Positions 1 through 64,000 of a stretch of DNA of 64,000 bases are shown in pieces. The notes beneath the pieces were generated by a model. That model was not told where the DNA came from and did not search any database. It saw only the letters and a list, made by a program, of their open reading frames with translations. A program made the translations under genes and the position numbers. The stretch is from Aureitalea marina (GTDB lineage: Bacteria; Bacteroidota; Bacteroidia; Flavobacteriales; Flavobacteriaceae). The stretch spans positions 2,592,501 through 2,656,500 of the forward strand of contig NZ_MQUB01000001.1 of NCBI RefSeq assembly GCF_002943755.1, written 5' to 3'. Positions within the stretch are counted from its first letter, which is position 1, and every line of letters starts with the position of its first letter.

Positions 1-1746
1 TTTGACTACGAAGGCGGAGACCGGATTGCCTTTTTGGAACTCTTGGAAGACCTGGAAGAGAACTGGGAGAACCGACCATATCTGGACAAGATCTACAATC
101 AGATCGGGGAGTATTACCTTAAGACGGAGAATGTTGATACGGCCGTGGCTTACTTCAACAGATCCATCCGAGCCTATGATCAGGACCGTACCTTACAATC
201 TGTCAATTACAACACTTTGGCCGAGATCAATTTCGATGCGGCGGACTATAAGACCGCTGGAGCTTATTATGATTCTACTCTTGCCTTTGTCGAGCCAAAA
301 TCCAAAGTGGGACGGAGAGTCCAAAAGAAAAGAGATAACCTGGAAGTGGTCATCAAGTTGGAGGAGTTTACTACGGTAACGGATTCTATTCTCAAGATCG
401 CCAATATGAGCGAAGAAGATCAACTGAGGTACTTCACCTTCTATACTGATGAACTTCGCGCCAAGGCCATAGCGGATTCTGTGGAAAGGGCTAATGAGGA
501 TCGAGAGAAGATTGCAAACCAGGAATTCTACAGCAAACCTGCCAATAAGGAGAAGAGCAGCGGCCCTAACGCCGGCCCATTCTATTTTTATAATACCTCC
601 ACGGTAGCCTACGGAAAGCAACAGTTCCGTAATATTTGGGGAGATAGAAAGCTGGAAGACGGTTGGCGTATCTCTAGCAGTACACCTAAATTCAAAGAAG
701 AGGGTCAGTTGGCTAAAGAATTACAAGAACCGACCATTGCAGGGAATCCCCTCTACGATCCTGAGACTTACCTGGTTCAGATCCCCAAGGATAGAAAGAT
801 CATCGATTCTCTAGCACGTGAAAGGGACATGGCCTACTATGAATTAGGTCTGATCTACAAAGAGAAGTTCAAGGAGCTCCCCCTGGCAGCCGACCGTTTT
901 GAGACCTTGCTGGGTCACGAACCCATAGAACGATTGATACTTCCGGTCAATTACAACTTATATAAGATCTACGAGGAGTTGGAAAGACCGGCCCTTGGAG
1001 AACCTTACAAGAACAGAATATTGGACGATTTCCCGGATTCCCGATATGCATCCATCATCCGAAACCCGGAACAAGTGGTCGATCTGGAAGAATCCGCACC
1101 GGAGTACAAGTACAACCAACTATATAAGCGGTTTGAGGCCTTTGAGTATACGGAAGTGATCCATCTATGCGACAAGTATGTTTCTGAATATTTTGGGGAT
1201 CCTATCGTTCCTAAGTTCGAATTCCTTAAAGCAACAGCGCTAGGGCGCAGGAACGGTTTTGAATCCTATAAATACAGCATCAATTATGTAGCTACTACCT
1301 ATCCCAACACAGACGAAGGACGCCAAGCCAGGGAAATCTACGCCACTACGATTCCAGCTTTGGAAAAGAAGGATTTCAAACCGGAATCCGGTAATGAAAA
1401 ATGGAAAGTGGTCTATCGATTCGATAAGGACGAGCGGGAAGAGGCAGAGGAGCTCTTGCTAAAACTCAAAGAGTCCATTGCCTATTACAATAATCAGCGG
1501 GATATGAAGGCATCTCTGGACTATTATGACCAGGAGAATTGGTTTGTAGTCCTTCATGGATTGCGCACCAAGCTTGGTGCAAGGAACAGGGCAGATGCTC
1601 TGAGTGAAAACAAAAACTTTAAGATCACCCATCCATTCTTCGAAATTTCAACTCCCAACTATAAGATCATTCAAGTACACAAAAACCTGAAGGAGTATCT
1701 GGCATCAGATCCAACTCTGCAAGAAAACGGTAATCCCCAAAAGTAA
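1..1746 (+). CDS. sprE: SprE/PorW, type IX secretion TPR lipoprotein (5' truncated)
   Basis: The reading frame is open from base 1, so the N-terminus with its signal peptide lies outside the window. The visible 581 residues are made of TPR-like helical repeats (for example around bases 100-270 and 830-1350) and a central low-complexity segment near bases 530-680 containing GPFYFYN and AYGKQQFRNIWGDR, a stretch I recognise from SprE/PorW proteins. SprE is a periplasmic lipoprotein required for the type IX secretion system and for gliding in Bacteroidota. The bactofilin gene follows after 6 nt, an order I associate with flavobacteria. The family call rests on recall of this signature and on synteny; a generic TPR protein is the alternative. 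Confidence 0.82.
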   Translation, partial: FDYEGGDRIAFLELLEDLEENWENRPYLDKIYNQIGEYYLKTENVDTAVAYFNRSIRAYDQDRTLQSVNYNTLAEINFDAADYKTAGAYYDSTLAFVEPKSKVGRRVQKKRDNLEVVIKLEEFTTVTDSILKIANMSEEDQLRYFTFYTDELRAKAIADSVERANEDREKIANQEFYSKPANKEKSSGPNAGPFYFYNTSTVAYGKQQFRNIWGDRKLEDGWRISSSTPKFKEEGQLAKELQEPTIAGNPLYDPETYLVQIPKDRKIIDSLARERDMAYYELGLIYKEKFKELPLAADRFETLLGHEPIERLILPVNYNLYKIYEELERPALGEPYKNRILDDFPDSRYASIIRNPEQVVDLEESAPEYKYNQLYKRFEAFEYTEVIHLCDKYVSEYFGDPIVPKFEFLKATALGRRNGFESYKYSINYVATTYPNTDEGRQAREIYATTIPALEKKDFKPESGNEKWKVVYRFDKDEREEAEELLLKLKESIAYYNNQRDMKASLDYYDQENWFVVLHGLRTKLGARNRADALSENKNFKITHPFFEISTPNYKIIQVHKNLKEYLASDPTLQENGNPQK

Positions 1747-1752
1747 AACACG

Positions 1753-2223
1753 ATGTTTTCAGACAAAAACAAGAGGACTATGGAACAAGCAGCAAGTCAA
1801 AACAGAATTAACGAAGGGACCAAATTAAAAGGAGATATCGTTTCCAGCGGTTTCTTCAGAATTGACGGAAGGATAGAGGGCAACATAACCAATCCGTCTA
1901 AAATTGTTTTAGGGAAGACCGGGGTTATTGTAGGTAAGATGATCTGCCAGGACGCCGATATAGAAGGCCGCTTTGAAGGCAATCTGGAAGTTGCCGGAAC
2001 CCTATCGCTAAAGTCTTCTGCTCATATCCAGGGTGATGTGATCGTTGGGAAATTGGCAGTTGAGCCGGGTGCTACTTTTAATGCGACCTGTAAAATGCTG
2101 GATGGAAAAGCACCTAAGGCCAGTGTAACTGATACCAACCAGGTAGCATCTGACAACCGGCAAGAAAAATCACACCCTTTTGACCGATCCAAACGCATCC
2201 AAAAGACCAAAGCGGAACAGTAG
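1753..2223 (+). CDS. Bactofilin (polymer-forming cytoskeletal protein)
   Basis: This is a 156-residue protein with a central bactofilin beta-helix domain (about residues 20-120). Short repeats such as GFFRIDGRIEGNI, GRFEGNLEVAG and AHIQGDVIVGKL recur about every 20 residues. The C-terminal tail is polar and rich in Lys/Arg/Asn. Bactofilins self-assemble into membrane-associated filaments without nucleotide and act in cell shape or as scaffolds for envelope machinery. Start ATG 1753 is the first available; ATG 1780 is in frame and would remove nine residues. It sits between sprE and atpZ, and its 3' end overlaps atpZ. Confidence 0.9.
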   Translation: MFSDKNKRTMEQAASQNRINEGTKLKGDIVSSGFFRIDGRIEGNITNPSKIVLGKTGVIVGKMICQDADIEGRFEGNLEVAGTLSLKSSAHIQGDVIVGKLAVEPGATFNATCKMLDGKAPKASVTDTNQVASDNRQEKSHPFDRSKRIQKTKAEQ

Positions 2224-2440
2224 GCTCAATGCTTACGCCCGTTTTTCGGGGATTGCCTTCCAAATGATAGCCATCATCCTGATAGGTACTTACGGAGGTT
2301 TAAAATTGGATGAGATGTATCCCAATCAATACAGTCTTTATACCGTCATTGGGAGCTTGCTATCAGTTGGATTGGCCATGTACTACGTGATTCGCCAAGT
2401 GAACAGACCTGGTAAAGGACCGGATAAACCTGCATCATGA
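2180..2440 (+). CDS. atpZ: AtpZ/AtpI-like ATP synthase accessory membrane protein
   Basis: An 86-residue protein with a basic N-terminus and two transmembrane segments (about residues 24-42 and 51-70), the pattern of the AtpZ/AtpI family encoded ahead of F0 genes. It contains YARFSGIAFQM near residue 20, typical of Bacteroidota members. The only plausible start is TTG 2180, which overlaps the bactofilin gene by 44 nt; the next in-frame ATG falls inside the first membrane helix. The family is linked to c-ring assembly or divalent cation transport, but a specific role here is inference. Confidence 0.78.
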   Translation: MTDPNASKRPKRNSRLNAYARFSGIAFQMIAIILIGTYGGLKLDEMYPNQYSLYTVIGSLLSVGLAMYYVIRQVNRPGKGPDKPAS

Positions 2441-2829
2441 GAGCATTGATCAATTCTTTATTGAAATTCCTGGCACTGGCTGTAGTCCTATTCGGAGTTC
2501 ACTGGTATGTGATCTATCAGTTCTTTCTGGATTTGCCCACTTACTTCTCCTTACCGGTGATCTACATCTTTAATGTTTTGATGGTGATAGTGGTGCTTTC
2601 TATTGTGATTTTAAAGGTTAGCAAGGGGTACAAAACAGGCTACAAACTGTTTATGATCCTCACCCTGGTCAAGATGCTTTTGGCCATCGTTTTTCTACTA
2701 CCACTTTTCTTTGGAAAGGCGGTAAATCCCAAGGTCGATGTGATCAATTTTTTTATTCCCTATTTTTTCTTCCTAGCCTTTGAAATCTGGACGTTAAACG
2801 TTTTTTTTCAGAAGCTTGAATCAAAATAG
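2437..2829 (+). CDS. Small four-helix membrane protein, DUF6168-like
   Basis: A 130-residue hydrophobic protein with four predicted membrane helices (about residues 8-28, 40-60, 70-92 and 102-122). The start ATG overlaps the atpZ stop by 4 nt, so the two are translationally coupled. I recognise it as the small membrane protein commonly found between atpZ and atpB in flavobacteria, annotated as DUF6168. Position suggests a role in ATP synthase biogenesis, like AtpI, but no motif proves it. Confidence 0.65.
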   Translation: MRALINSLLKFLALAVVLFGVHWYVIYQFFLDLPTYFSLPVIYIFNVLMVIVVLSIVILKVSKGYKTGYKLFMILTLVKMLLAIVFLLPLFFGKAVNPKVDVINFFIPYFFFLAFEIWTLNVFFQKLESK

Positions 2830-2836
2830 TTTTTAG

Positions 2837-2867
2837 TTTGTCAATTCATTTAGTATTAGTATTTTTG
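2837..2867 (+). promoter_or_regulatory. Bacteroidota-type promoter for atpB
   Basis: TTTG at 2837-2840, then exactly 19 nt, then TATTTTTG at 2860-2867. This is an exact match to the Bacteroidota primary sigma consensus (-33 TTTG, -7 TAnnTTTG). Transcription would start near 2872, about 27 nt before the atpB TTG start, so the ATPase core genes can be expressed independently of sprE-bactofilin-atpZ. Confidence 0.8.
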
Positions 2868-2898
2868 CACCGAATTTCAGGAACGCAAAAGAACGACT

Positions 2899-3993
2899 TT
2901 GAAAACAGAAAATTTCCGCTCTCTTAAAATCCTTCTTCTAGGGATTTTTATTAGCCTGATCAGCTCACCTGCTTTTGCAACTTCCAAATCTACCGAAGGG
3001 GAAGAATTTAATGTCTCGGAAACCATCATGCACCACATCGGTGACACCCACGATTTTCACATCATGGATTGGGATGGGCATGCGATATCTATACCACTAC
3101 CGGTAATACTTTGGACAGACAACGGACTGGTGACCTTTATGTCCAGTGAGTTTCATCACGATGATACAGGAAGCTACATTGTAGAAAAGAACGGCCTTCG
3201 TTTAGTAAAGCATCATGAGACCATTTATGTAGCCAATGCTGAGGCAGGCAAGGATGGAAGTTATGTGACCCTGGACGAAACAGGACACGCCCTGAATATT
3301 GCTCCACTGGATCTGTCGATCACCAAGCTGGTGTTTTCCATGTTTCTATCCATGATACTGTTGATCTTGATCTTCGGATTATCAGCCAAGTGTTATAAAA
3401 GCAATGGAGTCCCAAAAGGCATCGCCAAGTTCACTGAGCCTCTGGTTGTCTTTATTCGTGATGAGGTAGCTATACCTAATATAGGAGAGAAGCACTACCG
3501 TCGCTTCCTGCCTTTTTTGTTGACCCTTTTCTTCTTTATCTGGATCAACAACCTGATGGGGCTGATCCCATTCTTCCCCTTCAGCGCTAACCTGAGTGGT
3601 AATATTGCCTTTACCTTGGTTTTGGCCCTGATCACCTTTATAATTACTACAGTAAACGGAAACAAGAATTATTGGGAGCACATCTTCTGGATGCCCGGTC
3701 TTCCTGTTCCGATGAAAATATTCCTGGCCCCCATCGAATTCATGGGGATCTTTATCAAGCCTGTTTCCCTGATGATCCGTTTATTCGCGAATATCACGGC
3801 CGGGCACATTATCGTATTGAGTTTGATCTCCTTGATCTTTATCGCTAAGAGTGTATGGGTGGCACCTGCTTCCATCTTCTTCTCGGTATTCATCAGCGTG
3901 ATCGAGGTGCTGGTTGTCGCCATCCAGGCCTACATATTTACCCTGTTGTCTGCCCTGTATATCGGGTCGGCATTAGAAGAACACGAACATTAA
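2899..3993 (+). CDS. atpB: ATP synthase F0 subunit a
   Basis: A 364-residue F0 subunit a, which forms the proton half-channels facing the c-ring. The C-terminal two thirds hold the membrane helices and the essential arginine in SLMIRLFANITAGH (about residue 298). About 130 residues precede the first channel helix: a signal peptide ending near SSPAFA (about residue 28) and a His-rich periplasmic segment (HHIGDTHDFHIMDWDGH). This extension is typical of Bacteroidota AtpB. The start is TTG 2899; no ATG lies upstream of the signal peptide, and the promoter at 2837-2867 agrees. Confidence 0.95.
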   Translation: MKTENFRSLKILLLGIFISLISSPAFATSKSTEGEEFNVSETIMHHIGDTHDFHIMDWDGHAISIPLPVILWTDNGLVTFMSSEFHHDDTGSYIVEKNGLRLVKHHETIYVANAEAGKDGSYVTLDETGHALNIAPLDLSITKLVFSMFLSMILLILIFGLSAKCYKSNGVPKGIAKFTEPLVVFIRDEVAIPNIGEKHYRRFLPFLLTLFFFIWINNLMGLIPFFPFSANLSGNIAFTLVLALITFIITTVNGNKNYWEHIFWMPGLPVPMKIFLAPIEFMGIFIKPVSLMIRLFANITAGHIIVLSLISLIFIAKSVWVAPASIFFSVFISVIEVLVVAIQAYIFTLLSALYIGSALEEHEH

Positions 3994-3997
3994 TTAA

Positions 3998-4258
<261 letters not shown>

Positions 4259-4265
4259 GGAAATC

Positions 4266-4288
4266 TGGCGCAACGGTTGGTTGCGCCA
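4266..4288 (+). other. Intercistronic hairpin between atpE and atpF
   Basis: Perfect stem TGGCGCAAC (4266-4274) with GTTGCGCCA (4280-4288) around a 5-nt loop, followed by a pyrimidine tract ending in TTTTTG. It begins 7 nt after the atpE stop. It could protect the 3' end of atpE mRNA or act as a partial terminator, either of which would raise c-subunit output relative to downstream genes. The role is inference. Confidence 0.65.
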
Positions 4289-4331
4289 CTTTCCCTTTTT
4301 GTTTCATTAAAGATTACACGATAAAAGAGAT

Positions 4332-4826
4332 ATGGATTTAGTTACCCCTGATGTTGGATTACTTTTCTGGACCACCCTCTCGTTTTTGGTCCTGTTGTTC
4401 CTGTTGCGCAAGTTCGCATGGAAACCCATTCTGAAATCCGTTAACGACAGAGAGCAGTCTATCGAGGATGCCTTGGCCGCCGCGGAGAATGCCAAAAAGG
4501 AAATGGAGAATCTGACAGCCGACAACGAGCGTATCCTTAAGGAGGCTCGTGCAGAGCGTGAAACTATGTTGAAAGAAGCTCGTGAGCTGAAGACCAAGAT
4601 GATCTCTGACGCCAAGGACGAGGCCAAGGATGCTGCCGATAAGATGATCGCCCAAGCACAAGCCGCTATCGAGAACGAGAAGAAAGGTGCCATGGCCGAG
4701 TTGAAGAATCAGGTTGCTGCACTTTCTGTTGACATTGCGGAGAAAGTGGTTAAAACAGAATTGGCTGATAAGGACAAGCAACTCAAATTGGTTGAGAATA
4801 TGCTTGGTGACGCCAAGTTAAACTAA
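4332..4826 (+). CDS. atpF: ATP synthase F0 subunit b
   Basis: A 164-residue stator subunit: one N-terminal membrane helix (about residues 10-28) then a long charged amphipathic helix rich in Lys, Glu and Ala (residues 35-150), which forms the peripheral stalk that binds delta. Only one b-type gene is present here, so the stalk is probably a homodimer. It sits between atpE and atpH with 7 nt to the latter. Confidence 0.95.
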   Translation: MDLVTPDVGLLFWTTLSFLVLLFLLRKFAWKPILKSVNDREQSIEDALAAAENAKKEMENLTADNERILKEARAERETMLKEARELKTKMISDAKDEAKDAADKMIAQAQAAIENEKKGAMAELKNQVAALSVDIAEKVVKTELADKDKQLKLVENMLGDAKLN

Positions 4827-4833
4827 GAGTCCC

Positions 4834-5376
4834 ATGAGCGGAAGTAAAGTAGCAGGAAGATACGCCAAAGCAATTCTGGATCAGGCACAAGAGGCCGGGG
4901 TTCAGGATGCGGTCTTTACGGACATGCAGAGCATTGCCCAAACCATAGACGGCAGTAAGGAACTGCGCCTGATGTTACAGAGCCCGGTCATCAAGATCGA
5001 CGATAAGAAAGAAGCATTGGAAAAGATCTTTTCCAATTCTGCTTCTTTGACTCAGGATTTATTCAGGGTCTTGGCCATCAACGAGCGTATGCAAGCCTTG
5101 CGCTATGTGGCCGCCCGTTACATTGACCTGTATAACGAGGAAAAGGGTATTCAGGTAGCTCATGTTACAACCGCCGTGGAGTTGAGCGAAGGCCTGGAGA
5201 AGGAAGTGCTTAATAAAGTATGTGAACTGACCGGTAGTAATAACGTGACCATCGAAAATAAAATTGACCCATCTATAATCGGAGGATTTATTCTCCGAGT
5301 TGGTGACCTGCAGTACAATGCGAGTATCGCTAATCAATTGGGAAGTCTGAAAAGAGAATTTAGTAAAAGTTTGTAA
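4834..5376 (+). CDS. atpH: ATP synthase F1 subunit delta
   Basis: A 180-residue OSCP/delta subunit linking the stator b stalk to the top of F1. The N-terminal helical domain starts MSGSKVAGRYAKAILDQAQ. The C-terminal signature IDPSIIGGFILRVGD near residues 147-161 is diagnostic of the family. It starts 7 nt after atpF and precedes atpA by 46 nt. Confidence 0.95.
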   Translation: MSGSKVAGRYAKAILDQAQEAGVQDAVFTDMQSIAQTIDGSKELRLMLQSPVIKIDDKKEALEKIFSNSASLTQDLFRVLAINERMQALRYVAARYIDLYNEEKGIQVAHVTTAVELSEGLEKEVLNKVCELTGSNNVTIENKIDPSIIGGFILRVGDLQYNASIANQLGSLKREFSKSL

Positions 5377-5381
5377 CCTCA

Positions 5382-5402
5382 GATCTGCAGGTTAAGCAGA
5401 TC
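5382..5402 (+). other. Hairpin between atpH and atpA
   Basis: Perfect 7-bp inverted repeat GATCTGC (5382-5388) and GCAGATC (5396-5402) around a 7-nt loop, 21 nt before the atpA start codon. There is no T-run, so it is not a rho-independent terminator. It may mark an mRNA processing or stability boundary. Confidence 0.45.
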
Positions 5403-5422
5403 ATTCTAAATAGAACAAGAAA

Positions 5423-7003
5423 ATGGCAGAAGTTAAACCAGCTGAAGTTTCAGCGATCTTAAAGCAACAACTTTCAGGATTTGAAGCCAGCGCTTCATTG
5501 GATGAAGTAGGTACCGTACTAACTGTTGGTGACGGTATTGCTCGTGTTTATGGACTATCCAATGCCCAGTACGGGGAATTGGTAGAGTTTGAGAACGGAC
5601 TAGAAGCAATCGTATTGAACCTGGAAGAAGACAATGTTGGGGTAGTACTACTTGGAGCATCAACAGACATCAAAGAAGGTGCTACTGTAAAGCGAACTCA
5701 GCGTATTGCCTCCATCAATGTAGGAGAAGGAATTGTTGGACGTGTGGTTAACACCTTGGGTGAGCCTATCGACGGTAAAGGGCCAATCTCCGGTGAAACC
5801 TTCGAAATGCCATTGGAAAGAAAAGCCCCTGGGGTAATCTTCCGTCAACCGGTAAATGAGCCACTACAGACGGGTATTAAGTCTGTAGACGCCATGATCC
5901 CGATCGGAAGAGGCCAGCGGGAATTGGTGATTGGTGACCGTCAAACTGGTAAGACTACGGTTTGTATCGATACCATCATCAACCAGAAAGAATTCTTCGA
6001 TGCTGGAGAGCCAGTTTACTGTATCTATGTTGCAGTAGGACAGAAGGCATCTACAGTAGCTAACATCGCCCGTATCCTGGAAGAGAAAGGCGCCTTGGCT
6101 TATACAACCATCGTTGCGGCTAACGCTTCCGATCCTGCTCCTATGCAGGTGTACGCTCCTTTTGCCGGAGCTGCTATCGGTGAGTACTTCCGTGACACTG
6201 GACGTCCTGCACTTATCATTTATGATGATCTGTCCAAGCAGGCCGTTGCCTACCGCGAGGTATCCCTGTTGCTTCGTCGTCCACCGGGACGTGAGGCCTA
6301 TCCTGGAGACGTTTTCTACCTACACTCTCGTCTACTGGAGCGTGCGGCCAAAGTGATCAATGACGACCAGATCGCCAAGGATATGAACGACCTTCCTGCT
6401 TCTCTTAAAGACAAAGTGAAAGGTGGAGGATCATTGACTGCTCTTCCAATTATCGAAACTCAGGCTGGTGATGTTTCTGCTTATATCCCTACTAACGTGA
6501 TCTCCATTACCGATGGACAGATCTTCCTAGAGTCTGACCTGTTCAACTCTGGGGTACGTCCTGCGATCAACGTTGGTATCTCTGTATCGCGTGTGGGTGG
6601 ATCTGCCCAGATCAAGTCCATGAAGAAAGTTGCTGGTACCTTGAAGTTGGACCAGGCTCAGTATCGTGAGCTGGAGGCCTTTGCCAAATTTGGTTCTGAC
6701 CTGGATGCCGCTACCATGAACGTTATTTCCAAAGGAAAGCGTAACGTGGAGATCCTGAAGCAAAATCAGAATGATCCATTTACCGTAGAAGATCAGATCG
6801 CGATCATCTATGCTGGTTCAAAGAACCTGCTTAGAGATGTACCTGTTGAACGAGTAAAGGAATTTGAGCGCGATTATATCGAAGTGCTTAATGCCAAGCA
6901 CCGTGGAACCTTGGATACTTTGAAAGCCGGAAAACTAACGGACGAAGTAACTGATACTTTGACCCAGGTTGCCGGAGACTTGTCCAAGCAGTACGCTGGA
7001 TAA
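5423..7003 (+). CDS. atpA: ATP synthase F1 subunit alpha
   Basis: A 526-residue alpha subunit. The beta-barrel N-terminal domain is followed by the nucleotide-binding domain with Walker [10 protein letters not shown] (about residues 171-179) and [16 protein letters not shown] (about residues 283-298, near the conserved alpha region). The C-terminal helical domain is complete. Alpha binds ATP at non-catalytic sites; the catalytic beta subunit (atpD) and epsilon (atpC) are not in this window and must be elsewhere, as is usual in this phylum. Confidence 0.98.
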
Positions 7004-7056
7004 ACTAAATTGTTGCTAACCCGAAGGCCCAGGTCTTTGGAAAAGTTGAAATAACA

Positions 7057-7920
7057 ATGGCGAACTTAAAAGAGATCAGAAATCGAATTTCGTCCGTGGG
7101 ATCAACCATGCAGATCACCAGTGCCATGAAAATGGTATCTGCTGCTAAGCTGAAGAAAGCCCAGGATGCGATTACTGCAATGAGGCCATATGCTGAGACC
7201 TTGACCACTCTGCTTCAAAATCTGTCTGCGACCCTGGATGGTGATAGCGGAAGTGTTTTTGCAGAGCAGAGAGAGGTAAAACGGGTCCTGCTCGTACCGA
7301 TCACCTCTAATCGTGGTTTGGCCGGTGCATTCAACTCCAATATCGTCAAAGAGACCAAGCGAACTATCTCCGAAGATATGGGAGGAGTAGAAGTTTCTGT
7401 TTTGACTATTGGTAAAAAGGGGAATGACATCCTGCGAAAGACAGAGGATATTGTGAGTGACCATGCGGCCATCTTCGATAACCTAAGCTTTGAGTCTGTA
7501 TCAGAAGTAGCGGAGGAGATCATGCAGCTTTATGCAGAGAACAAAGTAGACCAGGTAGTGCTGATCTATAATAAGTTTAAGAACGCTGCAACTCAGATCG
7601 TGATGAACGAACAATTCCTTCCAATTGTGCCAGCCGAGGCCGGAGAAGGAACCGCTCAGATCGATTATTTGTTTGAACCTTCTAAGGAAGAGATCGTTGA
7701 GGAACTCATCCCAAAGAGTTTGAAGACTCAGCTATTCAAAGCCATTCGTGATAGTGTGGCCAGTGAGCACGGCGCAAGGATGACGGCCATGCATAAGGCG
7801 ACAGATAATGCAGGCGAACTTAAAGCTTCCCTTACATTGGAATACAACAAGGCACGGCAAGCTGCAATTACCGGCGAGATCCTCGAGATCGTTGGTGGAG
7901 CAGAAGCACTGGCCGGATAA
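7057..7920 (+). CDS. atpG: ATP synthase F1 subunit gamma
   Basis: A 287-residue central stalk subunit. The N-terminal helix MANLKEIRNRISSV and AMKMVSAAKLKKAQ, and the C-terminal helix ALTLEYNKARQAAIT-like segment (here SLTLEYNKARQAAITGEI), form the coiled coil that rotates inside the alpha3-beta3 ring. It is the last gene of the operon; a strong terminator begins 20 nt after the stop. Confidence 0.97.
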   Translation: MANLKEIRNRISSVGSTMQITSAMKMVSAAKLKKAQDAITAMRPYAETLTTLLQNLSATLDGDSGSVFAEQREVKRVLLVPITSNRGLAGAFNSNIVKETKRTISEDMGGVEVSVLTIGKKGNDILRKTEDIVSDHAAIFDNLSFESVSEVAEEIMQLYAENKVDQVVLIYNKFKNAATQIVMNEQFLPIVPAEAGEGTAQIDYLFEPSKEEIVEELIPKSLKTQLFKAIRDSVASEHGARMTAMHKATDNAGELKASLTLEYNKARQAAITGEILEIVGGAEALAG

Positions 7921-7940
7921 GTTTGACAACACTTTATATC

Positions 7941-7970
7941 AAAAGCCCATCCCTTCGGATGGGCTTTTTT
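7941..7970 (+). terminator. Rho-independent terminator of the atp operon
   Basis: AAAAGCCCATCC (7941-7952) pairs with GGATGGGCTTTT (7957-7968) around a 4-nt loop and continues into TTTTTT. It is A-rich upstream, so it could also work on the minus strand, although no minus gene ends here. Confidence 0.9.
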
Positions 7971-8014
7971 ATTTCTGGGCTTTTGATTAGATTCGTAGCA
8001 AATCACATCTCCAG

Positions 8015-8524
8015 TTGAGATTATTATCAAAATTCTTTGCTACAATTTCATTATTCTTGCTCGCATGTGCGGGTGGTAAGAATAACGATCAGGCCGTCCC
8101 ATTCGAGGAGAATCCTCCTTTTACTGTCGTCTCGGCATATTATCAGCCTTGGGTGGCTGGCACAAAGAATGGTGGTAAAGGGATGCATCTTGGGGTTATC
8201 TTGGAAGAGATGACGGAAGATGTAAGAATAGGCGAGATGTTCTTCCGGGAGCAGGTCGTACGGGCCAGAATTGATCAGAACAACCCGGATCTGTTTACGG
8301 GAAGTTACAAGGAAGAGGCCAGGGATGTGATCATGGATGGGGAAAGTCGCCAGGAGGCTCAGAACACACCCCCTTTCAGTTTTCCTTTCGAATTGGAGGA
8401 AGATGAAATGGTTCTTAGTTATTCCTTTAGAGGAGAATCCTATTTTGTTCTACTAGCAGACCTTGAGAAAAGACCGCTTTTGGCCTATCCCAGTCAGGGA
8501 GGTCGATACGATAACGACAACTAA
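8015..8524 (+). CDS. Hypothetical lipoprotein
   Basis: A 169-residue protein with a lipoprotein signal peptide: basic start, hydrophobic core, then lipobox LLAC (Cys at residue 18), followed by a short flexible linker. The mature part is acidic and mostly beta-like (MHLGVILEEMTEDVRIGEMFF and similar). I do not recognise a family. The start is TTG 8015, since no ATG precedes the signal peptide. It lies in the 5' part of an envelope-related cluster. Confidence 0.68.
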   Translation: MRLLSKFFATISLFLLACAGGKNNDQAVPFEENPPFTVVSAYYQPWVAGTKNGGKGMHLGVILEEMTEDVRIGEMFFREQVVRARIDQNNPDLFTGSYKEEARDVIMDGESRQEAQNTPPFSFPFELEEDEMVLSYSFRGESYFVLLADLEKRPLLAYPSQGGRYDNDN

Positions 8525-8600
8525 TTCTTGTCCGTTCCCATTGTTAATTGGGTTGTTTGCAATCTTCTTCCCAAGCCTGTTTTAACCGAGTCATTATTGG

Positions 8601-8608
8601 TATTTTTG
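8601..8608 (+). promoter_or_regulatory. Possible -7 promoter element for dut
   Basis: TATTTTTG matches the Bacteroidota -7 consensus exactly, 40 nt upstream of the dut start. There is no TTTG 19 nt further upstream (the bases there read TGTT), so this is only half a promoter by sequence. Confidence 0.35.
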
Positions 8609-8648
8609 TCTCAAACCATGGCCCCAAGGCCGTTCTTACCCTAATTGC

Positions 8649-9083
8649 ATGAATATCAAGATCATTAACAGATCACAGCATCCCTTACCAGCCTACGAAA
8701 CTCTGGATTCCGCAGGGATGGACCTCAGAGCATCAATAGAGGAGTCAGTAAGTCTTAAACCATTGGAGAGAACAGTGATCAAAACAGGACTTTTTCTTGA
8801 ATTACCTCGAGGAACTGAGGCTCAGATCAGACCGCGTAGTGGACTAGCGGCTAAAAAAGGAATAACTGTTTTAAATGCGCCCGGCACCATCGATGCCGAT
8901 TATCGCGGCGAGATCGGGGTCATCCTGGTCAATCTGTCCCAGGATGTCTTCGAGATTAACAATGGGGATAGAATTGCTCAAATGGTTATCGCTCGTCATG
9001 AAAGAGCAGAATGGGAAGAGGTCGGTGAACTTTCACAGACCGAGCGAGGAGCCGGCGGTTTTGGAAGTACTGGTCAACAATAA
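8649..9083 (+). CDS. dut: dUTP diphosphatase
   Basis: A 144-residue trimeric dUTPase that hydrolyses dUTP to dUMP and diphosphate, keeping uracil out of DNA and supplying dUMP for dTMP synthesis. All five family motifs are visible: [41 protein letters not shown] and the C-terminal [10 protein letters not shown] that closes over the active site. The nucleotidyltransferase gene follows after 15 nt. Confidence 0.97.
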
Positions 9084-9098
9084 CAACAAAGAATCAAC

Positions 9099-10115
9099 AT
9101 GAAAATCATCGTACCTATGGCCGGAAGAGGTTCCAGACTTCGGCCTCATACCCTTACCGTTCCTAAGCCACTTGTTCCTGTTGCCGGAGAACCCATCGTC
9201 CATCGATTGGTTAAGGATATTGCTCGTTTGTTGGAAGAGCCCATAGAAGAAATTGCCTTCATCCTGGGAGACCCTGCCTTTTTTGGTGATGAGGTGGTGG
9301 AGAGCCTGCGGGCTCTGGCCAGATCGCTAGGGGCAAAACCGTCCATTTACAGACAGTTGGATCCCAAGGGTACCGGGCATGCCATTATGTGTGCAGAACC
9401 TTCTCTTTCTGGTCCGGCAGTGATCGCTTATGCCGACACCCTTATCAGGGCTAGCTTTCAGTTGGACCAAGATGCTGATAGTGTGATCTGGACCAAAAAG
9501 GTTCCTAATCCTCAGGCTTATGGAGTGGTCAACCTGAATCAGCGAGAAGAGATCGTCGAACTTGTAGAGAAACCGCAGGAGTTTGTATCGGATCAGGCCG
9601 TGATCGGGATCTATTATTTCAAGGAAGTATCAGAACTTCGAGATGAACTTCGATATGTATTGGAGAATGATATCATCCATGGAGGAGAGTACCAGATAAA
9701 TGACGGAATAAAACGAATGATGGCGGCTGGGAAGGTCTTCAAGACTGGTACCGTAGACGAATGGATGGACTGTGGCAACAAGGATGTGACCATCGAGACC
9801 AATTCCAAGATGCTCGCATTTAGACAGGCGGATGGGGAAGAATTGGTCTCCGATAAGGCCATTAACCATCTCTCCCAAGTTATTCCTCCTTGCTACATTG
9901 CCGAAGGAGTTCTTTTAGAAAATAGTGTTGTAGGCCCAAATGTGTCCATCGGCCCCAATACTAAGATCTACGATAGCCACGTTAAAAATTCGATAATCCA
10001 ATCGAGCTCCACCGTTAAAAACGCTACTTTAGACCAAGCTATGATCGGGAACCATGCCTATTTTGATGGAAACTTCACCCGGATCAGTATAGGGGATTAT
10101 TCAAAACTCGAATAA
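9099..10115 (+). CDS. Sugar-phosphate nucleotidyltransferase
   Basis: A 338-residue enzyme that activates a sugar-1-phosphate with an NTP. The N-terminal Rossmann-like domain has the signature MAGRGSRLRPHTLTVPKPLVPV (quoted in part: GRGSRLRP and PKPLVPV). The C-terminal part (about residues 250-330) shows hexapeptide-like beta-helix repeats (VLLENSVVGPNVSIGPNTKI). The exact substrate (glucose-, mannose- or N-acetylglucosamine-1-phosphate) cannot be read from the sequence. It is clustered with dut and envelope genes. Confidence 0.88.
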   Translation: MKIIVPMAGRGSRLRPHTLTVPKPLVPVAGEPIVHRLVKDIARLLEEPIEEIAFILGDPAFFGDEVVESLRALARSLGAKPSIYRQLDPKGTGHAIMCAEPSLSGPAVIAYADTLIRASFQLDQDADSVIWTKKVPNPQAYGVVNLNQREEIVELVEKPQEFVSDQAVIGIYYFKEVSELRDELRYVLENDIIHGGEYQINDGIKRMMAAGKVFKTGTVDEWMDCGNKDVTIETNSKMLAFRQADGEELVSDKAINHLSQVIPPCYIAEGVLLENSVVGPNVSIGPNTKIYDSHVKNSIIQSSSTVKNATLDQAMIGNHAYFDGNFTRISIGDYSKLE

Positions 10116-10117
10116 AA

Positions 10118-11467
10118 ATGAAGCGGTTATTCTTTCTGATTGTTTTACTGGCGACGAGCCTGGGTTATGCCCAGGACGAGGAGCGGGAAGATGATTTGGG
10201 AGATGTTACTGACGCTTTCCAGACCAATTTTTTTGAAGCTCTTAAGCAAAAGGGCATCGAGAACTATGAACTTGCCTTAAACGCTTTACAGAGGGCTCAA
10301 AATGAGGCCCAGGATGAGCCCGATCAACTAGCCGTGGTCTATTTTGAGCGCGGAAAGAACTATGCGGCTCTAAAGCGGTATGACGAAGCTGAGGTCACCT
10401 ATAAGCAGGTCCTGGAGATCAAAGTAGAACAACTGGACGTCATGGAGGCCCTTTATGATGTGTACTATCAACAAAAGGATTACGACAAGGCGGTTCCGCT
10501 GGTAAGACAGCTTATCCGTTACGATGAGGACTATAAAGAAGATCTGGCCAACTTACTGGTTAGGACTAAAGAATACCCCCAGGCTTTGGAGCTTTTGGAC
10601 GAACTGGATTTAAAATGGGGGGAGAGCGCCTACAGAAATGCCCTGAGAAGACAGATCTATAAGGTTACCGGAGATAAGGAAGGAGCTATCTCCAGCCTGG
10701 AAGGCAAGATCGATAAGAGCAGTAAGAACGAACAAGATTATCTAAACCTAATCTATCTCTATAGCGAGGAGGGTAAGACTGAAAAGGCCTTCCAGACGGC
10801 CCTCGAATTACAACGGCAAATTCCAAAATCTGAACTCGTTCATCTGGCCCTCTATAAATTTTACCTGGACAAAGGACAGGCGGACCAGGCCATGCTCTCT
10901 ATGGACGTTATCTTTTCGTCTTCACAGATCGATAAGGAGAATAAATTCAAAGTACTCAACGACTTTCTGACCTATGTAGGGAAGCATCCGGAGATGCAAT
11001 CCGAATTGGATAAGGTGATCGGAAAATTTGACGGCCAGGATGATGGTAAAGTTTATGAGCAACTGGGAGATTACCACTTATCCCGTTCAGACCGGGCATC
11101 TGCACTCCGATTTTACAGACGGGGTGTAGAAAAGGATCCGAACAATTTTTCTTTGCTCAAGAATACACTTTTGTTGCAAATAGACGTTAAGGAGTTTGAA
11201 CCTGCCTTGGAATTGAGTAACAATGGATTGGAGCTTTTTCCGGCCCAACCTTTGTTATATTTGCTCAACGGAGTCGTCAATATAGAGATGGGGAACCCGG
11301 AGAGAGCAATCGAGGTACTGGAGACAGGGCTTGACTTTCTGTATGACGACCCTAAGATGGAAAGGGATTTTTACCGCCAATTGGAATCTGCCTACAACCA
11401 AAAAGGAAATTCTAAGAAGGCCGCGGAATATGCCAGAAAGGCGTCCGAATTGAAGCTGGATAATTAA
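10118..11467 (+). CDS. Secreted TPR-repeat protein
   Basis: A 449-residue protein with a cleavable signal peptide (about residues 1-18, ending GYAQ) and tetratricopeptide repeats over most of its length, clearest at QLAVVYFERGKNYAALKRYDEA, DKAVPLVRQLIRYDED and the C-terminal DFYRQLESAYNQKGNSKKAAEYARKA regions. TPR arrays bind partner proteins. It lies 2 nt after the nucleotidyltransferase and its stop overlaps the next start (TAATG), so it belongs to an operon with a DUF4292 lipoprotein and the EnvC-like protein. The partner is unknown. Confidence 0.85.
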   Translation: MKRLFFLIVLLATSLGYAQDEEREDDLGDVTDAFQTNFFEALKQKGIENYELALNALQRAQNEAQDEPDQLAVVYFERGKNYAALKRYDEAEVTYKQVLEIKVEQLDVMEALYDVYYQQKDYDKAVPLVRQLIRYDEDYKEDLANLLVRTKEYPQALELLDELDLKWGESAYRNALRRQIYKVTGDKEGAISSLEGKIDKSSKNEQDYLNLIYLYSEEGKTEKAFQTALELQRQIPKSELVHLALYKFYLDKGQADQAMLSMDVIFSSSQIDKENKFKVLNDFLTYVGKHPEMQSELDKVIGKFDGQDDGKVYEQLGDYHLSRSDRASALRFYRRGVEKDPNNFSLLKNTLLLQIDVKEFEPALELSNNGLELFPAQPLLYLLNGVVNIEMGNPERAIEVLETGLDFLYDDPKMERDFYRQLESAYNQKGNSKKAAEYARKASELKLDN

Positions 11468-12243
11468 TGAAGAGATCGATATTCTACATAGTGGCATTGC
11501 TGATAGTTAGCGCATGCGGTCCTGGGAAACAAGTGACTTCCCGGGAAGAGCTCAGACCTATGGATGTCAATAAGATCATCCAGACTCACCAGCAGGCCAG
11601 TCCGAGCTTTGAGACTATGGCTTCCAGGGTTTTGGTTACCTACCAGGACGAAAAGAAGCTGCAGAGCATGACAGTCAGTCTACGGATGCAGCGAGACGAG
11701 AAGATCTGGATCAAGGCCTCTTTGCTGGGGATCACCATTGCCAAAGTTTTGATCACACCAGATAGGGTCAGTTACTACGAGAAGGTGTCCAACACCTATT
11801 TTGATGGAGATTTCAGACTGCTAAGCGATTGGCTGGGCACTGATTTGGACTTTGATAAGGCACAGGCCATACTGCTTGGGCAATCTATCTTTAGCCTGGA
11901 TAAAAAGGGGTATACCTCCTCGATTATGCAGAATACCTATCGATTACTTCCAAAGCGGCAACCTGAGAATTTCATCCATACGTTGTTTTTGAGCCCAGAC
12001 AATTTCAAAGTGGTTTCCGGGACTCTCAGCCAACCGGAGGATAAGCGAAACCTCAGAATAAAATACGGCGATTACCAACAGATCGAAGGAGATTATTATC
12101 CTTCTGATATTACCATTAACTCCACCGACGAGATCAGCATGACCAAGATCGAGGTAGTTTACAAGAAGATCGATCTCAATGTCAATGTCAGCTTCCCTTT
12201 TACCATCCCCCAGGGATATGACGAAATCCTACTAGGCCGATGA
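11467..12243 (+). CDS. DUF4292 lipoprotein
   Basis: A 258-residue lipoprotein: signal peptide with lipobox VSAC (Cys at about residue 17), then a mature domain with alternating beta strands (VLVTYQDEKKLQSMTVSLRM, DKIWIKAS-like segments, YYPSDITINSTDE). I recognise it as DUF4292, which resembles the LolA/LolB lipoprotein-carrier fold. A role in moving lipids or lipoproteins to the outer membrane is an inference from fold and neighbours. It overlaps the gene before by 1 nt and the gene after by 4 nt. Confidence 0.83.
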   Translation: MKRSIFYIVALLIVSACGPGKQVTSREELRPMDVNKIIQTHQQASPSFETMASRVLVTYQDEKKLQSMTVSLRMQRDEKIWIKASLLGITIAKVLITPDRVSYYEKVSNTYFDGDFRLLSDWLGTDLDFDKAQAILLGQSIFSLDKKGYTSSIMQNTYRLLPKRQPENFIHTLFLSPDNFKVVSGTLSQPEDKRNLRIKYGDYQQIEGDYYPSDITINSTDEISMTKIEVVYKKIDLNVNVSFPFTIPQGYDEILLGR

Positions 12244-13463
12244 GCAGAGGCTGGCGCTTAGGGCTCTTCTTTTTGCTGATAGGGCTAACTACCCTTCAGG
12301 CGCAGTCCAAGAAACAGCAGGAACTGGAAGCCAAACGGCAGGCTATCCTGGAAGAGATCAAACAGATCAACACCCTGCTTTTTAAAACCCAAGGAGAGAA
12401 AAAATCCATTCTGACCCAGGTCCAGGACCTGGATCAACGAATCAACGCCCGGGAAAATCTGATCCGGGTAACCAATCAGCAAGCCAATCTGCTAACCAGG
12501 GAGATCAATGACAACCTCCAGGAAATGGAGAGACTCCGCGAGGAACTAGTCCTTCTTAAAGAGGATTATGCCGGTATGATCAGTAAGTCATACAAAAGTA
12601 AATCCCAGCAGAGCCGGTTGATGTTTCTCTTTTCCAGTACCAACTTCCTGCAGGCCTATAAGCGGATGCAGTATATGAAGCAGTACACCAAGCACCGGAA
12701 AGCCCAGGGTGAGCGGATAAGGATCAAATCAGAGCAGCTGCAGATGCTAAACACTCGTCTGATCGAACAGAAGAATGAGAAAGAACTCCTTATTGCTGAG
12801 AATAGACAGGAACGTTCCAAACTGCTAGACGAGCGTAAACAACAACAAGGTTTAGTTGCTAGCCTAAGACAGGAGGAAAGTCGGTTTACGCGTCAGATCC
12901 GGGATAAACAAGCCGAAGCAAGCCGTTTGGAACGACAGATCGATGCGATCATCCGCGAGGCTATTGCAGAGGCCAACAAGAGTTCGGGAAACACGACTAC
13001 CACGACCTTAGAGCGCTTTGCCCTTACTCCCGAAGCCAAGGCTTTAGCAGCCAATTTCACAACGAACAAGGGCAAGCTTCCATGGCCGGTGCGCAACGGG
13101 GTGGTCACCGAGCGTTTTGGAACCCGTCGTCATCCGCAGTTTCCGCAGATCCAACAAACCTTTAGTGGGGTCGAGATCGCCACCGAGGCCAATTCCAAGG
13201 CCAGGGCGGTATTCAATGGGGTTGTGTTCCGGATACAACAGCTAAAAGGGGCAAATAAAGCGGTTTATATTCGTCATGGGGACTATATTACCATTTACAA
13301 TAACCTGGCCAGTATCAGCGTAAAAAGCGGTGATCGGGTCACTACAAACCAGGAGATAGGAACGGTCTTTACTCATCCAACTACCAATGAGGCGACCCTA
13401 AAGTTCTTTATCTATAAGAATACCAAGAAACTCAATCCGGCAGATTGGATATACCGGATGTAA
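12240..13463 (+). CDS. EnvC-like murein hydrolase activator (M23/LytM domain)
   Basis: A 407-residue periplasmic protein: signal peptide (about 1-22, ending LQAQS), long coiled coil (about residues 22-250), then a LytM/M23 domain (residues 280-405). The metal-binding residues of active M23 peptidases are degenerate: the HxxxD segment reads GVEIAT, and only one His remains in YIRHGDYITIY. This fits EnvC-type proteins, which do not cut peptidoglycan but activate amidases at the division site. The start ATG overlaps the previous stop (ATGA). Confidence 0.87.
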   Translation: MSRGWRLGLFFLLIGLTTLQAQSKKQQELEAKRQAILEEIKQINTLLFKTQGEKKSILTQVQDLDQRINARENLIRVTNQQANLLTREINDNLQEMERLREELVLLKEDYAGMISKSYKSKSQQSRLMFLFSSTNFLQAYKRMQYMKQYTKHRKAQGERIRIKSEQLQMLNTRLIEQKNEKELLIAENRQERSKLLDERKQQQGLVASLRQEESRFTRQIRDKQAEASRLERQIDAIIREAIAEANKSSGNTTTTTLERFALTPEAKALAANFTTNKGKLPWPVRNGVVTERFGTRRHPQFPQIQQTFSGVEIATEANSKARAVFNGVVFRIQQLKGANKAVYIRHGDYITIYNNLASISVKSGDRVTTNQEIGTVFTHPTTNEATLKFFIYKNTKKLNPADWIYRM

Positions 13464-13466
13464 TTT

Positions 13467-13979
13467 TTACCTCAGGAACAAGGCTTTTAGTTCGGTCGCA
13501 TTTTCCGGTTTCATTTTCCCGGCTAGTACCAGGCTCAACTGTTTTCTTCTGAGCGCGGCTTCATATCGTTCTTTTTCCAGATCTGTCTCAGGTGTCAGAG
13601 GTGGGACTTTAACCGGTTGCCCCATTTCGTCAACAGCCACAAAAGTGTAGATCGCTTCGTTGGCCTTACTTTTCAAACCACTTTCTCTATCCTCGATCCA
13701 AACGTCCAGGAAGATTTCCATGGAACTCGTAAACGCCCTGGAAACACGTGCCTCTACTGTAACCACACTTCCAAGCGGGATCATTTTGTTGAAGGCAACA
13801 TGATTTACTGATGCTGTTACCACGATACGCCGACTGTGGCGTCTTGCGGCTATGCTGGCCGCTCGGTCCATTCGAGCCAATAGTTCTCCACCAAACATAT
13901 TTCCGATGGGGTTGGTCTCACTGGGCAGCACCAGATCCGTGATGATGGTGCAGCTATCTTTGGGCGTTTTTGGGCTCAT
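13467..13979 (-). CDS. Acyl-CoA thioesterase (hotdog fold)
   Basis: A 170-residue YciA/BACH-type thioesterase that hydrolyses acyl-CoA to free acid and CoA. Family motifs: LPSETNPIGNMFGGELLARMDRAASIAA with the catalytic Asp in RMD (about residue 37), followed by the VNHVAFNKMIPLGSVVTVEA strand. ATG 13979 is the start because the longer frame would begin at a TTG inside the -7 promoter element at 13995-14002. It ends 3 nt from the convergent EnvC-like gene. Confidence 0.87.
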   Translation of the reverse strand: MSPKTPKDSCTIITDLVLPSETNPIGNMFGGELLARMDRAASIAARRHSRRIVVTASVNHVAFNKMIPLGSVVTVEARVSRAFTSSMEIFLDVWIEDRESGLKSKANEAIYTFVAVDEMGQPVKVPPLTPETDLEKERYEAALRRKQLSLVLAGKMKPENATELKALFLR

Positions 13980-13994
13980 AACTCCAATTTTTTG

Positions 13995-14002
13995 CAAAGT
14001 TA
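13995..14002 (-). promoter_or_regulatory. -7 promoter element of the thioesterase gene
   Basis: On the minus strand this reads TAACTTTG, an exact TAnnTTTG match, ending 15 nt before the ATG. No TTTG lies 19 nt upstream. It decides the start, because the upstream TTG codon overlaps it. Confidence 0.45.
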
Positions 14003-14052
14003 GCTAATCCCCGGGTGGAGGGGAAACTGGAAAGCGCTAAATGTGATGAAAA

Positions 14053-14985
14053 TTAAGGGTTGAGATTCTGGACCAACATCCAGGCATCTTTGTTGTGAGA
14101 AGACTTGATCTTTCTGAGTTCTCTCAGTGCCTCGCCGCGGTTCTCGTAGCTGTTGTAAACCACTTGATGAAGACCGTAGCGGTTTTCACCTATATAACGA
14201 GCGTGATAACCAGCTGTCCAAAGTTCGTCTACCTTGCGATCAGCATTTTCTCTAATTCTAAAGGCCCCGGCAACAATATGATATCTGCCGGTATTCCGCT
14301 CGATGGCAACGTCCGTAACAGGTAGCATTTCGTCAAACACAAAAGTGGCAACCTGTATGGTGCTGTCTACCATACCGCTGGCCTCTTGCCGCTGGGCAAA
14401 ATTATGTTGTTCTACCTGTCCTTCATACCATTTCAAACCTCCAAAACCAGAAGCGATCACGGCAATCAAGCCAACGGCTACGTATTTCAAATACGGTCTA
14501 GCCGTCCTGGTGGTTGGTTCAAAAAGAAGAGGCTCTGAAGTTACCTCCTCATGCTCTTCAACACTCCTGTCGATTGTTGGAGAAACAAAGCTCGCAAGGC
14601 CAAAAGATGCTGTGCTGAAATTCATGGATTCGTCCGGAACAAACTGAATGGCTTTCTCCTGGTTCATTGAAAAGCTTCCCAGTTGCTGAAACTCAACAGA
14701 TTCCCCTTCCGCAAGTTTAAGCGATAAGCGGCCCACAAAGTTTCTGACCTTCTGTAGGGCCAACTCGTACTCACATTGTTCTGAAGAAGCAAGATGATTG
14801 GCCAATAAACCATCATTGGTCTGAAGCTGCCTGTTAAATGACAGTGATTTACCCGGTGGGTAAAAGGTATTGGTCTGGCTGTCTATCCTTGCAGATTCGT
14901 GCCTGGATAAGAGCGCGCCAAAGCCAGGAATGATCACACATTCGTACCGAAATAACAGATCCCTGATGTAGGTTGACATTTGCAT
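14053..14985 (-). CDS. HU-CCDC81 and SPOR domain membrane protein
   Basis: A 310-residue protein. Residues 1-120 form an HU-CCDC81 domain (YIRDLLFRYECVIIPGFGALL, then FGRLSLKLAEGESVEF-like strand and LGSFSM), related to HU/IHF DNA-binding proteins. A single membrane helix follows (YVAVGLIAVIASGFGGLKW, about residues 162-180). Residues 235-308 are a SPOR domain (YHIVAGAFRIRENADRKVDEL), which binds denuded glycan at the septum. The topology is cytoplasmic HU-like end and periplasmic SPOR end. Start ATG 14985 matches the usual N-terminus of the family; ATG 14979 is the alternative. DNA binding by this domain is inferred from the superfamily. Confidence 0.85.
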   Translation of the reverse strand: MQMSTYIRDLLFRYECVIIPGFGALLSRHESARIDSQTNTFYPPGKSLSFNRQLQTNDGLLANHLASSEQCEYELALQKVRNFVGRLSLKLAEGESVEFQQLGSFSMNQEKAIQFVPDESMNFSTASFGLASFVSPTIDRSVEEHEEVTSEPLLFEPTTRTARPYLKYVAVGLIAVIASGFGGLKWYEGQVEQHNFAQRQEASGMVDSTIQVATFVFDEMLPVTDVAIERNTGRYHIVAGAFRIRENADRKVDELWTAGYHARYIGENRYGLHQVVYNSYENRGEALRELRKIKSSHNKDAWMLVQNLNP

Positions 14986-14990
14986 CTGAA

Positions 14991-15021
14991 CAAACTTAGG
15001 GATTTTTTAACGTACCTCAAA
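14991..15021 (-). promoter_or_regulatory. Consensus promoter of the HU-CCDC81/SPOR gene
   Basis: On the minus strand: TTTG (15021-15018), exactly 19 nt, TAAGTTTG (14998-14991). Only 5 nt separate the -7 element from the ATG at 14985, so the mRNA is predicted to be leaderless or nearly so. Confidence 0.78.
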
Positions 15022-15031
15022 TAGTGGTCTG

Positions 15032-15062
15032 TTTACTTATTAACAACATAATTGTACCTTTA
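15032..15062 (+). promoter_or_regulatory. Possible dprA promoter
   Basis: TTTA (15032-15035), 19 nt, TACCTTTA (15055-15062). Each half differs from the consensus only in its last base. It lies 27 nt before the dprA ATG and its -33 half starts 10 nt beyond the divergent promoter at 14991-15021. Confidence 0.45.
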
Positions 15063-15089
15063 TCCGTACTCCCCCAGTCTATTTTCTAA

Positions 15090-16190
15090 ATGATAAATAC
15101 GGATGAACTCAGGGCCACACTGGCCTTGCAGAGTATTTCGGGTATTAGCACTATACTGGCCCGAAAGCTACTTACACACTATGGAACGGCCTTGGAAATT
15201 TGGGATAAAATACCTCGTAATGAAGGCCTACCTAACGGAATTTCACCCAAACTCGTTGAGAAGTTTATCAACAAGAGTCCACTTGATAGGGCCGACATGA
15301 CTCTGGAGAAAACCATTAATTCGGGGGATCAAATGCTTCATTGGCAGGATGTTAACTATCCCAATCACCTGCGTCAATGTATAGATGCCCCCTTGTTGCT
15401 TTTTGCCAGAGGCAGTTACCGTTTCGATCATCGGCCTGTGATTTCGATAGTTGGAACCAGGGAGTGTAGTGCCTATGGCGAGAATTTTTTGGACTCTTTT
15501 GTTTCTGGGCTTACCTCCCACAATCCATTGATCGTCTCGGGTTTTGCGAAAGGAATCGATATTTATGCCCATCTGACAGCCCTGGACCATGGTCTGGATA
15601 CGGTTGCCTGCCTGGGCCATGGCTTCGACAAGATATACCCGGTTGCTCACAAAGTTCATCAGGATAGACTTGTGAATAGTGGTTTGTTCCTGACCGAATA
15701 CTCCAGGGGATCATCTGTTCTGCCTATGAATTTTGTTTCTCGAAACCGGATAATTGCGGGCCTGAGTGAAGTGACGGTTGTTATACAGTCCGCACAGACC
15801 GGAGGGAGCCTTATTACGGCCAGTTTGGCCAATTCCTATAATCGGGAAGTAATGGCCTTGCCTGGCAGGATAGACGACCCTAAAAGTGCAGGATGCAATA
15901 ATTTGATCAAACAAAACAAGGCTGCGGTTCTTACTTCTGCTCAAGATTTGATCCGGCTGATGGGTTGGGAAGAGAAAGAATCCCGTCCAAAGCCTCAAAT
16001 CGATCTTAGCCTGACCGATCCCGACCAAAGGCAAATAGCTGATTTTTTAGTGGATCATCCCAAGGCCCACATCGATCAGATCATGACTGCTACATCCATG
16101 AAATCTCAACGATTGCAGGTCGTACTTTTAGAAATGGAAATGACGGGGCTGGTCAAGGCCCTGCCAAGTAGAATGTTCAGTCTGACTTAG
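15090..16190 (+). CDS. dprA: DNA-processing protein DprA
   Basis: A 366-residue protein. An N-terminal SAM/HhH-like segment (ALQSISGISTILARKLLTHYG) precedes the Rossmann-fold core (about residues 105-285) with SIVGTRECSAYG, SGFAKGIDIYAH and PLNFVSRNRIIAGLS-like (here PMNFVSRNRIIAGL) motifs and EVTVVIQSAQTGGSLITA. The C-terminal winged-helix-like domain ends at ALPSRMFSL. DprA loads RecA on incoming single-stranded DNA in natural transformation. Its 3' end overlaps trpS by 4 nt on the opposite strand. Confidence 0.95.
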   Translation: MINTDELRATLALQSISGISTILARKLLTHYGTALEIWDKIPRNEGLPNGISPKLVEKFINKSPLDRADMTLEKTINSGDQMLHWQDVNYPNHLRQCIDAPLLLFARGSYRFDHRPVISIVGTRECSAYGENFLDSFVSGLTSHNPLIVSGFAKGIDIYAHLTALDHGLDTVACLGHGFDKIYPVAHKVHQDRLVNSGLFLTEYSRGSSVLPMNFVSRNRIIAGLSEVTVVIQSAQTGGSLITASLANSYNREVMALPGRIDDPKSAGCNNLIKQNKAAVLTSAQDLIRLMGWEEKESRPKPQIDLSLTDPDQRQIADFLVDHPKAHIDQIMTATSMKSQRLQVVLLEMEMTGLVKALPSRMFSLT

Positions 16191-17154
16191 TAGCCTAGCT
16201 TAGATCGGACTCTACCCAAGACATCATTGGCCACCAGTCTGGCTTTTTCCGCTCCTACAGCCAAGGCCTGATCGATCTCATCCAGATTGTTCATATAATG
16301 ATCGAAAGAAGTACGTTCGTCAGAGAACCTGATCAAGATGAGATCCAGTAGTTCCTTTTTGGCGTGACCATAGCCGTAGCCGCCGGCCAAGTATTTTTCC
16401 CGCATCTGTCCAATCTGCTCTTCATCCGCTAATAAGGAATAAATGGCAAAGACATTACAAGTATCGGGATCCTTGGGCTCTTCCAGCGGAGTGCTGTCGG
16501 TCTGTATTCCCATCACTTGCTTCTTGAGCTGTTTCTCGGGAAGAAAGATATTGATGATATTGTCTTTGGACTTACTCATCTTAGCTCCATCCGTCCCAGG
16601 AATGAGCATGGCATCTTGTTGTACCTGGGCCTCTGGCAAAACAAAGGTTTCTCCAACTTTGGCATGGATACGTGAAGCTACATCCCTGGTCATTTCTAGG
16701 TGCTGCAATTGGTCTTTCCCAACTGGAACAATATCTGCATCGTAAAGCAGGATATCTGCAGCCATCAACATGGGATACGTAAAAAGTCCGGCATTGACGT
16801 CCTCCAGTCTGTCAGCCTTATCCTTGAACGAATGGGCCAGAGTCAGGCGCTGATAAGGGAAAAAACAACCCAGGTACCAAGCCAATTCCGTAACCTGAGG
16901 GATATCACTCTGCCGATAGAATACCGTATTATCTATGTTCAACCCACAAGCCAGCCAAGCTGCCGCCGTGCTATAGGTATTGCCTCTTAGTTCTTCGGCA
17001 TCCTTGATCTGTGTCAGGGAGTGCATATCGGCGATAAACAAGAAGGAGTCATTCTTTGGGTCGTTTGCCATAGAAATGGCCGGTAGAATAGCCCCAAGAG
17101 ATTACCTAAGTGAGGAGTTCCTGTACTTTGAACGCCGGTTAATATCCTTGCCAT
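16187..17154 (-). CDS. trpS: Tryptophanyl-tRNA synthetase, interrupted by a 1-nt frameshift
   Basis: Class I synthetase charging tRNA-Trp. Starting at ATG 17154, MARILTGVQSTGTPHLGNLL carries the HIGH-equivalent motif PHLGN. The frame then breaks at the four-base G run at 17095-17092 (minus strand). Restoring one G gives GAILPAISMANDPKNDSFLF, joining the 3' frame that carries DMHSLTQIKD, the KMSKS loop GAKMSKSKDNI and the normal C-terminus. The repaired protein would be 322 residues, normal for bacterial TrpS. As drawn, the ORF is broken; sequencing error is more likely than a dead essential gene, unless a second trpS exists. Confidence 0.92.
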
Positions 17155-17216
17155 AGCCTGAAAAATAGGTTTGCGCAAAGGTAATTTATTTGCCTGATTT
17201 GTTGTTGTCAAACTTG

Positions 17217-17224
17217 TACTTTTG
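17217..17224 (+). promoter_or_regulatory. -7 promoter element of plsC
   Basis: TACTTTTG matches TAnnTTTG exactly and ends 7 nt before the ATG at 17232. The nearest TTTG upstream (17198-17201) is 15 nt away rather than 19. A near-leaderless mRNA is predicted. Confidence 0.45.
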
Positions 17225-17231
17225 CCAAGTC

Positions 17232-17972
17232 ATGAAAGTGATCCAAGCTATATTGGGAAGCCTGTACAGGATTTGGTTCTACATCTGGGTGGGAGTTGTG
17301 ATCCTCATCTTATTGCCTGCCCTAACCATTAGTATATCCCGCAAGAGTTGGTATCCTTTCTTCTTTAAGCTTGCAAGGGTCTGGGCGCGTATGATCTTAT
17401 ATGGGATGGGTCTTTTCCCAAAGGTCAGGTTTGATCAGAAGTTAAAGAAGGGGGCCAATTACATTCTGGTTGCCAATCACACCTCTATGACGGATATTAT
17501 GCTGATGTTGCACGTTAGTTCGGTTCCTTTCGTTTTTGTAGGGAAAAAGGAATTGGCAGCGCTACCCTTATTTGGTTATTTCTATAAGCGCACCTGTATA
17601 CTGGTAGACCGGAATAATGCCCGCAGCAAACACGGTGTTTATCAGGCCTCGAAAGAGCGGCTTGAGGCCGGGCTCAGTGTTTGCATCTTCCCAGAGGGAG
17701 GTATCCCTGATAATCCGGTAGACTTGGTAGATCATTTTAAGGATGGCGCATTCCGGATGGCCATAGAACATCAAATTCCGGTTATTCCGATGACATTCTA
17801 CGACAACAAAAAACGATTACCGGATACTTTCTATATCGGTGGCCCAGGGAAACTAAGAGTCAGGGTTCATAAACCAGTTTCGACAGTTGGGCTCGCTAAT
17901 TCGGACAGATTATCCCTTAGGGACGATGTGCGGAATACCATACTCCGGGATCTGCAAGAGGATAGGAATTAA
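17232..17972 (+). CDS. plsC: 1-acyl-sn-glycerol-3-phosphate acyltransferase (first copy)
   Basis: A 246-residue membrane acyltransferase making phosphatidic acid from lysophosphatidic acid. An N-terminal membrane helix (about residues 9-33) is followed by the catalytic HX4D motif ANHTSMTD (about residues 81-88) and the substrate motif FPEGGIPDN (about residue 155). ATG 17232 is chosen over the longer frame from 17190 because the -7 element lies between them. A second plsC-like gene lies at 57586-58335, 29% or so similar only by eye. Confidence 0.9.
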   Translation: MKVIQAILGSLYRIWFYIWVGVVILILLPALTISISRKSWYPFFFKLARVWARMILYGMGLFPKVRFDQKLKKGANYILVANHTSMTDIMLMLHVSSVPFVFVGKKELAALPLFGYFYKRTCILVDRNNARSKHGVYQASKERLEAGLSVCIFPEGGIPDNPVDLVDHFKDGAFRMAIEHQIPVIPMTFYDNKKRLPDTFYIGGPGKLRVRVHKPVSTVGLANSDRLSLRDDVRNTILRDLQEDRN

Positions 17973-18003
17973 AAAACCGCCCAATGGCGATGGACGGTTT
18001 TTT
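17971..18003 (+). terminator. Bidirectional rho-independent terminator
   Basis: AAAAAACCGCCC (17971-17982) pairs with GGACGGTTTTTT (17992-18003), with one C-A mismatch and a 9-nt loop. A-runs and T-runs flank both sides, so it can stop plsC on + and the barrel gene on -. It overlaps the plsC stop codon. Confidence 0.85.
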
Positions 18004-18048
18004 CATCATTGTTTGGGTCAAACCAAACTTAACCAACTAAAAACTAAC

Positions 18049-19644
18049 CTAAAATTTGAAGCTCAACCCGCTGTAAACCCCTAGGTAATAGGGTCTAAAG
18101 CTTACGGATGAATCCGAATATGGATTGAGTTGATATTTAAACATCGGTTCTACAACGAACCGGATCTGCTTACTGAATTTGTAATCGAAACCTACACCAA
18201 CGTTGGTCGAAAAGCTGAGATCGTTCAGGTTGTTGGCCTCTCCGATCGTGCTTCTAAAATCTCCATCCCTGACCGAGATCTCATTGTCGCTTAGGATCAA
18301 CGTACTGAATCCACCGATCATACTGATCCCAAACCGAGAATCCAGGACATCGTATTTGAGTTCCATGGGGACCTCAAAGTAGCTAAGGCTCTGACTCACT
18401 TCTGCGTTACCACCAACACTCTTGGGTGTCAAATTGGACAGTGGATCATCCTCAGCTCCAGGTGCAGTAGGTCTGATTGTTCCGGCATCATAGGCAGAGA
18501 GGACAGTTCCTTGATTCGAGTAGTTCACAGACCTAAGGGCAGTACTTACCGGGCCTGTTGCCAACTCCACACCACCTGTGGTATAGCCCAGATCCACATT
18601 ACTGACTCCGGACCGAATGGTCAGCCTGTCGGCTACCTGATAGCCAACCTGAACCCCATAACTCATATTGATATCACCAGTCTGGGGATTATCCGCAAAG
18701 GTCGGATCCAAAGATGATCCTGAACCTATAGAATTATAGTAGACAGGGGCCAAATTAGGAGTGACCTCCCAACGGTCTTTCTTTTTGTCTTGCTGATTGC
18801 GGGCAATAGCCTCATTTTGTTCTTCTATGGCATCCAAAATGGAAGGTTTTTCTTCCTCTTTTTTCTGCTCTTCAGTTGTGGCCACAGCTTCTTCAGCTTT
18901 TACCTCGTTTCCGATAATTAAATCTGTTTTCACGGAAGAATCCGGCAGATTCGATGAATTATCAATTGGCTCATTACCCACTACGGCATCGGTTGTTTTC
19001 GTTTCGATAGGAGTGATTTGTGCGGCGGGGTCTTGCTGAGGGTCTTTCTTGTTCTGAGCAGCAGTAACAACTGCAGTTACATCAGCATTAACTCCTGACT
19101 TCTCATCAGACTTGGTTTGTTTCTTAACTGCAGTGGTCGAAGTAATTGCCGTGCCAGCATCCAGATCTTGTTGCTTCAACGCAGGATTCGTAGCGTTCGA
19201 GGGCTTAGGGTCATTCGCTAAATTTGTGCTTGGATCCGTGGAAGGTTGCACTTCTTCCTGGGCAACAGCAGTTGTAAGCTCTTCCGTTTGATCATCCTCG
19301 GAATCATCCCTTTCTGATGGGCTAACTTGAACCACTTCAGAATCCGGCTCCGATATTTTTATGCCGTCTGTATCCATTTGTTCCTGGGAGGTATTCTCTT
19401 CAACGAATACAGGTGAGCTGGCATCGCTGTCGGAGAAGAAGACGAACTTTCCTGCCGTCAATAACAACGCTAACAAGGCTGCGACTCCAGCTAATTTCCA
19501 CCAGATCGGGATAATCTTCCGATCGTCCTCTTCTTCCTTCAACTTCTCTGCAATCCGATTCCAGACCTCGGGGCTAGGGCTAGCCTCAAAGTCCTTGAAC
19601 CTTTCGGTGAACAGTCGGTCTATATTTTTCTTATCCTTCATCAT
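18049..19644 (-). CDS. Predicted trans-envelope protein: cytoplasmic head, membrane helix, linker, outer-membrane beta-barrel
   Basis: A 531-residue protein. Residues 1-45 are charged and soluble (RLFTERFKDFEASPSPEVWNRI), like the cytoplasmic head of proteins encoded beside ECF sigma factors in Bacteroidota. Residues about 46-70 form one membrane helix (WWKLAGVAALLALLLTAGKFVF). Residues 72-290 are low-complexity, acidic and rich in Thr, Ala and Gln. Residues 295-531 look like an eight-to-ten-strand outer-membrane barrel (MSYGVQVGYQVADRLTIRSGV) ending in LSFKF, a terminal Phe as in OMPs. It follows the ECF sigma gene by 24 nt. A role in controlling that sigma factor is inferred. Start could be 19644 or the adjacent ATG 19641. 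Confidence 0.8.
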   Translation of the reverse strand: MMKDKKNIDRLFTERFKDFEASPSPEVWNRIAEKLKEEEDDRKIIPIWWKLAGVAALLALLLTAGKFVFFSDSDASSPVFVEENTSQEQMDTDGIKISEPDSEVVQVSPSERDDSEDDQTEELTTAVAQEEVQPSTDPSTNLANDPKPSNATNPALKQQDLDAGTAITSTTAVKKQTKSDEKSGVNADVTAVVTAAQNKKDPQQDPAAQITPIETKTTDAVVGNEPIDNSSNLPDSSVKTDLIIGNEVKAEEAVATTEEQKKEEEKPSILDAIEEQNEAIARNQQDKKKDRWEVTPNLAPVYYNSIGSGSSLDPTFADNPQTGDINMSYGVQVGYQVADRLTIRSGVSNVDLGYTTGGVELATGPVSTALRSVNYSNQGTVLSAYDAGTIRPTAPGAEDDPLSNLTPKSVGGNAEVSQSLSYFEVPMELKYDVLDSRFGISMIGGFSTLILSDNEISVRDGDFRSTIGEANNLNDLSFSTNVGVGFDYKFSKQIRFVVEPMFKYQLNPYSDSSVSFRPYYLGVYSGLSFKF

Positions 19645-19668
19645 AACCCATTATGGGGATTATTCGCT

Positions 19669-20202
19669 TTAGGCGCTATTTGCGTTATGATATTCTTCTA
19701 ACTTCTTCTTTAATATTCCTCTGGCTCTGGCCAGGTTGGATTTGGAGGTGCCATCACTGATCTGCAGCATCTCTGCTATTTCCTTGTGCGCGTATCCGTC
19801 CATCACATAGAGGTTAAAGACCAGTCGATAACGGTCTGGTAACTCCTGGATGATCTTCAGCAAAAAATCTAATGGAACATCTTCATCCTCTACTTGCACC
19901 TCATCCTCCGGAATTTGATCCTCGTTGGCAATGTCGAACACTTTCTGCTTGCGGTATTTTTGCAGGGCCGTGTTCACGGTAATACGCTTGATCCAACCTT
20001 CGAAAGAACCTTTGCCTTTGAATTGCCCAATCCGATTGAAAATGGTCAGAAAAGCATCCTGTAGATTATCCTCAGCCTCCGCATAATTGGGCGAATACTT
20101 CAGACAAATGGCAAAAAGAACTCCCGAATAGTTTCGATAAAGGGTCTCTTGTGCCTTTGGATCCCGCTCCTTACATTTTATGATGAGCTCTTCTAAAGTC
20201 AA
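19669..20202 (-). CDS. ECF-type RNA polymerase sigma factor
   Basis: A 177-residue sigma-70 family protein with region 2 (SPNYAEAEDNLQDAFLTIFNRIGQFKGKGSFEGWI, quoted in parts: AEDNLQDAFLTIF and SFEGWIKRI) and region 4 helix-turn-helix (LPDRYRLVFNLYVMDGYAHKEIAEML, key part YAHKEIAEMLQIS). Regions 1 and 3 are absent, as in ECF factors. The only usable start is TTG 20202. It is transcribed with the barrel gene downstream and lies 132 nt after recA; its target promoters are unknown. Confidence 0.9.
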   Translation of the reverse strand: MTLEELIIKCKERDPKAQETLYRNYSGVLFAICLKYSPNYAEAEDNLQDAFLTIFNRIGQFKGKGSFEGWIKRITVNTALQKYRKQKVFDIANEDQIPEDEVQVEDEDVPLDFLLKIIQELPDRYRLVFNLYVMDGYAHKEIAEMLQISDGTSKSNLARARGILKKKLEEYHNANSA

Positions 20203-20334
20203 ATGCAGTACCGTGTATTATTACTCAATATGTTGACGCGCAATACCATAGCGGCCGATTGTAAAATAATAACCAGGTTTCTACGTGCAGTAGATGCTGT
20301 TCAGAGTGGATGGTTGCGTACCGATCGTAGAAAA

Positions 20335-21342
20335 TCAGGCCTGTCTCTCTGCTATGGCCGCCTTGATCTTCTGTTCCAGTTCTTCCATCAATTCGGGGTT
20401 GTCCAGAAGAAGTGATTTGACCGCATCACGACCCTGTCCGAGCTTGGTGTCCTCATAACTGAACCAAGAACCACTTTTCTTGACGATCTCGTATTCCACT
20501 CCTAGGTCGATGATCTCTCCAACTTTGGAAATCCCTGCGCCGTACATGATGTCGAACTCTGCCATTTTAAAGGGAGGGGCCACCTTGTTTTTGACGATCT
20601 TAACGCGGGTGCGGTTACCCATGACCTCGTTGTTGGAATTCTTGATCTGGGTAGATCTTCTAATATCCAGACGCACTGAAGAATAGAATTTAAGGGCATT
20701 ACCTCCGGTAGTGGTTTCAGGATTTCCGAACATGACCCCGATCTTTTCCCGCAATTGGTTGATAAAGATCACTGTACAGTTGGTCTTGCTGATGGAACCG
20801 GTGAGTTTTCTCAGGGCCTGGGACATCAAACGAGCATGTAACCCAACCTTGCTGTCTCCCATTTCCCCTTCAATTTCACTTCGGGGTGTTAGGGCGGCAA
20901 CTGAGTCAATGATGATGATGTCGATGGCCCCACTGCGAATCAGGTTGTCCGCTATCTCCAGGGCTTGTTCTCCGTTATCCGGTTGAGAGATGATCAGGTT
21001 TTCAATATCAACCCCCAATTTCTCTGCATAGTAGCGGTCAAAAGCATGCTCGGCATCGATAAAGGCGGCAATTCCACCATTTTTTTGTGCTTCTGCGATC
21101 GCATGCAGGGTAAGCGTTGTTTTACCGGAGGATTCAGGACCGTAGATCTCAATGACCCGACCCCGCGGATATCCCCCAACTCCAAGTGCGATATCCAGTC
21201 CCAGGGAACCTGTGGGGATCACTTCTACCTCCTGAACAGCGGAATCTCCCATTTTCATGACAGTACCTTTTCCATAGGTCTTGTCCAGTTTGTCCAGTGT
21301 CAACTTTAGTGCCTTTAACTTGGCTTGTGCTTCATTACTCAT
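20335..21342 (-). CDS. recA: Recombinase RecA
   Basis: A 335-residue RecA, the ATP-dependent strand-exchange protein of homologous recombination. Walker A is GPESSGKTT (about residues 69-77), followed by [38 protein letters not shown], the L2 loop with [22 protein letters not shown], and the C-terminal domain. A full-length copy with no inserted sequence. It sits 160 nt from trhO in divergent arrangement, with possible weak promoter bases CTAAATTA at 21376-21383 (minus reading TAATTTAG). Confidence 0.98.
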
Positions 21343-21431
21343 ATTAGACGTAAAATTAATTAGGGAGTCGCAGGGCTAAATTACTATTTCTTCATCAGGG
21401 CAACAACCTGAAAACCGGATGTAGGGCGATT

Positions 21432-21462
21432 TTTGTTAACAAGCGCGAAAAGTTTAATTTTG
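21432..21462 (+). promoter_or_regulatory. Consensus promoter of trhO
   Basis: TTTG (21432-21435), exactly 19 nt, TAATTTTG (21455-21462): full match to the Bacteroidota consensus. Transcription would begin near 21468, which fixes the start codon at ATG 21502 rather than the TTG that opens the longer frame at 21433. Confidence 0.8.
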
Positions 21463-21501
21463 CCCCATATTCAGTTTCTTTTTCACTTAAAATCGTATAG
21501 C

Positions 21502-22539
21502 ATGCAACTGTACAATACCATGAGTGCAAAAGAGAGGGAAGCTCTGCTGGAGCAGGCTGGTGAGGACCGCCTGACCCTTTCTTTTTACCAATACGCCCAC
21601 ATCGGGAATCCGGAATTATTCCGCAATCATTTATTTATAGCTTGGGACCAGATGGATGTCCTTGGCCGCATTTATGTGGCCAAAGAAGGGATCAATGGTC
21701 AGTTGTCCGTACCGGCCAAGAATTTCCAGGAATTCAAGAATTTCATGGACGGGATCTATTTCCTGAATGATGTAAGGCTTAACATAGCCGTAGAACAGGA
21801 TCTGAAGTCCTTTCTTAAGCTAAAGGTCAAGGTTCGGCATAAGATCGTCGCCGATGGCCTGGACGACGACACCTTCGATGTTACTGATAAAGGGATACAC
21901 GTGGGGGCGGAGCAATTCAACGCATTGATAGACGATCCGGATACCGTTTTGGTCGATATGCGCAACCACTACGAGAGTGAGATCGGCCATTTTAAGGGAG
22001 CTGTCACTCCGGATGTAGACACCTTTAGGGATTCCCTTCCTATTATTGAGGAAGATCTTAAAGAACACAAAGAAGATAAGAACCTTGTTATGTATTGTAC
22101 GGGAGGTATTCGATGTGAAAAAGCCAGTGCCTATTACAAGCACAAAGGATTCAAGAATGTCTACCAACTTGAAGGGGGAATCATTGAATACACCCGGCAG
22201 GTGAAGGAGCAGGAGTTAGAGAATAAATTCATTGGAAAGAACTTCGTTTTCGATCACAGACGCAGTGAACGAATCTCTGAGGATGTGATCTCCAACTGCC
22301 ACCAGTGTGGTAAACCCTGCGATACGCATACCAATTGTGAGAATGAAGGTTGTCATCTTCTGTTTATACAGTGTGAAGAGTGCGCCCAGAAGATGGAGGG
22401 ATGTTGCAGTTCAGAATGCCAGGACATTATTCATTTACCGGATAATGAGCAAAAAGCCTTGCGCAAAGGAAAGCACAACAGTAATAAGATCTTCAGAAAG
22501 GGACGTTCAGAAAAACTGGCATACAAACAATCTGTTTAG
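21502..22539 (+). CDS. trhO: tRNA uridine(34) hydroxylase TrhO (rhodanese family)
   Basis: A 345-residue protein. An N-terminal ferredoxin-like domain (YQYAHIGNPELFRNHLF, AKEGINGQLS) precedes a rhodanese domain (about residues 125-220) with the active-site Cys in YCTGGIRCEKAS. A C-terminal Cys-rich segment (CHQCGKPCDTHTNC, CCSSEC) may bind a metal. TrhO hydroxylates U34 of certain tRNAs using oxygen. The start is set by the consensus promoter at 21432-21462. A weak hairpin (22539-22561) overlaps the stop codon. Confidence 0.92.
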   Translation: MQLYNTMSAKEREALLEQAGEDRLTLSFYQYAHIGNPELFRNHLFIAWDQMDVLGRIYVAKEGINGQLSVPAKNFQEFKNFMDGIYFLNDVRLNIAVEQDLKSFLKLKVKVRHKIVADGLDDDTFDVTDKGIHVGAEQFNALIDDPDTVLVDMRNHYESEIGHFKGAVTPDVDTFRDSLPIIEEDLKEHKEDKNLVMYCTGGIRCEKASAYYKHKGFKNVYQLEGGIIEYTRQVKEQELENKFIGKNFVFDHRRSERISEDVISNCHQCGKPCDTHTNCENEGCHLLFIQCEECAQKMEGCCSSECQDIIHLPDNEQKALRKGKHNSNKIFRKGRSEKLAYKQSV

Positions 22540-22607
22540 GCTAAATAAGGTATCTTTAGCCATTGATAATTCAAGTTTAATTGACGCCTCTTTGCCTTGG
22601 TAAAGAG
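22539..22607 (+). other. Two small hairpins between trhO and ricT
   Basis: GGCTAAA (22539-22545) pairs with TTTAGCC (22555-22561), and CTCTTT (22588-22593) pairs with AAAGAG (22602-22607). Neither is followed by a T-run, so neither is a clear terminator. TATCTTTA at 22551-22558 resembles a -7 element but has no matching -33. These structures may tune ricT expression; I have no stronger evidence. Confidence 0.3.
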
Positions 22608-22624
22608 CCACATATACCTTCAAT

Positions 22625-23794
22625 ATGGGTTGTTCCAGCTGTTCTAGCGGACCCAACGGACAACCAAAGGGATGCAGGAATAATGGAACCTGCGGTACCG
22701 ATGGTTGTAACAAGCTTACCGTTTTTGACTGGTTGGCCAATATGTCCCTACCAGACGATGTAGAACCATTCTACGGGGTGGAGGTGCGGTTTAAGAACGG
22801 CCGTAAACATTTCTACAATAATCAGGAAAAACTTCCTCTACGCATTGGGGATGTAGTTGCCACGGAAGCATCTCCAGGCCATGATGTGGGGATGGTCACG
22901 CTGACCGGGGAATTGGTCCGCGTCCAGATGAAGAAGAAAAAACAGGAGGCTGATCTGGATAGCCTGCCGAAGATCTATCGTAATGCTTCTCAAAAGGACA
23001 TCGATAAATGGCAGCGGGTTAGGGACAAAGAAAAATCCGTTCAGAAAGAATCCCGCCAGATTGCCATGGCGCTTGGTCTGCAGATGAAGATCAGCGATGT
23101 GGAATATCAGGGAGATGGCTCCAAGGTGACCTTCTACTACACCGCTGAAGAGCGGGTTGATTTCAGACAATTGATCAAAGATCTGGCCAGGGCCTTCAAC
23201 TGCCGTATAGAGATGAAACAAGTTGGTTTCAGGCAAGAGGCATCGCGCTTAGGAGGAATCGGGTCCTGTGGACGAGAGCTTTGTTGTTCTACTTGGCTTA
23301 CCGATTTCCGATCAGTGAACACCTCTTCTGCCCGATACCAGCAACTATCACTGAATCCGTTGAAATTGGCAGGGCAGTGTGGTAAGTTGAAGTGTTGTCT
23401 CAACTACGAACTGGATACTTATCTGGAAGCCTTGGAGGAATTTCCCAAGACCGATACAAAACTACAAACCTCCAGGGGGACGGCTAGTTGTCAGAAGATC
23501 GATATCTTCAAAGGGCTGATGTGGTATGCCTACGAAAAGGAGGGTATGAACTGGCATCAACTCTCTATTGACAAGGTGAAGGAGATCGTACAATTGAACA
23601 AAAAAGGCCAGGAGGTAGATAACCTGGAAGATTTCACTGAAGAGGTCAGTGTAGACTCGTCGGCCTTATTCTCTGATGGAGTAGGCCAGGAAAGCTTAAC
23701 ACGTTTCGATAAGCCACGTAAGAAAGGACGTAATCGTAAGAAGAAGAGAAACCGCAACCGAAACAACCGGCGCAATCATGAATCTAAGAAATAG
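22625..23794 (+). CDS. ricT: RicT/PSP1-domain protein with Cys-rich N-terminus
   Basis: A 389-residue protein. The PSP1 domain (about residues 75-270) contains FYYTAEERVDFRQLIKDLA, GFRQEASRLGGIGSCGRELCCSTW and LNPLKLAGQCGKLKCC, the hallmark of RicT (YaaT), a subunit of an iron-sulfur RNA-processing complex in Bacillus. Upstream is a 30-residue Cys-rich extension with five Cys. The C-terminus (from residue 360) is a basic Arg/Lys/Asn tail, likely RNA-binding. RicA and RicF partners are not seen here. Its end overlaps gldH by 17 nt. Confidence 0.88.
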   Translation: MGCSSCSSGPNGQPKGCRNNGTCGTDGCNKLTVFDWLANMSLPDDVEPFYGVEVRFKNGRKHFYNNQEKLPLRIGDVVATEASPGHDVGMVTLTGELVRVQMKKKKQEADLDSLPKIYRNASQKDIDKWQRVRDKEKSVQKESRQIAMALGLQMKISDVEYQGDGSKVTFYYTAEERVDFRQLIKDLARAFNCRIEMKQVGFRQEASRLGGIGSCGRELCCSTWLTDFRSVNTSSARYQQLSLNPLKLAGQCGKLKCCLNYELDTYLEALEEFPKTDTKLQTSRGTASCQKIDIFKGLMWYAYEKEGMNWHQLSIDKVKEIVQLNKKGQEVDNLEDFTEEVSVDSSALFSDGVGQESLTRFDKPRKKGRNRKKKRNRNRNNRRNHESKK

Positions 23795-24275
23795 TGGTTC
23801 AATATCTATTCTGGCATTGCTTTTGCTTTTAGTGGGCTGTGATAAAAGTGTGTTGTTCAGTGAGTCCGTTTCATTTGATGACACTTGGCCACTGGACCAA
23901 CCGGCCGTATTCGATCTACCCCAGTTGGAAAGTGATAGGACCTATAATTTGTTCCTGGATGTTCGCAATACAAATGATTATCCCTTTAGTAACTTGTTCC
24001 TGATCGTATCCATGGACTTCCCAAACGGAAAAGTAATTACGGATACCCTGGAATATCGTATGGCCAATCCGGATGGCTCGTGGCTAGGTAAGGGAATCGG
24101 TACGGTGAAGGACAACAAACTCTGGTACAAGGAGCAAATACAGTTTACCGAGACCGGTACCTATCGCCTGAGCGTTGCCCATGCCGTTCGCAATAATAAC
24201 CGGGTGCAAGGCGTTAGTCAATTGGCCGGTATTTCCGATGTTGGTTACAGTATAGAAGAAGCAATACCCGAATAA
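23778..24275 (+). CDS. gldH: Gliding motility lipoprotein GldH
   Basis: A 165-residue lipoprotein: signal peptide with lipobox LVGC (Cys at residue 21), then an all-beta domain containing FDDTWPLDQPAVF, NLFLDVRNTNDYPFSNLFLIV and GKGIGTVKDNKLWYKEQIQF, which I recognise as GldH. GldH is needed for gliding motility in flavobacteria and is associated with the GldN/T9SS machinery. Its stop overlaps the pbp1A start (TAATG), and ricT overlaps its start, so the three form one operon. Confidence 0.92.
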   Translation: MNLRNSGSISILALLLLLVGCDKSVLFSESVSFDDTWPLDQPAVFDLPQLESDRTYNLFLDVRNTNDYPFSNLFLIVSMDFPNGKVITDTLEYRMANPDGSWLGKGIGTVKDNKLWYKEQIQFTETGTYRLSVAHAVRNNNRVQGVSQLAGISDVGYSIEEAIPE

Positions 24276-26587
24276 TGGCAAATCCCCAAACAAAGAAGAA
24301 AAAGAAGGAAGTCAATGACGATAAGAAGAATATCCGGATTTTCTGGAAGCTTTTCGGTGCCGGCGTGCTTCTGATCTTGTTGGTGTTTCTATTGGCATCT
24401 TGGGGGATATTTGGAAGTCTACCGGATGAGACCAGCCTAGAGAATCCTGAGAAGGATCTCGCTACACAGATTATTTCAGAAGACGGTAAGGTGATCGGGA
24501 AGTTCTTTAAGGAGAACAGGACCCCGGTTCAATATGAGGACCTTCCTCCACATCTGGTCAATGCCCTGATCGCAACAGAGGATATTCGATTTTACGAACA
24601 TTCTGGAGTAGACGCAAAAGGAACTGCCAGAGCCTTTATTTTCCTTGGACAACGAGGAGGGGCTTCTACCATAACACAGCAGCTGGCCAAACAGTTCTTT
24701 ACAGATAATGTGGCCCGTAATACCTTCCAGCGAGGAATTCAGAAGATCAAGGAATGGGTTATTGCAACACGCTTGGAGCGCAGGTACACCAAAGAGGAGA
24801 TCATCACTATGTATTTCAATGTTTACGATTTCCTCAACCTGGCAATCGGCATCGAATCGGCATCGAACATTTACTTCAATAAAGCTCCTTCGGAATTGAA
24901 TATCGAGGAATCTGCCGTGCTGGTAGGGATGTTCAAGAACTCTTCGCTTTATAATCCGCGTCGTAATCCGGTCGGTGTGACCAATAGGAGGAATGTGGTG
25001 TTGTCTCAAATGGCCAAGTACGAATTCATTACTGATCAGACCAAGGACTCTTTACAGGCTTTGCCTTTGAATATTCAGTTTACCCCTCAGGATCACGATG
25101 AGGGTATCGGGACCTATGTCCGGGAATACATCAGAGGATATATGAAGGCCTGGGCACGGGAGAATCCTAAGCCGGATGGATCCCTTTACGATATTAGCAG
25201 TGACGGCCTCAAGATCTACACGACCTTGGATTCACGCATGCAGGAGTATGCAGAGATGGCTGTAGACTCCCATATGACCAAACTGCAACTGGAATTCGAT
25301 CGTCAGAACAAGAGCAACAGAACAGCGCCTTTTCTGGATGTAACTCAGGACGAGATCAATTTTATCCTCAGATCGGCCATGAAGCGGAGTGATCGCTGGC
25401 GGCAGATGAAAAAGGCGGGGAAGACCGAAGAAGAGATCATCGAGAGCTTCAACACCCCTTCGCAAATGCGAATATTTTCATGGGGCGGAGATATCGACAC
25501 CCTCATGACCCCAATGGATTCCATTCGCTATTACAAGCAGTTCTTGCGCTCTTCCATGATGTCTATGACACCTCAAACTGGAGAGATCAAAGCTTGGGTT
25601 GGTGGAATTGATTACAAGCACTTCAAATACGATATGGTGAGGACGGGCCAGCGCCAAATTGGTTCGACCTTCAAGCCTTTTGTTTACGCTACTGCCATAG
25701 ACCAGATGCATATGTCGCCCTGCGATACTTTACCCAATACCCAATGGACTATTCCGGTTGGAAAGTACGGTCTTTTGGAACCCTGGACGCCAAAGAACGT
25801 AGGGGGCGAATACGGCGGAATGCTTAGTTTGAGAAATGCACTGGCCAATTCGGTCAATACGATCACAGCCAGGTTGATCGACCGGGTCGGTCCGAAACCA
25901 GTTATTGATCTAGTTGCTAAGATGGACGTGGATACGGACGACATACCGGAAGTCCCCTCAATAGCCTTGGGAACTCCGGATGTGACACTATACGAAATGG
26001 TTGGTGCCTACAGCACCTTTGCCAACGAAGGGGTTTATGTGAAGCCCACTTTGATCCAGCGCATAGAGGACAAGAACGGGACCATACTGTATCAGAATAT
26101 TCCCGAAACCAGGGATGTGGTCAGTGGAGAAACAGCTTATGTGACAGCCAGTCTGTTACAAGGGGTCACAGAAGGAGGGTCTGGGACTAGACTCAGACAC
26201 ACCTACGCCATTCAGAATTCAGTTTACAAAAGGGCCGTTACCGGATACCCGTACGAGTTTGATAATCCCATTGCAGGGAAAACAGGAACAACTCAGAACA
26301 ACAGTGACGGTTGGTTTATGGGGATGGTCCCCAACCTGGCAACAGGGGTTTGGGTGGGAGGAGAGGACCGCTCGGCTCATTTTTCCGACACTCAATACGG
26401 TCAAGGCGCTACCATGGCGCTTCCGATCTGGGCCATCTACATGAAGATGTGTTATGCGGATCCCAACCTGAATATCTCGAAAGAGGAATTTGTCAAACCA
26501 GAAGTGCTGACTATCGAGACGGACTGCGAACGCTACAAGACAAGTATCCCGACCGATCCGGAAATACCGGACGAATTCGACTTTTAG
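24275..26587 (+). CDS. Penicillin-binding protein 1A (bifunctional)
   Basis: A 770-residue class A PBP. An N-terminal membrane helix (about residues 26-48) is followed by a GT51 transglycosylase domain with EDIRFYEHSGVD and GGASTITQQLAKQFF, then a transpeptidase domain with SxxK in GSTFKPFVYA (Ser about residue 465), SVN in LANSVNTITARL and KTG in AGKTGTTQNNSDGWFMG. It polymerises glycan strands and cross-links peptides. It is operonic with gldH. Confidence 0.96.
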   Translation: MANPQTKKKKKEVNDDKKNIRIFWKLFGAGVLLILLVFLLASWGIFGSLPDETSLENPEKDLATQIISEDGKVIGKFFKENRTPVQYEDLPPHLVNALIATEDIRFYEHSGVDAKGTARAFIFLGQRGGASTITQQLAKQFFTDNVARNTFQRGIQKIKEWVIATRLERRYTKEEIITMYFNVYDFLNLAIGIESASNIYFNKAPSELNIEESAVLVGMFKNSSLYNPRRNPVGVTNRRNVVLSQMAKYEFITDQTKDSLQALPLNIQFTPQDHDEGIGTYVREYIRGYMKAWARENPKPDGSLYDISSDGLKIYTTLDSRMQEYAEMAVDSHMTKLQLEFDRQNKSNRTAPFLDVTQDEINFILRSAMKRSDRWRQMKKAGKTEEEIIESFNTPSQMRIFSWGGDIDTLMTPMDSIRYYKQFLRSSMMSMTPQTGEIKAWVGGIDYKHFKYDMVRTGQRQIGSTFKPFVYATAIDQMHMSPCDTLPNTQWTIPVGKYGLLEPWTPKNVGGEYGGMLSLRNALANSVNTITARLIDRVGPKPVIDLVAKMDVDTDDIPEVPSIALGTPDVTLYEMVGAYSTFANEGVYVKPTLIQRIEDKNGTILYQNIPETRDVVSGETAYVTASLLQGVTEGGSGTRLRHTYAIQNSVYKRAVTGYPYEFDNPIAGKTGTTQNNSDGWFMGMVPNLATGVWVGGEDRSAHFSDTQYGQGATMALPIWAIYMKMCYADPNLNISKEEFVKPEVLTIETDCERYKTSIPTDPEIPDEFDF

Positions 26588-26653
26588 AATAGCTCTTTTT
26601 CAGACTTTCCCGCCCCGTTATTCTTTTGTAATTTAACGGCAAACTTCAATTAA

Positions 26654-27355
26654 GTGATCAATAAGACAGTAGCAGATGTTCATGCTGCCTGCGAAGGGGT
26701 AGCAGATGGAATGACCTTCATGTTCGGCGGGTTCGGGTTAAGTGGAATTGCTGAAAATTCCATAGCGGAACTTGTCAGAAGAGGAGTGAAAGACCTGACT
26801 TGTGTTTCTAACAATGCCGGAGTAGATGACTTTGGCTTAGGTTTGTTGTTGCAGCAGCGTCAGATCAAGAAGATGATCTCGTCTTATGTAGGGGAAAATG
26901 CCGAGTTCGAACGCCAGATGCTCAGTGGCGAATTGGAAGTGGAACTCATTCCGCAAGGGACGCTAGCCCAGCGGTGTCAGGCAGCCCAGAGCGGAATACC
27001 TGCATTCTATACTCCAGCAGGCTACGGTACCGAGGTAGCAGAAGGCAAGGAGACGCGCAAATTTGGAGATAAGATGTATGTGATGGAAAAGGCTTTCGAA
27101 GCGGATTTTGCCTTTGTCAAGGCTTGGAAGGGCGATGCGGCTGGGAATCTCATTTTCAAGGGATCTGCGCGAAACTTTAACCCCAATATGTGTGGGGCTG
27201 CTAAGATAACTGTGGCCGAAGTAGAGGAGTTGGTCCCAGTTGGAGAATTGGATCCCAACTTCATTCACATTCCCGGGATCTTTGTGAAGCGAATTTTCCA
27301 GGGAGCACATTACGAAAAGAGAATTGAGCAATTAACCGTTCGAAAACGTTCCTGA
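26654..27355 (+). CDS. scoA: 3-oxoacid CoA-transferase subunit A
   Basis: A 233-residue class I CoA-transferase alpha subunit ([18 protein letters not shown] near the start; [15 protein letters not shown]). With ScoB it moves CoA from succinyl-CoA to an acetoacetate-type oxoacid, feeding ketone-body use or branched-chain degradation. The start is GTG 26654. TTTC-N19-TTCTTTTG (26612-26642 region) is a weak promoter candidate. The stop overlaps the scoB start (TGATG). Confidence 0.93.
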
Positions 27356-28011
27356 TGGCATTGGATAAGAATCAGATCGCACAGCGAATCGCGAGAGAAG
27401 TCAAAGATGGTTATTACGTTAACCTGGGCATCGGGATACCGACCTTGGTGGCCAACTTTGTGCGCAACGATATCGAGGTAGAATTCCAGAGCGAGAATGG
27501 TGTTTTGGGGATGGGGCCTTTCCCGTATGAGGGAGAAGAAGATCCAGATCTGATCAATGCGGGTAAGCAAACCATCACTGCTTTACCGGGAGCCTCGTTC
27601 TTTGACTCTGCAATGAGTTTTTCTATGATCCGTGGGCAGCATGTAGACCTGACCATATTAGGCGCCATGGAGGTCGCTCAAAATGGAGACATCGCCAACT
27701 GGAAGATCCCAGGAAAGATGGTCAAAGGTATGGGAGGCGCCATGGACTTGGTAGCCTCTGCAGAGAACATCATCGTTGCCATGATGCACACCAATAAGGC
27801 GGGAGCGTCCAAGTTACTGTCGGAATGTAGTTTACCGCTTACCGGGGTTAATTGTGTCAAGAAGATCGTCACTAACCTGGCAGTGCTGGAGGTCAGGGAG
27901 AATAAATTCCACCTGATGGAACGAGCTCCGGGGGTTAGCGTCGAAGAAATTCAGGCCGCAACGGCAGGGGATTTGGTGATACCGGCTTCCGTCCCCGAGA
28001 TGCAATTCTAA
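27355..28011 (+). CDS. scoB: 3-oxoacid CoA-transferase subunit B
   Basis: A 218-residue beta subunit with the catalytic Glu in QSENGVLGMGPFP (about residue 45), which forms the gamma-glutamyl-CoA thioester. Other family motifs are VNLGIGIPTLVAN near the start and GAMEVAQNGDIANWKIPGK. It starts 1 nt inside the scoA stop, so the subunits are co-translated. A terminator is found only about 300 nt later at 28309. Confidence 0.94.
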   Translation: MALDKNQIAQRIAREVKDGYYVNLGIGIPTLVANFVRNDIEVEFQSENGVLGMGPFPYEGEEDPDLINAGKQTITALPGASFFDSAMSFSMIRGQHVDLTILGAMEVAQNGDIANWKIPGKMVKGMGGAMDLVASAENIIVAMMHTNKAGASKLLSECSLPLTGVNCVKKIVTNLAVLEVRENKFHLMERAPGVSVEEIQAATAGDLVIPASVPEMQF

Positions 28012-28240
28012 TTAGTTTCTAAGCACGTTTAAATCGGAAAACAGGCGATTTTCTGTCTCAAATGTTAAAAAAACGTGCATTTCATCGAAAAAATATGCAG
28101 ATCATCGTGTGGAATGATTTTTCTTGGCATATTAGTTCTCCCAAACAAAACCAACTTTACCTGCTTATGCAACCGGTAATAATGTTATTTAAAAATACAG
28201 TACAGTTATTACGCAATGTTTTATATGTAGCCAAGAAAGT
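28012..28240. other. AT-rich stretch with no supported gene
   Basis: This stretch sits between scoB and the candidate small RNA. It is visibly AT-richer than its neighbours. A 64-codon ORF (28062-28256) has no ribosome-binding site, no family resemblance, and a composition like random AT-rich DNA, so I do not call it. I see no promoter match, tRNA or repeat here. Confidence 0.6.
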
Positions 28241-28243
28241 TTA

Positions 28244-28343
28244 CTTGCTGATGTAAAACGAAACAATACCTTTTCACCCCAAATCTGCAACGATTCAGAT
28301 AAAGGTAGGCCCGTCTTTTGTGAGGTTAAGGCGGGCTTTTTTT
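28244..28343 (+). ncRNA. Candidate small RNA with promoter and terminator
   Basis: CTTG (28244-28247), 19 nt, TACCTTTT (28267-28274) resembles a promoter (TTG exact in -33; one mismatch in -7). About 35 nt later is a rho-independent terminator: GCCCGTC (28309-28315) pairs with GGCGGGC (28330-28336), followed by TTTTTTT. A small hairpin, ATCTG (28283-28287) with CAGAT (28296-28300), lies between. The predicted transcript is about 65 nt. Alternatively this is just the distal terminator of scoAB with a long 3' UTR. Confidence 0.4.
28309..28343 (+). terminator. Rho-independent terminator
   Basis: GCCCGTC/GGCGGGC stem of 7 bp (one T-G pair) with a 14-nt loop, followed by seven T. There is no T-run on the other side, so it works only on the + strand, for scoAB and/or a small RNA. 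Confidence 0.72.
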
Positions 28344-28362
28344 ATGGGGTAATTTGAAGAAT

Positions 28363-30051
28363 TCAAATTCCTTTTGGGATGGCGTCGATAAGCTTGCGGG
28401 TGTACTCCTGGTTGGGGTTGGCATAGATCTCATCGGCATCGCCTATTTCCACCAGTTCACCAGCTTGCATCACTAACAATTGATCTGACATATATTTGAC
28501 CACGGCCAGATCATGAGAAATGAACAGATAAGTAAATCCAAGATCCTCTTTCAGTTCGTTAAGCAAGTTCAATACCTGCGCCTGGACTGAGATATCCAGG
28601 GCCGAGACGGATTCGTCACAAATGATGATGCGCGGTGAAAGGCAAACTGCACGGGCTATTCCTACCCGTTGTCGCTGGCCTCCGGAAAGCTGATGAGGAT
28701 ATCGGTCAAAGAACTCGGCCGAAAGACCAACTTTTTCTAATAGGTTAAGTGCCCTTTGTTTTCGGACCTGGTTATTTCTGCCAACCTGGTGGACTTTCAT
28801 TGCCTCCACCAAAGCGGGACCGATCATGATCCTGGGATTAAGCGAAGAGAAGGGGTCCTGGAAGATCAATTGGATTTCCTTTCGGAGTTCCCTGACCTCT
28901 TCTTTATTGAGACGGGTGATCTCCTTACCCCTGTACTTGATACTACCTCCGCTGACCTCTTCCAGCAACAGGATGGACTTGCCTAAAGTGGATTTACCGC
29001 AACCCGATTCTCCTACCAGGCCAACTGTCTCTCCTTCATAGATGGAGAAACTGACTTTATTTACGGCTTTTACAGTCTCTTTCTTACCGAACATTCCCAC
29101 CTTGGAATAGTATTCCTTCTTTAGGTTTTTGACCTCCAGTATGGGTGGTTGAGTATAGAGTTGTTTATGGTCCATGGCCCGATGAGCCTCGGTAACTATG
29201 CTGGGCACAAAAGAGCCGTCTTCCAGGGATGAGATGGTAGGCAACCTCAGCAGTCGTTGATTCATATCTGGTCTGGCTTCTATGAGCGCCTTGGTATAGG
29301 TGGCCTCCGGCTGTTTGAAGATCTTCTCCATGCTTCCTTTCTCCACCATATTCCCCTGGTACATCACCACGACTTCATCGGCAATTTCAGACACCAGGTT
29401 GAGGTCGTGAGAGATAAAGATGATGCTCATCCCGTTCTCTTGTTGTAACTCCTTTAATAGATGGATAATCTCTTTCTGAACGGTCACATCCAGGGCGGTT
29501 GTGGGTTCGTCCGCAACCAAGAGCTTAGGCTTACAGGCAAGTGCCATAGCGATCATCACCCGCTGCATCTGTCCGCCACTGAGTTGATGGGGATAAGAAC
29601 GGTATATGGATTTGGGCCGGGGGAGTTGGACCTGATTGAATAAGCTGATCACCCTGTTCTTGGCCTCTCCAGAGGAGATTCCCAAGTGCAATTTCATGAC
29701 TTCGGCCACCTGCTTACCACAGCGGATAGAGGGATTAAGAGCCGTCATGGGTTCCTGGAAGATCATGGAGATCTCTCTGCCTCTTAGATCGCGCAATTCT
29801 TTGGGATTCATCTGATCCAGCCGTTGACCCTCAAAGCTTAATTCTCCGCTAATCTGACTGGTCTTAGCTGGCAAAAGGCCCATTATGGCCAAAGAGGTAA
29901 CTGATTTTCCAGACCCGGATTCACCCACCAGGCCGAGGATGGAATTGGGCTTAAGATCAAAAGACACCCCTTGTATGATCTCGGTCTGGTTCTTTTTTCG
30001 TCCAAAGGAGACCTTTAAGTCTTTAACCGATAATAGAGGTGAGGCACTCAT
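28363..30051 (-). CDS. ABC transporter ATPase with two nucleotide-binding domains (peptide/oligopeptide type)
   Basis: A 562-residue protein with two complete ABC domains. The first has Walker A GESGSGKS and signature LSGGQMQRV; the second has GESGCGKS and LSGGQRQRV. A linker near residue 270-310 separates them. It resembles fused Dpp/Opp-type ATPases such as YejF or GsiA, which power uptake of peptides, nickel or glutathione. No permease or binding protein is encoded nearby, so the partner membrane subunits must be elsewhere. Confidence 0.92.
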   Translation of the reverse strand: MSASPLLSVKDLKVSFGRKKNQTEIIQGVSFDLKPNSILGLVGESGSGKSVTSLAIMGLLPAKTSQISGELSFEGQRLDQMNPKELRDLRGREISMIFQEPMTALNPSIRCGKQVAEVMKLHLGISSGEAKNRVISLFNQVQLPRPKSIYRSYPHQLSGGQMQRVMIAMALACKPKLLVADEPTTALDVTVQKEIIHLLKELQQENGMSIIFISHDLNLVSEIADEVVVMYQGNMVEKGSMEKIFKQPEATYTKALIEARPDMNQRLLRLPTISSLEDGSFVPSIVTEAHRAMDHKQLYTQPPILEVKNLKKEYYSKVGMFGKKETVKAVNKVSFSIYEGETVGLVGESGCGKSTLGKSILLLEEVSGGSIKYRGKEITRLNKEEVRELRKEIQLIFQDPFSSLNPRIMIGPALVEAMKVHQVGRNNQVRKQRALNLLEKVGLSAEFFDRYPHQLSGGQRQRVGIARAVCLSPRIIICDESVSALDISVQAQVLNLLNELKEDLGFTYLFISHDLAVVKYMSDQLLVMQAGELVEIGDADEIYANPNQEYTRKLIDAIPKGI

Positions 30052-30075
30052 GACTCAAAGATAAGATAAAAGGGG

Positions 30076-30789
30076 TCAGACCCGCAGTATCTGGTGGTCC
30101 TCAAACAGGGGTTCATTTCGGAATCTTCTAAACAGCTGAGCAACGGTGACGGTATCTCGCTCACAGTATTCGATGATGCGATCAATATCGCCATTTTCGT
30201 AGTATACATCCCGGACCTGACTGCCGTCAATATCTTCTTTGGGAGAGGGAACACCTAACACCTTGGCCATAAGTTTAAGGGAAGTATAATGTTTATAATC
30301 CCCAAATTTCCAAAGCTCCATGGTATCTAGGTGAGCCACTTCCCAAGGTTTCTTGCCAAAGAGATTGAGTTTGTCCGGAAGTTCTATCCCATGTATAATC
30401 ATCCTTCTGGCGATATAGGGAAAGTCGAATTCCTTACCGTTGTGGGCACATAACAAGTGCTGCGGTCTACTAAAGTGAGTGTCCAGCAGATTCTTGAATT
30501 CCGACAGTAACTTTGGTTCCTCCCCGTGATAAGAGGTAACCCTGAACTGCCAATCTCCGCTCACATTTCTAAGAAAGCCGGCAGAGATACAGATGATCCT
30601 GCCAAATTCTGCCCAGATACCTGCCCGATCATAAAATTCTTCGGCGCTGAATTCATCCTTTCTTTGGTAACGGGTTTTCTGCGCCCAAAGGTCCTGCAAT
30701 TCCGGGTCTACTTGGTTGTAAGAGGCAAATTGAGGTACGGTCTCTATATCCAGGAATAGTACATGCTCAGGGTTGATCTTGCCAATCAT
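30076..30789 (-). CDS. 3'-5' exonuclease, DEDDy, PolB-exo2-like
   Basis: A 237-residue RNase H-fold exonuclease. The DEDDy residues are visible: Asp and Glu in FLDIETVP (residues 13-20), Asp in NGKEFDFPYIARRM, and the Tyr/Asp pair in EYCERDTVTVAQLF. The overall form resembles the predicted 3'-5' exonuclease family related to the PolB proofreading domain (PF10108-like). It lies 24 nt upstream of the ABC ATPase. Substrate is unknown; DNA repair or RNA trimming are both possible. Confidence 0.85.
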   Translation of the reverse strand: MIGKINPEHVLFLDIETVPQFASYNQVDPELQDLWAQKTRYQRKDEFSAEEFYDRAGIWAEFGRIICISAGFLRNVSGDWQFRVTSYHGEEPKLLSEFKNLLDTHFSRPQHLLCAHNGKEFDFPYIARRMIIHGIELPDKLNLFGKKPWEVAHLDTMELWKFGDYKHYTSLKLMAKVLGVPSPKEDIDGSQVRDVYYENGDIDRIIEYCERDTVTVAQLFRRFRNEPLFEDHQILRV

Positions 30790-30835
30790 AGAATATCGAT
30801 TGTGGGAGTCAAAAGGTCAAGTTACAAAACAACAG

Positions 30836-31984
30836 TTACGATCCTTCCATCATCTGGTAGGCTTCTTCCAGATATACATAAAAGTCGTCACTGAAAGGTC
30901 GGCCAGACCGGCCACCTCTCTGGTGACCTAAACGCACGATGATTACGTCGTCTTTGGGGATGGTGATCACATACTGGCCCAAGATGCCCCTCATCACGAA
31001 GATCTGCTTGAACATATGATCACTTAACCAAAATCCATAGCCATATTCCGGGCTTTCCGGGAATCTGGGTACAATACTTTTTGCAACGAAGGTAGAATCC
31101 AGTATGGTCTTTCCATTCCACTGCCCCCAATCTTTGTACAACTTGCCAAAGCGGGCAAAGTCCCGGGCATTGCTCGCTATACAGCAGTAGGCCTTAGGTA
31201 GTTGGTTTTCAGCATCGTCAACTTGCCAAAGGGCGGGGTGTTCAAAGCCCATCGGCTTCCAGAAATTCTCGCTTAAATATTGCTCCAATGGTTTGCCCGT
31301 AGCGGCTTCCAGGACCATGGCCAGCAATTGGGTATTTCCACTGAGGTATTCAAATTCCTTTGCGGGAGTGCCAGTAATTCCCTGGCCTAAAATAGTGGAG
31401 CCCAAGTCGTCATCATAGTATGCCCTTGCCGTTATACTGAAGGGGCTGGTGTAATGTTCGGTCCAATCCAGACCTGAAGCCATGGAGGAGAGATCTCCCA
31501 CCGTGGTCGCCGCTCCCTCATACCTGGGGATGAAGTCCGAAACGGGTTGATCTAGGCTTTGTATGGAACCATCTACCAGGGCCCTTCCCAACATAGCACT
31601 GATCACACTTTTGGCCATGGAAAAGGAATTGGACCTGGAATCGGTGCCATAGCCATCGCTGTAGTACTCGTGCCAAATGCTGTCGTTCTTAATGATGAGA
31701 AAGGCTACCGTCCCCAATTCTGAATGTATGGCTTGTAAACGGTCTGTTGCAGGGGTCTTATTGTAGTCCTGATGTTCTTCCCAAGGTTGAGGTTGCCCTG
31801 AAGCTTTGATCTCCACATTCTCAAAATAAGCATAGTCGTCTATAAAGGCCGAGGTATGCCCCGTCATATAAACAACTCTCACACCCTTAACAATATAACC
31901 GTTGCCAGTTATATACAACCCAATCACGATCAAGACCACCAAGCCGATCAGTCCCAGGAATATCCTTTTGAGGAATTTCAGCAT
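30836..31984 (-). CDS. Serine hydrolase, beta-lactamase class C family
   Basis: A 382-residue protein with an N-terminal membrane helix (LKFLKRIFLGLIGLVVLIV), probably a signal anchor. The SxxK motif is SMAK in NSFSMAKSVISAML (about residue 125); SGN in EYLSGNTQL is the second motif. The third lies near VRLGHQRGG. Such proteins are esterases, D-amino peptidases or PBP-like enzymes; lactamase activity cannot be assumed. ATG 31984 begins the signal anchor; the longer frame overlaps ogt. Confidence 0.85.
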   Translation of the reverse strand: MLKFLKRIFLGLIGLVVLIVIGLYITGNGYIVKGVRVVYMTGHTSAFIDDYAYFENVEIKASGQPQPWEEHQDYNKTPATDRLQAIHSELGTVAFLIIKNDSIWHEYYSDGYGTDSRSNSFSMAKSVISAMLGRALVDGSIQSLDQPVSDFIPRYEGAATTVGDLSSMASGLDWTEHYTSPFSITARAYYDDDLGSTILGQGITGTPAKEFEYLSGNTQLLAMVLEAATGKPLEQYLSENFWKPMGFEHPALWQVDDAENQLPKAYCCIASNARDFARFGKLYKDWGQWNGKTILDSTFVAKSIVPRFPESPEYGYGFWLSDHMFKQIFVMRGILGQYVITIPKDDVIIVRLGHQRGGRSGRPFSDDFYVYLEEAYQMMEGS

Positions 31985-31986
31985 GC

Positions 31987-32466
31987 TCACTCGAATAAAT
32001 TTCCTTGCTGGTAGGGTTGTTCGTGTTCCACCAGCCACTTTTTGCGATGAAGGCCTCCGGCGTATCCTGTAAGTGAACCATCGCTTCCAATGACCCGATG
32101 GCAGGGGATGATCACGGCGATAGGGTTTCGGCCATTGGCGGAGGCAGCTGCCCGTATTACCAGTGGATCACCAAGCCGATTGGCTAGTTCCTGGTAACTG
32201 ATGGTCTTTCCGTAAGGAATGTTTATGAGTTCCTGCCAAACCTTGCGCTGAAAATCGGTGCCTTTTGGCGCGAGAGCGAGATCAAAACTACTTCTTTTTC
32301 CGTCGAAATAATCCCTGATCTGTTCAATTGCTTTTTGCAGTTCTTCTGATGGAGAGGTGTTGGTAGGCGTGATAGATTTTTCGGTAAATTCCAACAGCTG
32401 TATGCCAGAATCGTCCATTTCCAGTATCATAGGGCCCAGTGGAGTTTCAAATCTAGTCCGTTCCAT
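31987..32466 (-). CDS. ogt: Methylated-DNA-protein-cysteine methyltransferase
   Basis: A 159-residue suicide repair protein that removes O6-alkyl groups from guanine. The acceptor Cys is in IIPCHRVIG (about residue 125), followed by GYAGGLHRKKWLVEHE. The helix-turn-helix with the arginine finger is YQELANRLGDPLVIRAAASANGRNPIAV in parts. Its start overlaps the CNNM gene stop by 14 nt, and it ends 2 nt before the serine hydrolase start. Confidence 0.94.
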   Translation of the reverse strand: MERTRFETPLGPMILEMDDSGIQLLEFTEKSITPTNTSPSEELQKAIEQIRDYFDGKRSSFDLALAPKGTDFQRKVWQELINIPYGKTISYQELANRLGDPLVIRAAASANGRNPIAVIIPCHRVIGSDGSLTGYAGGLHRKKWLVEHEQPYQQGNLFE

Positions 32467-33565
32467 CTTCAGTATCCTCTTTCTCTTCTTCCCTGGATTG
32501 TAGTTCGATGCCCATGCGTTTTGCTCGCATTTCCCAATTCTTGCGAGCTTGAACCTGCATGTCTTCTACGGCATCACTTTCGTCCATGATCTCCATACCT
32601 AGTAAGGTTTCAATGATATCCTCCATGGTAACTATGCCGATGGTGTTACCAAAATCGTCAACCACCAAGGAGATATGGATACGCTGTTTGATGTATTTTT
32701 CGAATAGGTCGGGTAGTGCCGTTTCGTCCTCTACCACGTGAATTTCACGCTTGATATCGGCCAATTGCTTCTTGCCATGATCCTCTACGATCTCCTGCAG
32801 CACATCATCTTTGAGGACAAAACCAGAGATCTGATGACTTTTCTCCCGAAAAATGGGAATTCTGGAAAAACGAAGGTCTTTATTCCGGCTATAGAAATCC
32901 TCTAAAGTGGTCTCTTCGTTTTCCGAAATGACTACAGGGAAAGGAGTCATGACATCTTTGGCCTGGACGGATTTAAATACCAGTAAATTCCGGATCACCG
33001 TACTTTCATTCTCCTCAAAGACTCCCTCTTGTTCTGCGGTGTCTGTAATGGCGATGAATTCTTCCCGGCTAACGGTATAGACATGAGCCGATTTCCCGAT
33101 CAGCTTGGTGGTACGAGTAAGCAACCACAGTATGCCGGTATAGCGCAAAGGAAAAATGATGATCTTCAGTGATAAGGCAGTAAATCGCCCCAGTTTTTTC
33201 CAATAAGTGGCACCTATGGTCTTAGGAATGATCTCCGAAACAACCAGGATCAAAAAGGTCATTATGGCCGAAACGAAACCCACTATATTGATCCCGTATA
33301 CATCGATCTTGTAGGGTAATTTTTCTGCCTGTACTCCAACCAGGATAGCCCCAACAGTATGGGCAATGGTGTTTACAGTCAGTATGGCGATCAGGGGTTC
33401 ATCTACGTTTTCCTTGTACTTGGTCAATACGGCTGCGTACTTTTTCCCCTCTGCCATTTTCATTTGCAGATAAGAAGGAGTAAAGCTCAAAAGGGCAGCT
33501 TCCATGATCGAACACAGGAAGGAGAACAAGATGGAGAGGAAGGCATAAAGGATCAGCAGATTCAT
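32453..33565 (-). CDS. CNNM/CBS-domain membrane protein (CorC/HlyC-like)
   Basis: A 370-residue protein. An N-terminal DUF21/CNNM membrane domain (four helices, about residues 1-175) is followed by two CBS domains (about 190-330; FKSVQAKDVMTPFPVVI, RFSRIPIFREK, GFVLKDDVLQEIV, VVDDFGNTIGIVTMEDIIETLLG). The C-terminal transporter-associated domain seen in CorC is missing; a short charged tail ends the protein. The family carries out magnesium or cobalt efflux. Confidence 0.88.
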   Translation of the reverse strand: MNLLILYAFLSILFSFLCSIMEAALLSFTPSYLQMKMAEGKKYAAVLTKYKENVDEPLIAILTVNTIAHTVGAILVGVQAEKLPYKIDVYGINIVGFVSAIMTFLILVVSEIIPKTIGATYWKKLGRFTALSLKIIIFPLRYTGILWLLTRTTKLIGKSAHVYTVSREEFIAITDTAEQEGVFEENESTVIRNLLVFKSVQAKDVMTPFPVVISENEETTLEDFYSRNKDLRFSRIPIFREKSHQISGFVLKDDVLQEIVEDHGKKQLADIKREIHVVEDETALPDLFEKYIKQRIHISLVVDDFGNTIGIVTMEDIIETLLGMEIMDESDAVEDMQVQARKNWEMRAKRMGIELQSREEEKEDTEDGTD

Positions 33566-33628
33566 TCGCTGGAAATTTGCAACAAGTTAACGCATTCGGT
33601 AAAAATTCCCGACAGCCGAAGCTCAATT

Positions 33629-34135
33629 TTACCAACCACTGTAGCGGGGAGGTTCAATACCGTTCAAATTCAGGTAGACTACAAGCTGGCCGCGATGATG
33701 GGTCAGGTGATCCTGCAGGAGGTTGAGCATTTGTAATTTGGACTTGGGACCTGCGAAAAAATCGACGGTTTCGGCAAGTTCGTCTTCAGGAAATGCCTTT
33801 ACAGCAGAGCCAACAGCTGTAAAGCTCTGCTCCAATTTATCGATAATGATCTGTTTCTTGTCCTCTGCCGCGGCCTTAGCAGTTTCCGTCATCCCAAAAT
33901 GAGAACTTCCCAGCCATTGCATATTGCCTTGAATGTGCACCAACTGCTCTGCAAAGCTCATTTGCCGTTCTGTAGGGTTAAAACTGTATTTATCGGCAGG
34001 CATGGAACGGGCCAAATCGAGCAAATATGTAGCTGAATTTTCCCATTTTTCCAGGAAGGCTTCTTTCACGGTAGTTGGTTGTGCCTGAGACAGGGTGCTC
34101 ATGGTCAGCATGATTAAAGTAGTTAGTCGTTTCAT
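33629..34135 (-). CDS. DinB-family protein (secreted)
   Basis: A 168-residue protein: signal peptide (about residues 1-18, ending LSQAQ), then a DinB/YfiT four-helix bundle. Three His for a metal site are plausible: QLVHIQGNMQWL, and DHLTHHRGQLVVYLNLNG near the C-terminus, ending PPRYSGW. DinB-like proteins act as metal-dependent thiol transferases or hydrolases. The export signal is unusual for this fold, which is common in Bacteroidota. It lies 6 nt downstream of hemB. Confidence 0.87.
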   Translation of the reverse strand: MKRLTTLIMLTMSTLSQAQPTTVKEAFLEKWENSATYLLDLARSMPADKYSFNPTERQMSFAEQLVHIQGNMQWLGSSHFGMTETAKAAAEDKKQIIIDKLEQSFTAVGSAVKAFPEDELAETVDFFAGPKSKLQMLNLLQDHLTHHRGQLVVYLNLNGIEPPRYSGW

Positions 34136-34141
34136 GGGGTG

Positions 34142-36019
<1,878 letters not shown>

Positions 36020-36030
<11 letters not shown>

Positions 36031-36772
36031 CTTGTGTTTCTTTAGTTAGTTCCTGGACCGTTAAGTAGCTCGAAGCCGTCACGGAGAGCGGCAGTACCAG
36101 GATTACTCCAACTATAGGGATCAATAGTAGAAGCATGAAAGGAACCCCATTTCCGATGGCCAGGCCTCGTCTGGCTTTCACAAACTGAATACTTTCCTTT
36201 ACGCTCATATGTCTTTCCAGGGTGTAGTCCATATTTCCAAATCCGGCGTAATAGGATTGCAACAGAAATAGCAAAACAGTAGAAGCGACGCCAATAATTG
36301 GAACGAACCCAAGCAGGAGAACCGGGATGCTCAATAGCAGTTCCATGAAGAGGTTCCGAATGTTGATCTGTATTCCCCGCCTCAATTGAGGAAAGAACCG
36401 CTTGTGTAGTTTACCCCCAACTTCGCCGTTCAAATGTTTTTCAATAGCCTCAGAAACGGGGCTCATAAAGGGAGCGCTCAAAGCCATAACCAGATGTTTG
36501 TAAACGATTAATCCCAGTATAAAGATGATCACTCCACCCAGGATCTCACTGATGACCGCAAAAGTTACCTTTCCCCAATCCCAAACCCAGATTCCAGCTA
36601 TCCATTCGCCCAAGTTGTCGCTCCAACCCCAAGTAGCCAGGATAATGTTCGCCGCGATAAAAAGGCTGATACCCATGGGTACAAAGAAATACCGCCATAG
36701 TCCCAATTCTCCGAGGAGTCGGAAACTGACACCGTAGGCCTTAATTCCATCAAGTATACTTCCGATCATCAA
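36020..36772 (-). CDS. EI24/CysZ-like membrane protein
   Basis: A 250-residue integral membrane protein with about five hydrophobic segments (near residues 25-48, 60-88, 115-140, 145-170 and 205-235). It resembles the EI24 family, which includes the sulfate permease CysZ. It is embedded inside the heme operon and overlaps both neighbours (4 nt with DUF6973, 11 nt with hemF), so it is co-translated with them. Substrate unknown; a porphyrin- or anion-related role is speculation. Confidence 0.82.
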
Positions 36773-37254
36773 TCTTCAATATAAACGATTATGTTCTTTT
36801 CTTCTGGGATCTCCTCCTCACTGCCCACCTTTTTCGCTTTCAACGCCCTAAGGATCAACTCGTGCATGATCTCATTGCCCGTCATATGACCCAATTCAGA
36901 CAACCAATTTCGGCCAACGGCATTGTTGTGCAAGTCCATGGCCTGCTGTAATGGAGGATTGATCGAAAATTGCTCGTGCCAGTCTGTTATGGTATTTGTC
37001 CAATCCATTACTTTCAGTGGTTTTAGTCTCCTTTGGATGCAGTATTTCGCGATCAGCAGGTTCCACAGAACGTGTCTTACCGCATTAGCTCTATTGTCCA
37101 GGTGATGTGTCTTCCCATAGAATTCGTCGCAAAGTGAAATACAATTTTTTGTAGCCTTAATAGTAGGCAGCACGTAAGCCGGGCGTCGGAGACAAAGACC
37201 TACCAGACCTAGTATCTCCTTCCAGCTGAGTTGCTTGATCAGGCCGAGGATCAT
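36769..37254 (-). CDS. DUF6973-like protein in the heme operon
   Basis: A 161-residue soluble protein with conserved-looking polar motifs: CDEFYGKTHHLDNRANAVRHVLWNLL (key HLDNRANAVRH), LHNNAVGRNWLSEL and GNEIMHELI. The His, Asp and Asn pattern resembles DUF6973, a family of unknown function with possible metal or hydrolase chemistry. It is 1 nt downstream of hemE and overlaps the EI24 gene by 4 nt. Linkage to heme synthesis is positional only. Confidence 0.72.
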   Translation of the reverse strand: MILGLIKQLSWKEILGLVGLCLRRPAYVLPTIKATKNCISLCDEFYGKTHHLDNRANAVRHVLWNLLIAKYCIQRRLKPLKVMDWTNTITDWHEQFSINPPLQQAMDLHNNAVGRNWLSELGHMTGNEIMHELILRALKAKKVGSEEEIPEEKNIIVYIED

Positions 37255-37255
37255 C

Positions 37256-38281
37256 TTATTGTCCGTAGCTCTTTACGGCTTCCACAAAGGCGGCAGCATT
37301 TTCTACCGGTATATTGGGTAATATTCCGTGTCCCAGGTTGACGATATAACGATCTTTTCCAAACTGGTCGATCATCTCGGTCACCATGCGCTTAATATCT
37401 TCCGGAGGGCTGAGTAACCTGGAAGGATCAAAATTACCTTGAAGCGTGATCTGTCCTCCGGAGAGATAGCGTGCATTTCGTGCTGAACACGTCCAATCTA
37501 CTCCCAGAGCCGATGCGCCACTTTGCGCCATCTTGTTCAGGGCAAACCAGCACCCTTTACCAAATACGATCACAGGAACCCTACTTCTGAGTGCACTCAC
37601 AATAGGTTGAATGTACCTCCAACTAAATTCGTCATAGTCTTCAGGCGACAGTAATCCTCCCCAGCTGTCGAAGATCTGAACGGCATTTACCCCAGCATCC
37701 ACTTTGGCGTGCAAATATTGTATTGTGGTTTGCGTAATGCGTTCCAACAACTCGTGAGCCGTTTTCGGATCGGTATAGCAAAGTTCCTTGGCCTTTGCAA
37801 AGTTCTTGGACCCTTGGCCTTCCACACAATAGCATAATAAGGTCCAGGGACTTCCTGCAAAACCGATCAATGGGATCTCTCCAGCCAGTTTCTCCTTGGT
37901 CATTTTGATAGCGTCCATCACATAGCCCAGGGATTCGTTGACGTCCGGGACTATCACCCTATCTAGGTCGCTAGCCTTTCTAATTGGGTCCGGAACCCAT
38001 GGGCCAACTCCCGCTTTCATTTCCACATCGATGTTCATAGCCTGAGGGACAACCAGGATATCACTAAAGAGAATGGCGGCATCCATTCCGTATCTCCTGA
38101 TGGGCTGAACGGTGATCTCACTGGCGAGCTCCGGAGTCTGGCAACGGGTGAAGAAATCATATTTATTCTTCAGCTCCATGAATTCAGGTAAGTAGCGTCC
38201 GGCTTGTCTCATCATCCAGACCGGTGGGCGGTTTACGGTTTCCCCTTTTAGGGCTCTTAAGAAAAGATCATTCTTGATCAT
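37256..38281 (-). CDS. hemE: Uroporphyrinogen decarboxylase
   Basis: A 341-residue TIM-barrel enzyme that removes four carboxyl groups from uroporphyrinogen III. N-terminal signature [17 protein letters not shown] (about residues 18-34) and [19 protein letters not shown] are diagnostic, and the Asp in [13 protein letters not shown] matches the catalytic Asp. It overlaps hemD by 14 nt. Confidence 0.97.
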
Positions 38282-38933
38282 TATTCAGAACTTTTATGGT
38301 TTTAGCGATCACACTTTCTACGGTTGCCTGCTTGGCGATCCACACGTTTTCAGTATGTAAAGCAGCTTCCTTTGCAGTGGTTTCGCCTATGCAAATGAGC
38401 GGGCTTTTCCCCGCTGTGTTATTTTGAAAATAACTATCCACGCCACTCGGGCTAAAAAACAGTATTCCATCAAATTTTTGATCAAAACGATGTAAAACAG
38501 GCTTGATTTGATAGATTTTTAGCTCAAAAACATGATTTTTTGCCGATTTCAGCAGATCTGGTAATATGTCCAGTCGTTGCTCCGAACAAACAAACAAAAA
38601 GTCTTGATTTTGATACTTTTTGATCAAATATTGCCCTAATTCGGACGAATTATTGGCAGTCATGGTCACTTTTTGACCATATTCGATCAATTTCTGTTCA
38701 GTTTTAATCCCGACACAGTATATTTCTTTAATCGGGATTTGTTTCCCCGTTTTTTCAAAGAATAAACGTACTGCATTCCCGCTGGTAAAGATGAGTTTGT
38801 CTATCTCTTTAGGGGCCTCAAAATCCAAGGGTATTATTTGGATAGCATTGTAGTCCACGACAGCGTGTCCTCTTCCCAGGATAAGATCTCGCTGAGAAGG
38901 ACTCAGTTTCCTGGTTGATAGAAGCGTTTTCAT
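38268..38933 (-). CDS. hemD: Uroporphyrinogen-III synthase
   Basis: A 221-residue protein with the two-domain HemD fold; sequence conservation is weak, as is normal for this enzyme. Visible features are the start [29 protein letters not shown] and [12 protein letters not shown], with the [10 protein letters not shown] motif near the C-terminus. It closes hydroxymethylbilane to the type III isomer. Placement between hemC and hemE, with 4-nt and 14-nt overlaps, supports the call strongly. Confidence 0.9.
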
Positions 38934-39844
38934 TTACTTTGAGATTGACGAATGGCTTCCATTAGTTCTGTGCCGCCGGAATTCAACAGATTTTTAGCCA
39001 ATCGAATTCCCGCTCCTTCCACCTGGTCAATGCTGATCTGTTCCTCTACACAGAGGGCCGTTTTGCCATCCAGGGAGTTGAGTAGTCCCGTGAATTCAAT
39101 GCTGTCCGTATGCCATTTAGCAAGGGCACCTATGGGTGCAGTACACCCCCCTTCCAGGGTTCGGAGGAATTCACGTTCCAGCTGAGTACAGATCTCGGTT
39201 GGGTGATGATTGATCTCGCCAACTGCTTGTTTTAGAATCGCATCCTTCCCTCGTCCCGTCACCATCACTGCCCCTTGAGCAGGAGCCGGAATCATCCAGT
39301 CCAGGTCCATTCGATCTTCGGGCAATAAGCCAATTCGTTCCAATCCGGCATAAGCAAAGATGGCTCCCTGCCAATTACTTTCGCTCAATTTCTTCAGCCT
39401 GGTATTGACGTTGCCGCGTAGATCCGTAGTCTGGTGATTGGGGTATCGATGCAGCCACTGAGCAGCCCGTCTCAGACTACCGGTTGCGATCAAGCAATCC
39501 GAATCCAGATCAGGTCTTTGGTTAAAGACCAAAATATCCTTGCTGGGAGCACGCTCAAGAACAGCAAATTGTTCCAGCCCTTTGGGCAAGGCTGTAGGGA
39601 CGTCCTTAAAACTGTGAACAGCCAGATCGATCCGGTCCTGTAGTAAGGCTATGTCCAGGGTCTTAGTGAAGATTCCTGTAATTCCGAGCTCGTAAAGGGG
39701 TTGATCCAATCGAATATCACCCTCAGAACGGATAGGCACCAATTGGGTACTGTGTCCGGCTTTTTCAAGTAAAGTAGCTACCTGGGATGCTTGCCAACGG
39801 GCCAATTCACTTTCCCGGGTCCCGATTCGGATAGTTTGGCTCAA
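38930..39844 (-). CDS. hemC: Hydroxymethylbilane synthase (porphobilinogen deaminase)
   Basis: A 304-residue enzyme that joins four porphobilinogens into hydroxymethylbilane. The N-terminus IRIGTRESELARWQA, the conserved SLRRAAQWLHRYP segment and the dipyrromethane-binding Cys in LEGGCTAPIGALA (about residue 240) are all present. It overlaps hemA and hemD by 4 nt each. Confidence 0.97.
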   Translation of the reverse strand: MSQTIRIGTRESELARWQASQVATLLEKAGHSTQLVPIRSEGDIRLDQPLYELGITGIFTKTLDIALLQDRIDLAVHSFKDVPTALPKGLEQFAVLERAPSKDILVFNQRPDLDSDCLIATGSLRRAAQWLHRYPNHQTTDLRGNVNTRLKKLSESNWQGAIFAYAGLERIGLLPEDRMDLDWMIPAPAQGAVMVTGRGKDAILKQAVGEINHHPTEICTQLEREFLRTLEGGCTAPIGALAKWHTDSIEFTGLLNSLDGKTALCVEEQISIDQVEGAGIRLAKNLLNSGGTELMEAIRQSQSK

Positions 39845-41112
39845 TGCTCTTCTTCTAGTTGGAATACCTGACGAATCACTTCCAGGCTGATCTGGGTAGA
39901 TCCATTCGCATTTTTCAGGTGATTGGCCACCTGAGTGGTGATCTTGTGGATGAGACGATCACTTATAATCTGTGCTTGCTCTTGGTTAAAACCTTCGATC
40001 TTCCTGCTTTGATTGTCGATCTCTCCGGTCTTGATGTCAGCGAGTTTGCTTTTAAGTGCTTTCAATACCGGTGCAAACTTGCGGGTCTCAGACCAGGCGC
40101 TGAATTCGGTTTTCACCTCTTCTATGATCTCCTCGGCCATTGGGATATGTGCAGATCGCTTTTCCAGGGTAGATTGAGTAGCCTTGCTCAATTCGTCCAG
40201 ATGCACCAAAGTAACAAGTGGATTTTGTTGCACATTGATATCCACATTACGCGGAATGGAAAGATCGAGGATCAATAGGGGTTTGGTCAGATGGAGGATC
40301 TCAGCGGACGCTGTCGGTGTTTGAGCCCCAGTGGCCACTACCATGACATCGGTTCTTGCAATCTCACTTTCGATCTGATTGTAGTCCCGAACTTGCAAAT
40401 TGAATTTACCGGCTATCTCCTGAGCTCTTTCTTTGGTCCTGTTGATCAGTACAATATGATCGTTATGGGTATGCTTGACCAGATTTTCGCAGGTATTGCG
40501 ACCTATTTTCCCAGTACCAAAAAGCAGGATGTTCTTTTCTCCGACATCTTGGACATTGTCCTTGATGTATTGGACTGCGGCATAACTGACCGATGTGGCT
40601 CCAGAGGACAGCTCAGTTTCGTTCTTGATTCGCTTGCTGGCTTGTATCAGGGCATTGGCCAGGCGTTCCATATAGGCGTTCAGCATTCCTCGATTCTTGG
40701 AATGCCTGAAAGAAGTCTTTAATTGGCTAATGATCTCGAAGTCACCAAGTATTTGGCTTTCCAAACCGGTAGCAACACGGAACAGATGATTGATGGCCTC
40801 ATCCCCTTTTAGGATATAAGCTACTTGCTCAAATTCTTCCAATGTTCCTTTGGTCTGTTCGCAGAGGAGTTTGATCAGCTGATAAGGGTGGTCAGCAAAT
40901 CCGTATAGTTCGGTGCGATTGCATGTAGAGATGACAGACAAAGAGGGTATTCCCTGCTCTTTCGCGGTATCGATCAGTCTGTCGCAGCCCTCCCGATCCA
41001 GGCTGAAATGACCCCGGATCTCTGCGTCAGCTTTGATATAACTCAGGCCGATCACATAGAATTTGGCACCTGAGTTGAGCGCTGTTGTACTGCTTGCGTT
41101 GTTTTCTCTCAT
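39841..41112 (-). CDS. hemA: Glutamyl-tRNA reductase
   Basis: A 423-residue enzyme making glutamate-1-semialdehyde from Glu-tRNA, the first committed step of C5-pathway heme synthesis. The catalytic Cys is in STCNRTELYGF (about residue 62), and the NADPH-binding region is LLFGTGKIGRNTCENL (about residue 195). ATG 41112 is chosen because the -7 element (41121-41128) lies just upstream; the longer frame from 41223 would run through it. It is the first gene of the minus-strand hem operon. hemL, needed for the next step, is elsewhere. Confidence 0.95.
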   Translation of the reverse strand: MRENNASSTTALNSGAKFYVIGLSYIKADAEIRGHFSLDREGCDRLIDTAKEQGIPSLSVISTCNRTELYGFADHPYQLIKLLCEQTKGTLEEFEQVAYILKGDEAINHLFRVATGLESQILGDFEIISQLKTSFRHSKNRGMLNAYMERLANALIQASKRIKNETELSSGATSVSYAAVQYIKDNVQDVGEKNILLFGTGKIGRNTCENLVKHTHNDHIVLINRTKERAQEIAGKFNLQVRDYNQIESEIARTDVMVVATGAQTPTASAEILHLTKPLLILDLSIPRNVDINVQQNPLVTLVHLDELSKATQSTLEKRSAHIPMAEEIIEEVKTEFSAWSETRKFAPVLKALKSKLADIKTGEIDNQSRKIEGFNQEQAQIISDRLIHKITTQVANHLKNANGSTQISLEVIRQVFQLEEEH

Positions 41113-41120
41113 TAACGAGG

Positions 41121-41128
41121 CAAAAGTA
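41121..41128 (-). promoter_or_regulatory. -7 promoter element of the hemA operon
   Basis: The minus strand reads TACTTTTG, a full TAnnTTTG match, ending 8 nt before the hemA ATG. No TTTG occurs at 19 nt; one occurs at 14 nt (CAAA at 41143-41146). The mRNA would be nearly leaderless. Confidence 0.45.
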
Positions 41129-41259
41129 AGCGGGACTAAATCCAAAAAATAACGCCAGCGGTATGATTTATATCGGTCATTGCTAAAATTGGTTAAAAAA
41201 TGAGAAAAATCAGGAATTCCCACTAAATTAGGGGCATAACAGTGGATAAGTTGAATCGT

Positions 41260-41280
41260 TATTTAGATTAATTCTAAATA
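41260..41280. promoter_or_regulatory. Palindrome upstream of the AraC-family gene
   Basis: TATTTAGA (41260-41267) and TCTAAATA (41273-41280) form a perfect 8-bp inverted repeat with a 5-nt centre, 22 nt before the AraC-family start and about 150 nt upstream of hemA. It could be an operator for autoregulation or for control of the divergent hem genes; AraC proteins usually bind direct repeats, so another regulator is possible. Confidence 0.45.
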
Positions 41281-41302
41281 AAAGAAATCGAAAGCTCATC
41301 AG

Positions 41303-42205
41303 ATGGAGTTAAAAAATGTCGCTCAAGGAATATACGATGAAACCCAGGTCGAAGAAGGGTTCTTTATTCTGAAGTTTAGTAACGATACAGCTGAAAATCA
41401 GCTATTTAGACGAGAAGTAAGCGCTCATTTTATACAGTTTCATTTTTGCTTGAAGGGCTCGGCCTCCTTTAGCTTCAATAACGGGGCATATCGTCTGCCC
41501 ATACAACAGGGAGTTTCTTTGTTGCTCTACAATCCGCAAAGGGAATTACCTATCGAGGTTTCGGTGTCCCCACAATCCTGGGTAATATCGATGCTAATCC
41601 CCATCCGAAGTTTTCACGGTATGTTCTCTAATGAAGCAGAATCGATTAGTTTTCTCAGCGAAGAGAACAGGGATAGGAAGTACTATAAGGACGGTCCCAT
41701 TTCACCCTCCATGGCCATAGTCCTCAACCAGGTGATGAACTATAATCTGCACCCTATGGTCAAGCTCATCTATTTCAGGGCCAAAGCATACGAGTTGCTC
41801 AGTCTTTACTTTAATCGTTCGGAAGATGTGGATATAGAACAATGTCCTTTTTTGGTGGACGAATCTAACGTGTCCAAGATCAAGAACGCCAAACAGATCG
41901 TCATCAACAGGATGGCCGAACCACCTACTTTACAGGAATTGGCCGATGAGGTTCAATTACCAATAAACCGTCTTAAGGAAGGCTTCAAACAGATCTACGG
42001 TGAGCCAGTATTTACTTTTTTATTTAATCACAAGATGGAAGTCGCCAGGCAGATGTTGGCAACTGGCAGTTACAATGTGAACGAGGTGGGCTTAAAGGTG
42101 GGCTATAGCACTTCCAGTCATTTCATCGCTGCTTTCAGGAAAAAGTTCGGAACCACTCCCAAGAAATTTGTGATGAGCCTGACCGCACAAGGCCTAAGAA
42201 CTTAA
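41303..42205 (+). CDS. AraC-family transcriptional regulator
   Basis: A 300-residue regulator. The N-terminal half (about 1-190) is a cupin-like sensor domain (FIQFHFCLKGSASFSFNNGAYRL). The C-terminal double helix-turn-helix (about 205-295) carries TLQELADEVQLPINRLKEGFKQIYG and VGYSTSSHFIAAFRKKFGTTPKKF. It is divergent from the hemA operon and 60 nt upstream of hemH, so control of heme synthesis is a reasonable inference. The inducer is unknown. Confidence 0.92.
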   Translation: MELKNVAQGIYDETQVEEGFFILKFSNDTAENQLFRREVSAHFIQFHFCLKGSASFSFNNGAYRLPIQQGVSLLLYNPQRELPIEVSVSPQSWVISMLIPIRSFHGMFSNEAESISFLSEENRDRKYYKDGPISPSMAIVLNQVMNYNLHPMVKLIYFRAKAYELLSLYFNRSEDVDIEQCPFLVDESNVSKIKNAKQIVINRMAEPPTLQELADEVQLPINRLKEGFKQIYGEPVFTFLFNHKMEVARQMLATGSYNVNEVGLKVGYSTSSHFIAAFRKKFGTTPKKFVMSLTAQGLRT

Positions 42206-42239
42206 CGACAATTTAAGAACCTATTAATTGCTCGAGTGC

Positions 42240-42247
42240 TATTTTTG
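42240..42247 (+). promoter_or_regulatory. -7 promoter element of hemH
   Basis: TATTTTTG at 42240-42247 matches the -7 consensus, 18 nt before the hemH ATG. There is no TTTG at the expected -33 site (bases 42217-42220 read GAAC), so an activator, perhaps the adjacent AraC protein, may be required. Confidence 0.45.
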
Positions 42248-42265
42248 TTGGGTTAATCAACAGAC

Positions 42266-43306
42266 ATGTCAAAAGGAGTTCTCTTAGTCAATTTGGGGTC
42301 GCCGGACTCGACCGATCCCAAGGACGTCAAGCGATATTTAGATGAGTTTTTAATGGACCCGAGGGTGATCGATGTGCCCAAATGGGCGAGGACTTTACTG
42401 GTGCGAGGGATCATACTCAATACACGACCCAAGAAATCGGCAGAAGCATATAGCAAGATCTGGTGGGAAGAAGGATCTCCCCTGATCGTTCTTTCGGAGC
42501 GCTTACAAGCCAAAATTGCCCAGCGCGTCAATGTGCCTGTTGCTTTGGCCATGCGTTATGGTAGTATGTCTCTTGAAAAGGGCCTAAAAGAACTGACCGA
42601 TCAGGGTGTGGATGAGATCTTCCTCATGCCCCTCTATCCGCAGTTTGCTATGGCGACCACAGAAACGATCACTGCACGTATCGACGAACTGATCGAAGAA
42701 CAGTTTCCTGGTGTCGAAGTAAAGACCCTGGAGCCATTTTATAACAATCCGGACTATATAGAAGTGCTGGCCAAAAGTATGACAGAGTCCTTGGAAGGGC
42801 TGGATTATGAGCATTTGCTTTTCAGTTATCACGGAGTTCCGGAGCGGCATATCCGAAAAAGTGACATCACCAAGAGCCATTGTAAGATCGATGGGAAGTG
42901 TTGTCAGACACCCTCAGAGGCACACAAATACTGTTACAGACACCAATGCGTGGAAACTACCCGTTTGGTTGCTGCAAAGATGGGCCTTAAAGAAGGCACC
43001 TATTCCACTACTTTCCAATCCAGATTAGGTTTTGATCCCTGGTTGCAACCTTATACAGATCGCACCATCGAAAGACTAGGAAAAGAAGGCGTCAAGAAGA
43101 TGGCAATAGCTACACCGGCATTTGTTAGCGACTGTTTGGAGACTTTGGAAGAAATTGCCATGGAAGGAGAGGAGATCTTTCACGAGGCTGGTGGGGAAGA
43201 ATTCACCACCATACCTTGCCTGAACGATAGAGACGATTTTGCTCAGTTGCTAGCGGGCTGGATAGATACTTGGGTGATCAAGGACCTGAAAACAGCTATC
43301 GCCTAA
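42266..43306 (+). CDS. hemH: Ferrochelatase with extra cysteines
   Basis: A 346-residue enzyme inserting Fe2+ into protoporphyrin IX. Family motifs: KGVLLVNLGSPDS at the N-terminus, FSYHGVPERHI with the catalytic His (about residue 190), TTFQSRLGFDPWLQPYTD and ATPAFVSDCLETLEEI with the Glu pair. Residues about 209-230 contain five Cys in the order CX5CCX9CX4C, compatible with an iron-sulfur cluster of the kind known in some bacterial ferrochelatases. Only 4 nt separate it from the MATE gene. Confidence 0.95.
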   Translation: MSKGVLLVNLGSPDSTDPKDVKRYLDEFLMDPRVIDVPKWARTLLVRGIILNTRPKKSAEAYSKIWWEEGSPLIVLSERLQAKIAQRVNVPVALAMRYGSMSLEKGLKELTDQGVDEIFLMPLYPQFAMATTETITARIDELIEEQFPGVEVKTLEPFYNNPDYIEVLAKSMTESLEGLDYEHLLFSYHGVPERHIRKSDITKSHCKIDGKCCQTPSEAHKYCYRHQCVETTRLVAAKMGLKEGTYSTTFQSRLGFDPWLQPYTDRTIERLGKEGVKKMAIATPAFVSDCLETLEEIAMEGEEIFHEAGGEEFTTIPCLNDRDDFAQLLAGWIDTWVIKDLKTAIA

Positions 43307-43310
43307 TTTC

Positions 43311-44711
43311 ATGTCCAAGGGCCGTAAGTCCATATCACTGGGTACTGAGCCCATTCCCAAACTATTGCGTCAACAGGCAATACCAGCATCTATAGGGATA
43401 CTGGTAATGTCCCTGAACATGATAGTGGATACCATCTTTGTGGGTCGATGGATCGGTCCGTTGGCTATTTCAGCTATCACCGTCGTGATCCCGGTTACCT
43501 TTTTTATCGGGGCTATTGGATTAGCCGTCGGTATTGGCGGTTCGTCGGTATTGAGTAGGGCTTTAGGGGCCAAAGATTACACCAAGGCCCTGCGGGTATT
43601 TGGTAACCAGACGACCATTACTTTCTTTACCTCGGGTACTTTGGCGGTATTGGGGTTGATTTTCCAGAATGAGCTGATCCAGTTCTTTGGAGCGGACGAC
43701 TCCTTTATGGATCTTGCACTGACCTACTATCGAATTGTACTCTACGGTATTGTGATGTTGGCCATGTGTATGATGGGCAACAACGTGATTCGTGCAGAAG
43801 GCAAACCTAAATTTGCCATGTATGCCATGATGCTTCCCGCTATAGGGAACATCTTTATGGACTATGTCCTGATCAAGTGGCTGGACATGGGTATGGAGGG
43901 TGCAGCTTGGGCAACCTTTGCCAGTTATGCTGTCTGCTTCGCCTTTATTCTTTGGTTCTTTATCTCGAAGAGTGAGCTTCGTCTGAAGTGGTCTTCCTTC
44001 GTCTTGCAACGGGATATTGTCAAGGAGATCAATGCCTTGAGTTTTGTTACCCTTGCCCGTCAAGGTACAATTGCTGTTCTGACCATATTGCTGAACAATG
44101 TCTTGATCACTTACGGTGATGCCCTGGATGTTGCTACATATGGTATAATCAGCCGGATGTTAATGTTTGCTCTCTTTCCGGTGATCGGGGTTAATCAAGG
44201 ATTCCTGCCAATTGCGGGTTACAATTATGGTGCTGGGCAGTTTGATCGGGTAAAGGAAGCCATTAATACCTCAATCAAGTATTCCGGCATGTTGGCCATT
44301 GGTATATTTGCCATCATCATGCTGTTCCCAACTGAGATCGTTTCTGTTTTTGTTGGATCCTCAGACGGATTGGATGAGACCACACTGGCCAATAATCAGG
44401 AGATCCTTAGAAGAACACCTGATGCACTTCGCTGGGTATTTGCACTGACACCCATCATCGTTGTCCAGCTGATCGGGGCCTCGTATTTCCAAGCCATTGG
44501 AAAGGCCGTACCAGCTTTGCTGCTGAGCCTTACCAAACAAGGATTCTTCCTGATTCCTTTGCTGTTGATCTTACCCCGATATATGGGTGTACAGGGAGTT
44601 TGGGTTTCCTTCCCAATAGCCGATTTTCTGGCTACGGTAGTAACCGGTTATTACCTGAATAAGGCGGTGAAGAATGACCTGACTCCAAAGATAGCTGCCT
44701 CCCAGTCCTAA
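43311..44711 (+). CDS. MATE-family efflux transporter
   Basis: A 466-residue membrane protein with twelve predicted helices and the internal two-fold MATE pattern (IPASIGILVMSLNMIVDTIFVGRWIG near the start, IGVNQGFLPIAGYNYGAGQ in the second half). MATE transporters exchange protons or sodium for drugs or metabolites. It follows hemH by 4 nt, so it may be co-expressed; export of a porphyrin is speculation. Confidence 0.93.
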   Translation: MSKGRKSISLGTEPIPKLLRQQAIPASIGILVMSLNMIVDTIFVGRWIGPLAISAITVVIPVTFFIGAIGLAVGIGGSSVLSRALGAKDYTKALRVFGNQTTITFFTSGTLAVLGLIFQNELIQFFGADDSFMDLALTYYRIVLYGIVMLAMCMMGNNVIRAEGKPKFAMYAMMLPAIGNIFMDYVLIKWLDMGMEGAAWATFASYAVCFAFILWFFISKSELRLKWSSFVLQRDIVKEINALSFVTLARQGTIAVLTILLNNVLITYGDALDVATYGIISRMLMFALFPVIGVNQGFLPIAGYNYGAGQFDRVKEAINTSIKYSGMLAIGIFAIIMLFPTEIVSVFVGSSDGLDETTLANNQEILRRTPDALRWVFALTPIIVVQLIGASYFQAIGKAVPALLLSLTKQGFFLIPLLLILPRYMGVQGVWVSFPIADFLATVVTGYYLNKAVKNDLTPKIAASQS

Positions 44712-44773
44712 CTGACACTTATCATACTTTCTGCATCCGATAAAGCCGACATTTAGGCTTTAATTGGATAGAT

Positions 44774-45583
44774 ATGCTCACCATCGAAGATTTTAAAAAA
44801 GCTGGAGATAGCGAAGAATTCTTTCAAATCTTGCAAGAGAAAGAGCCTCCAGAGCGGGTAGATAAGATCCTTCAAAAAGTTCAGTACGAGGAGGATCTGA
44901 TAAAACTACAGGCAGAGTTGGTCAACTTGCAACAGTGGGTGGAGAAGAAAAAAATGCGGGTTGCTGTCATATTTGAAGGTCGCGACGCTGCGGGTAAAGG
45001 AGGGGCAATACGTCGTTTTACTCAACATCTCAACCCGCGGAGTATGCGCGTTGTAGCGCTGAACAAGCCCACTGAAGTTGAGCGTGGGCAATGGTATTTC
45101 CGGCGATACATCAAGCAACTTCCCAATCCGGGTGAGATCGTATTCTTTGATCGTAGTTGGTATAACCGGGCCGTGGTGGAGCCAGTAAACGGTTTTTGTT
45201 CGGAAAAAGAGTACGACACCTTCATGAACCAGGTTATTTACTTCGAACGCATGATCATTGAGTCCGGCATCCGTTTGATCAAGTTGTACTTCTCCATTTC
45301 CAAAGAAGAACAGGCAGCTCGGTTTGAAGAGATCATACACAGTCCCGTAAAACGATGGAAGTATTCGAAGGTAGATCAGAATGCACTCGGGCTTTGGGAT
45401 GAGTATACGCGTTATAAGGAGCGTATGTTTGAGCACACCAATACCCTGCAAGCTCCTTGGTTAATTATCCAGGCCAATCGGAAAACAAAAGCAAGGGTGG
45501 AGGCCATGGAGCATATTCTGAACTTGATTCCCTACAAGCCAAAGGATAAGGAAGTACTTGCCCATCAGGAGATCGAATATTAA
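44774..45583 (+). CDS. ppk2: Polyphosphate kinase 2 (class I-like)
   Basis: A 269-residue PPK2 that transfers phosphate between polyphosphate and a nucleotide. Walker A FEGRDAAGKGGAIRRF (about residues 63-78), the lid motif FRRYIKQLPNPGEIVFFDRSWYNRA with Walker B DRSWYNR, and the C-terminal WKYSKVDQNALGLWDEY are all present. Direction (NTP or NDP synthesis) cannot be told from sequence with certainty. Confidence 0.94.
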   Translation: MLTIEDFKKAGDSEEFFQILQEKEPPERVDKILQKVQYEEDLIKLQAELVNLQQWVEKKKMRVAVIFEGRDAAGKGGAIRRFTQHLNPRSMRVVALNKPTEVERGQWYFRRYIKQLPNPGEIVFFDRSWYNRAVVEPVNGFCSEKEYDTFMNQVIYFERMIIESGIRLIKLYFSISKEEQAARFEEIIHSPVKRWKYSKVDQNALGLWDEYTRYKERMFEHTNTLQAPWLIIQANRKTKARVEAMEHILNLIPYKPKDKEVLAHQEIEY

Positions 45584-45681
45584 GATTTCATCGCCGTTTT
45601 TCGTCTATTTCTAACCGCCTGGGAGGCCCTTCCTTTGGCTAGATTTGCCTATATTTAGACGATTAATTCAATTCCAACAAC

Positions 45682-48600
45682 ATGATTGATTTTCTGTGGA
45701 AGCGCCGATGGTGCTTCTCCCTTTTCGCGCTTATTTTGACAGTTGGTTCAGCCATCGGACAAACTGGAGATGAAAAATATTACGAGGCTTTGGAATACCG
45801 GGAACTTGGTCCTTTTCGCGGTGGCCGAAGTGCTGCCGTGACGGGTGTGCCCAACAAGCCTAATTTATTCTACTTCGGGGCAACCGGTGGTGGTGTCTGG
45901 AGAACCCAGGACGGGGCCGTAACTGGAAAAATATTTCTGACGGCTTCTTTGGTGGATCGATCGGATCTATCGAAGTTGCCAAAGACGATCCTAATGTGAT
46001 CTATGTGGGTGGTGGAGAGACTACCGTACGTGGAAATGTTTCTTCAGGATATGGAGTTTGGAAATCTGTGGATGCCGGAAAGACCTGGCAGGAGAGCGGA
46101 TTGAAGAATAGCCGTCACATACCGCGAATGGCCATACATCCAACGGATCACAACACCGTTTATGCCGCTGTTTTGGGGAATATATATAAACCTACCCCAG
46201 ACAGGGGAGTGTATAAAACTACCGATGGAGGAAAGACCTGGAACAAGATTCTATTTGTCAATGAAGATGCCGGTGCCGTCGATCTGAGACTGGACCCCAA
46301 CAATCCGCGTATCCTATACGCTGCAACTTGGAATGTGAGAAGGACACCATACAGTCTGAGTAGTGGTGGAGAAGGTTCGGCCTTGTGGAAAAGTACAGAC
46401 AGCGGGGAAACCTGGACCGAGATCTCCAAGAATAAAGGATTTCCAATGGACACCCTGGGAATTATTGGGGTTACGGTTTCTCCTGTGAACTCCGAACGTG
46501 TATGGGCCATTGTAGAGAACAAAGATAAAGGTGGTGTCTATCGCAGTGAGAATGGAGGTGAGACCTGGAGTTTGATTAACAGTGAGAGAAAACTAAGACA
46601 ACGAGCCTGGTACTACACCCGAATCTATGCTGACCCTCAGGATGCAGAGGTGGTTTACGTGATGAATGTCCGCTACCACAAGAGTACAGACGGAGGGAAG
46701 ACCTATTCTACCTACAATGCACCCCACGGTGATCATCACGATCTGTGGATTGCACCGGAAGATCCCAAGCGGATGGTCATTGGTGACGATGGCGGAGCCC
46801 AGGTCAGTTATGACGGGGGTGAGACCTGGAGTACCTATCACAACCAGCCAACGGCCCAGTTTTACAGGGTAACTACAGACAATTCCTTCCCGTACAGGAT
46901 TTATGTGGCCCAACAGGATAATTCTACCCTCAGAATCCCGCACCGAACAGAAGGGTTTTCCATTGAGGAGGACGACTGGGAGCCAACAGCAGGAGGTGAG
47001 TCTGCTCATATTGCTGTAGACCCTAAGAACAACGATATAGTCTATGGAGGTAGTTATGACGGTTTCCTAACGCGCTACAATCATGGGAATCAATCCGTGA
47101 GAAGTGTCAGCGTATGGCCGGACAATCCAATGGGACATGGAGCAGAGGATATGAAGTACCGCTTCCAGTGGAACTTCCCGATCTTTTTCTCTCCTCATGA
47201 CCCAAACAAGATCTACACAGCTTCTAACCATTTGCACGTCTCTACCAACGAAGGGGAGAGTTGGTCGGTTATCAGTCCTGATCTGACCAGAAATGATCCT
47301 TCAAAATTAGGTTCTTCAGGTGGGCCCATCACCCAGGACAATACATCCGTAGAGTACTATTGTACCATCTTTGCGGCTGCCGAGTCTTCGGTAACTCCTG
47401 GTCTCTTGTGGGTTGGAAGTGATGATGGCCTGGTCAATGTCTCCAGGGATGGAGGGGCTACCTGGACTGATGTCACGCCCAAAGGAATACCGGAATGGAT
47501 GATGATAAACAGTGTGGAGCCCTCCCGCTACGATGCAGGAACCTGTTATATAGCAGGAACCAAATACAAAACCGGAGATTTCGCTCCATACCTGTATAAG
47601 ACTACGGACTACGGACAGTCCTGGACCAAGATCACTAAAGGGATTCCATCTGAACATTTTACCCGTGTTATCCGGGAAGATGATAGTCGCAAAGGCTTAC
47701 TATACGCGGGAACAGAGACCGGGATGTATATCTCTTTTGACGATGGCGCCAATTGGAAATCCTTCCAACTCAATCTACCCATCGTACCAATCACAGACCT
47801 GGCTGTCAAGGACAATAACCTGATAGTTGCCACACAAGGCCGTAGTCTTTGGATGATTGACGATCTGACCTTGCTGCACCAACTGGCGGATGCCAACGGC
47901 AAGCAGAACTACCTGTTTAAGCCTAAGGCCACCTACAGAATGGGTGGAGGCGGAAGGAAAGGTTCGCTCACATCGGGGACCAATCACCCAGCTGGTGTGA
48001 TCACCTATTTCTACGTAGAAGATCCAAAGGACAAAGAGATTAGCCTAAGTTTCCTCAGTGCCGGTAACGATACCATAAAGAGCTACTCGACCAAAAGCAA
48101 AGAGAATAAACTCACCGTTAAACCCGGTGCTAACATGTTCTCCTGGAATACTCGTGGAGAAGGAGCCGAGCGCTTAAAAGGCATGATCCTGTGGTGGGCC
48201 AGTACCAATGCGCCAAAGGCAGTACCTGGTAATTACAAGGTGGTGCTGCAGGTCGATAACGAAGTGCTCTCCAAGACTTTCGAGATCGTTCCCAAGCCAA
48301 CCAGCGAGGTAAGCGTGGCGGACATGCAGCGGCAATTTGATTACATAACCGATGTCAATGGCACTGTGGACAGAGCGCATAAGTCTATCAAGAAGATCAG
48401 GAAGATCAACGGACAACTCAGCGCCTTCCAAAAGCAGTATAAAGGGAACGAACAGGTTAAACCGTTGCTGGATAAAGCAAAGGACCTGAGCGAGCAATTT
48501 GGTGAGATAGAAAAGGCCCTCTATCAAACCAAGAATAGAAGCGGGCAGGATCCATTGAATTTCCCCATCAAATTGACCAACAAGTTGGCTCACCTCAATG

Positions 48601-48782
48601 CCTTGGTCGGCATGGATGATTTCCCGCCTACGGTGCAGGATATCGAAGTGAAGAACGAGCTAACTGCCCAGATCATGAAAGAGTTAGAGAAATTTGACAA
48701 CCTGGTTTCCAGTGAGATCTCTGCCTTTAACTCGGAGTTCAATAACTTGAATCTGAATTATCTCTTCATCGAAGAGGAATAG
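45682..48782 (+). CDS. Secreted VPS10/BNR-repeat (sortilin-like) protein, interrupted by a 1-nt frameshift
   Basis: A large exported protein with a signal peptide (about residues 1-27, ending GSAIGQT) and at least ten Asp-box repeats of the SxDxGxTW type (SVDAGKTW, STDGGKTY, SYDGGETW, SRDGGATW, SFDDGANW), forming a BNR beta-propeller. A helical C-terminus ends LNYLFIEEE. The frame breaks at the four-G run at 45913-45916: adding one G gives QDGGRNWKNISDGFFGGS and restores the frame to 48782 (1,033 residues). Function as a carbohydrate- or protein-binding propeller or hydrolase is unproven. No type IX sorting tail is visible. Confidence 0.85.
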
Positions 48783-48788
48783 ATCTCT

Positions 48789-49331
48789 ATGGAGTATAAT
48801 TATATAAAAGCCCTGCATCTGATCTTCGTTATTACCTGGTTTGCGGGGCTTTTCTATATTGTCCGCCTGTTTGTTTACCAGATAGAATCGGCGGCCAAAC
48901 CTTCGCCAGAAAGGGAAATTTTGGGAGAGCAGTTGAAGTTGATGGCCAGAAGATTGTGGTACATCATTACCTGGCCGTCCATGATACTTGCAACAGGTTT
49001 TGCCATTTGGCTAATGGTACTCAGGCCCTTCTATATTTCGGATGCCTGGATGCAGGTGAAATTGGGGTTTGTGGTGCTGTTGATCATCTATCACATCAAG
49101 TGTCACCACTATTTCCTGCAATTACAACGGGATGAGGTAAAACACAGTTCCAACTATATGCGCCTTTTTAATGAAGGGGCGACCATCATCCTTTTTGCCG
49201 TGGTCTTTTTGGTGATCTTGAAAAATGCGGTCAATTGGATCTACGGAACCCTGGGGATTATACTATTCTCTGTACTGATCATGTTGGGATACCGGTTTTA
49301 TAAACGGATACGGGAAGGAAAGTCAAGTTAG
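48789..49331 (+). CDS. hemJ: Protoporphyrinogen IX oxidase HemJ
   Basis: A 180-residue membrane protein with four helices and the family N-terminus KALHLIFVITWFAGLFYIVRLFVY, carrying the conserved His (about residue 10). HemJ oxidises protoporphyrinogen IX to protoporphyrin IX, filling the step between HemF and HemH in this genome. It is separate from the main heme cluster, starting 6 nt after the VPS10 protein, and precedes a histidine kinase. Confidence 0.92.
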   Translation: MEYNYIKALHLIFVITWFAGLFYIVRLFVYQIESAAKPSPEREILGEQLKLMARRLWYIITWPSMILATGFAIWLMVLRPFYISDAWMQVKLGFVVLLIIYHIKCHHYFLQLQRDEVKHSSNYMRLFNEGATIILFAVVFLVILKNAVNWIYGTLGIILFSVLIMLGYRFYKRIREGKSS

Positions 49332-49379
49332 CGCTATGCTTTGGTGTAATTATTGTGGAAGCACGAAAAACTGTCCAAC

Positions 49380-50840
49380 ATGCGTGTAGTAAAATCATTG
49401 CGATTCAGGATATTCATGGCCATGCTTATGCTGGTGGTACTTGCATCTATTCTGATTGCTTTGGTAACGGTCTATCAATATCGGGAGGAAGCATACGACT
49501 ATCACAGGGAAAGGCTGCAACGAAAAGAGGCAAGTATTCGGGACAACATCAACTATGTGCTCAAGAATACGACCTATCCTGTGGAAACCGATCAAATACC
49601 GCTGATTTTTCGCACCAAGATCTTCGAGATCAAGGACATTCACAATCTCGAACTTTACTTCTACGACCTGGATGGTGGCTTGCTCAAATCCTCCCGTGCA
49701 TCTTTACTGCGTGATACCACTCATGATCAGATTCCCGAATATGCCCTGCAGGCACTGAGAATTTCTGCAGACAAGCATTTTGTGGAAGAGTTCGAAGAAG
49801 AAGGAGTTAAATATCAGTCCTCTTATTCCTATATCACCGATTCCCAGTTCAAACCCCTGGCTATTCTCAATCTACCTTATATCGCAGACGACGATTTCAT
49901 CAATAAGGAACTTCGAGAGAACCTCACGCGCCTGGCCATAGCCTATGCCTTCATGCTTTTGATCGCTATTGCCCTGGCCTATTTCCTTTCTAAGTATATC
50001 ACCCGATCGCTAAACCAGGTGAGTGAACGCATCAACCAAACCCGTCTGGATAAGCGCAACGAGAAGATCGAATTGGAGGACAATACCACAAACGAATTAA
50101 CCAGTCTGGTTAAGGCTTATAACTCCATGATAGACGAATTGGAGCAAAGTGCAGCCCAATTGGCAACTAGCGAGAGGGAGGCCGCCTGGAGGGAAATGGC
50201 CAAACAGGTGGCTCACGAGATCAAAAACCCATTGACTCCGATGCGCCTGACCGTTCAAAGTTTTCAGCGCAAGTTCAATGCTGAAGATCCGGATGTAGAT
50301 AAGAAAGTAGCCGAGTATTCAAATACACTTATCCAGCAGATCGATACCATGAGCTCTATTGCCTCTGCCTTCTCCACCTATGCGGAGATGCCGGCCCAGC
50401 AAGATGAGCACCTCAATGTGGTCAATATTACCCGTCTGGCATTGGAGATATTTAACGAACCTTACATTTATTTTGAGAGTGAAGAGGAGGAGATGATCGT
50501 CAAGTTTGACCGGACTCAACTGATCCGGGTGATCACCAATCTGGTTAAGAATTCCATACAGGCCATTCATCAACGCAACCCAGACAACCCCCATATTGAT
50601 GTTGAGATCAGTTCCGCACCGGGTAGTGTGCTGATTACTGTTTCTGATAACGGTACCGGCATCGCGGATCAGAATAGGGAACTGGTCTTTGAACCTAAAT
50701 TCACTACCAAGACCAGTGGTATGGGGTTGGGGCTGGCGATGGTAAAGAAGATTGTGGAGACCTACAGGGGAACCATCGATTTTGAATCGGCAGAACATCT
50801 GGGAACAACCTTCCGCGTGACCATTCCTAAACAAAGCTAG
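49380..50840 (+). CDS. Membrane sensor histidine kinase (NtrY-like)
   Basis: A 486-residue kinase. Two membrane helices (about 7-29 and 175-200) flank a periplasmic sensor domain (residues 30-175). A HAMP segment follows, then the dimerisation helix with the phospho-acceptor His in AKQVAHEIKNPLTPMRL (about residue 280), and the ATPase with NLVKNSIQAI (N box), DNGTGI (G1) and TSGMGLGLAMVK (G2). The ATG at 49380 is preferred; a GTG at 49353 would add 9 residues. No response regulator is adjacent. Confidence 0.93.
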   Translation: MRVVKSLRFRIFMAMLMLVVLASILIALVTVYQYREEAYDYHRERLQRKEASIRDNINYVLKNTTYPVETDQIPLIFRTKIFEIKDIHNLELYFYDLDGGLLKSSRASLLRDTTHDQIPEYALQALRISADKHFVEEFEEEGVKYQSSYSYITDSQFKPLAILNLPYIADDDFINKELRENLTRLAIAYAFMLLIAIALAYFLSKYITRSLNQVSERINQTRLDKRNEKIELEDNTTNELTSLVKAYNSMIDELEQSAAQLATSEREAAWREMAKQVAHEIKNPLTPMRLTVQSFQRKFNAEDPDVDKKVAEYSNTLIQQIDTMSSIASAFSTYAEMPAQQDEHLNVVNITRLALEIFNEPYIYFESEEEEMIVKFDRTQLIRVITNLVKNSIQAIHQRNPDNPHIDVEISSAPGSVLITVSDNGTGIADQNRELVFEPKFTTKTSGMGLGLAMVKKIVETYRGTIDFESAEHLGTTFRVTIPKQS

Positions 50841-50879
50841 ATTCGTAACTTAGTCGGACCTATTAACAACCTACAAACC

Positions 50880-51662
50880 ATGGAATACAACAATCTGCTC
50901 ACCGATTTTGAGGACGGGATCACTACCATTACTATCAATCGTCCCAAGAAATTGAACGCACTTAACAAGGAGACCATTCAGGAATTACATGACGCTTTTA
51001 AGGAAGCAGATGAAGATTCCGCAACCCGTGTGATTGTGATTACAGGAAGTGGTGATAAAGCCTTTGTCGCCGGTGCGGACATCAGCGAATTCGCTGACTA
51101 TTCTGTTGCTCAGGGCGCTGATCTTGCTTCTCAAGGCCAGGCACTTCTATTTGACTTTGTGGCGCACCTCTCCACTCCGGTAATTGCCGCCATTAACGGC
51201 TTTGCTCTTGGGGGAGGCTTAGAGTTGGCCATGGCAGCTCACATACGTGTAGCTAGTGAAAATGCCAAAATGGGTCTTCCAGAGGTATCCCTGGGAGTCA
51301 TTCCTGGTTATGGAGGGACCCAACGCCTTCCGCAATTAGTGGGTAAGGGTAGAGCCATGGAAATGATCATGACTGCCGGTATGATCACTGCAGACCAGGC
51401 TCTTGATTTTGGCCTGGTGAATCATGTGACCACATCGGACGAACTTTTTCTATGGATCGATAAGTTGGCTAAACGCATCAAACAGAACTCTCCAGCAGCT
51501 ATCGGCTCGGCTATCGAAGCTGTAAATGCCGGATTTGAAGATGGAGAAAATGGCTTTGACGCAGAGATCACCCTCTTTGGAAAATGTTTTGGAACAGCCG
51601 ATTTTCAAGAAGGTACCCAGGCTTTTCTCAACAAAAGAAAACCAGACTTCAAAGGAAATTAG
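50880..51662 (+). CDS. Enoyl-CoA hydratase/isomerase
   Basis: A 260-residue crotonase-fold enzyme. The oxyanion-hole segment AFVAGADISEFAD (about residue 62) and FALGGGLELAMAAHIRVA, with the catalytic Glu pair in KMGLPEVSLGVIPGYGGTQRLP, are intact, so hydratase activity is likely. It functions in fatty-acid or amino-acid breakdown. The stop codon lies inside the first of the palindromes upstream of the radical SAM gene. Confidence 0.93.
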   Translation: MEYNNLLTDFEDGITTITINRPKKLNALNKETIQELHDAFKEADEDSATRVIVITGSGDKAFVAGADISEFADYSVAQGADLASQGQALLFDFVAHLSTPVIAAINGFALGGGLELAMAAHIRVASENAKMGLPEVSLGVIPGYGGTQRLPQLVGKGRAMEMIMTAGMITADQALDFGLVNHVTTSDELFLWIDKLAKRIKQNSPAAIGSAIEAVNAGFEDGENGFDAEITLFGKCFGTADFQEGTQAFLNKRKPDFKGN

Positions 51663-51696
51663 GAAATATTCCTAATAGTATTGGAAATATTCCTAA
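51658..51696. promoter_or_regulatory. Two palindromes 21 nt apart (operator-like)
   Basis: GGAAATATTCCTAA occurs twice (51662-51675 and 51683-51696), each with a GGAA-ATA-TTCC palindrome core. The first extends to perfect 8-bp arms (51658-51665 and 51669-51676). Their centres are 21 nt apart, about two helical turns, so a dimeric repressor could bind both on one DNA face. They lie 37-75 nt upstream of the radical SAM gene's ATG. Confidence 0.6.
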
Positions 51697-51707
51697 ATTG
51701 AATTAAT

Positions 51708-51729
51708 TTGGAAGTCTATCCACTTCCAA
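51708..51729 (+). promoter_or_regulatory. Hairpin directly before the radical SAM gene start
   Basis: TTGGAAGT (51708-51715) and ACTTCCAA (51722-51729) form a perfect 8-bp stem with a 6-nt loop. The start ATG begins 4 nt after it (51733). In RNA it would cover the ribosome-binding region; in DNA its half-site TTGGAA resembles the second palindrome, so it could also be a third regulator site. Confidence 0.55.
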
Positions 51730-51732
51730 GTA

Positions 51733-52800
51733 ATGTCAACTCCTATCAGGGGCCGGGGTGCCCAAAAAAAGCAGCACAATAGCTTCGATCAGTTTCGTCA
51801 CGAGGTTCAGGACGATTTCCTTCAATACTGCGAATTGGAGGGAGAAGAGGCAGACAATAACCTAACTAATTACCAGGAAGTATTCCCCAAAAGCTTTGTA
51901 AATAAGATCAATAGTCCGGATGTCCCCATGGAGTATTCGGCCAATCCCTACCAGGGGTGTGAACATGGTTGTGTGTATTGCTATGCCAGGAATTCCCATG
52001 AATATTGGGGATACGGAGCGGGTGTGGACTTTGAGCGAAACATACTGGTAAAGCCTAATGCGCCTAAGCTTTTAGAGAAGACCATCAGGGCAAAGTCCTG
52101 GGAAGGAAATACCATTGTGCTTTCCGGCAATACGGACTGTTATCAACCAATAGAACGGAAACTAGAGATAACCAGGAAATGCCTCGAGGTATTTTCCCGG
52201 TGGAAACACCCGGTAGGAATAATTACCAAGAATGCCTTGGTTTTACGGGATATCGATTTGCTGGCTCCTTTGGCCGAGATCAATGCGGCCGCTGTCCATA
52301 TATCCATTCCAACCCTGGACGAGAAGAGCAGGAGGTTGATGGAACCTCGAACCTCCAGTATCAAAAACCGGTTAAAAGCAGTTGAAACACTCTCTAAGGC
52401 TGGAATTCCAGTTAATGTGATGATGGCACCCATTATTCCCGCTTTAAACAGCCATGAGATCCTGCCCTTGGCCAAAGCTGCTTCAGATGCTGGGGCTTTG
52501 ACCTTGATCCACACCCTGGTCAGACTGAACGGTAAGATCGCTGATGTTTTTACGGATTGGTTAGAGAAGACCCTACCGGATAAATCGGAGAGGATACTTC
52601 ATTTAATTGCCAGCTGTCACGATGGGAAGTTGACCGACAGTGAATTTGGAAGACGAATGAGCGGCTCTGGAGCGCTCGCTGCACAGATCGCTCAAACGGT
52701 AAAGTTAGCTCGCAGGAAATATTTTGGTGAAAGCCGATTCCCGAAATTGGACAACAGTCATTTCCTCACACTTAAAAACCCGCAGACCAGTCTATTTTAA
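51733..52800 (+). CDS. Radical SAM protein, PA0069/SplB-like family
   Basis: A 355-residue radical SAM enzyme. The iron-sulfur motif is CEHGCVYCYARN (CX3CX2C, about residues 76-83), followed by NPYQG before it and the partial barrel (NTIVLSGNTDCYQP, VHISIPTLDEKSRRLMEPR, VNVMMAPIIPALN). Relatives are labelled PA0069 family or spore photoproduct lyase-like, and the reaction is unknown. Its leader contains two palindromes and a start-proximal hairpin, suggesting tight control. DNA damage or oxygen stress may be the signal (inference). Confidence 0.88.
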   Translation: MSTPIRGRGAQKKQHNSFDQFRHEVQDDFLQYCELEGEEADNNLTNYQEVFPKSFVNKINSPDVPMEYSANPYQGCEHGCVYCYARNSHEYWGYGAGVDFERNILVKPNAPKLLEKTIRAKSWEGNTIVLSGNTDCYQPIERKLEITRKCLEVFSRWKHPVGIITKNALVLRDIDLLAPLAEINAAAVHISIPTLDEKSRRLMEPRTSSIKNRLKAVETLSKAGIPVNVMMAPIIPALNSHEILPLAKAASDAGALTLIHTLVRLNGKIADVFTDWLEKTLPDKSERILHLIASCHDGKLTDSEFGRRMSGSGALAAQIAQTVKLARRKYFGESRFPKLDNSHFLTLKNPQTSLF

Positions 52801-52905
52801 ACCTTCTGGCACAATTATTGTCAAAACTTTAAGAGTAAATTAATATCGGTGATACCGTATAACTTACTCTTTGATTGTAATTTAGATCAACCAAATTGTT
52901 TGAAA

Positions 52906-54918
52906 ATGAAATCTTTTACTTCCATTCTATTATTTTTTTGCACCCTGATTGCGAGTTCTCAAACCATAGTAACCCTGGACGGTTTACTATTGGACAGAGA
53001 AACTAAAGAACCCATCCGATTTGCCAATGTGAGCATATTGGAAAAGAATGTTGGGACAGTCTCCCTGGACGACGGGACCTTCAAATTACAATACAACAAG
53101 AATAAGGTCGGAGACCTGTCCGTTATGCAGGTATCTGCCCTAGGTTACCAGACGCGTCAGATCACCTTAACACAACTTTATCGCCTTTTTCAAAAGACCA
53201 ATGTGCTGATGTTGGACACCAATTTGGCTGGCGTTGCCAGGGCCACAGTTGGAGATCCAGTTGGAGTATCAGATACTCGACTGTCCGGTAAAGTATTTAG
53301 CGATAGCGGACCTCTTCAAGGGGCCACTGTTAAGATTAAAGGCACTTATAGGGAGGCCATTACTGACGTAGATGGAATCTATCGGATAGAGGCCCAGCCT
53401 GGGGATGTCTTACAGGTAGCCCAGCTCGGTATGATACCCACCGAAGTACCAGTTAGTGGCGCAGGCCCAGTGGATGTAGAATTGAAAGTAGATGGACAGC
53501 TGCTAGAAGAGGTGTATGTTAAAGGAGAGGTTAAAAAGGACCCTTATAATACTGAATTTGAAACAGCTTATGGTAAGCGAGAGTTTAATAAACTCGGATT
53601 TTCAATCGGCCAGATCACATCAGAAGATATCAACGACGGATATACCAATTTTGATCAGCTCCTATACAGACTCAATGGATTGCAATCCAGCCGTGGTCCA
53701 GATGGGGAATTGGTTTACTTTTTCCAGCGAAGTGTTGGATCTTCCGTCAGTCAGAATTCCTTGCCAATCTTTGTGGTCGATAACATCATCTATCAACAAC
53801 AAGAAGGACAAAGTCTGCCCGCGATCGATGTCCAAAATATCGAGAGTGTAACTGCATTACCCGGAATAGCCGCTTCTGTTAAGTACGGTGGTTTGGGAAG
53901 TGCCGGTGCTATAATCGTAAAGACCAAAGTGCAGGCTTATGGGGAGACCGGGGGTGAGATCTCCAGAAAAAACTCGGCCCTTGTTATTGGAAATAACTAC
54001 AGTGAGCAGCTTCCCTTCTACGATAATGATGATCTTTTACCAGCCTATCTTGGCCAACTAAACAAGGCTTCTTCTTTCGAGGATGCTAAACGCATCTACC
54101 TCTCTCAAGGTAGTTTTGCCGACTCCTATGGTATACCATATTATATGGATGTGGCAGATTACTTCCAGAAATGGGATCGGAACTATGCTGCAAGTATTGC
54201 TATGAAATTAGCGGAATTGGGTCCTACCAATGTTCGTGTTTTGAAATCACTTGCGTTTAAGTTAGAAGAGTTAGGTCAGTTGGAAGATGCAAAGAGTGTT
54301 TACCAGCGTATCGCTCTGGTTCAACCAGAGGCAGCCCAGTCTTACCGAGACCTGGCTTATATCTACAAAGAAACAGGCGAGTTGAACAAGGCTTTTGGCC
54401 TGTACAAACAGATCTTGGCCAACGATACAGAAGGAATAGATTTCAGTGGAGTTCAAAAGCCAGCTGAAAACGAACTGAGGCAAATGCTCAAAAATCACAA
54501 AGCCCAGGTGGATTTCGCCTCTGTTTCTAATGATCTGTTAGATGTTCGCTTCAAACAAGATGTGCGCGTTGTGCTGGAATGGAATGATCCAGCTCTGGAG
54601 TTCGAGGTTCAGTTTGTGAACCCTCAGCGTAAGTTCTTCAGTTGGAAACACGATATGTTCGACAATGCGGATCGCATGTTCGAAGAGGTGCAGCAAGGCT
54701 ATTTCATGGAAGAGTTCATCATAGATGATGATGTACAGGGGAATTGGCTGGTGAACATCCGCAACACCGGTCTCAACAATGGAGATGGAAAAAATCCGAT
54801 CTTCTTGAAATACACATTCTACAAGGACTATGGATTGCCTACCGAAACCAAAGAGGTCAAGACCATAAACCTGTCTACCTATACTCAGAAAGTTAGTTTG
54901 GATACATTTTTAAACTAG
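52906..54918 (+). CDS. CarboxypepD_reg-like, TonB-plug, TPR and DUF2135-like protein A (no barrel)
   Basis: A 670-residue exported protein. Signal peptide 1-18; CarboxypepD_reg-like domains at about 20-105 and 125-200; a TonB-plug-like domain at about 200-345 (LLEEVYVKGE, SLPIFVVDNIIYQ, YGGLGSAGAIIVKTK); TPR helices at about 400-520 (LEELGQLEDAKSVYQRIALVQP, TGELNKAFGLYKQIL); and a C-terminal DUF2135-like beta domain (548-670, VRVVLEWNDPALEFEVQFVNP). The roughly 20 strands of an outer-membrane barrel are absent. It starts at ATG 52906 inside a longer frame from 52849. Its function is unknown; it is followed after 3 nt by a paralogue. Confidence 0.82.
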   Translation: MKSFTSILLFFCTLIASSQTIVTLDGLLLDRETKEPIRFANVSILEKNVGTVSLDDGTFKLQYNKNKVGDLSVMQVSALGYQTRQITLTQLYRLFQKTNVLMLDTNLAGVARATVGDPVGVSDTRLSGKVFSDSGPLQGATVKIKGTYREAITDVDGIYRIEAQPGDVLQVAQLGMIPTEVPVSGAGPVDVELKVDGQLLEEVYVKGEVKKDPYNTEFETAYGKREFNKLGFSIGQITSEDINDGYTNFDQLLYRLNGLQSSRGPDGELVYFFQRSVGSSVSQNSLPIFVVDNIIYQQQEGQSLPAIDVQNIESVTALPGIAASVKYGGLGSAGAIIVKTKVQAYGETGGEISRKNSALVIGNNYSEQLPFYDNDDLLPAYLGQLNKASSFEDAKRIYLSQGSFADSYGIPYYMDVADYFQKWDRNYAASIAMKLAELGPTNVRVLKSLAFKLEELGQLEDAKSVYQRIALVQPEAAQSYRDLAYIYKETGELNKAFGLYKQILANDTEGIDFSGVQKPAENELRQMLKNHKAQVDFASVSNDLLDVRFKQDVRVVLEWNDPALEFEVQFVNPQRKFFSWKHDMFDNADRMFEEVQQGYFMEEFIIDDDVQGNWLVNIRNTGLNNGDGKNPIFLKYTFYKDYGLPTETKEVKTINLSTYTQKVSLDTFLN

Positions 54919-54921
54919 TCT

Positions 54922-56931
54922 ATGCGAATTTCCGGACCTTACTTAGGACTAGTTGTCATTATGCTATTCAGCGTTTTGGGTGTGAACGCCCAGTACATAG
55001 TAACGCTGGATGCAGAAGTTCGCAACCAACAATCTTCCGAGCCGGTTGTATTTGCCAATGTTCGGATTTTGGATAAGCAAATTGGCACCATCACGGGCAG
55101 AGATGGGAGCTTCTTACTTCGTTTTGATGATGAACAGGTCCACGACATGGAAGTGCTCGAGATCTCGGCATTGGGTTATCAGACCAGACAGATCACCCTG
55201 AAGCAGGTTTATCGTCTATTGGAACGTCAGAAATCATTGGAATTACAGCCCTTGGACGAAGCTGCGAGTTCGACCGAGTTCCTGGATAATCAAGGAAATT
55301 ATCAATGGGGTCGGGTATTAATGTTCAAAGAGCCTTTGCAAGGGGCTAAAATAAGTATACCCGGTACCTATCAGGAGGTCTATTCCAATAGTGACGGTTT
55401 ATTTAAAATTCCAATAGTGGACGAAAACACCCTGAATATTGAATTTCTCGGTGCAAAAACAGCTTCGGCCCAGGTTAATACTACAGACACCCTTAATGTC
55501 GCTCTGAAACCAGAAGGAGAACGCCTGGATGAGGTTGTTCTAAGCGGTCAGGGCAAGGATCCCTATGGTCGTACTCCAGAGCAGAAAAAGCGATTTAACT
55601 CGGCAGGTTTTGCAGTTTCCCAGCTTACAGCTGCCCAGATTCCAGATTGGATGACTACCATGGACCAGGTCATGTCCAGGGTTCCTAACCTCTGGTGGGA
55701 GAGAGGTCCGGATGGGATTATTCGTTACTTCATGCCGCGAAGTGCTGGTATGGAAGTTGGTGGTGGTGGACTTCCGATCATCGTAATAGACGATATGATC
55801 TATCCCCAAAACCTAGGGGCTGTAATTCCGGAAATACCGGTCTCCGAGATCGATCTGGTCAGTGTGATGCCACGTGTTATGGCAGTGATTCGATATGGTC
55901 CTCAGGGAGGCTCCGGAGCCATTGTCATAGAAACTAAGCAAAACAGGATAGTTTTGGATGGAAATAACGCTATTGAAGAGCGATCCGGTCTTATCCAAGG
56001 CAACGATTTTGAAGAAGAGTTGACCTCAATCGGTGATATCAGCACTGAGCTCTCCTTTGTTAAAGAATTGGAAGCGGCGACCAGCTTCGAACAGGCCAAA
56101 GAGATTCATCTCAGACAGGTTGAGAGCGCCGATAAGTGGGGGATTGGATTTTATACCCGATCTGCTGCTTATTTCTCAAAGTGGGACAAGAATTATTCGC
56201 TGGAGCTTTTGATGAAGATCGCTTCTGTTGCCCCGACCAATGTCAAGGCCTTAAGAACCTTGGCCTATCATTTAGATCAGTACGACGCCAAGAACAGGGC
56301 TCGTTCGGTCTATCAAAGGATCATGATGTTGAGCCCTGGAGACGCTCAGTCTTATCGCGATTTGGCTAATATCTATGTGGAGACCGGAGAAGTTGTGAAA
56401 GGCTTTGAGCTGTACAAACTAATCCTGGCCAATGAGACCGAAGGAGTCGATTTCAGTGGATTGACTGAATCTGCAGAAATGGAACTGCGCAGGATCGTAA
56501 AACATCACAAAGGGCGCGTCGATTATATGACGGTATCTAATGATCTCTTGGATCATTCCTTTAAGAAAGATGTCCGTATTGTTTTCCAATGGAACGACCC
56601 ATCTGCCGAATTTGAGGTCCAGTTTGTTAATCCTCAAAACAAGTACTACAACTGGAACCACGATATGTTCGCCATGCAGGACCGTATGACAGAAGAGGCC
56701 TCCACCGGAGCCATGATGGAGGAGTTCGTGATAGACGATGCGAATTCGGGAAATTGGCAGATCAATGTACGTTCCATGCAGGATGATAAAGGGGTCTCTG
56801 AACGCAACCCAATTACCCTTAAGTACACGCTCTACAGGAATTATGGGAAGCCTGACGAAACGCAGTACAGTGGTGCGATCGATTTGAGCTTACTCAAACA
56901 GAAGGTTGCTTTGGATCAGTTTCTCAATTAG
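54922..56931 (+). CDS. CarboxypepD_reg-like, TonB-plug, TPR and DUF2135-like protein B (tandem paralogue)
   Basis: A 669-residue paralogue of the preceding protein with the same order: signal peptide 1-23 (ending VNAQ), CarboxypepD_reg-like domains at 24-115 and about 128-190, plug-like domain about 200-335 (ERLDEVVLSGQ, GLPIIVIDDMIYPQ, YGPQGGSGAIVIETK), TPR at about 396-506, and DUF2135-like C-terminus (VRIVFQWNDPSAEFEVQFVNP). The terminal regions of the two proteins are most alike (FEVQFVNP, KVALDQFLN versus KVSLDTFLN). The last 8 nt overlap the opposite-strand HD gene. Confidence 0.82.
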   Translation: MRISGPYLGLVVIMLFSVLGVNAQYIVTLDAEVRNQQSSEPVVFANVRILDKQIGTITGRDGSFLLRFDDEQVHDMEVLEISALGYQTRQITLKQVYRLLERQKSLELQPLDEAASSTEFLDNQGNYQWGRVLMFKEPLQGAKISIPGTYQEVYSNSDGLFKIPIVDENTLNIEFLGAKTASAQVNTTDTLNVALKPEGERLDEVVLSGQGKDPYGRTPEQKKRFNSAGFAVSQLTAAQIPDWMTTMDQVMSRVPNLWWERGPDGIIRYFMPRSAGMEVGGGGLPIIVIDDMIYPQNLGAVIPEIPVSEIDLVSVMPRVMAVIRYGPQGGSGAIVIETKQNRIVLDGNNAIEERSGLIQGNDFEEELTSIGDISTELSFVKELEAATSFEQAKEIHLRQVESADKWGIGFYTRSAAYFSKWDKNYSLELLMKIASVAPTNVKALRTLAYHLDQYDAKNRARSVYQRIMMLSPGDAQSYRDLANIYVETGEVVKGFELYKLILANETEGVDFSGLTESAEMELRRIVKHHKGRVDYMTVSNDLLDHSFKKDVRIVFQWNDPSAEFEVQFVNPQNKYYNWNHDMFAMQDRMTEEASTGAMMEEFVIDDANSGNWQINVRSMQDDKGVSERNPITLKYTLYRNYGKPDETQYSGAIDLSLLKQKVALDQFLN

Positions 56932-57589
56932 GGCTGCCAAAGTTCCATTCCGCATAGAATTCATCGAGAAATTCGGCCATGAATTTATGGCGCTTGTTGG
57001 CAATTTTTCTTGCAGTGTCCGTATTCATACGATCTTTCAACAACAGAAGCTTCTCGTAGAAGTGATTAATGGTCGGTGCCTGTGAATTTTTGTACTCCTC
57101 CCTGCTTTGTCCTGGTTTTGGCGGAATGTTAGGATCGTAAATAGCTCTATTCTTAAACCCGCCGTAATTGAAGGTTCTGGCAATACCGATTGCTCCAAGC
57201 GCATCCAAACGGTCGGCATCCTGCACCACTTGAAATTCCAGTGAACGGTTAGGTCGGTCATGGTGACCGCCTTTAAATGAGATCTCCTTGACGATCTCGA
57301 TCACAGATTGAACAACAGCAGAATCCAACTCGAAATCTGTCAACCAATTTGCCGCCATTTTGGGTCCGATGGTCTCGTCTCCGCCGTGAAATTTTGAATC
57401 AGCAATATCGTGAAGCAAGGCACCTAAACTAACCGTTAACAGATCGGCACCAGTTTTCTGAGCCAAGTAGCAAGCCATCCAATATACACGCTGGGTATGA
57501 TACCAGTCGTGACCGCCTTCAGCATTTTCCAGCACCTTTTTTACAAAGTCTCCGGTCTGACTGACCAGCTTTTTTTCCTTTGGGCTCAT
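56924..57589 (-). CDS. HD-domain phosphohydrolase
   Basis: A 221-residue HD protein. Metal ligands are visible as H in GGHDWYHTQRVYWMA (about residues 22-27), the HD pair in GALLHDIADSKFHGGDE (about residue 58) and the Asp in VVQDADRLDALGAIG (about residue 122). Relatives (YedJ/YpgQ type) are phosphohydrolases with a Mn-dependent pyrophosphatase activity on nucleotides; the substrate here is unknown. It overlaps the downstream plsC-like gene by 4 nt. Confidence 0.9.
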   Translation of the reverse strand: MSPKEKKLVSQTGDFVKKVLENAEGGHDWYHTQRVYWMACYLAQKTGADLLTVSLGALLHDIADSKFHGGDETIGPKMAANWLTDFELDSAVVQSVIEIVKEISFKGGHHDRPNRSLEFQVVQDADRLDALGAIGIARTFNYGGFKNRAIYDPNIPPKPGQSREEYKNSQAPTINHFYEKLLLLKDRMNTDTARKIANKRHKFMAEFLDEFYAEWNFGSPN

Positions 57590-58335
57590 TGATCCTGATA
57601 AATGTGTTTCACAATTAGATTCTCTACTCGTTCGATCAATTCACCCTCATTTTCTGAACTAACAGGAATGAGCGGATGGAATTCAAATCTCAATGTACTT
57701 CCTACGGGAATTGGAAAAGCCCCGTTGCGTTGTAGTTTCCAAGAATTACTTATGCTTACCGGCAAAATCATGGCTTCTGGTGCTTCTTGGAACAGGACTT
57801 TCAGTCCTTTTCGCTTGAATGGTTTAGGTTTTCCATCGCGGCTGCGGGTTCCCTCCGGGAAGATGACCACGGAACGCTTATGATCATGGATATATCGCCC
57901 CATTTTGTGGATCTCGGCCGTGGCCTGTTGGGGATTCTTTCTGTCGATCAGGACAGAACCACCGTATTTAAGGTTATAGGAGATGGTCGGGATTCCTTTC
58001 CCCAATTCGATCTTGGAAATGAATTTGGGATGGATCTTCCGCAGGAACCAAATAAGGGGTGGGATGTCCCACATGCTTTGATGGTTGGCAACGATGATCA
58101 CCGGAACATTTTTCGGAAGCTCTTCATGCCATTTCATGGTATAGGTAGTGCCCAAAACATGAAGGCAACGAAGAATGAGTAGGTTAAAGATGTCTACACT
58201 CCACTTGTGCGTACTGTATCCGAAAACATTGAGGCAGATCCGCTGGATAGGATCAAATATGAGTAGGAGCAAGCCAAAAAGCAAGTAAAAGATGGCCGTT
58301 AGCGGATAGCTGAGCAGATGGGAGAACGATTTCAT
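57586..58335 (-). CDS. plsC: 1-acyl-sn-glycerol-3-phosphate acyltransferase (second copy)
   Basis: A 249-residue acyltransferase: N-terminal membrane segment (about 9-28), HX4D motif ANHQSMWDIP (about residue 83), GSVLIDRKNP and FPEGTRSRDGKPKPFKRKG (about residue 160). The second motif, EGTRS, is the classic PlsC form, while the copy at 17232 has EGGIP. The two may differ in acyl chain preference. It is co-transcribed with the HD protein. Confidence 0.92.
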   Translation of the reverse strand: MKSFSHLLSYPLTAIFYLLFGLLLLIFDPIQRICLNVFGYSTHKWSVDIFNLLILRCLHVLGTTYTMKWHEELPKNVPVIIVANHQSMWDIPPLIWFLRKIHPKFISKIELGKGIPTISYNLKYGGSVLIDRKNPQQATAEIHKMGRYIHDHKRSVVIFPEGTRSRDGKPKPFKRKGLKVLFQEAPEAMILPVSISNSWKLQRNGAFPIPVGSTLRFEFHPLIPVSSENEGELIERVENLIVKHIYQDQ

Positions 58336-58350
58336 CTGCCTAAAAGTAAA

Positions 58351-58393
58351 AAACCGTTTGGCGCCAACCTAAAAAAGCCGGTCCAAACGGTTT
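58351..58393 (-). terminator. Rho-independent terminator of brxA
   Basis: AAACCGTTTGG (58351-58361) and CCAAACGGTTT (58383-58393) form a perfect 11-bp stem around a 21-nt loop. On the minus strand it is followed by TTTTTT, so it terminates transcription from the bacilliredoxin gene (58415-58825) before the plsC copy. Confidence 0.82.
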
Positions 58394-58414
58394 AAGAAGT
58401 TTCAGCCTATGCCT

Positions 58415-58825
58415 CTAGCAGAACTCGTCGTAGGCAGATTTCAGATTATCTGCGATCATATCGGCAGCTCGGCCTTCGATGTGATGTCTTTCCAACATGT
58501 GAACCAATTCGCCATCCTTGAACAAGGCCATGGAAGGAGAACTTGGAGGGAAAGGGATCATTTGAGCCCGTGCAGCATCTACAGCTTCCCGATCTACGCC
58601 TGCAAAAACGGTTACCAGATGGTCTGGAGATTTTACATTTTGCAAAGAGATGCGGGCACCTGGGCGCGCATTGGCAGCTGCACATCCGCATACAGAGTTA
58701 ACAACAACCAAGGTGGTTCCTTCTCGTTTAAGAGCTTGGTCAACCTGATCGGCGGTAAAAAGTTCCTCGAAACCAATACTGGTGAGGTCTTCTCGCATCG
58801 GTTTTACTAATTCCGGTGGGTACAT
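58415..58825 (-). CDS. Bacilliredoxin BrxA/BrxB family protein
   Basis: A 136-residue thioredoxin-fold protein with the CGC active site in NSVCGCAAANARPG (about residue 52) and the family end SAYDEFC. In Firmicutes such proteins reduce bacillithiol-protein disulfides, and many Bacteroidota also have bacillithiol. ATG 58825 begins MYPPELVKPM, the usual N-terminus; the longer frame from 58852 is not needed. A -7 element (TATCTTTG, minus, 58868-58861) lies upstream. Confidence 0.9.
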   Translation of the reverse strand: MYPPELVKPMREDLTSIGFEELFTADQVDQALKREGTTLVVVNSVCGCAAANARPGARISLQNVKSPDHLVTVFAGVDREAVDAARAQMIPFPPSSPSMALFKDGELVHMLERHHIEGRAADMIADNLKSAYDEFC

Positions 58826-58860
58826 ATTTCTTTCTATTAAAGGATGTAACAATTTTTATG

Positions 58861-58868
58861 CAAAGATA
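58861..58868 (-). promoter_or_regulatory. -7 promoter element of brxA
   Basis: The minus strand reads TATCTTTG, matching TAnnTTTG, 35 nt before the ATG. The -33 site reads GATT rather than TTTG. It forms a divergent pair with the TATCTTTG element at 58925-58932. Confidence 0.4.
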
Positions 58869-58924
58869 ACCAATTTAATAGTTAAGGAATCCTCAAGGCC
58901 TCTTAAGACTTCGGTGCTATTGGC

Positions 58925-58932
58925 TATCTTTG
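58925..58932 (+). promoter_or_regulatory. -7 promoter element of the DjlA-like gene
   Basis: TATCTTTG on the + strand, 32 nt before the ATG at 58965, with no TTTG at 19 nt upstream. It is identical to the brxA -7 element on the other strand. Confidence 0.4.
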
Positions 58933-58964
58933 GTCGCTTTTTAAACTGATCCATTACCGTATTT

Positions 58965-59702
58965 ATGATCCGCTGGCTCACCGCTTTATTAGGCTACGCT
59001 TTCTTCCGTTTTCCGGGGGCTGTAATCGGTTTTTTCCTGGGAGAGTTGTTGGACCGAATGTTCACCAACAAAAGTGGAGGTTCTTTTGAGCGTTCTATGT
59101 ACAGCAGTCGTGACAAGGTTAGTCCGGCAGACTTCGAGTTAAATTTGCTGAGTCTGGCCTCGCTGGTGATCAAATCCGATGGCAGTGTTTCCCAACAGGA
59201 AATGGATTATGTGCGCTCTTATTTTGTACAGGCCTACGGAAAGGAAAGGGCGAATGCCACCTTCCGGGTATTCAACGAGGTTATTAACAAACGTGAGATA
59301 TCCGCTCAACGGATCGGTCAGCTCTTCCGCCAACGTATGCGATATGAAAGTAGGTTGCAGGTGGTACACTTTCTGTTCAGTATCGCTAATGCGGATGGAC
59401 ATGTTTCTTCACAGGAGCTGAATATGGTGCAACGCATTGCCGGATTTATGGGAATCCAATCCCCGGATTTCAGCAGCATTAAGGCCATGTTCTTTAAAAG
59501 TGCCGATAGTGCCTATAAGATCCTGGAGATCGAAAGAACAGCAACGGATACGGAGATAAAGAAAGCCTACCGGACTATGGCCAAAAAGTATCATCCGGAC
59601 AAACTACAGCACATGGACGAGGCCTATCGTCAAGGTGCTGAAGAGAAATTCCGCAAAGTACAAGAGGCGTACGAACAGCTGCAAAAAGAAAGAAATTTCT
59701 AG
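58965..59702 (+). CDS. DjlA-like protein: membrane helix, TerB-like domain, J domain
   Basis: A 245-residue protein. A glycine-rich membrane segment (about residues 5-27) is followed by a TerB-like helical domain (about 50-160; LASLVIKSDGSVSQQEMDYVRS and IANADGHVSSQELNMVQRI) and a C-terminal J domain (about 180-245) with the HPD motif in MAKKYHPDKLQ. J domains stimulate DnaK. The arrangement is that of DjlA. It acts as a membrane co-chaperone, inferred from the domain order. Confidence 0.92.
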   Translation: MIRWLTALLGYAFFRFPGAVIGFFLGELLDRMFTNKSGGSFERSMYSSRDKVSPADFELNLLSLASLVIKSDGSVSQQEMDYVRSYFVQAYGKERANATFRVFNEVINKREISAQRIGQLFRQRMRYESRLQVVHFLFSIANADGHVSSQELNMVQRIAGFMGIQSPDFSSIKAMFFKSADSAYKILEIERTATDTEIKKAYRTMAKKYHPDKLQHMDEAYRQGAEEKFRKVQEAYEQLQKERNF

Positions 59703-59735
59703 TAAGGTCTTCTGCCGGGCTACTACTAAGCTGGC

Positions 59736-60173
59736 ATGAGAATATTCATTTTACTTGTACTGATCACTACATCGCTTGCTGCCCAGGAGCACGTATTGGT
59801 CAAATCCGGATACGGAGCCGCCGGTTACGACCTGATCTCCTACTTTGAAGGAGAGCCGGAGAAAGGGGATAAGGCCTTCCAGGCTGAACACCAGGGAGTA
59901 AGCTATAAGTTTATTTCTGAAGAACACTTGAAGAGTTTTAAGAAGGATCCGGAACGTTACCTTCCTCAATATGGGGGCTATTGTGCCTATGCCATGGCCT
60001 TGAAGGGGGACAAGGTAGGGGTAAACCCGAAGACTTTCCTGATCACAGGCGATAAACTCTACCTCTTCTATAACAAGTTTGGGGTTAACACCCTCAAGAA
60101 GTGGGAAAAGGAGAACCCTGAGCAATTAAAACAGGCTGCAGACGTCTATTATAAGGCGCTACTGGATCAGTAG
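59736..60173 (+). CDS. Exported YHS-domain protein
   Basis: A 145-residue protein with a signal peptide (1-16, ending TTSLAAQE) and a YHS domain (about 25-90): GYDLISYFEGEP, YKFISEEHLKSFKKDPERYLPQYGGYCAYAMA. YHS domains bind metals, often copper. Its position beside the metal-related genes at 60.2-64 kb is suggestive, but transcription is from the opposite strand to its neighbour. Confidence 0.88.
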   Translation: MRIFILLVLITTSLAAQEHVLVKSGYGAAGYDLISYFEGEPEKGDKAFQAEHQGVSYKFISEEHLKSFKKDPERYLPQYGGYCAYAMALKGDKVGVNPKTFLITGDKLYLFYNKFGVNTLKKWEKENPEQLKQAADVYYKALLDQ

Positions 60174-60183
60174 CATTGTGAAT

Positions 60184-60657
60184 TTAATCATTGACGGCCT
60201 GCAGTACATTCAGCAATTCGTCAGGTCCCAAAAAGGCATTGTGTTGAAATTGGATCTCGTAATCCTGGTTTAAAATTACACTAACCGGATAGGTTAGCTG
60301 CCCATCTACGGTCCCTAATTGCTCCGCCAGTTGATGGATACCGGTTTTTAGGCCTGTAGATTGATACCGAAATCGTGCACCAAGGAAAACGACATCTTCT
60401 CTGCTTTCACCGTTAAAAGGCACATAGTAGAATTGTTGGTTCAATTTTTTGATAACTGCGTCTTCTTTAAAAGTGCTCTTTTTCATGGCCGTGCAGAACT
60501 TACACCAATCTGTATACAGAAACACCAGCACCGGTCTTGGATCTTGCTTCATATTTTCCTCCAGTTCCGTAAAAGTAGTCGTCTCCAATTCCTGGGATAG
60601 TATGGAAGAGGTGCTTAACAGCAAAAACAAGAGCAAAATAAAATCGGCAGGTCTCAT
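60184..60657 (-). CDS. Thioredoxin-like exported protein
   Basis: A 157-residue protein: signal peptide (about 1-21), then a thioredoxin fold with CKFC in FLYTDWCKFCTAMKK (about residues 52-55). The rest resembles DUF255/thioredoxin_7-type proteins. The receptor stop codon overlaps its ATG by 1 nt (TAATG), so it is translated with the TonB receptor. Keeping the receptor's CX2C motif reduced, or delivering electrons to a metal site, are inferences. Confidence 0.87.
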   Translation of the reverse strand: MRPADFILLLFLLLSTSSILSQELETTTFTELEENMKQDPRPVLVFLYTDWCKFCTAMKKSTFKEDAVIKKLNQQFYYVPFNGESREDVVFLGARFRYQSTGLKTGIHQLAEQLGTVDGQLTYPVSVILNQDYEIQFQHNAFLGPDELLNVLQAVND

Positions 60658-62921
60658 TAGAAAGCAGTGTATCTCAGGCCAACAAATCCTCTTATCCCCT
60701 GGTTAGATGCATAGACATAGCTGGGATCAAATGTCAGGCCAAAAGGATTATCAGCTGTAGGTACAGCCTGACCATTTTCGTCAAAGACCACATCCTCATC
60801 GAAAGGATCGAAAGACCTCGCAATGCTGTCGTCTGCCGGAGTGAAATTCAAAAGGTTCTTTACACCTCCAAATAGCTCCCAATCGGTACCAAACCGTTTG
60901 GTCAATTGAATATTCTGTATGCTAAACCAAGGTGAGAATTCGTCTCTTGGGTCTGTCTCACTGATCAGGGGCAGGCGCATGGGTCCGTAGAGATTTCCGG
61001 TATAATCGAAGGTGAGGTCGATGGATCGAACCGTATAGGAAACGGACCATACCCCACTGAAACTCTCAGTGAGCAATTGCCTCCTTGTTTCACCATTCTC
61101 TGTCACCGAGACATCCATTAAGGTTGCACCGGCCAACACCTTGAGTCCATTTCTCCAAACCATATCTGTATTCAAGGACACCCCTTGTGAGACAGAAGAA
61201 CCCTCCAGGTTAGCATAGATGATCTTATTGGGGTCGGTCTCGTAATCCGGAAGGATGCGATTGGTGAAATAGGTGTAGAAAGCTGAAGCGTCCAGGGTGA
61301 AGATGCTCCCTGTATTGCTGAAGAACCGTTTAATGTAATTCACATTGGCGTTCCAGGAGGTCTCCGGGTCTAGTTTGCCGTCAAAAACCACCTCCCTGGC
61401 ACCTGTAAGTGCCGCGTGATCTTCCGTAAATACATTGGCAACACGGAATCCATTTCCTCCGCTTAACCGCAGAATATTGCTTTTGTCCGTTGAGGTCCAT
61501 TTGTAGTTGATACGGGGAGAGAATATGTTTCCATGAACACTGTTGTAGTCCCAGCGCATTCCCGTTAAGAGGGTATTGTTGGAATCGAACTTCCACTCGT
61601 CCTGCACGAACAATCCTGGTAAATGGATAACCGAGGGTTCGTTCTCTATTCCGTCGGCATCCCTGGTCGCAAAAGTGTTGTCGTCGTAAAAAGTATATCT
61701 GTAGGCTGCCCCAACCAGTAGGTCGTGATCCTGACCAATTGTGCTATTCCAGGTAAATTGACCAAAACCAATGTATTGATCTGCATTGTAGGAGTCCGTG
61801 CCGTAGAATGAGTTTTGGTTGTGCCCGTTAGCGGAGAATTGGAAGGTAATGGGCACATCCATTGGAAGGGTATAGGTCCCGAATGTTTCCCATCTGCTGG
61901 TATAAATACTTTCACCGTAGACCTCGTCTCCTCCTCGAAAACCGCTGTTCCAGTTCATTTCTCCTCCCCAGCGATCTTCGTAAACATATCTGCCCGCCAA
62001 GGTAAAAACCCGGTTATCTTCCCGTTGAAAGTTCAGCTTATTGAAGATAGAAATACGGTTTTGAAGGGTCAGATCCGTAAAGCCATCACCATTGTTATCA
62101 ATTGGATTTTGGTAGTTGAAATAATTGACACCCAATAGGCCCTGAACCTTTTCGCCCATGTCGTACCTCAGCCCTAGGTCCGTATTCAGTTCTCCCCAAC
62201 CACTGACAAAAGATTCGATAGCGGCCTCTGGCGCATTGGATGGTTTCTTGGTAATGATATTGATGATCCCGCCAACTGCTTCAGAACCATATAGGGTGGA
62301 GGCCGGTCCCTTGACCACTTCCATGCGCTCGATCAGTGATTGTGGGATGCCGGTAAGACCGTAAACGGTAGAAAGACCACTGACTATTGGCATGCCATCG
62401 ATCAACACAAAGGTGTATGGCCCTTCCAGGCCATTGATATGAATATCACCGGTATTGCACACATTACAATTAAGCTGAGGTCGCACCCCGTTGATGTTCT
62501 GAAGGGATTCGAAAACAGAAGGAGTCGGATTCTTCTTAAAGAAATTCTTGCTGTAAACCTCTACTGGGACTGGACTTTCCAACTTACTCACCGGCCGTAA
62601 AGTTCCGCTTACCACCACTTCGTCCAGGGAGTTATCCGGACTTAACTGGAAGCTTACCTCTGTTCTACCTCCGATCAATGCCACTTGCCTCTGCTGAGTT
62701 TCAAACCCGGTGTAAGAGGCGGAAAGCGTCCATTCACCGTTCGGAACTTCCTCCAGGGAGTAAAAGCCGTTTTCGTCTGTGGTTGTCCCTTTCCCCAATT
62801 CCGCGATGTAGATATTGGCAAAAGGAAGGGTCTCGGTAGCTGAACTTACTGTACCGGAGATTGTATTTTGTGATGTGATGCTCAATGGAAAGAGTAGGAG
62901 CATCAGGATCCAGGATCGCAT
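60657..62921 (-). CDS. TonB-dependent outer-membrane receptor with a CNVCN motif
   Basis: A 754-residue receptor: signal peptide (1-18), CarboxypepD_reg-like domain (about 20-100), plug (about 115-220; VPVEVYSKNFF, IDGMPIVSGLSTVYG, ERMEVVKGPASTLYGSEAVGGIINIITKKP in parts), then a 22-strand-type barrel ending VGLRYTAF. NCNVCNTGDIHIN near residue 155 places two Cys three apart at the plug, a pair I associate with receptors near metal genes. The start is ATG 62921, since the upstream frame runs through its own promoter at 62949-62979. Ligand: possibly a metal complex. Confidence 0.92.
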   Translation of the reverse strand: MRSWILMLLLFPLSITSQNTISGTVSSATETLPFANIYIAELGKGTTTDENGFYSLEEVPNGEWTLSASYTGFETQQRQVALIGGRTEVSFQLSPDNSLDEVVVSGTLRPVSKLESPVPVEVYSKNFFKKNPTPSVFESLQNINGVRPQLNCNVCNTGDIHINGLEGPYTFVLIDGMPIVSGLSTVYGLTGIPQSLIERMEVVKGPASTLYGSEAVGGIINIITKKPSNAPEAAIESFVSGWGELNTDLGLRYDMGEKVQGLLGVNYFNYQNPIDNNGDGFTDLTLQNRISIFNKLNFQREDNRVFTLAGRYVYEDRWGGEMNWNSGFRGGDEVYGESIYTSRWETFGTYTLPMDVPITFQFSANGHNQNSFYGTDSYNADQYIGFGQFTWNSTIGQDHDLLVGAAYRYTFYDDNTFATRDADGIENEPSVIHLPGLFVQDEWKFDSNNTLLTGMRWDYNSVHGNIFSPRINYKWTSTDKSNILRLSGGNGFRVANVFTEDHAALTGAREVVFDGKLDPETSWNANVNYIKRFFSNTGSIFTLDASAFYTYFTNRILPDYETDPNKIIYANLEGSSVSQGVSLNTDMVWRNGLKVLAGATLMDVSVTENGETRRQLLTESFSGVWSVSYTVRSIDLTFDYTGNLYGPMRLPLISETDPRDEFSPWFSIQNIQLTKRFGTDWELFGGVKNLLNFTPADDSIARSFDPFDEDVVFDENGQAVPTADNPFGLTFDPSYVYASNQGIRGFVGLRYTAF

Positions 62922-62942
62922 TTTGATAGGTAGAAATATAAA

Positions 62943-62958
62943 TTTAGGCAAAACTAAA
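62943..62958. promoter_or_regulatory. Candidate metal-box operator (DtxR family) on the TonB receptor promoter
   Basis: TTTAGGCAAAACTAAA has TTTAG...CTAAA arms, close to the TTTAGG...CCTAAA type sites of SirR/MntR-like regulators. It fully covers the -7 element (62949-62956) of the receptor promoter and lies 38 nt upstream of the divergent DtxR-family gene. The arms match perfectly for 5 bases; the centre is imperfect. Confidence 0.55.
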
Positions 62959-62979
62959 AAAATAATAAGAAACCACAAA
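62949..62979 (-). promoter_or_regulatory. Consensus promoter of the TonB receptor operon
   Basis: On the minus strand: TTTG (62979-62976), exactly 19 nt, TAGTTTTG (62956-62949). Both halves match the Bacteroidota consensus. Transcription would begin near 62943, about 20 nt before the ATG at 62921, confirming that start. Confidence 0.8.
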
Positions 62980-62984
62980 AAATG

Positions 62985-62992
62985 TATATTTG
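62985..62992 (+). promoter_or_regulatory. -7 promoter element of the DtxR-family gene
   Basis: TATATTTG matches TAnnTTTG; it ends only 3 nt before the ATG at 62996, so transcription would start at or next to the A of the ATG. No TTTG lies at 19 nt upstream. A leaderless message is predicted. Confidence 0.45.
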
Positions 62993-62995
62993 CGC

Positions 62996-63664
62996 ATGGA
63001 TTTTACGCTTTCGGAAGAAAACTACTTGAAGGCCATCTTTCATTTGCAACAACAGTCTCCAAAAGGTGTGTCGACCAACGAGATTGCCGAGCGAATGAAG
63101 ACAAAGGCTTCTTCGGTTACCGATATGATCAAGAAGCTGGCTGCTAAGAAGCTGGTGAACTACGTAAAATACCAAGGTGCAACGCTTAGTGAAGAGGGGC
63201 GTCGTCACGCCCTGCATGTAATCAGAAAGCACAGATTGTGGGAAGTATTTTTGGTGGATAAGCTGGATTTTCCATGGGATGAGGTGCACGAGATCGCGGA
63301 GCAGTTGGAGCATATTCAGTCTAGGGAATTGGTTGCCAGATTGGACGAATTCCTGGGGCATCCACAGTACGATCCCCATGGAGATCCCATACCCGATGCT
63401 CAGGGAAAAATGGAGCGGAAACATCAACTATTACTGGCTCAATGCCAAGATGGAAAAGAGGTGATGTGCGTCGGAGTATTGGAATCCTCCAGTAAGTTTC
63501 TGCAATACTTGGATCAGAAGCACATTACCATTGGAAGCCGTATTAAGATCCTTGGGCGCGAACCATTTGACGGGTCCATGTCTGTAGAATTGGACGGAAA
63601 ACCTCTTTTCATTTCAGATAAAATTGCTAATAATCTCTATGTACAACCACAAAGCAATCTTTAG
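62996..63664 (+). CDS. Metal-dependent regulator, DtxR/MntR family
   Basis: A 222-residue regulator. The N-terminal winged helix (about 1-70; SEENYLKAIFHLQ, NEIAERMKTKASSVTDMIKKL) is followed by a dimer/metal-binding domain with His and Glu clusters (RKHRLWEVFLV, DEVHEIAEQLEHI, LGHPQYDPHGDPIP) and a C-terminal FeoA-like SH3 domain (about 150-220). Manganese- or iron-dependent repressors have this arrangement. It is cotranscribed with the ZIP transporter gene, 3 nt downstream, and is divergent from the TonB receptor, its likely target. Confidence 0.92.
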   Translation: MDFTLSEENYLKAIFHLQQQSPKGVSTNEIAERMKTKASSVTDMIKKLAAKKLVNYVKYQGATLSEEGRRHALHVIRKHRLWEVFLVDKLDFPWDEVHEIAEQLEHIQSRELVARLDEFLGHPQYDPHGDPIPDAQGKMERKHQLLLAQCQDGKEVMCVGVLESSSKFLQYLDQKHITIGSRIKILGREPFDGSMSVELDGKPLFISDKIANNLYVQPQSNL

Positions 63665-63667
63665 GCT

Positions 63668-64000
63668 ATGATGGATAAGCTGATCGATTTTGCTAGCCAG
63701 AACCCTATCCTGGCTGCCCTTTACGCCTCCTTGTTTACCTGGGGTATGACTGCACTAGGCGCTTCCCTGGTATTCTTCTTTAAAAAAGCCAAACGTTCAG
63801 TAATGGATGCTATGCTGGGCTTTACTGGGGGAGTAATGGTAGCTGCAAGTTTCTGGAGCTTGTTAGCACCAGCAATCGATAACAGCCCGGGGGAGGGATT
63901 TGCCAAGGTGGTGCCTGCCGCAGTAGGTTTTCTGATGGGTGCAGTTGTTCTTTTTGGTCTGGACAAGCTTTTACCGCATTTGCACATCAACTTTAAAAGG
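63668..64000 (+). CDS. ZIP-family metal transporter (3' truncated by window end)
   Basis: The visible 111 residues contain the first two membrane helices of a ZIP (ZupT-like) importer: FTWGMTALGASLVFFF (about residues 20-35) and MDAMLGFTGGVMVAASFWSLLAPAID (quoted in part: GFTGGVMVAASFWSLL, about residue 50-66), followed by DKLLPHLHI. The conserved His-rich loop and helices 4-5 are outside the window. Start ATG 63668, with 63671 as alternative, is 3 nt after the DtxR-family gene. It imports zinc, manganese or iron. Confidence 0.88.
   Translation, partial: MMDKLIDFASQNPILAALYASLFTWGMTALGASLVFFFKKAKRSVMDAMLGFTGGVMVAASFWSLLAPAIDNSPGEGFAKVVPAAVGFLMGAVVLFGLDKLLPHLHINFKR

Follow-up and report, generated by a model that had tools for sequence, protein, structure and literature searches.

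A conserved palindrome in the receptor promoter of Aureitalea marina as the putative operator of a DtxR/MntR-family metal-import switch

The primary metal site of Bacillus subtilis MntR is formed by D8, E99, E102 and H103, and that of Corynebacterium diphtheriae DtxR by M10, C102, E105 and H106. The manganese regulator of Porphyromonas gingivalis, PgMntR, is a DtxR-family member from Bacteroidota; its site is D19, C108, E111 and H112, it carries twin FeoA domains, it shares an operon with a manganese transporter of the FeoB2 type (FB2), and no palindrome was defined for it (PMC4805248). In Stenotrophomonas maltophilia, MntR controls an mntR/mntH/TBDR-pTFP module, in which a receptor with a CQNC motif is paired with a thioredoxin-fold protein and which is induced by joint limitation of manganese and iron (PMC13217887, 2026). 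CQNC modules were shown in Lysobacterales, Sphingomonadales and Opitutales, and the text of that paper mentions neither Bacteroidota nor flavobacteria (PMC13217887).

Here, we describe a locus of the flavobacterium Aureitalea marina in which a 16-letter palindrome lies between the gene of an outer-membrane receptor and that of a DtxR-family repressor. The window, i.e. the whole stretch of 64,000 nucleotides that was analysed, holds the following features of this locus:

60184..60657, minus strand: exported thioredoxin-fold protein, 157 aa, with a CKFC motif at 60493-60504
60657..62921, minus strand: TonB-dependent outer-membrane receptor, 754 aa (domain search)
62457..62468, minus strand: CNVC (C152-x-x-C155) in the receptor plug (sequence; many relatives have CQNC at the aligned position)
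62943..62958, no strand assigned: putative palindromic operator TTTAGGCAAAACTAAA, a DtxR/MntR-type box (sequence and conservation in relatives)
62949..62956, minus strand: predicted -7 element for the receptor operon, TAGTTTTG, contained in full in the box (sequence; -7 placement relative to the start from PMC9723704)
62976..62979, minus strand: predicted -33 element of the receptor promoter, TTTG (CAAA on the plus strand), with a spacer of 19 nt to the -7 element
62985..62992, plus strand: predicted -7 element for dtxR-ZIP, TATATTTG, lying 42 nt from the start of the box
62996..63664, plus strand: DtxR-family metalloregulator, 222 aa, with an FeoA-type C-terminal domain (domain search)
63668..64000, plus strand: metal importer of the ZIP family, extending beyond the window end to a full length of 276 aa (domain search)

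Like the S. maltophilia module, the locus has a DtxR/MntR-family regulator beside a TonB receptor with CxxC in the middle of its plug, followed by an adjacent thioredoxin-fold protein that also carries CxxC, together with an inner-membrane importer and a putative operator in the receptor promoter. The plug motif is CQNC in S. maltophilia and CQNC or CNVC here, and module and locus resemble each other closely in motif, partner and regulator. The two differ in phylum, in the sequence and length of the box and in the use of Bacteroidota -33/-7 promoters; moreover, the regulator described here has a FeoA domain and an Asn at position 9, and ZIP replaces or alternates with NRAMP. The FeoA domain and the operon with a transporter are likenesses to PgMntR, while fold, domain order and an interrupted palindrome as operator are shared with C. 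diphtheriae DtxR and IdeR.

That the divergent gene encodes a DtxR-family protein followed by a ZIP importer had been proposed from the letters of the window, and domain searches agree with this assignment. The regulator matches PF01325 (61 bits) and PF02742 (112 bits), both above cut-off, as well as FeoA, which places it in the DtxR/MntR family, and the ZIP transporter lies downstream. The start of the thioredoxin-fold gene overlaps the receptor stop (TAATG). Among the called ORFs of relatives, the plug reads CxxCNTGDIHING in 27 and CQ[N/T]C in 17, and 3 have neither and represent a different receptor; when CQNC receptors beyond Bacteroidota were sought in a plasmid search, no close match from outside the phylum came up. 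Beside the receptor operon, an exported YHS-domain protein (NF041384 type; 59736-60173) is encoded, with the thioredoxin gene on one side and a DnaJ-domain gene on the other.

We argue that the palindrome very likely serves as operator for the DtxR-family repressor encoded next to it, and that this repressor would act like MntR as an off-switch for the import of manganese and possibly iron. The sequence-only reading had placed a TTTAG(N6)CTAAA element at 62943-62958 and had it covering the -7 element of a TTTG-N19-TAGTTTTG receptor promoter. Both are borne out: TTTAGGCAAAACTAAA is found there, the promoter motif is present on the minus strand, and the whole -7 octamer falls inside the box. Flavobacterial sigma-A promoters have TAnnTTTG at -12 to -5 (PMC9723704), and the predicted start of the receptor transcript is at ~62944, with a leader of 23 nt.

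Within the 64-kb window there is a single match to the box, against an expectation of 0.06. To scan the genome, we used patterns and a model of 24 positions that had been derived from 40 related boxes. By this model, 62943-62958 is the only significant site of the genome (E 0.0048), the next best hit (E 1.2) being at the level of chance. The regulator is likewise single, with no second DtxR copy in the genome. There are four exact matches to TTTAG-N6-CTAAA in the whole 3.07-Mb genome; the other three (L001, L002 and L004) were rejected as operators, as they lie within or at the ends of coding sequences and score low. The search of the full genome that the sequence-only reading had proposed found the box at no other metal gene, and no significant box precedes either of the two NRAMP genes in the model scan. 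The genome also has two Fur-family genes; the box tracks the neighbourhood of DtxR, and we judge Fur to be the less likely regulator.

Conservation among relatives argues for a functional box. Upstream of dtxR it is exact in 27 of 30 loci of the family and has one mismatch in the remaining 3, and each of the 80 named Flavobacteriaceae loci holds a box, the weakest with 12 bits (L063). At a threshold of ≥17.5 bits, we found 84 sites in the 814,587 bases of these 80 loci against 0.5 expected from first-order Markov resamples, a comparison that is partly circular near dtxR because the score matrix was derived from boxes at the same loci. The boxes 2-4 kb from dtxR are a cleaner test, because they were left out when the matrix was built. 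In more distant families of Bacteroidota the box before dtxR is retained, commonly with NRAMP downstream, and in one of them (G265) a box precedes the orthologous receptor. Lack of conservation upstream of orthologous receptors had been named as the observation that would speak against the proposal; the box is instead found at the receptor start in nearly every receptor-bearing locus, even where the receptor and dtxR sit on different contigs.

The box moves with operon order and stays at the operon start. In many Flavobacterium, an NRAMP-Usp gene (PF01566, PF00582) is found upstream of dtxR and the box lies ~70 nt before the NRAMP gene. In two Winogradskyella loci, where receptor, thioredoxin, dtxR and ZIP follow one another on one strand, there is a single box, and it precedes the receptor. 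The box is also retained in genomes without a divergent receptor, which indicates that it belongs to the dtxR-ZIP operon as well. From the same retention one could argue that the box serves dtxR-ZIP only, and that it overlaps the receptor promoter merely because the intergenic region between the divergent genes is short. We hold this to be very improbable, since several of the NRAMP-inserted Flavobacterium (L075, L083, L090, L095, L097, L099 and L103) have a second box of the receptor's own, placed at its start and 4 kb away from dtxR, since in G094 a CQNC receptor whose contig differs from that of dtxR has the box 28 nt before its start, and since the receptor -7 element keeps to two fixed offsets from the box, as described below.

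Other genes were observed next to the box. On the divergent side of loci lacking the receptor, a ZnuA-family binding protein is found in L056 and L065. In other such loci (L052, L054, L076, L102 and L108), a predicted beta-barrel of ~250 aa (PF13557, starting with QTDRPDQTE) is divergent from the box, and is a candidate accessory protein of metal import. Salegentibacter and Gillisia (L072, L112 and L114) have a third type of receptor at the box, without CxxC and with an HQWGADHGL motif in the plug. In G115, a box lies upstream of a cluster of a DtxR-paralogue and FeoB; at L165:2414-4204, a DtxR-paralogue with a membrane-anchor-like N-terminus and a FeoA domain directly precedes feoB and has its own box. 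A box just downstream of uvrB was seen in at least eight other genera (L152, L154, L159, L163, L164, L167, L169 and L171); in two of them an M20-peptidase gene begins ~20 nt after it, and the others have no ORF of more than 80 aa there. This uvrB-side box is absent from the A. marina genome.

The geometry of box and promoters was counted in 58 loci with a box near dtxR. On the receptor strand, the -7 element is offset from the box by +2, i.e. inside it, in 19 loci and by +24/25, i.e. just past it, in 26, which together make up 45 of the 58, and it is hardly found elsewhere. Both arrangements overlap or abut the box, and A. marina has the embedded type. As TTTG lies within the box on the receptor strand in 19 loci and on the dtxR strand in none, the palindrome by itself does not account for the embedding. 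On the dtxR strand, a -7 element is found at +40 to +48 in 54 of the 58 loci, which suggests that the box serves the regulator's own dtxR-ZIP operon too. In A. marina only 3 nt separate this -7 element from the ATG, which predicts a leaderless dtxR transcript starting at 62996; a similar spacing of 4-5 nt is seen in 11 of 80 relatives. By position, then, the palindrome overlaps or adjoins promoters of metal import genes and of the regulator's own gene, as is typical of the family.

Relative to the predicted dtxR start, the box lies at ~-54 to -39, with its centre at ~-46, and abuts the -33 region. As this is upstream of the core promoter, an activator could bind there too, and the bound repressor might activate dtxR-ZIP rather than repress it. 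There is a precedent in B. subtilis MntR, which activates exporter genes from upstream sites (PMC11275975). We consider activation improbable here, as in class-level relatives with dtxR-NRAMP the -7 element lies where a repressor on the box would occlude it, at ~24 nt from its start, and activation by sufficient metal would be perverse because ZIP and NRAMP import metal. Repression of both operons is thus the reading that we carry forward: conserved in ~80 relatives, moving with import genes and sitting on the receptor promoter, the box is very probably an off-switch.

Which metal operates the switch is approached through the regulator and the partner genes. The putative primary site of the regulator is N9, E102, E105 and H106. 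Compared with the Asp/Glu/Glu/His site of MntR, three of four ligands are kept and Asp is replaced by Asn9; the Met10 and Cys102 of the iron subgroup of DtxR and IdeR are both replaced, by N9 and E102. Asn9 is invariant in 81 of 81 sequences, several more distant members of the phylum having Asp, and position 102, which is Cys in iron-type DtxR, is Glu in 80 of the 81 and Asp in one. The closest solved homologues by sequence are three-domain manganese regulators, namely SloR, ScaR and the metal-dependent regulator of PDB 5zr4, which have the equivalents of E102, E105 and H106 in common with the present family and Asp in place of its Asn9. The predicted fourth ligand is thus unlike that of the characterised B. 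subtilis MntR, C. diphtheriae DtxR and P. gingivalis MntR. Against the NCBIfam MntR equivalog NF047407, the regulator scores 172.5 bits, below the cut-off of 350.

As Asn9 takes the place of the Asp of manganese regulators, the metal is not readable from the site. The linkage to NRAMP and FeoB, together with the MntR-like site, narrows the choice from manganese, iron or zinc to manganese or manganese and iron, and manganese appears to be the likeliest sensed metal. That the same repressor and operator use Fe(II), or manganese and iron together, as co-repressor in an iron-type DtxR/IdeR switch is a lesser possibility that we take seriously. The site is neither that of MntR nor that of DtxR, N9 replacing D or M; one genome has the box at the DtxR-paralogue/FeoB cluster; P. 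gingivalis MntR binds both manganese and iron (PMC4805248); and the Stenotrophomonas receptor is strongly induced only under joint limitation of the two (PMC13217887). The Glu found in 80 of 81 sequences in place of the iron-type Cys102 nevertheless argues against it, as does NRAMP being the dominant alternative partner, and the two Fur-family genes could manage iron.

NRAMP does not normally transport zinc, and it takes the same operon position as ZIP. This makes us regard as unlikely a zinc switch in which the DtxR protein senses Zn(II) and the products of the ZIP, ZnuA-like and receptor genes take up zinc, even though the ZIP importer matches ZupT, the ZnuA-family binding protein of Gelidibacter adjoins the box and the plug cysteines of the receptor would suit zinc. 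The ZIP and ZnuA-family partners may fit zinc too, but manganese carriers exist among both.

With manganese as the preferred metal, we infer that the DtxR-family protein would bind the box, that metal would act as co-repressor, that this metal would be manganese and that the receptor would carry it. Given sufficient Mn(II) in the cytoplasm, and possibly also Fe(II), the repressor dimer would be loaded with metal and bind the palindrome, where it would cover both the -7 element and the transcription start of the receptor-thioredoxin operon and so exclude RNA polymerase. The bound dimer would also lower transcription of dtxR-ZIP, where the position of the box beside the -33 region would fit a milder self-repression. 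When metal is low, the repressor would release, and the receptor, its periplasmic thioredoxin-fold partner and the inner-membrane ZIP would be made together.

No paper on a flavobacterial DtxR/MntR operator was found in our literature search. From sequence comparison, there is good support for reading the locus as an import switch of the DtxR/MntR kind, in which a Bacteroidota operator and an unusual Asn ligand come together with a paired receptor and thioredoxin. It is conceivable, and to us an evenly balanced question, that the locus represents a manganese-import switch of Bacteroidota's own, with an Asn9-type DtxR, a class-wide palindrome able to embed the receptor -7 element, a CxxC-plug receptor and thioredoxin-fold pair as outer-membrane manganese entry, and interchangeable ZIP, NRAMP and ABC importers. 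Little is known of how manganese enters Gram-negative cells through their outer membrane, and hardly any of the metal regulation of Bacteroidota has been charted. The locus supplies a defined candidate operator, regulator and receptor-thioredoxin pair in a phylum outside the reported range of the 2026 module, and makes the question of outer-membrane manganese testable in genetically tractable flavobacteria.
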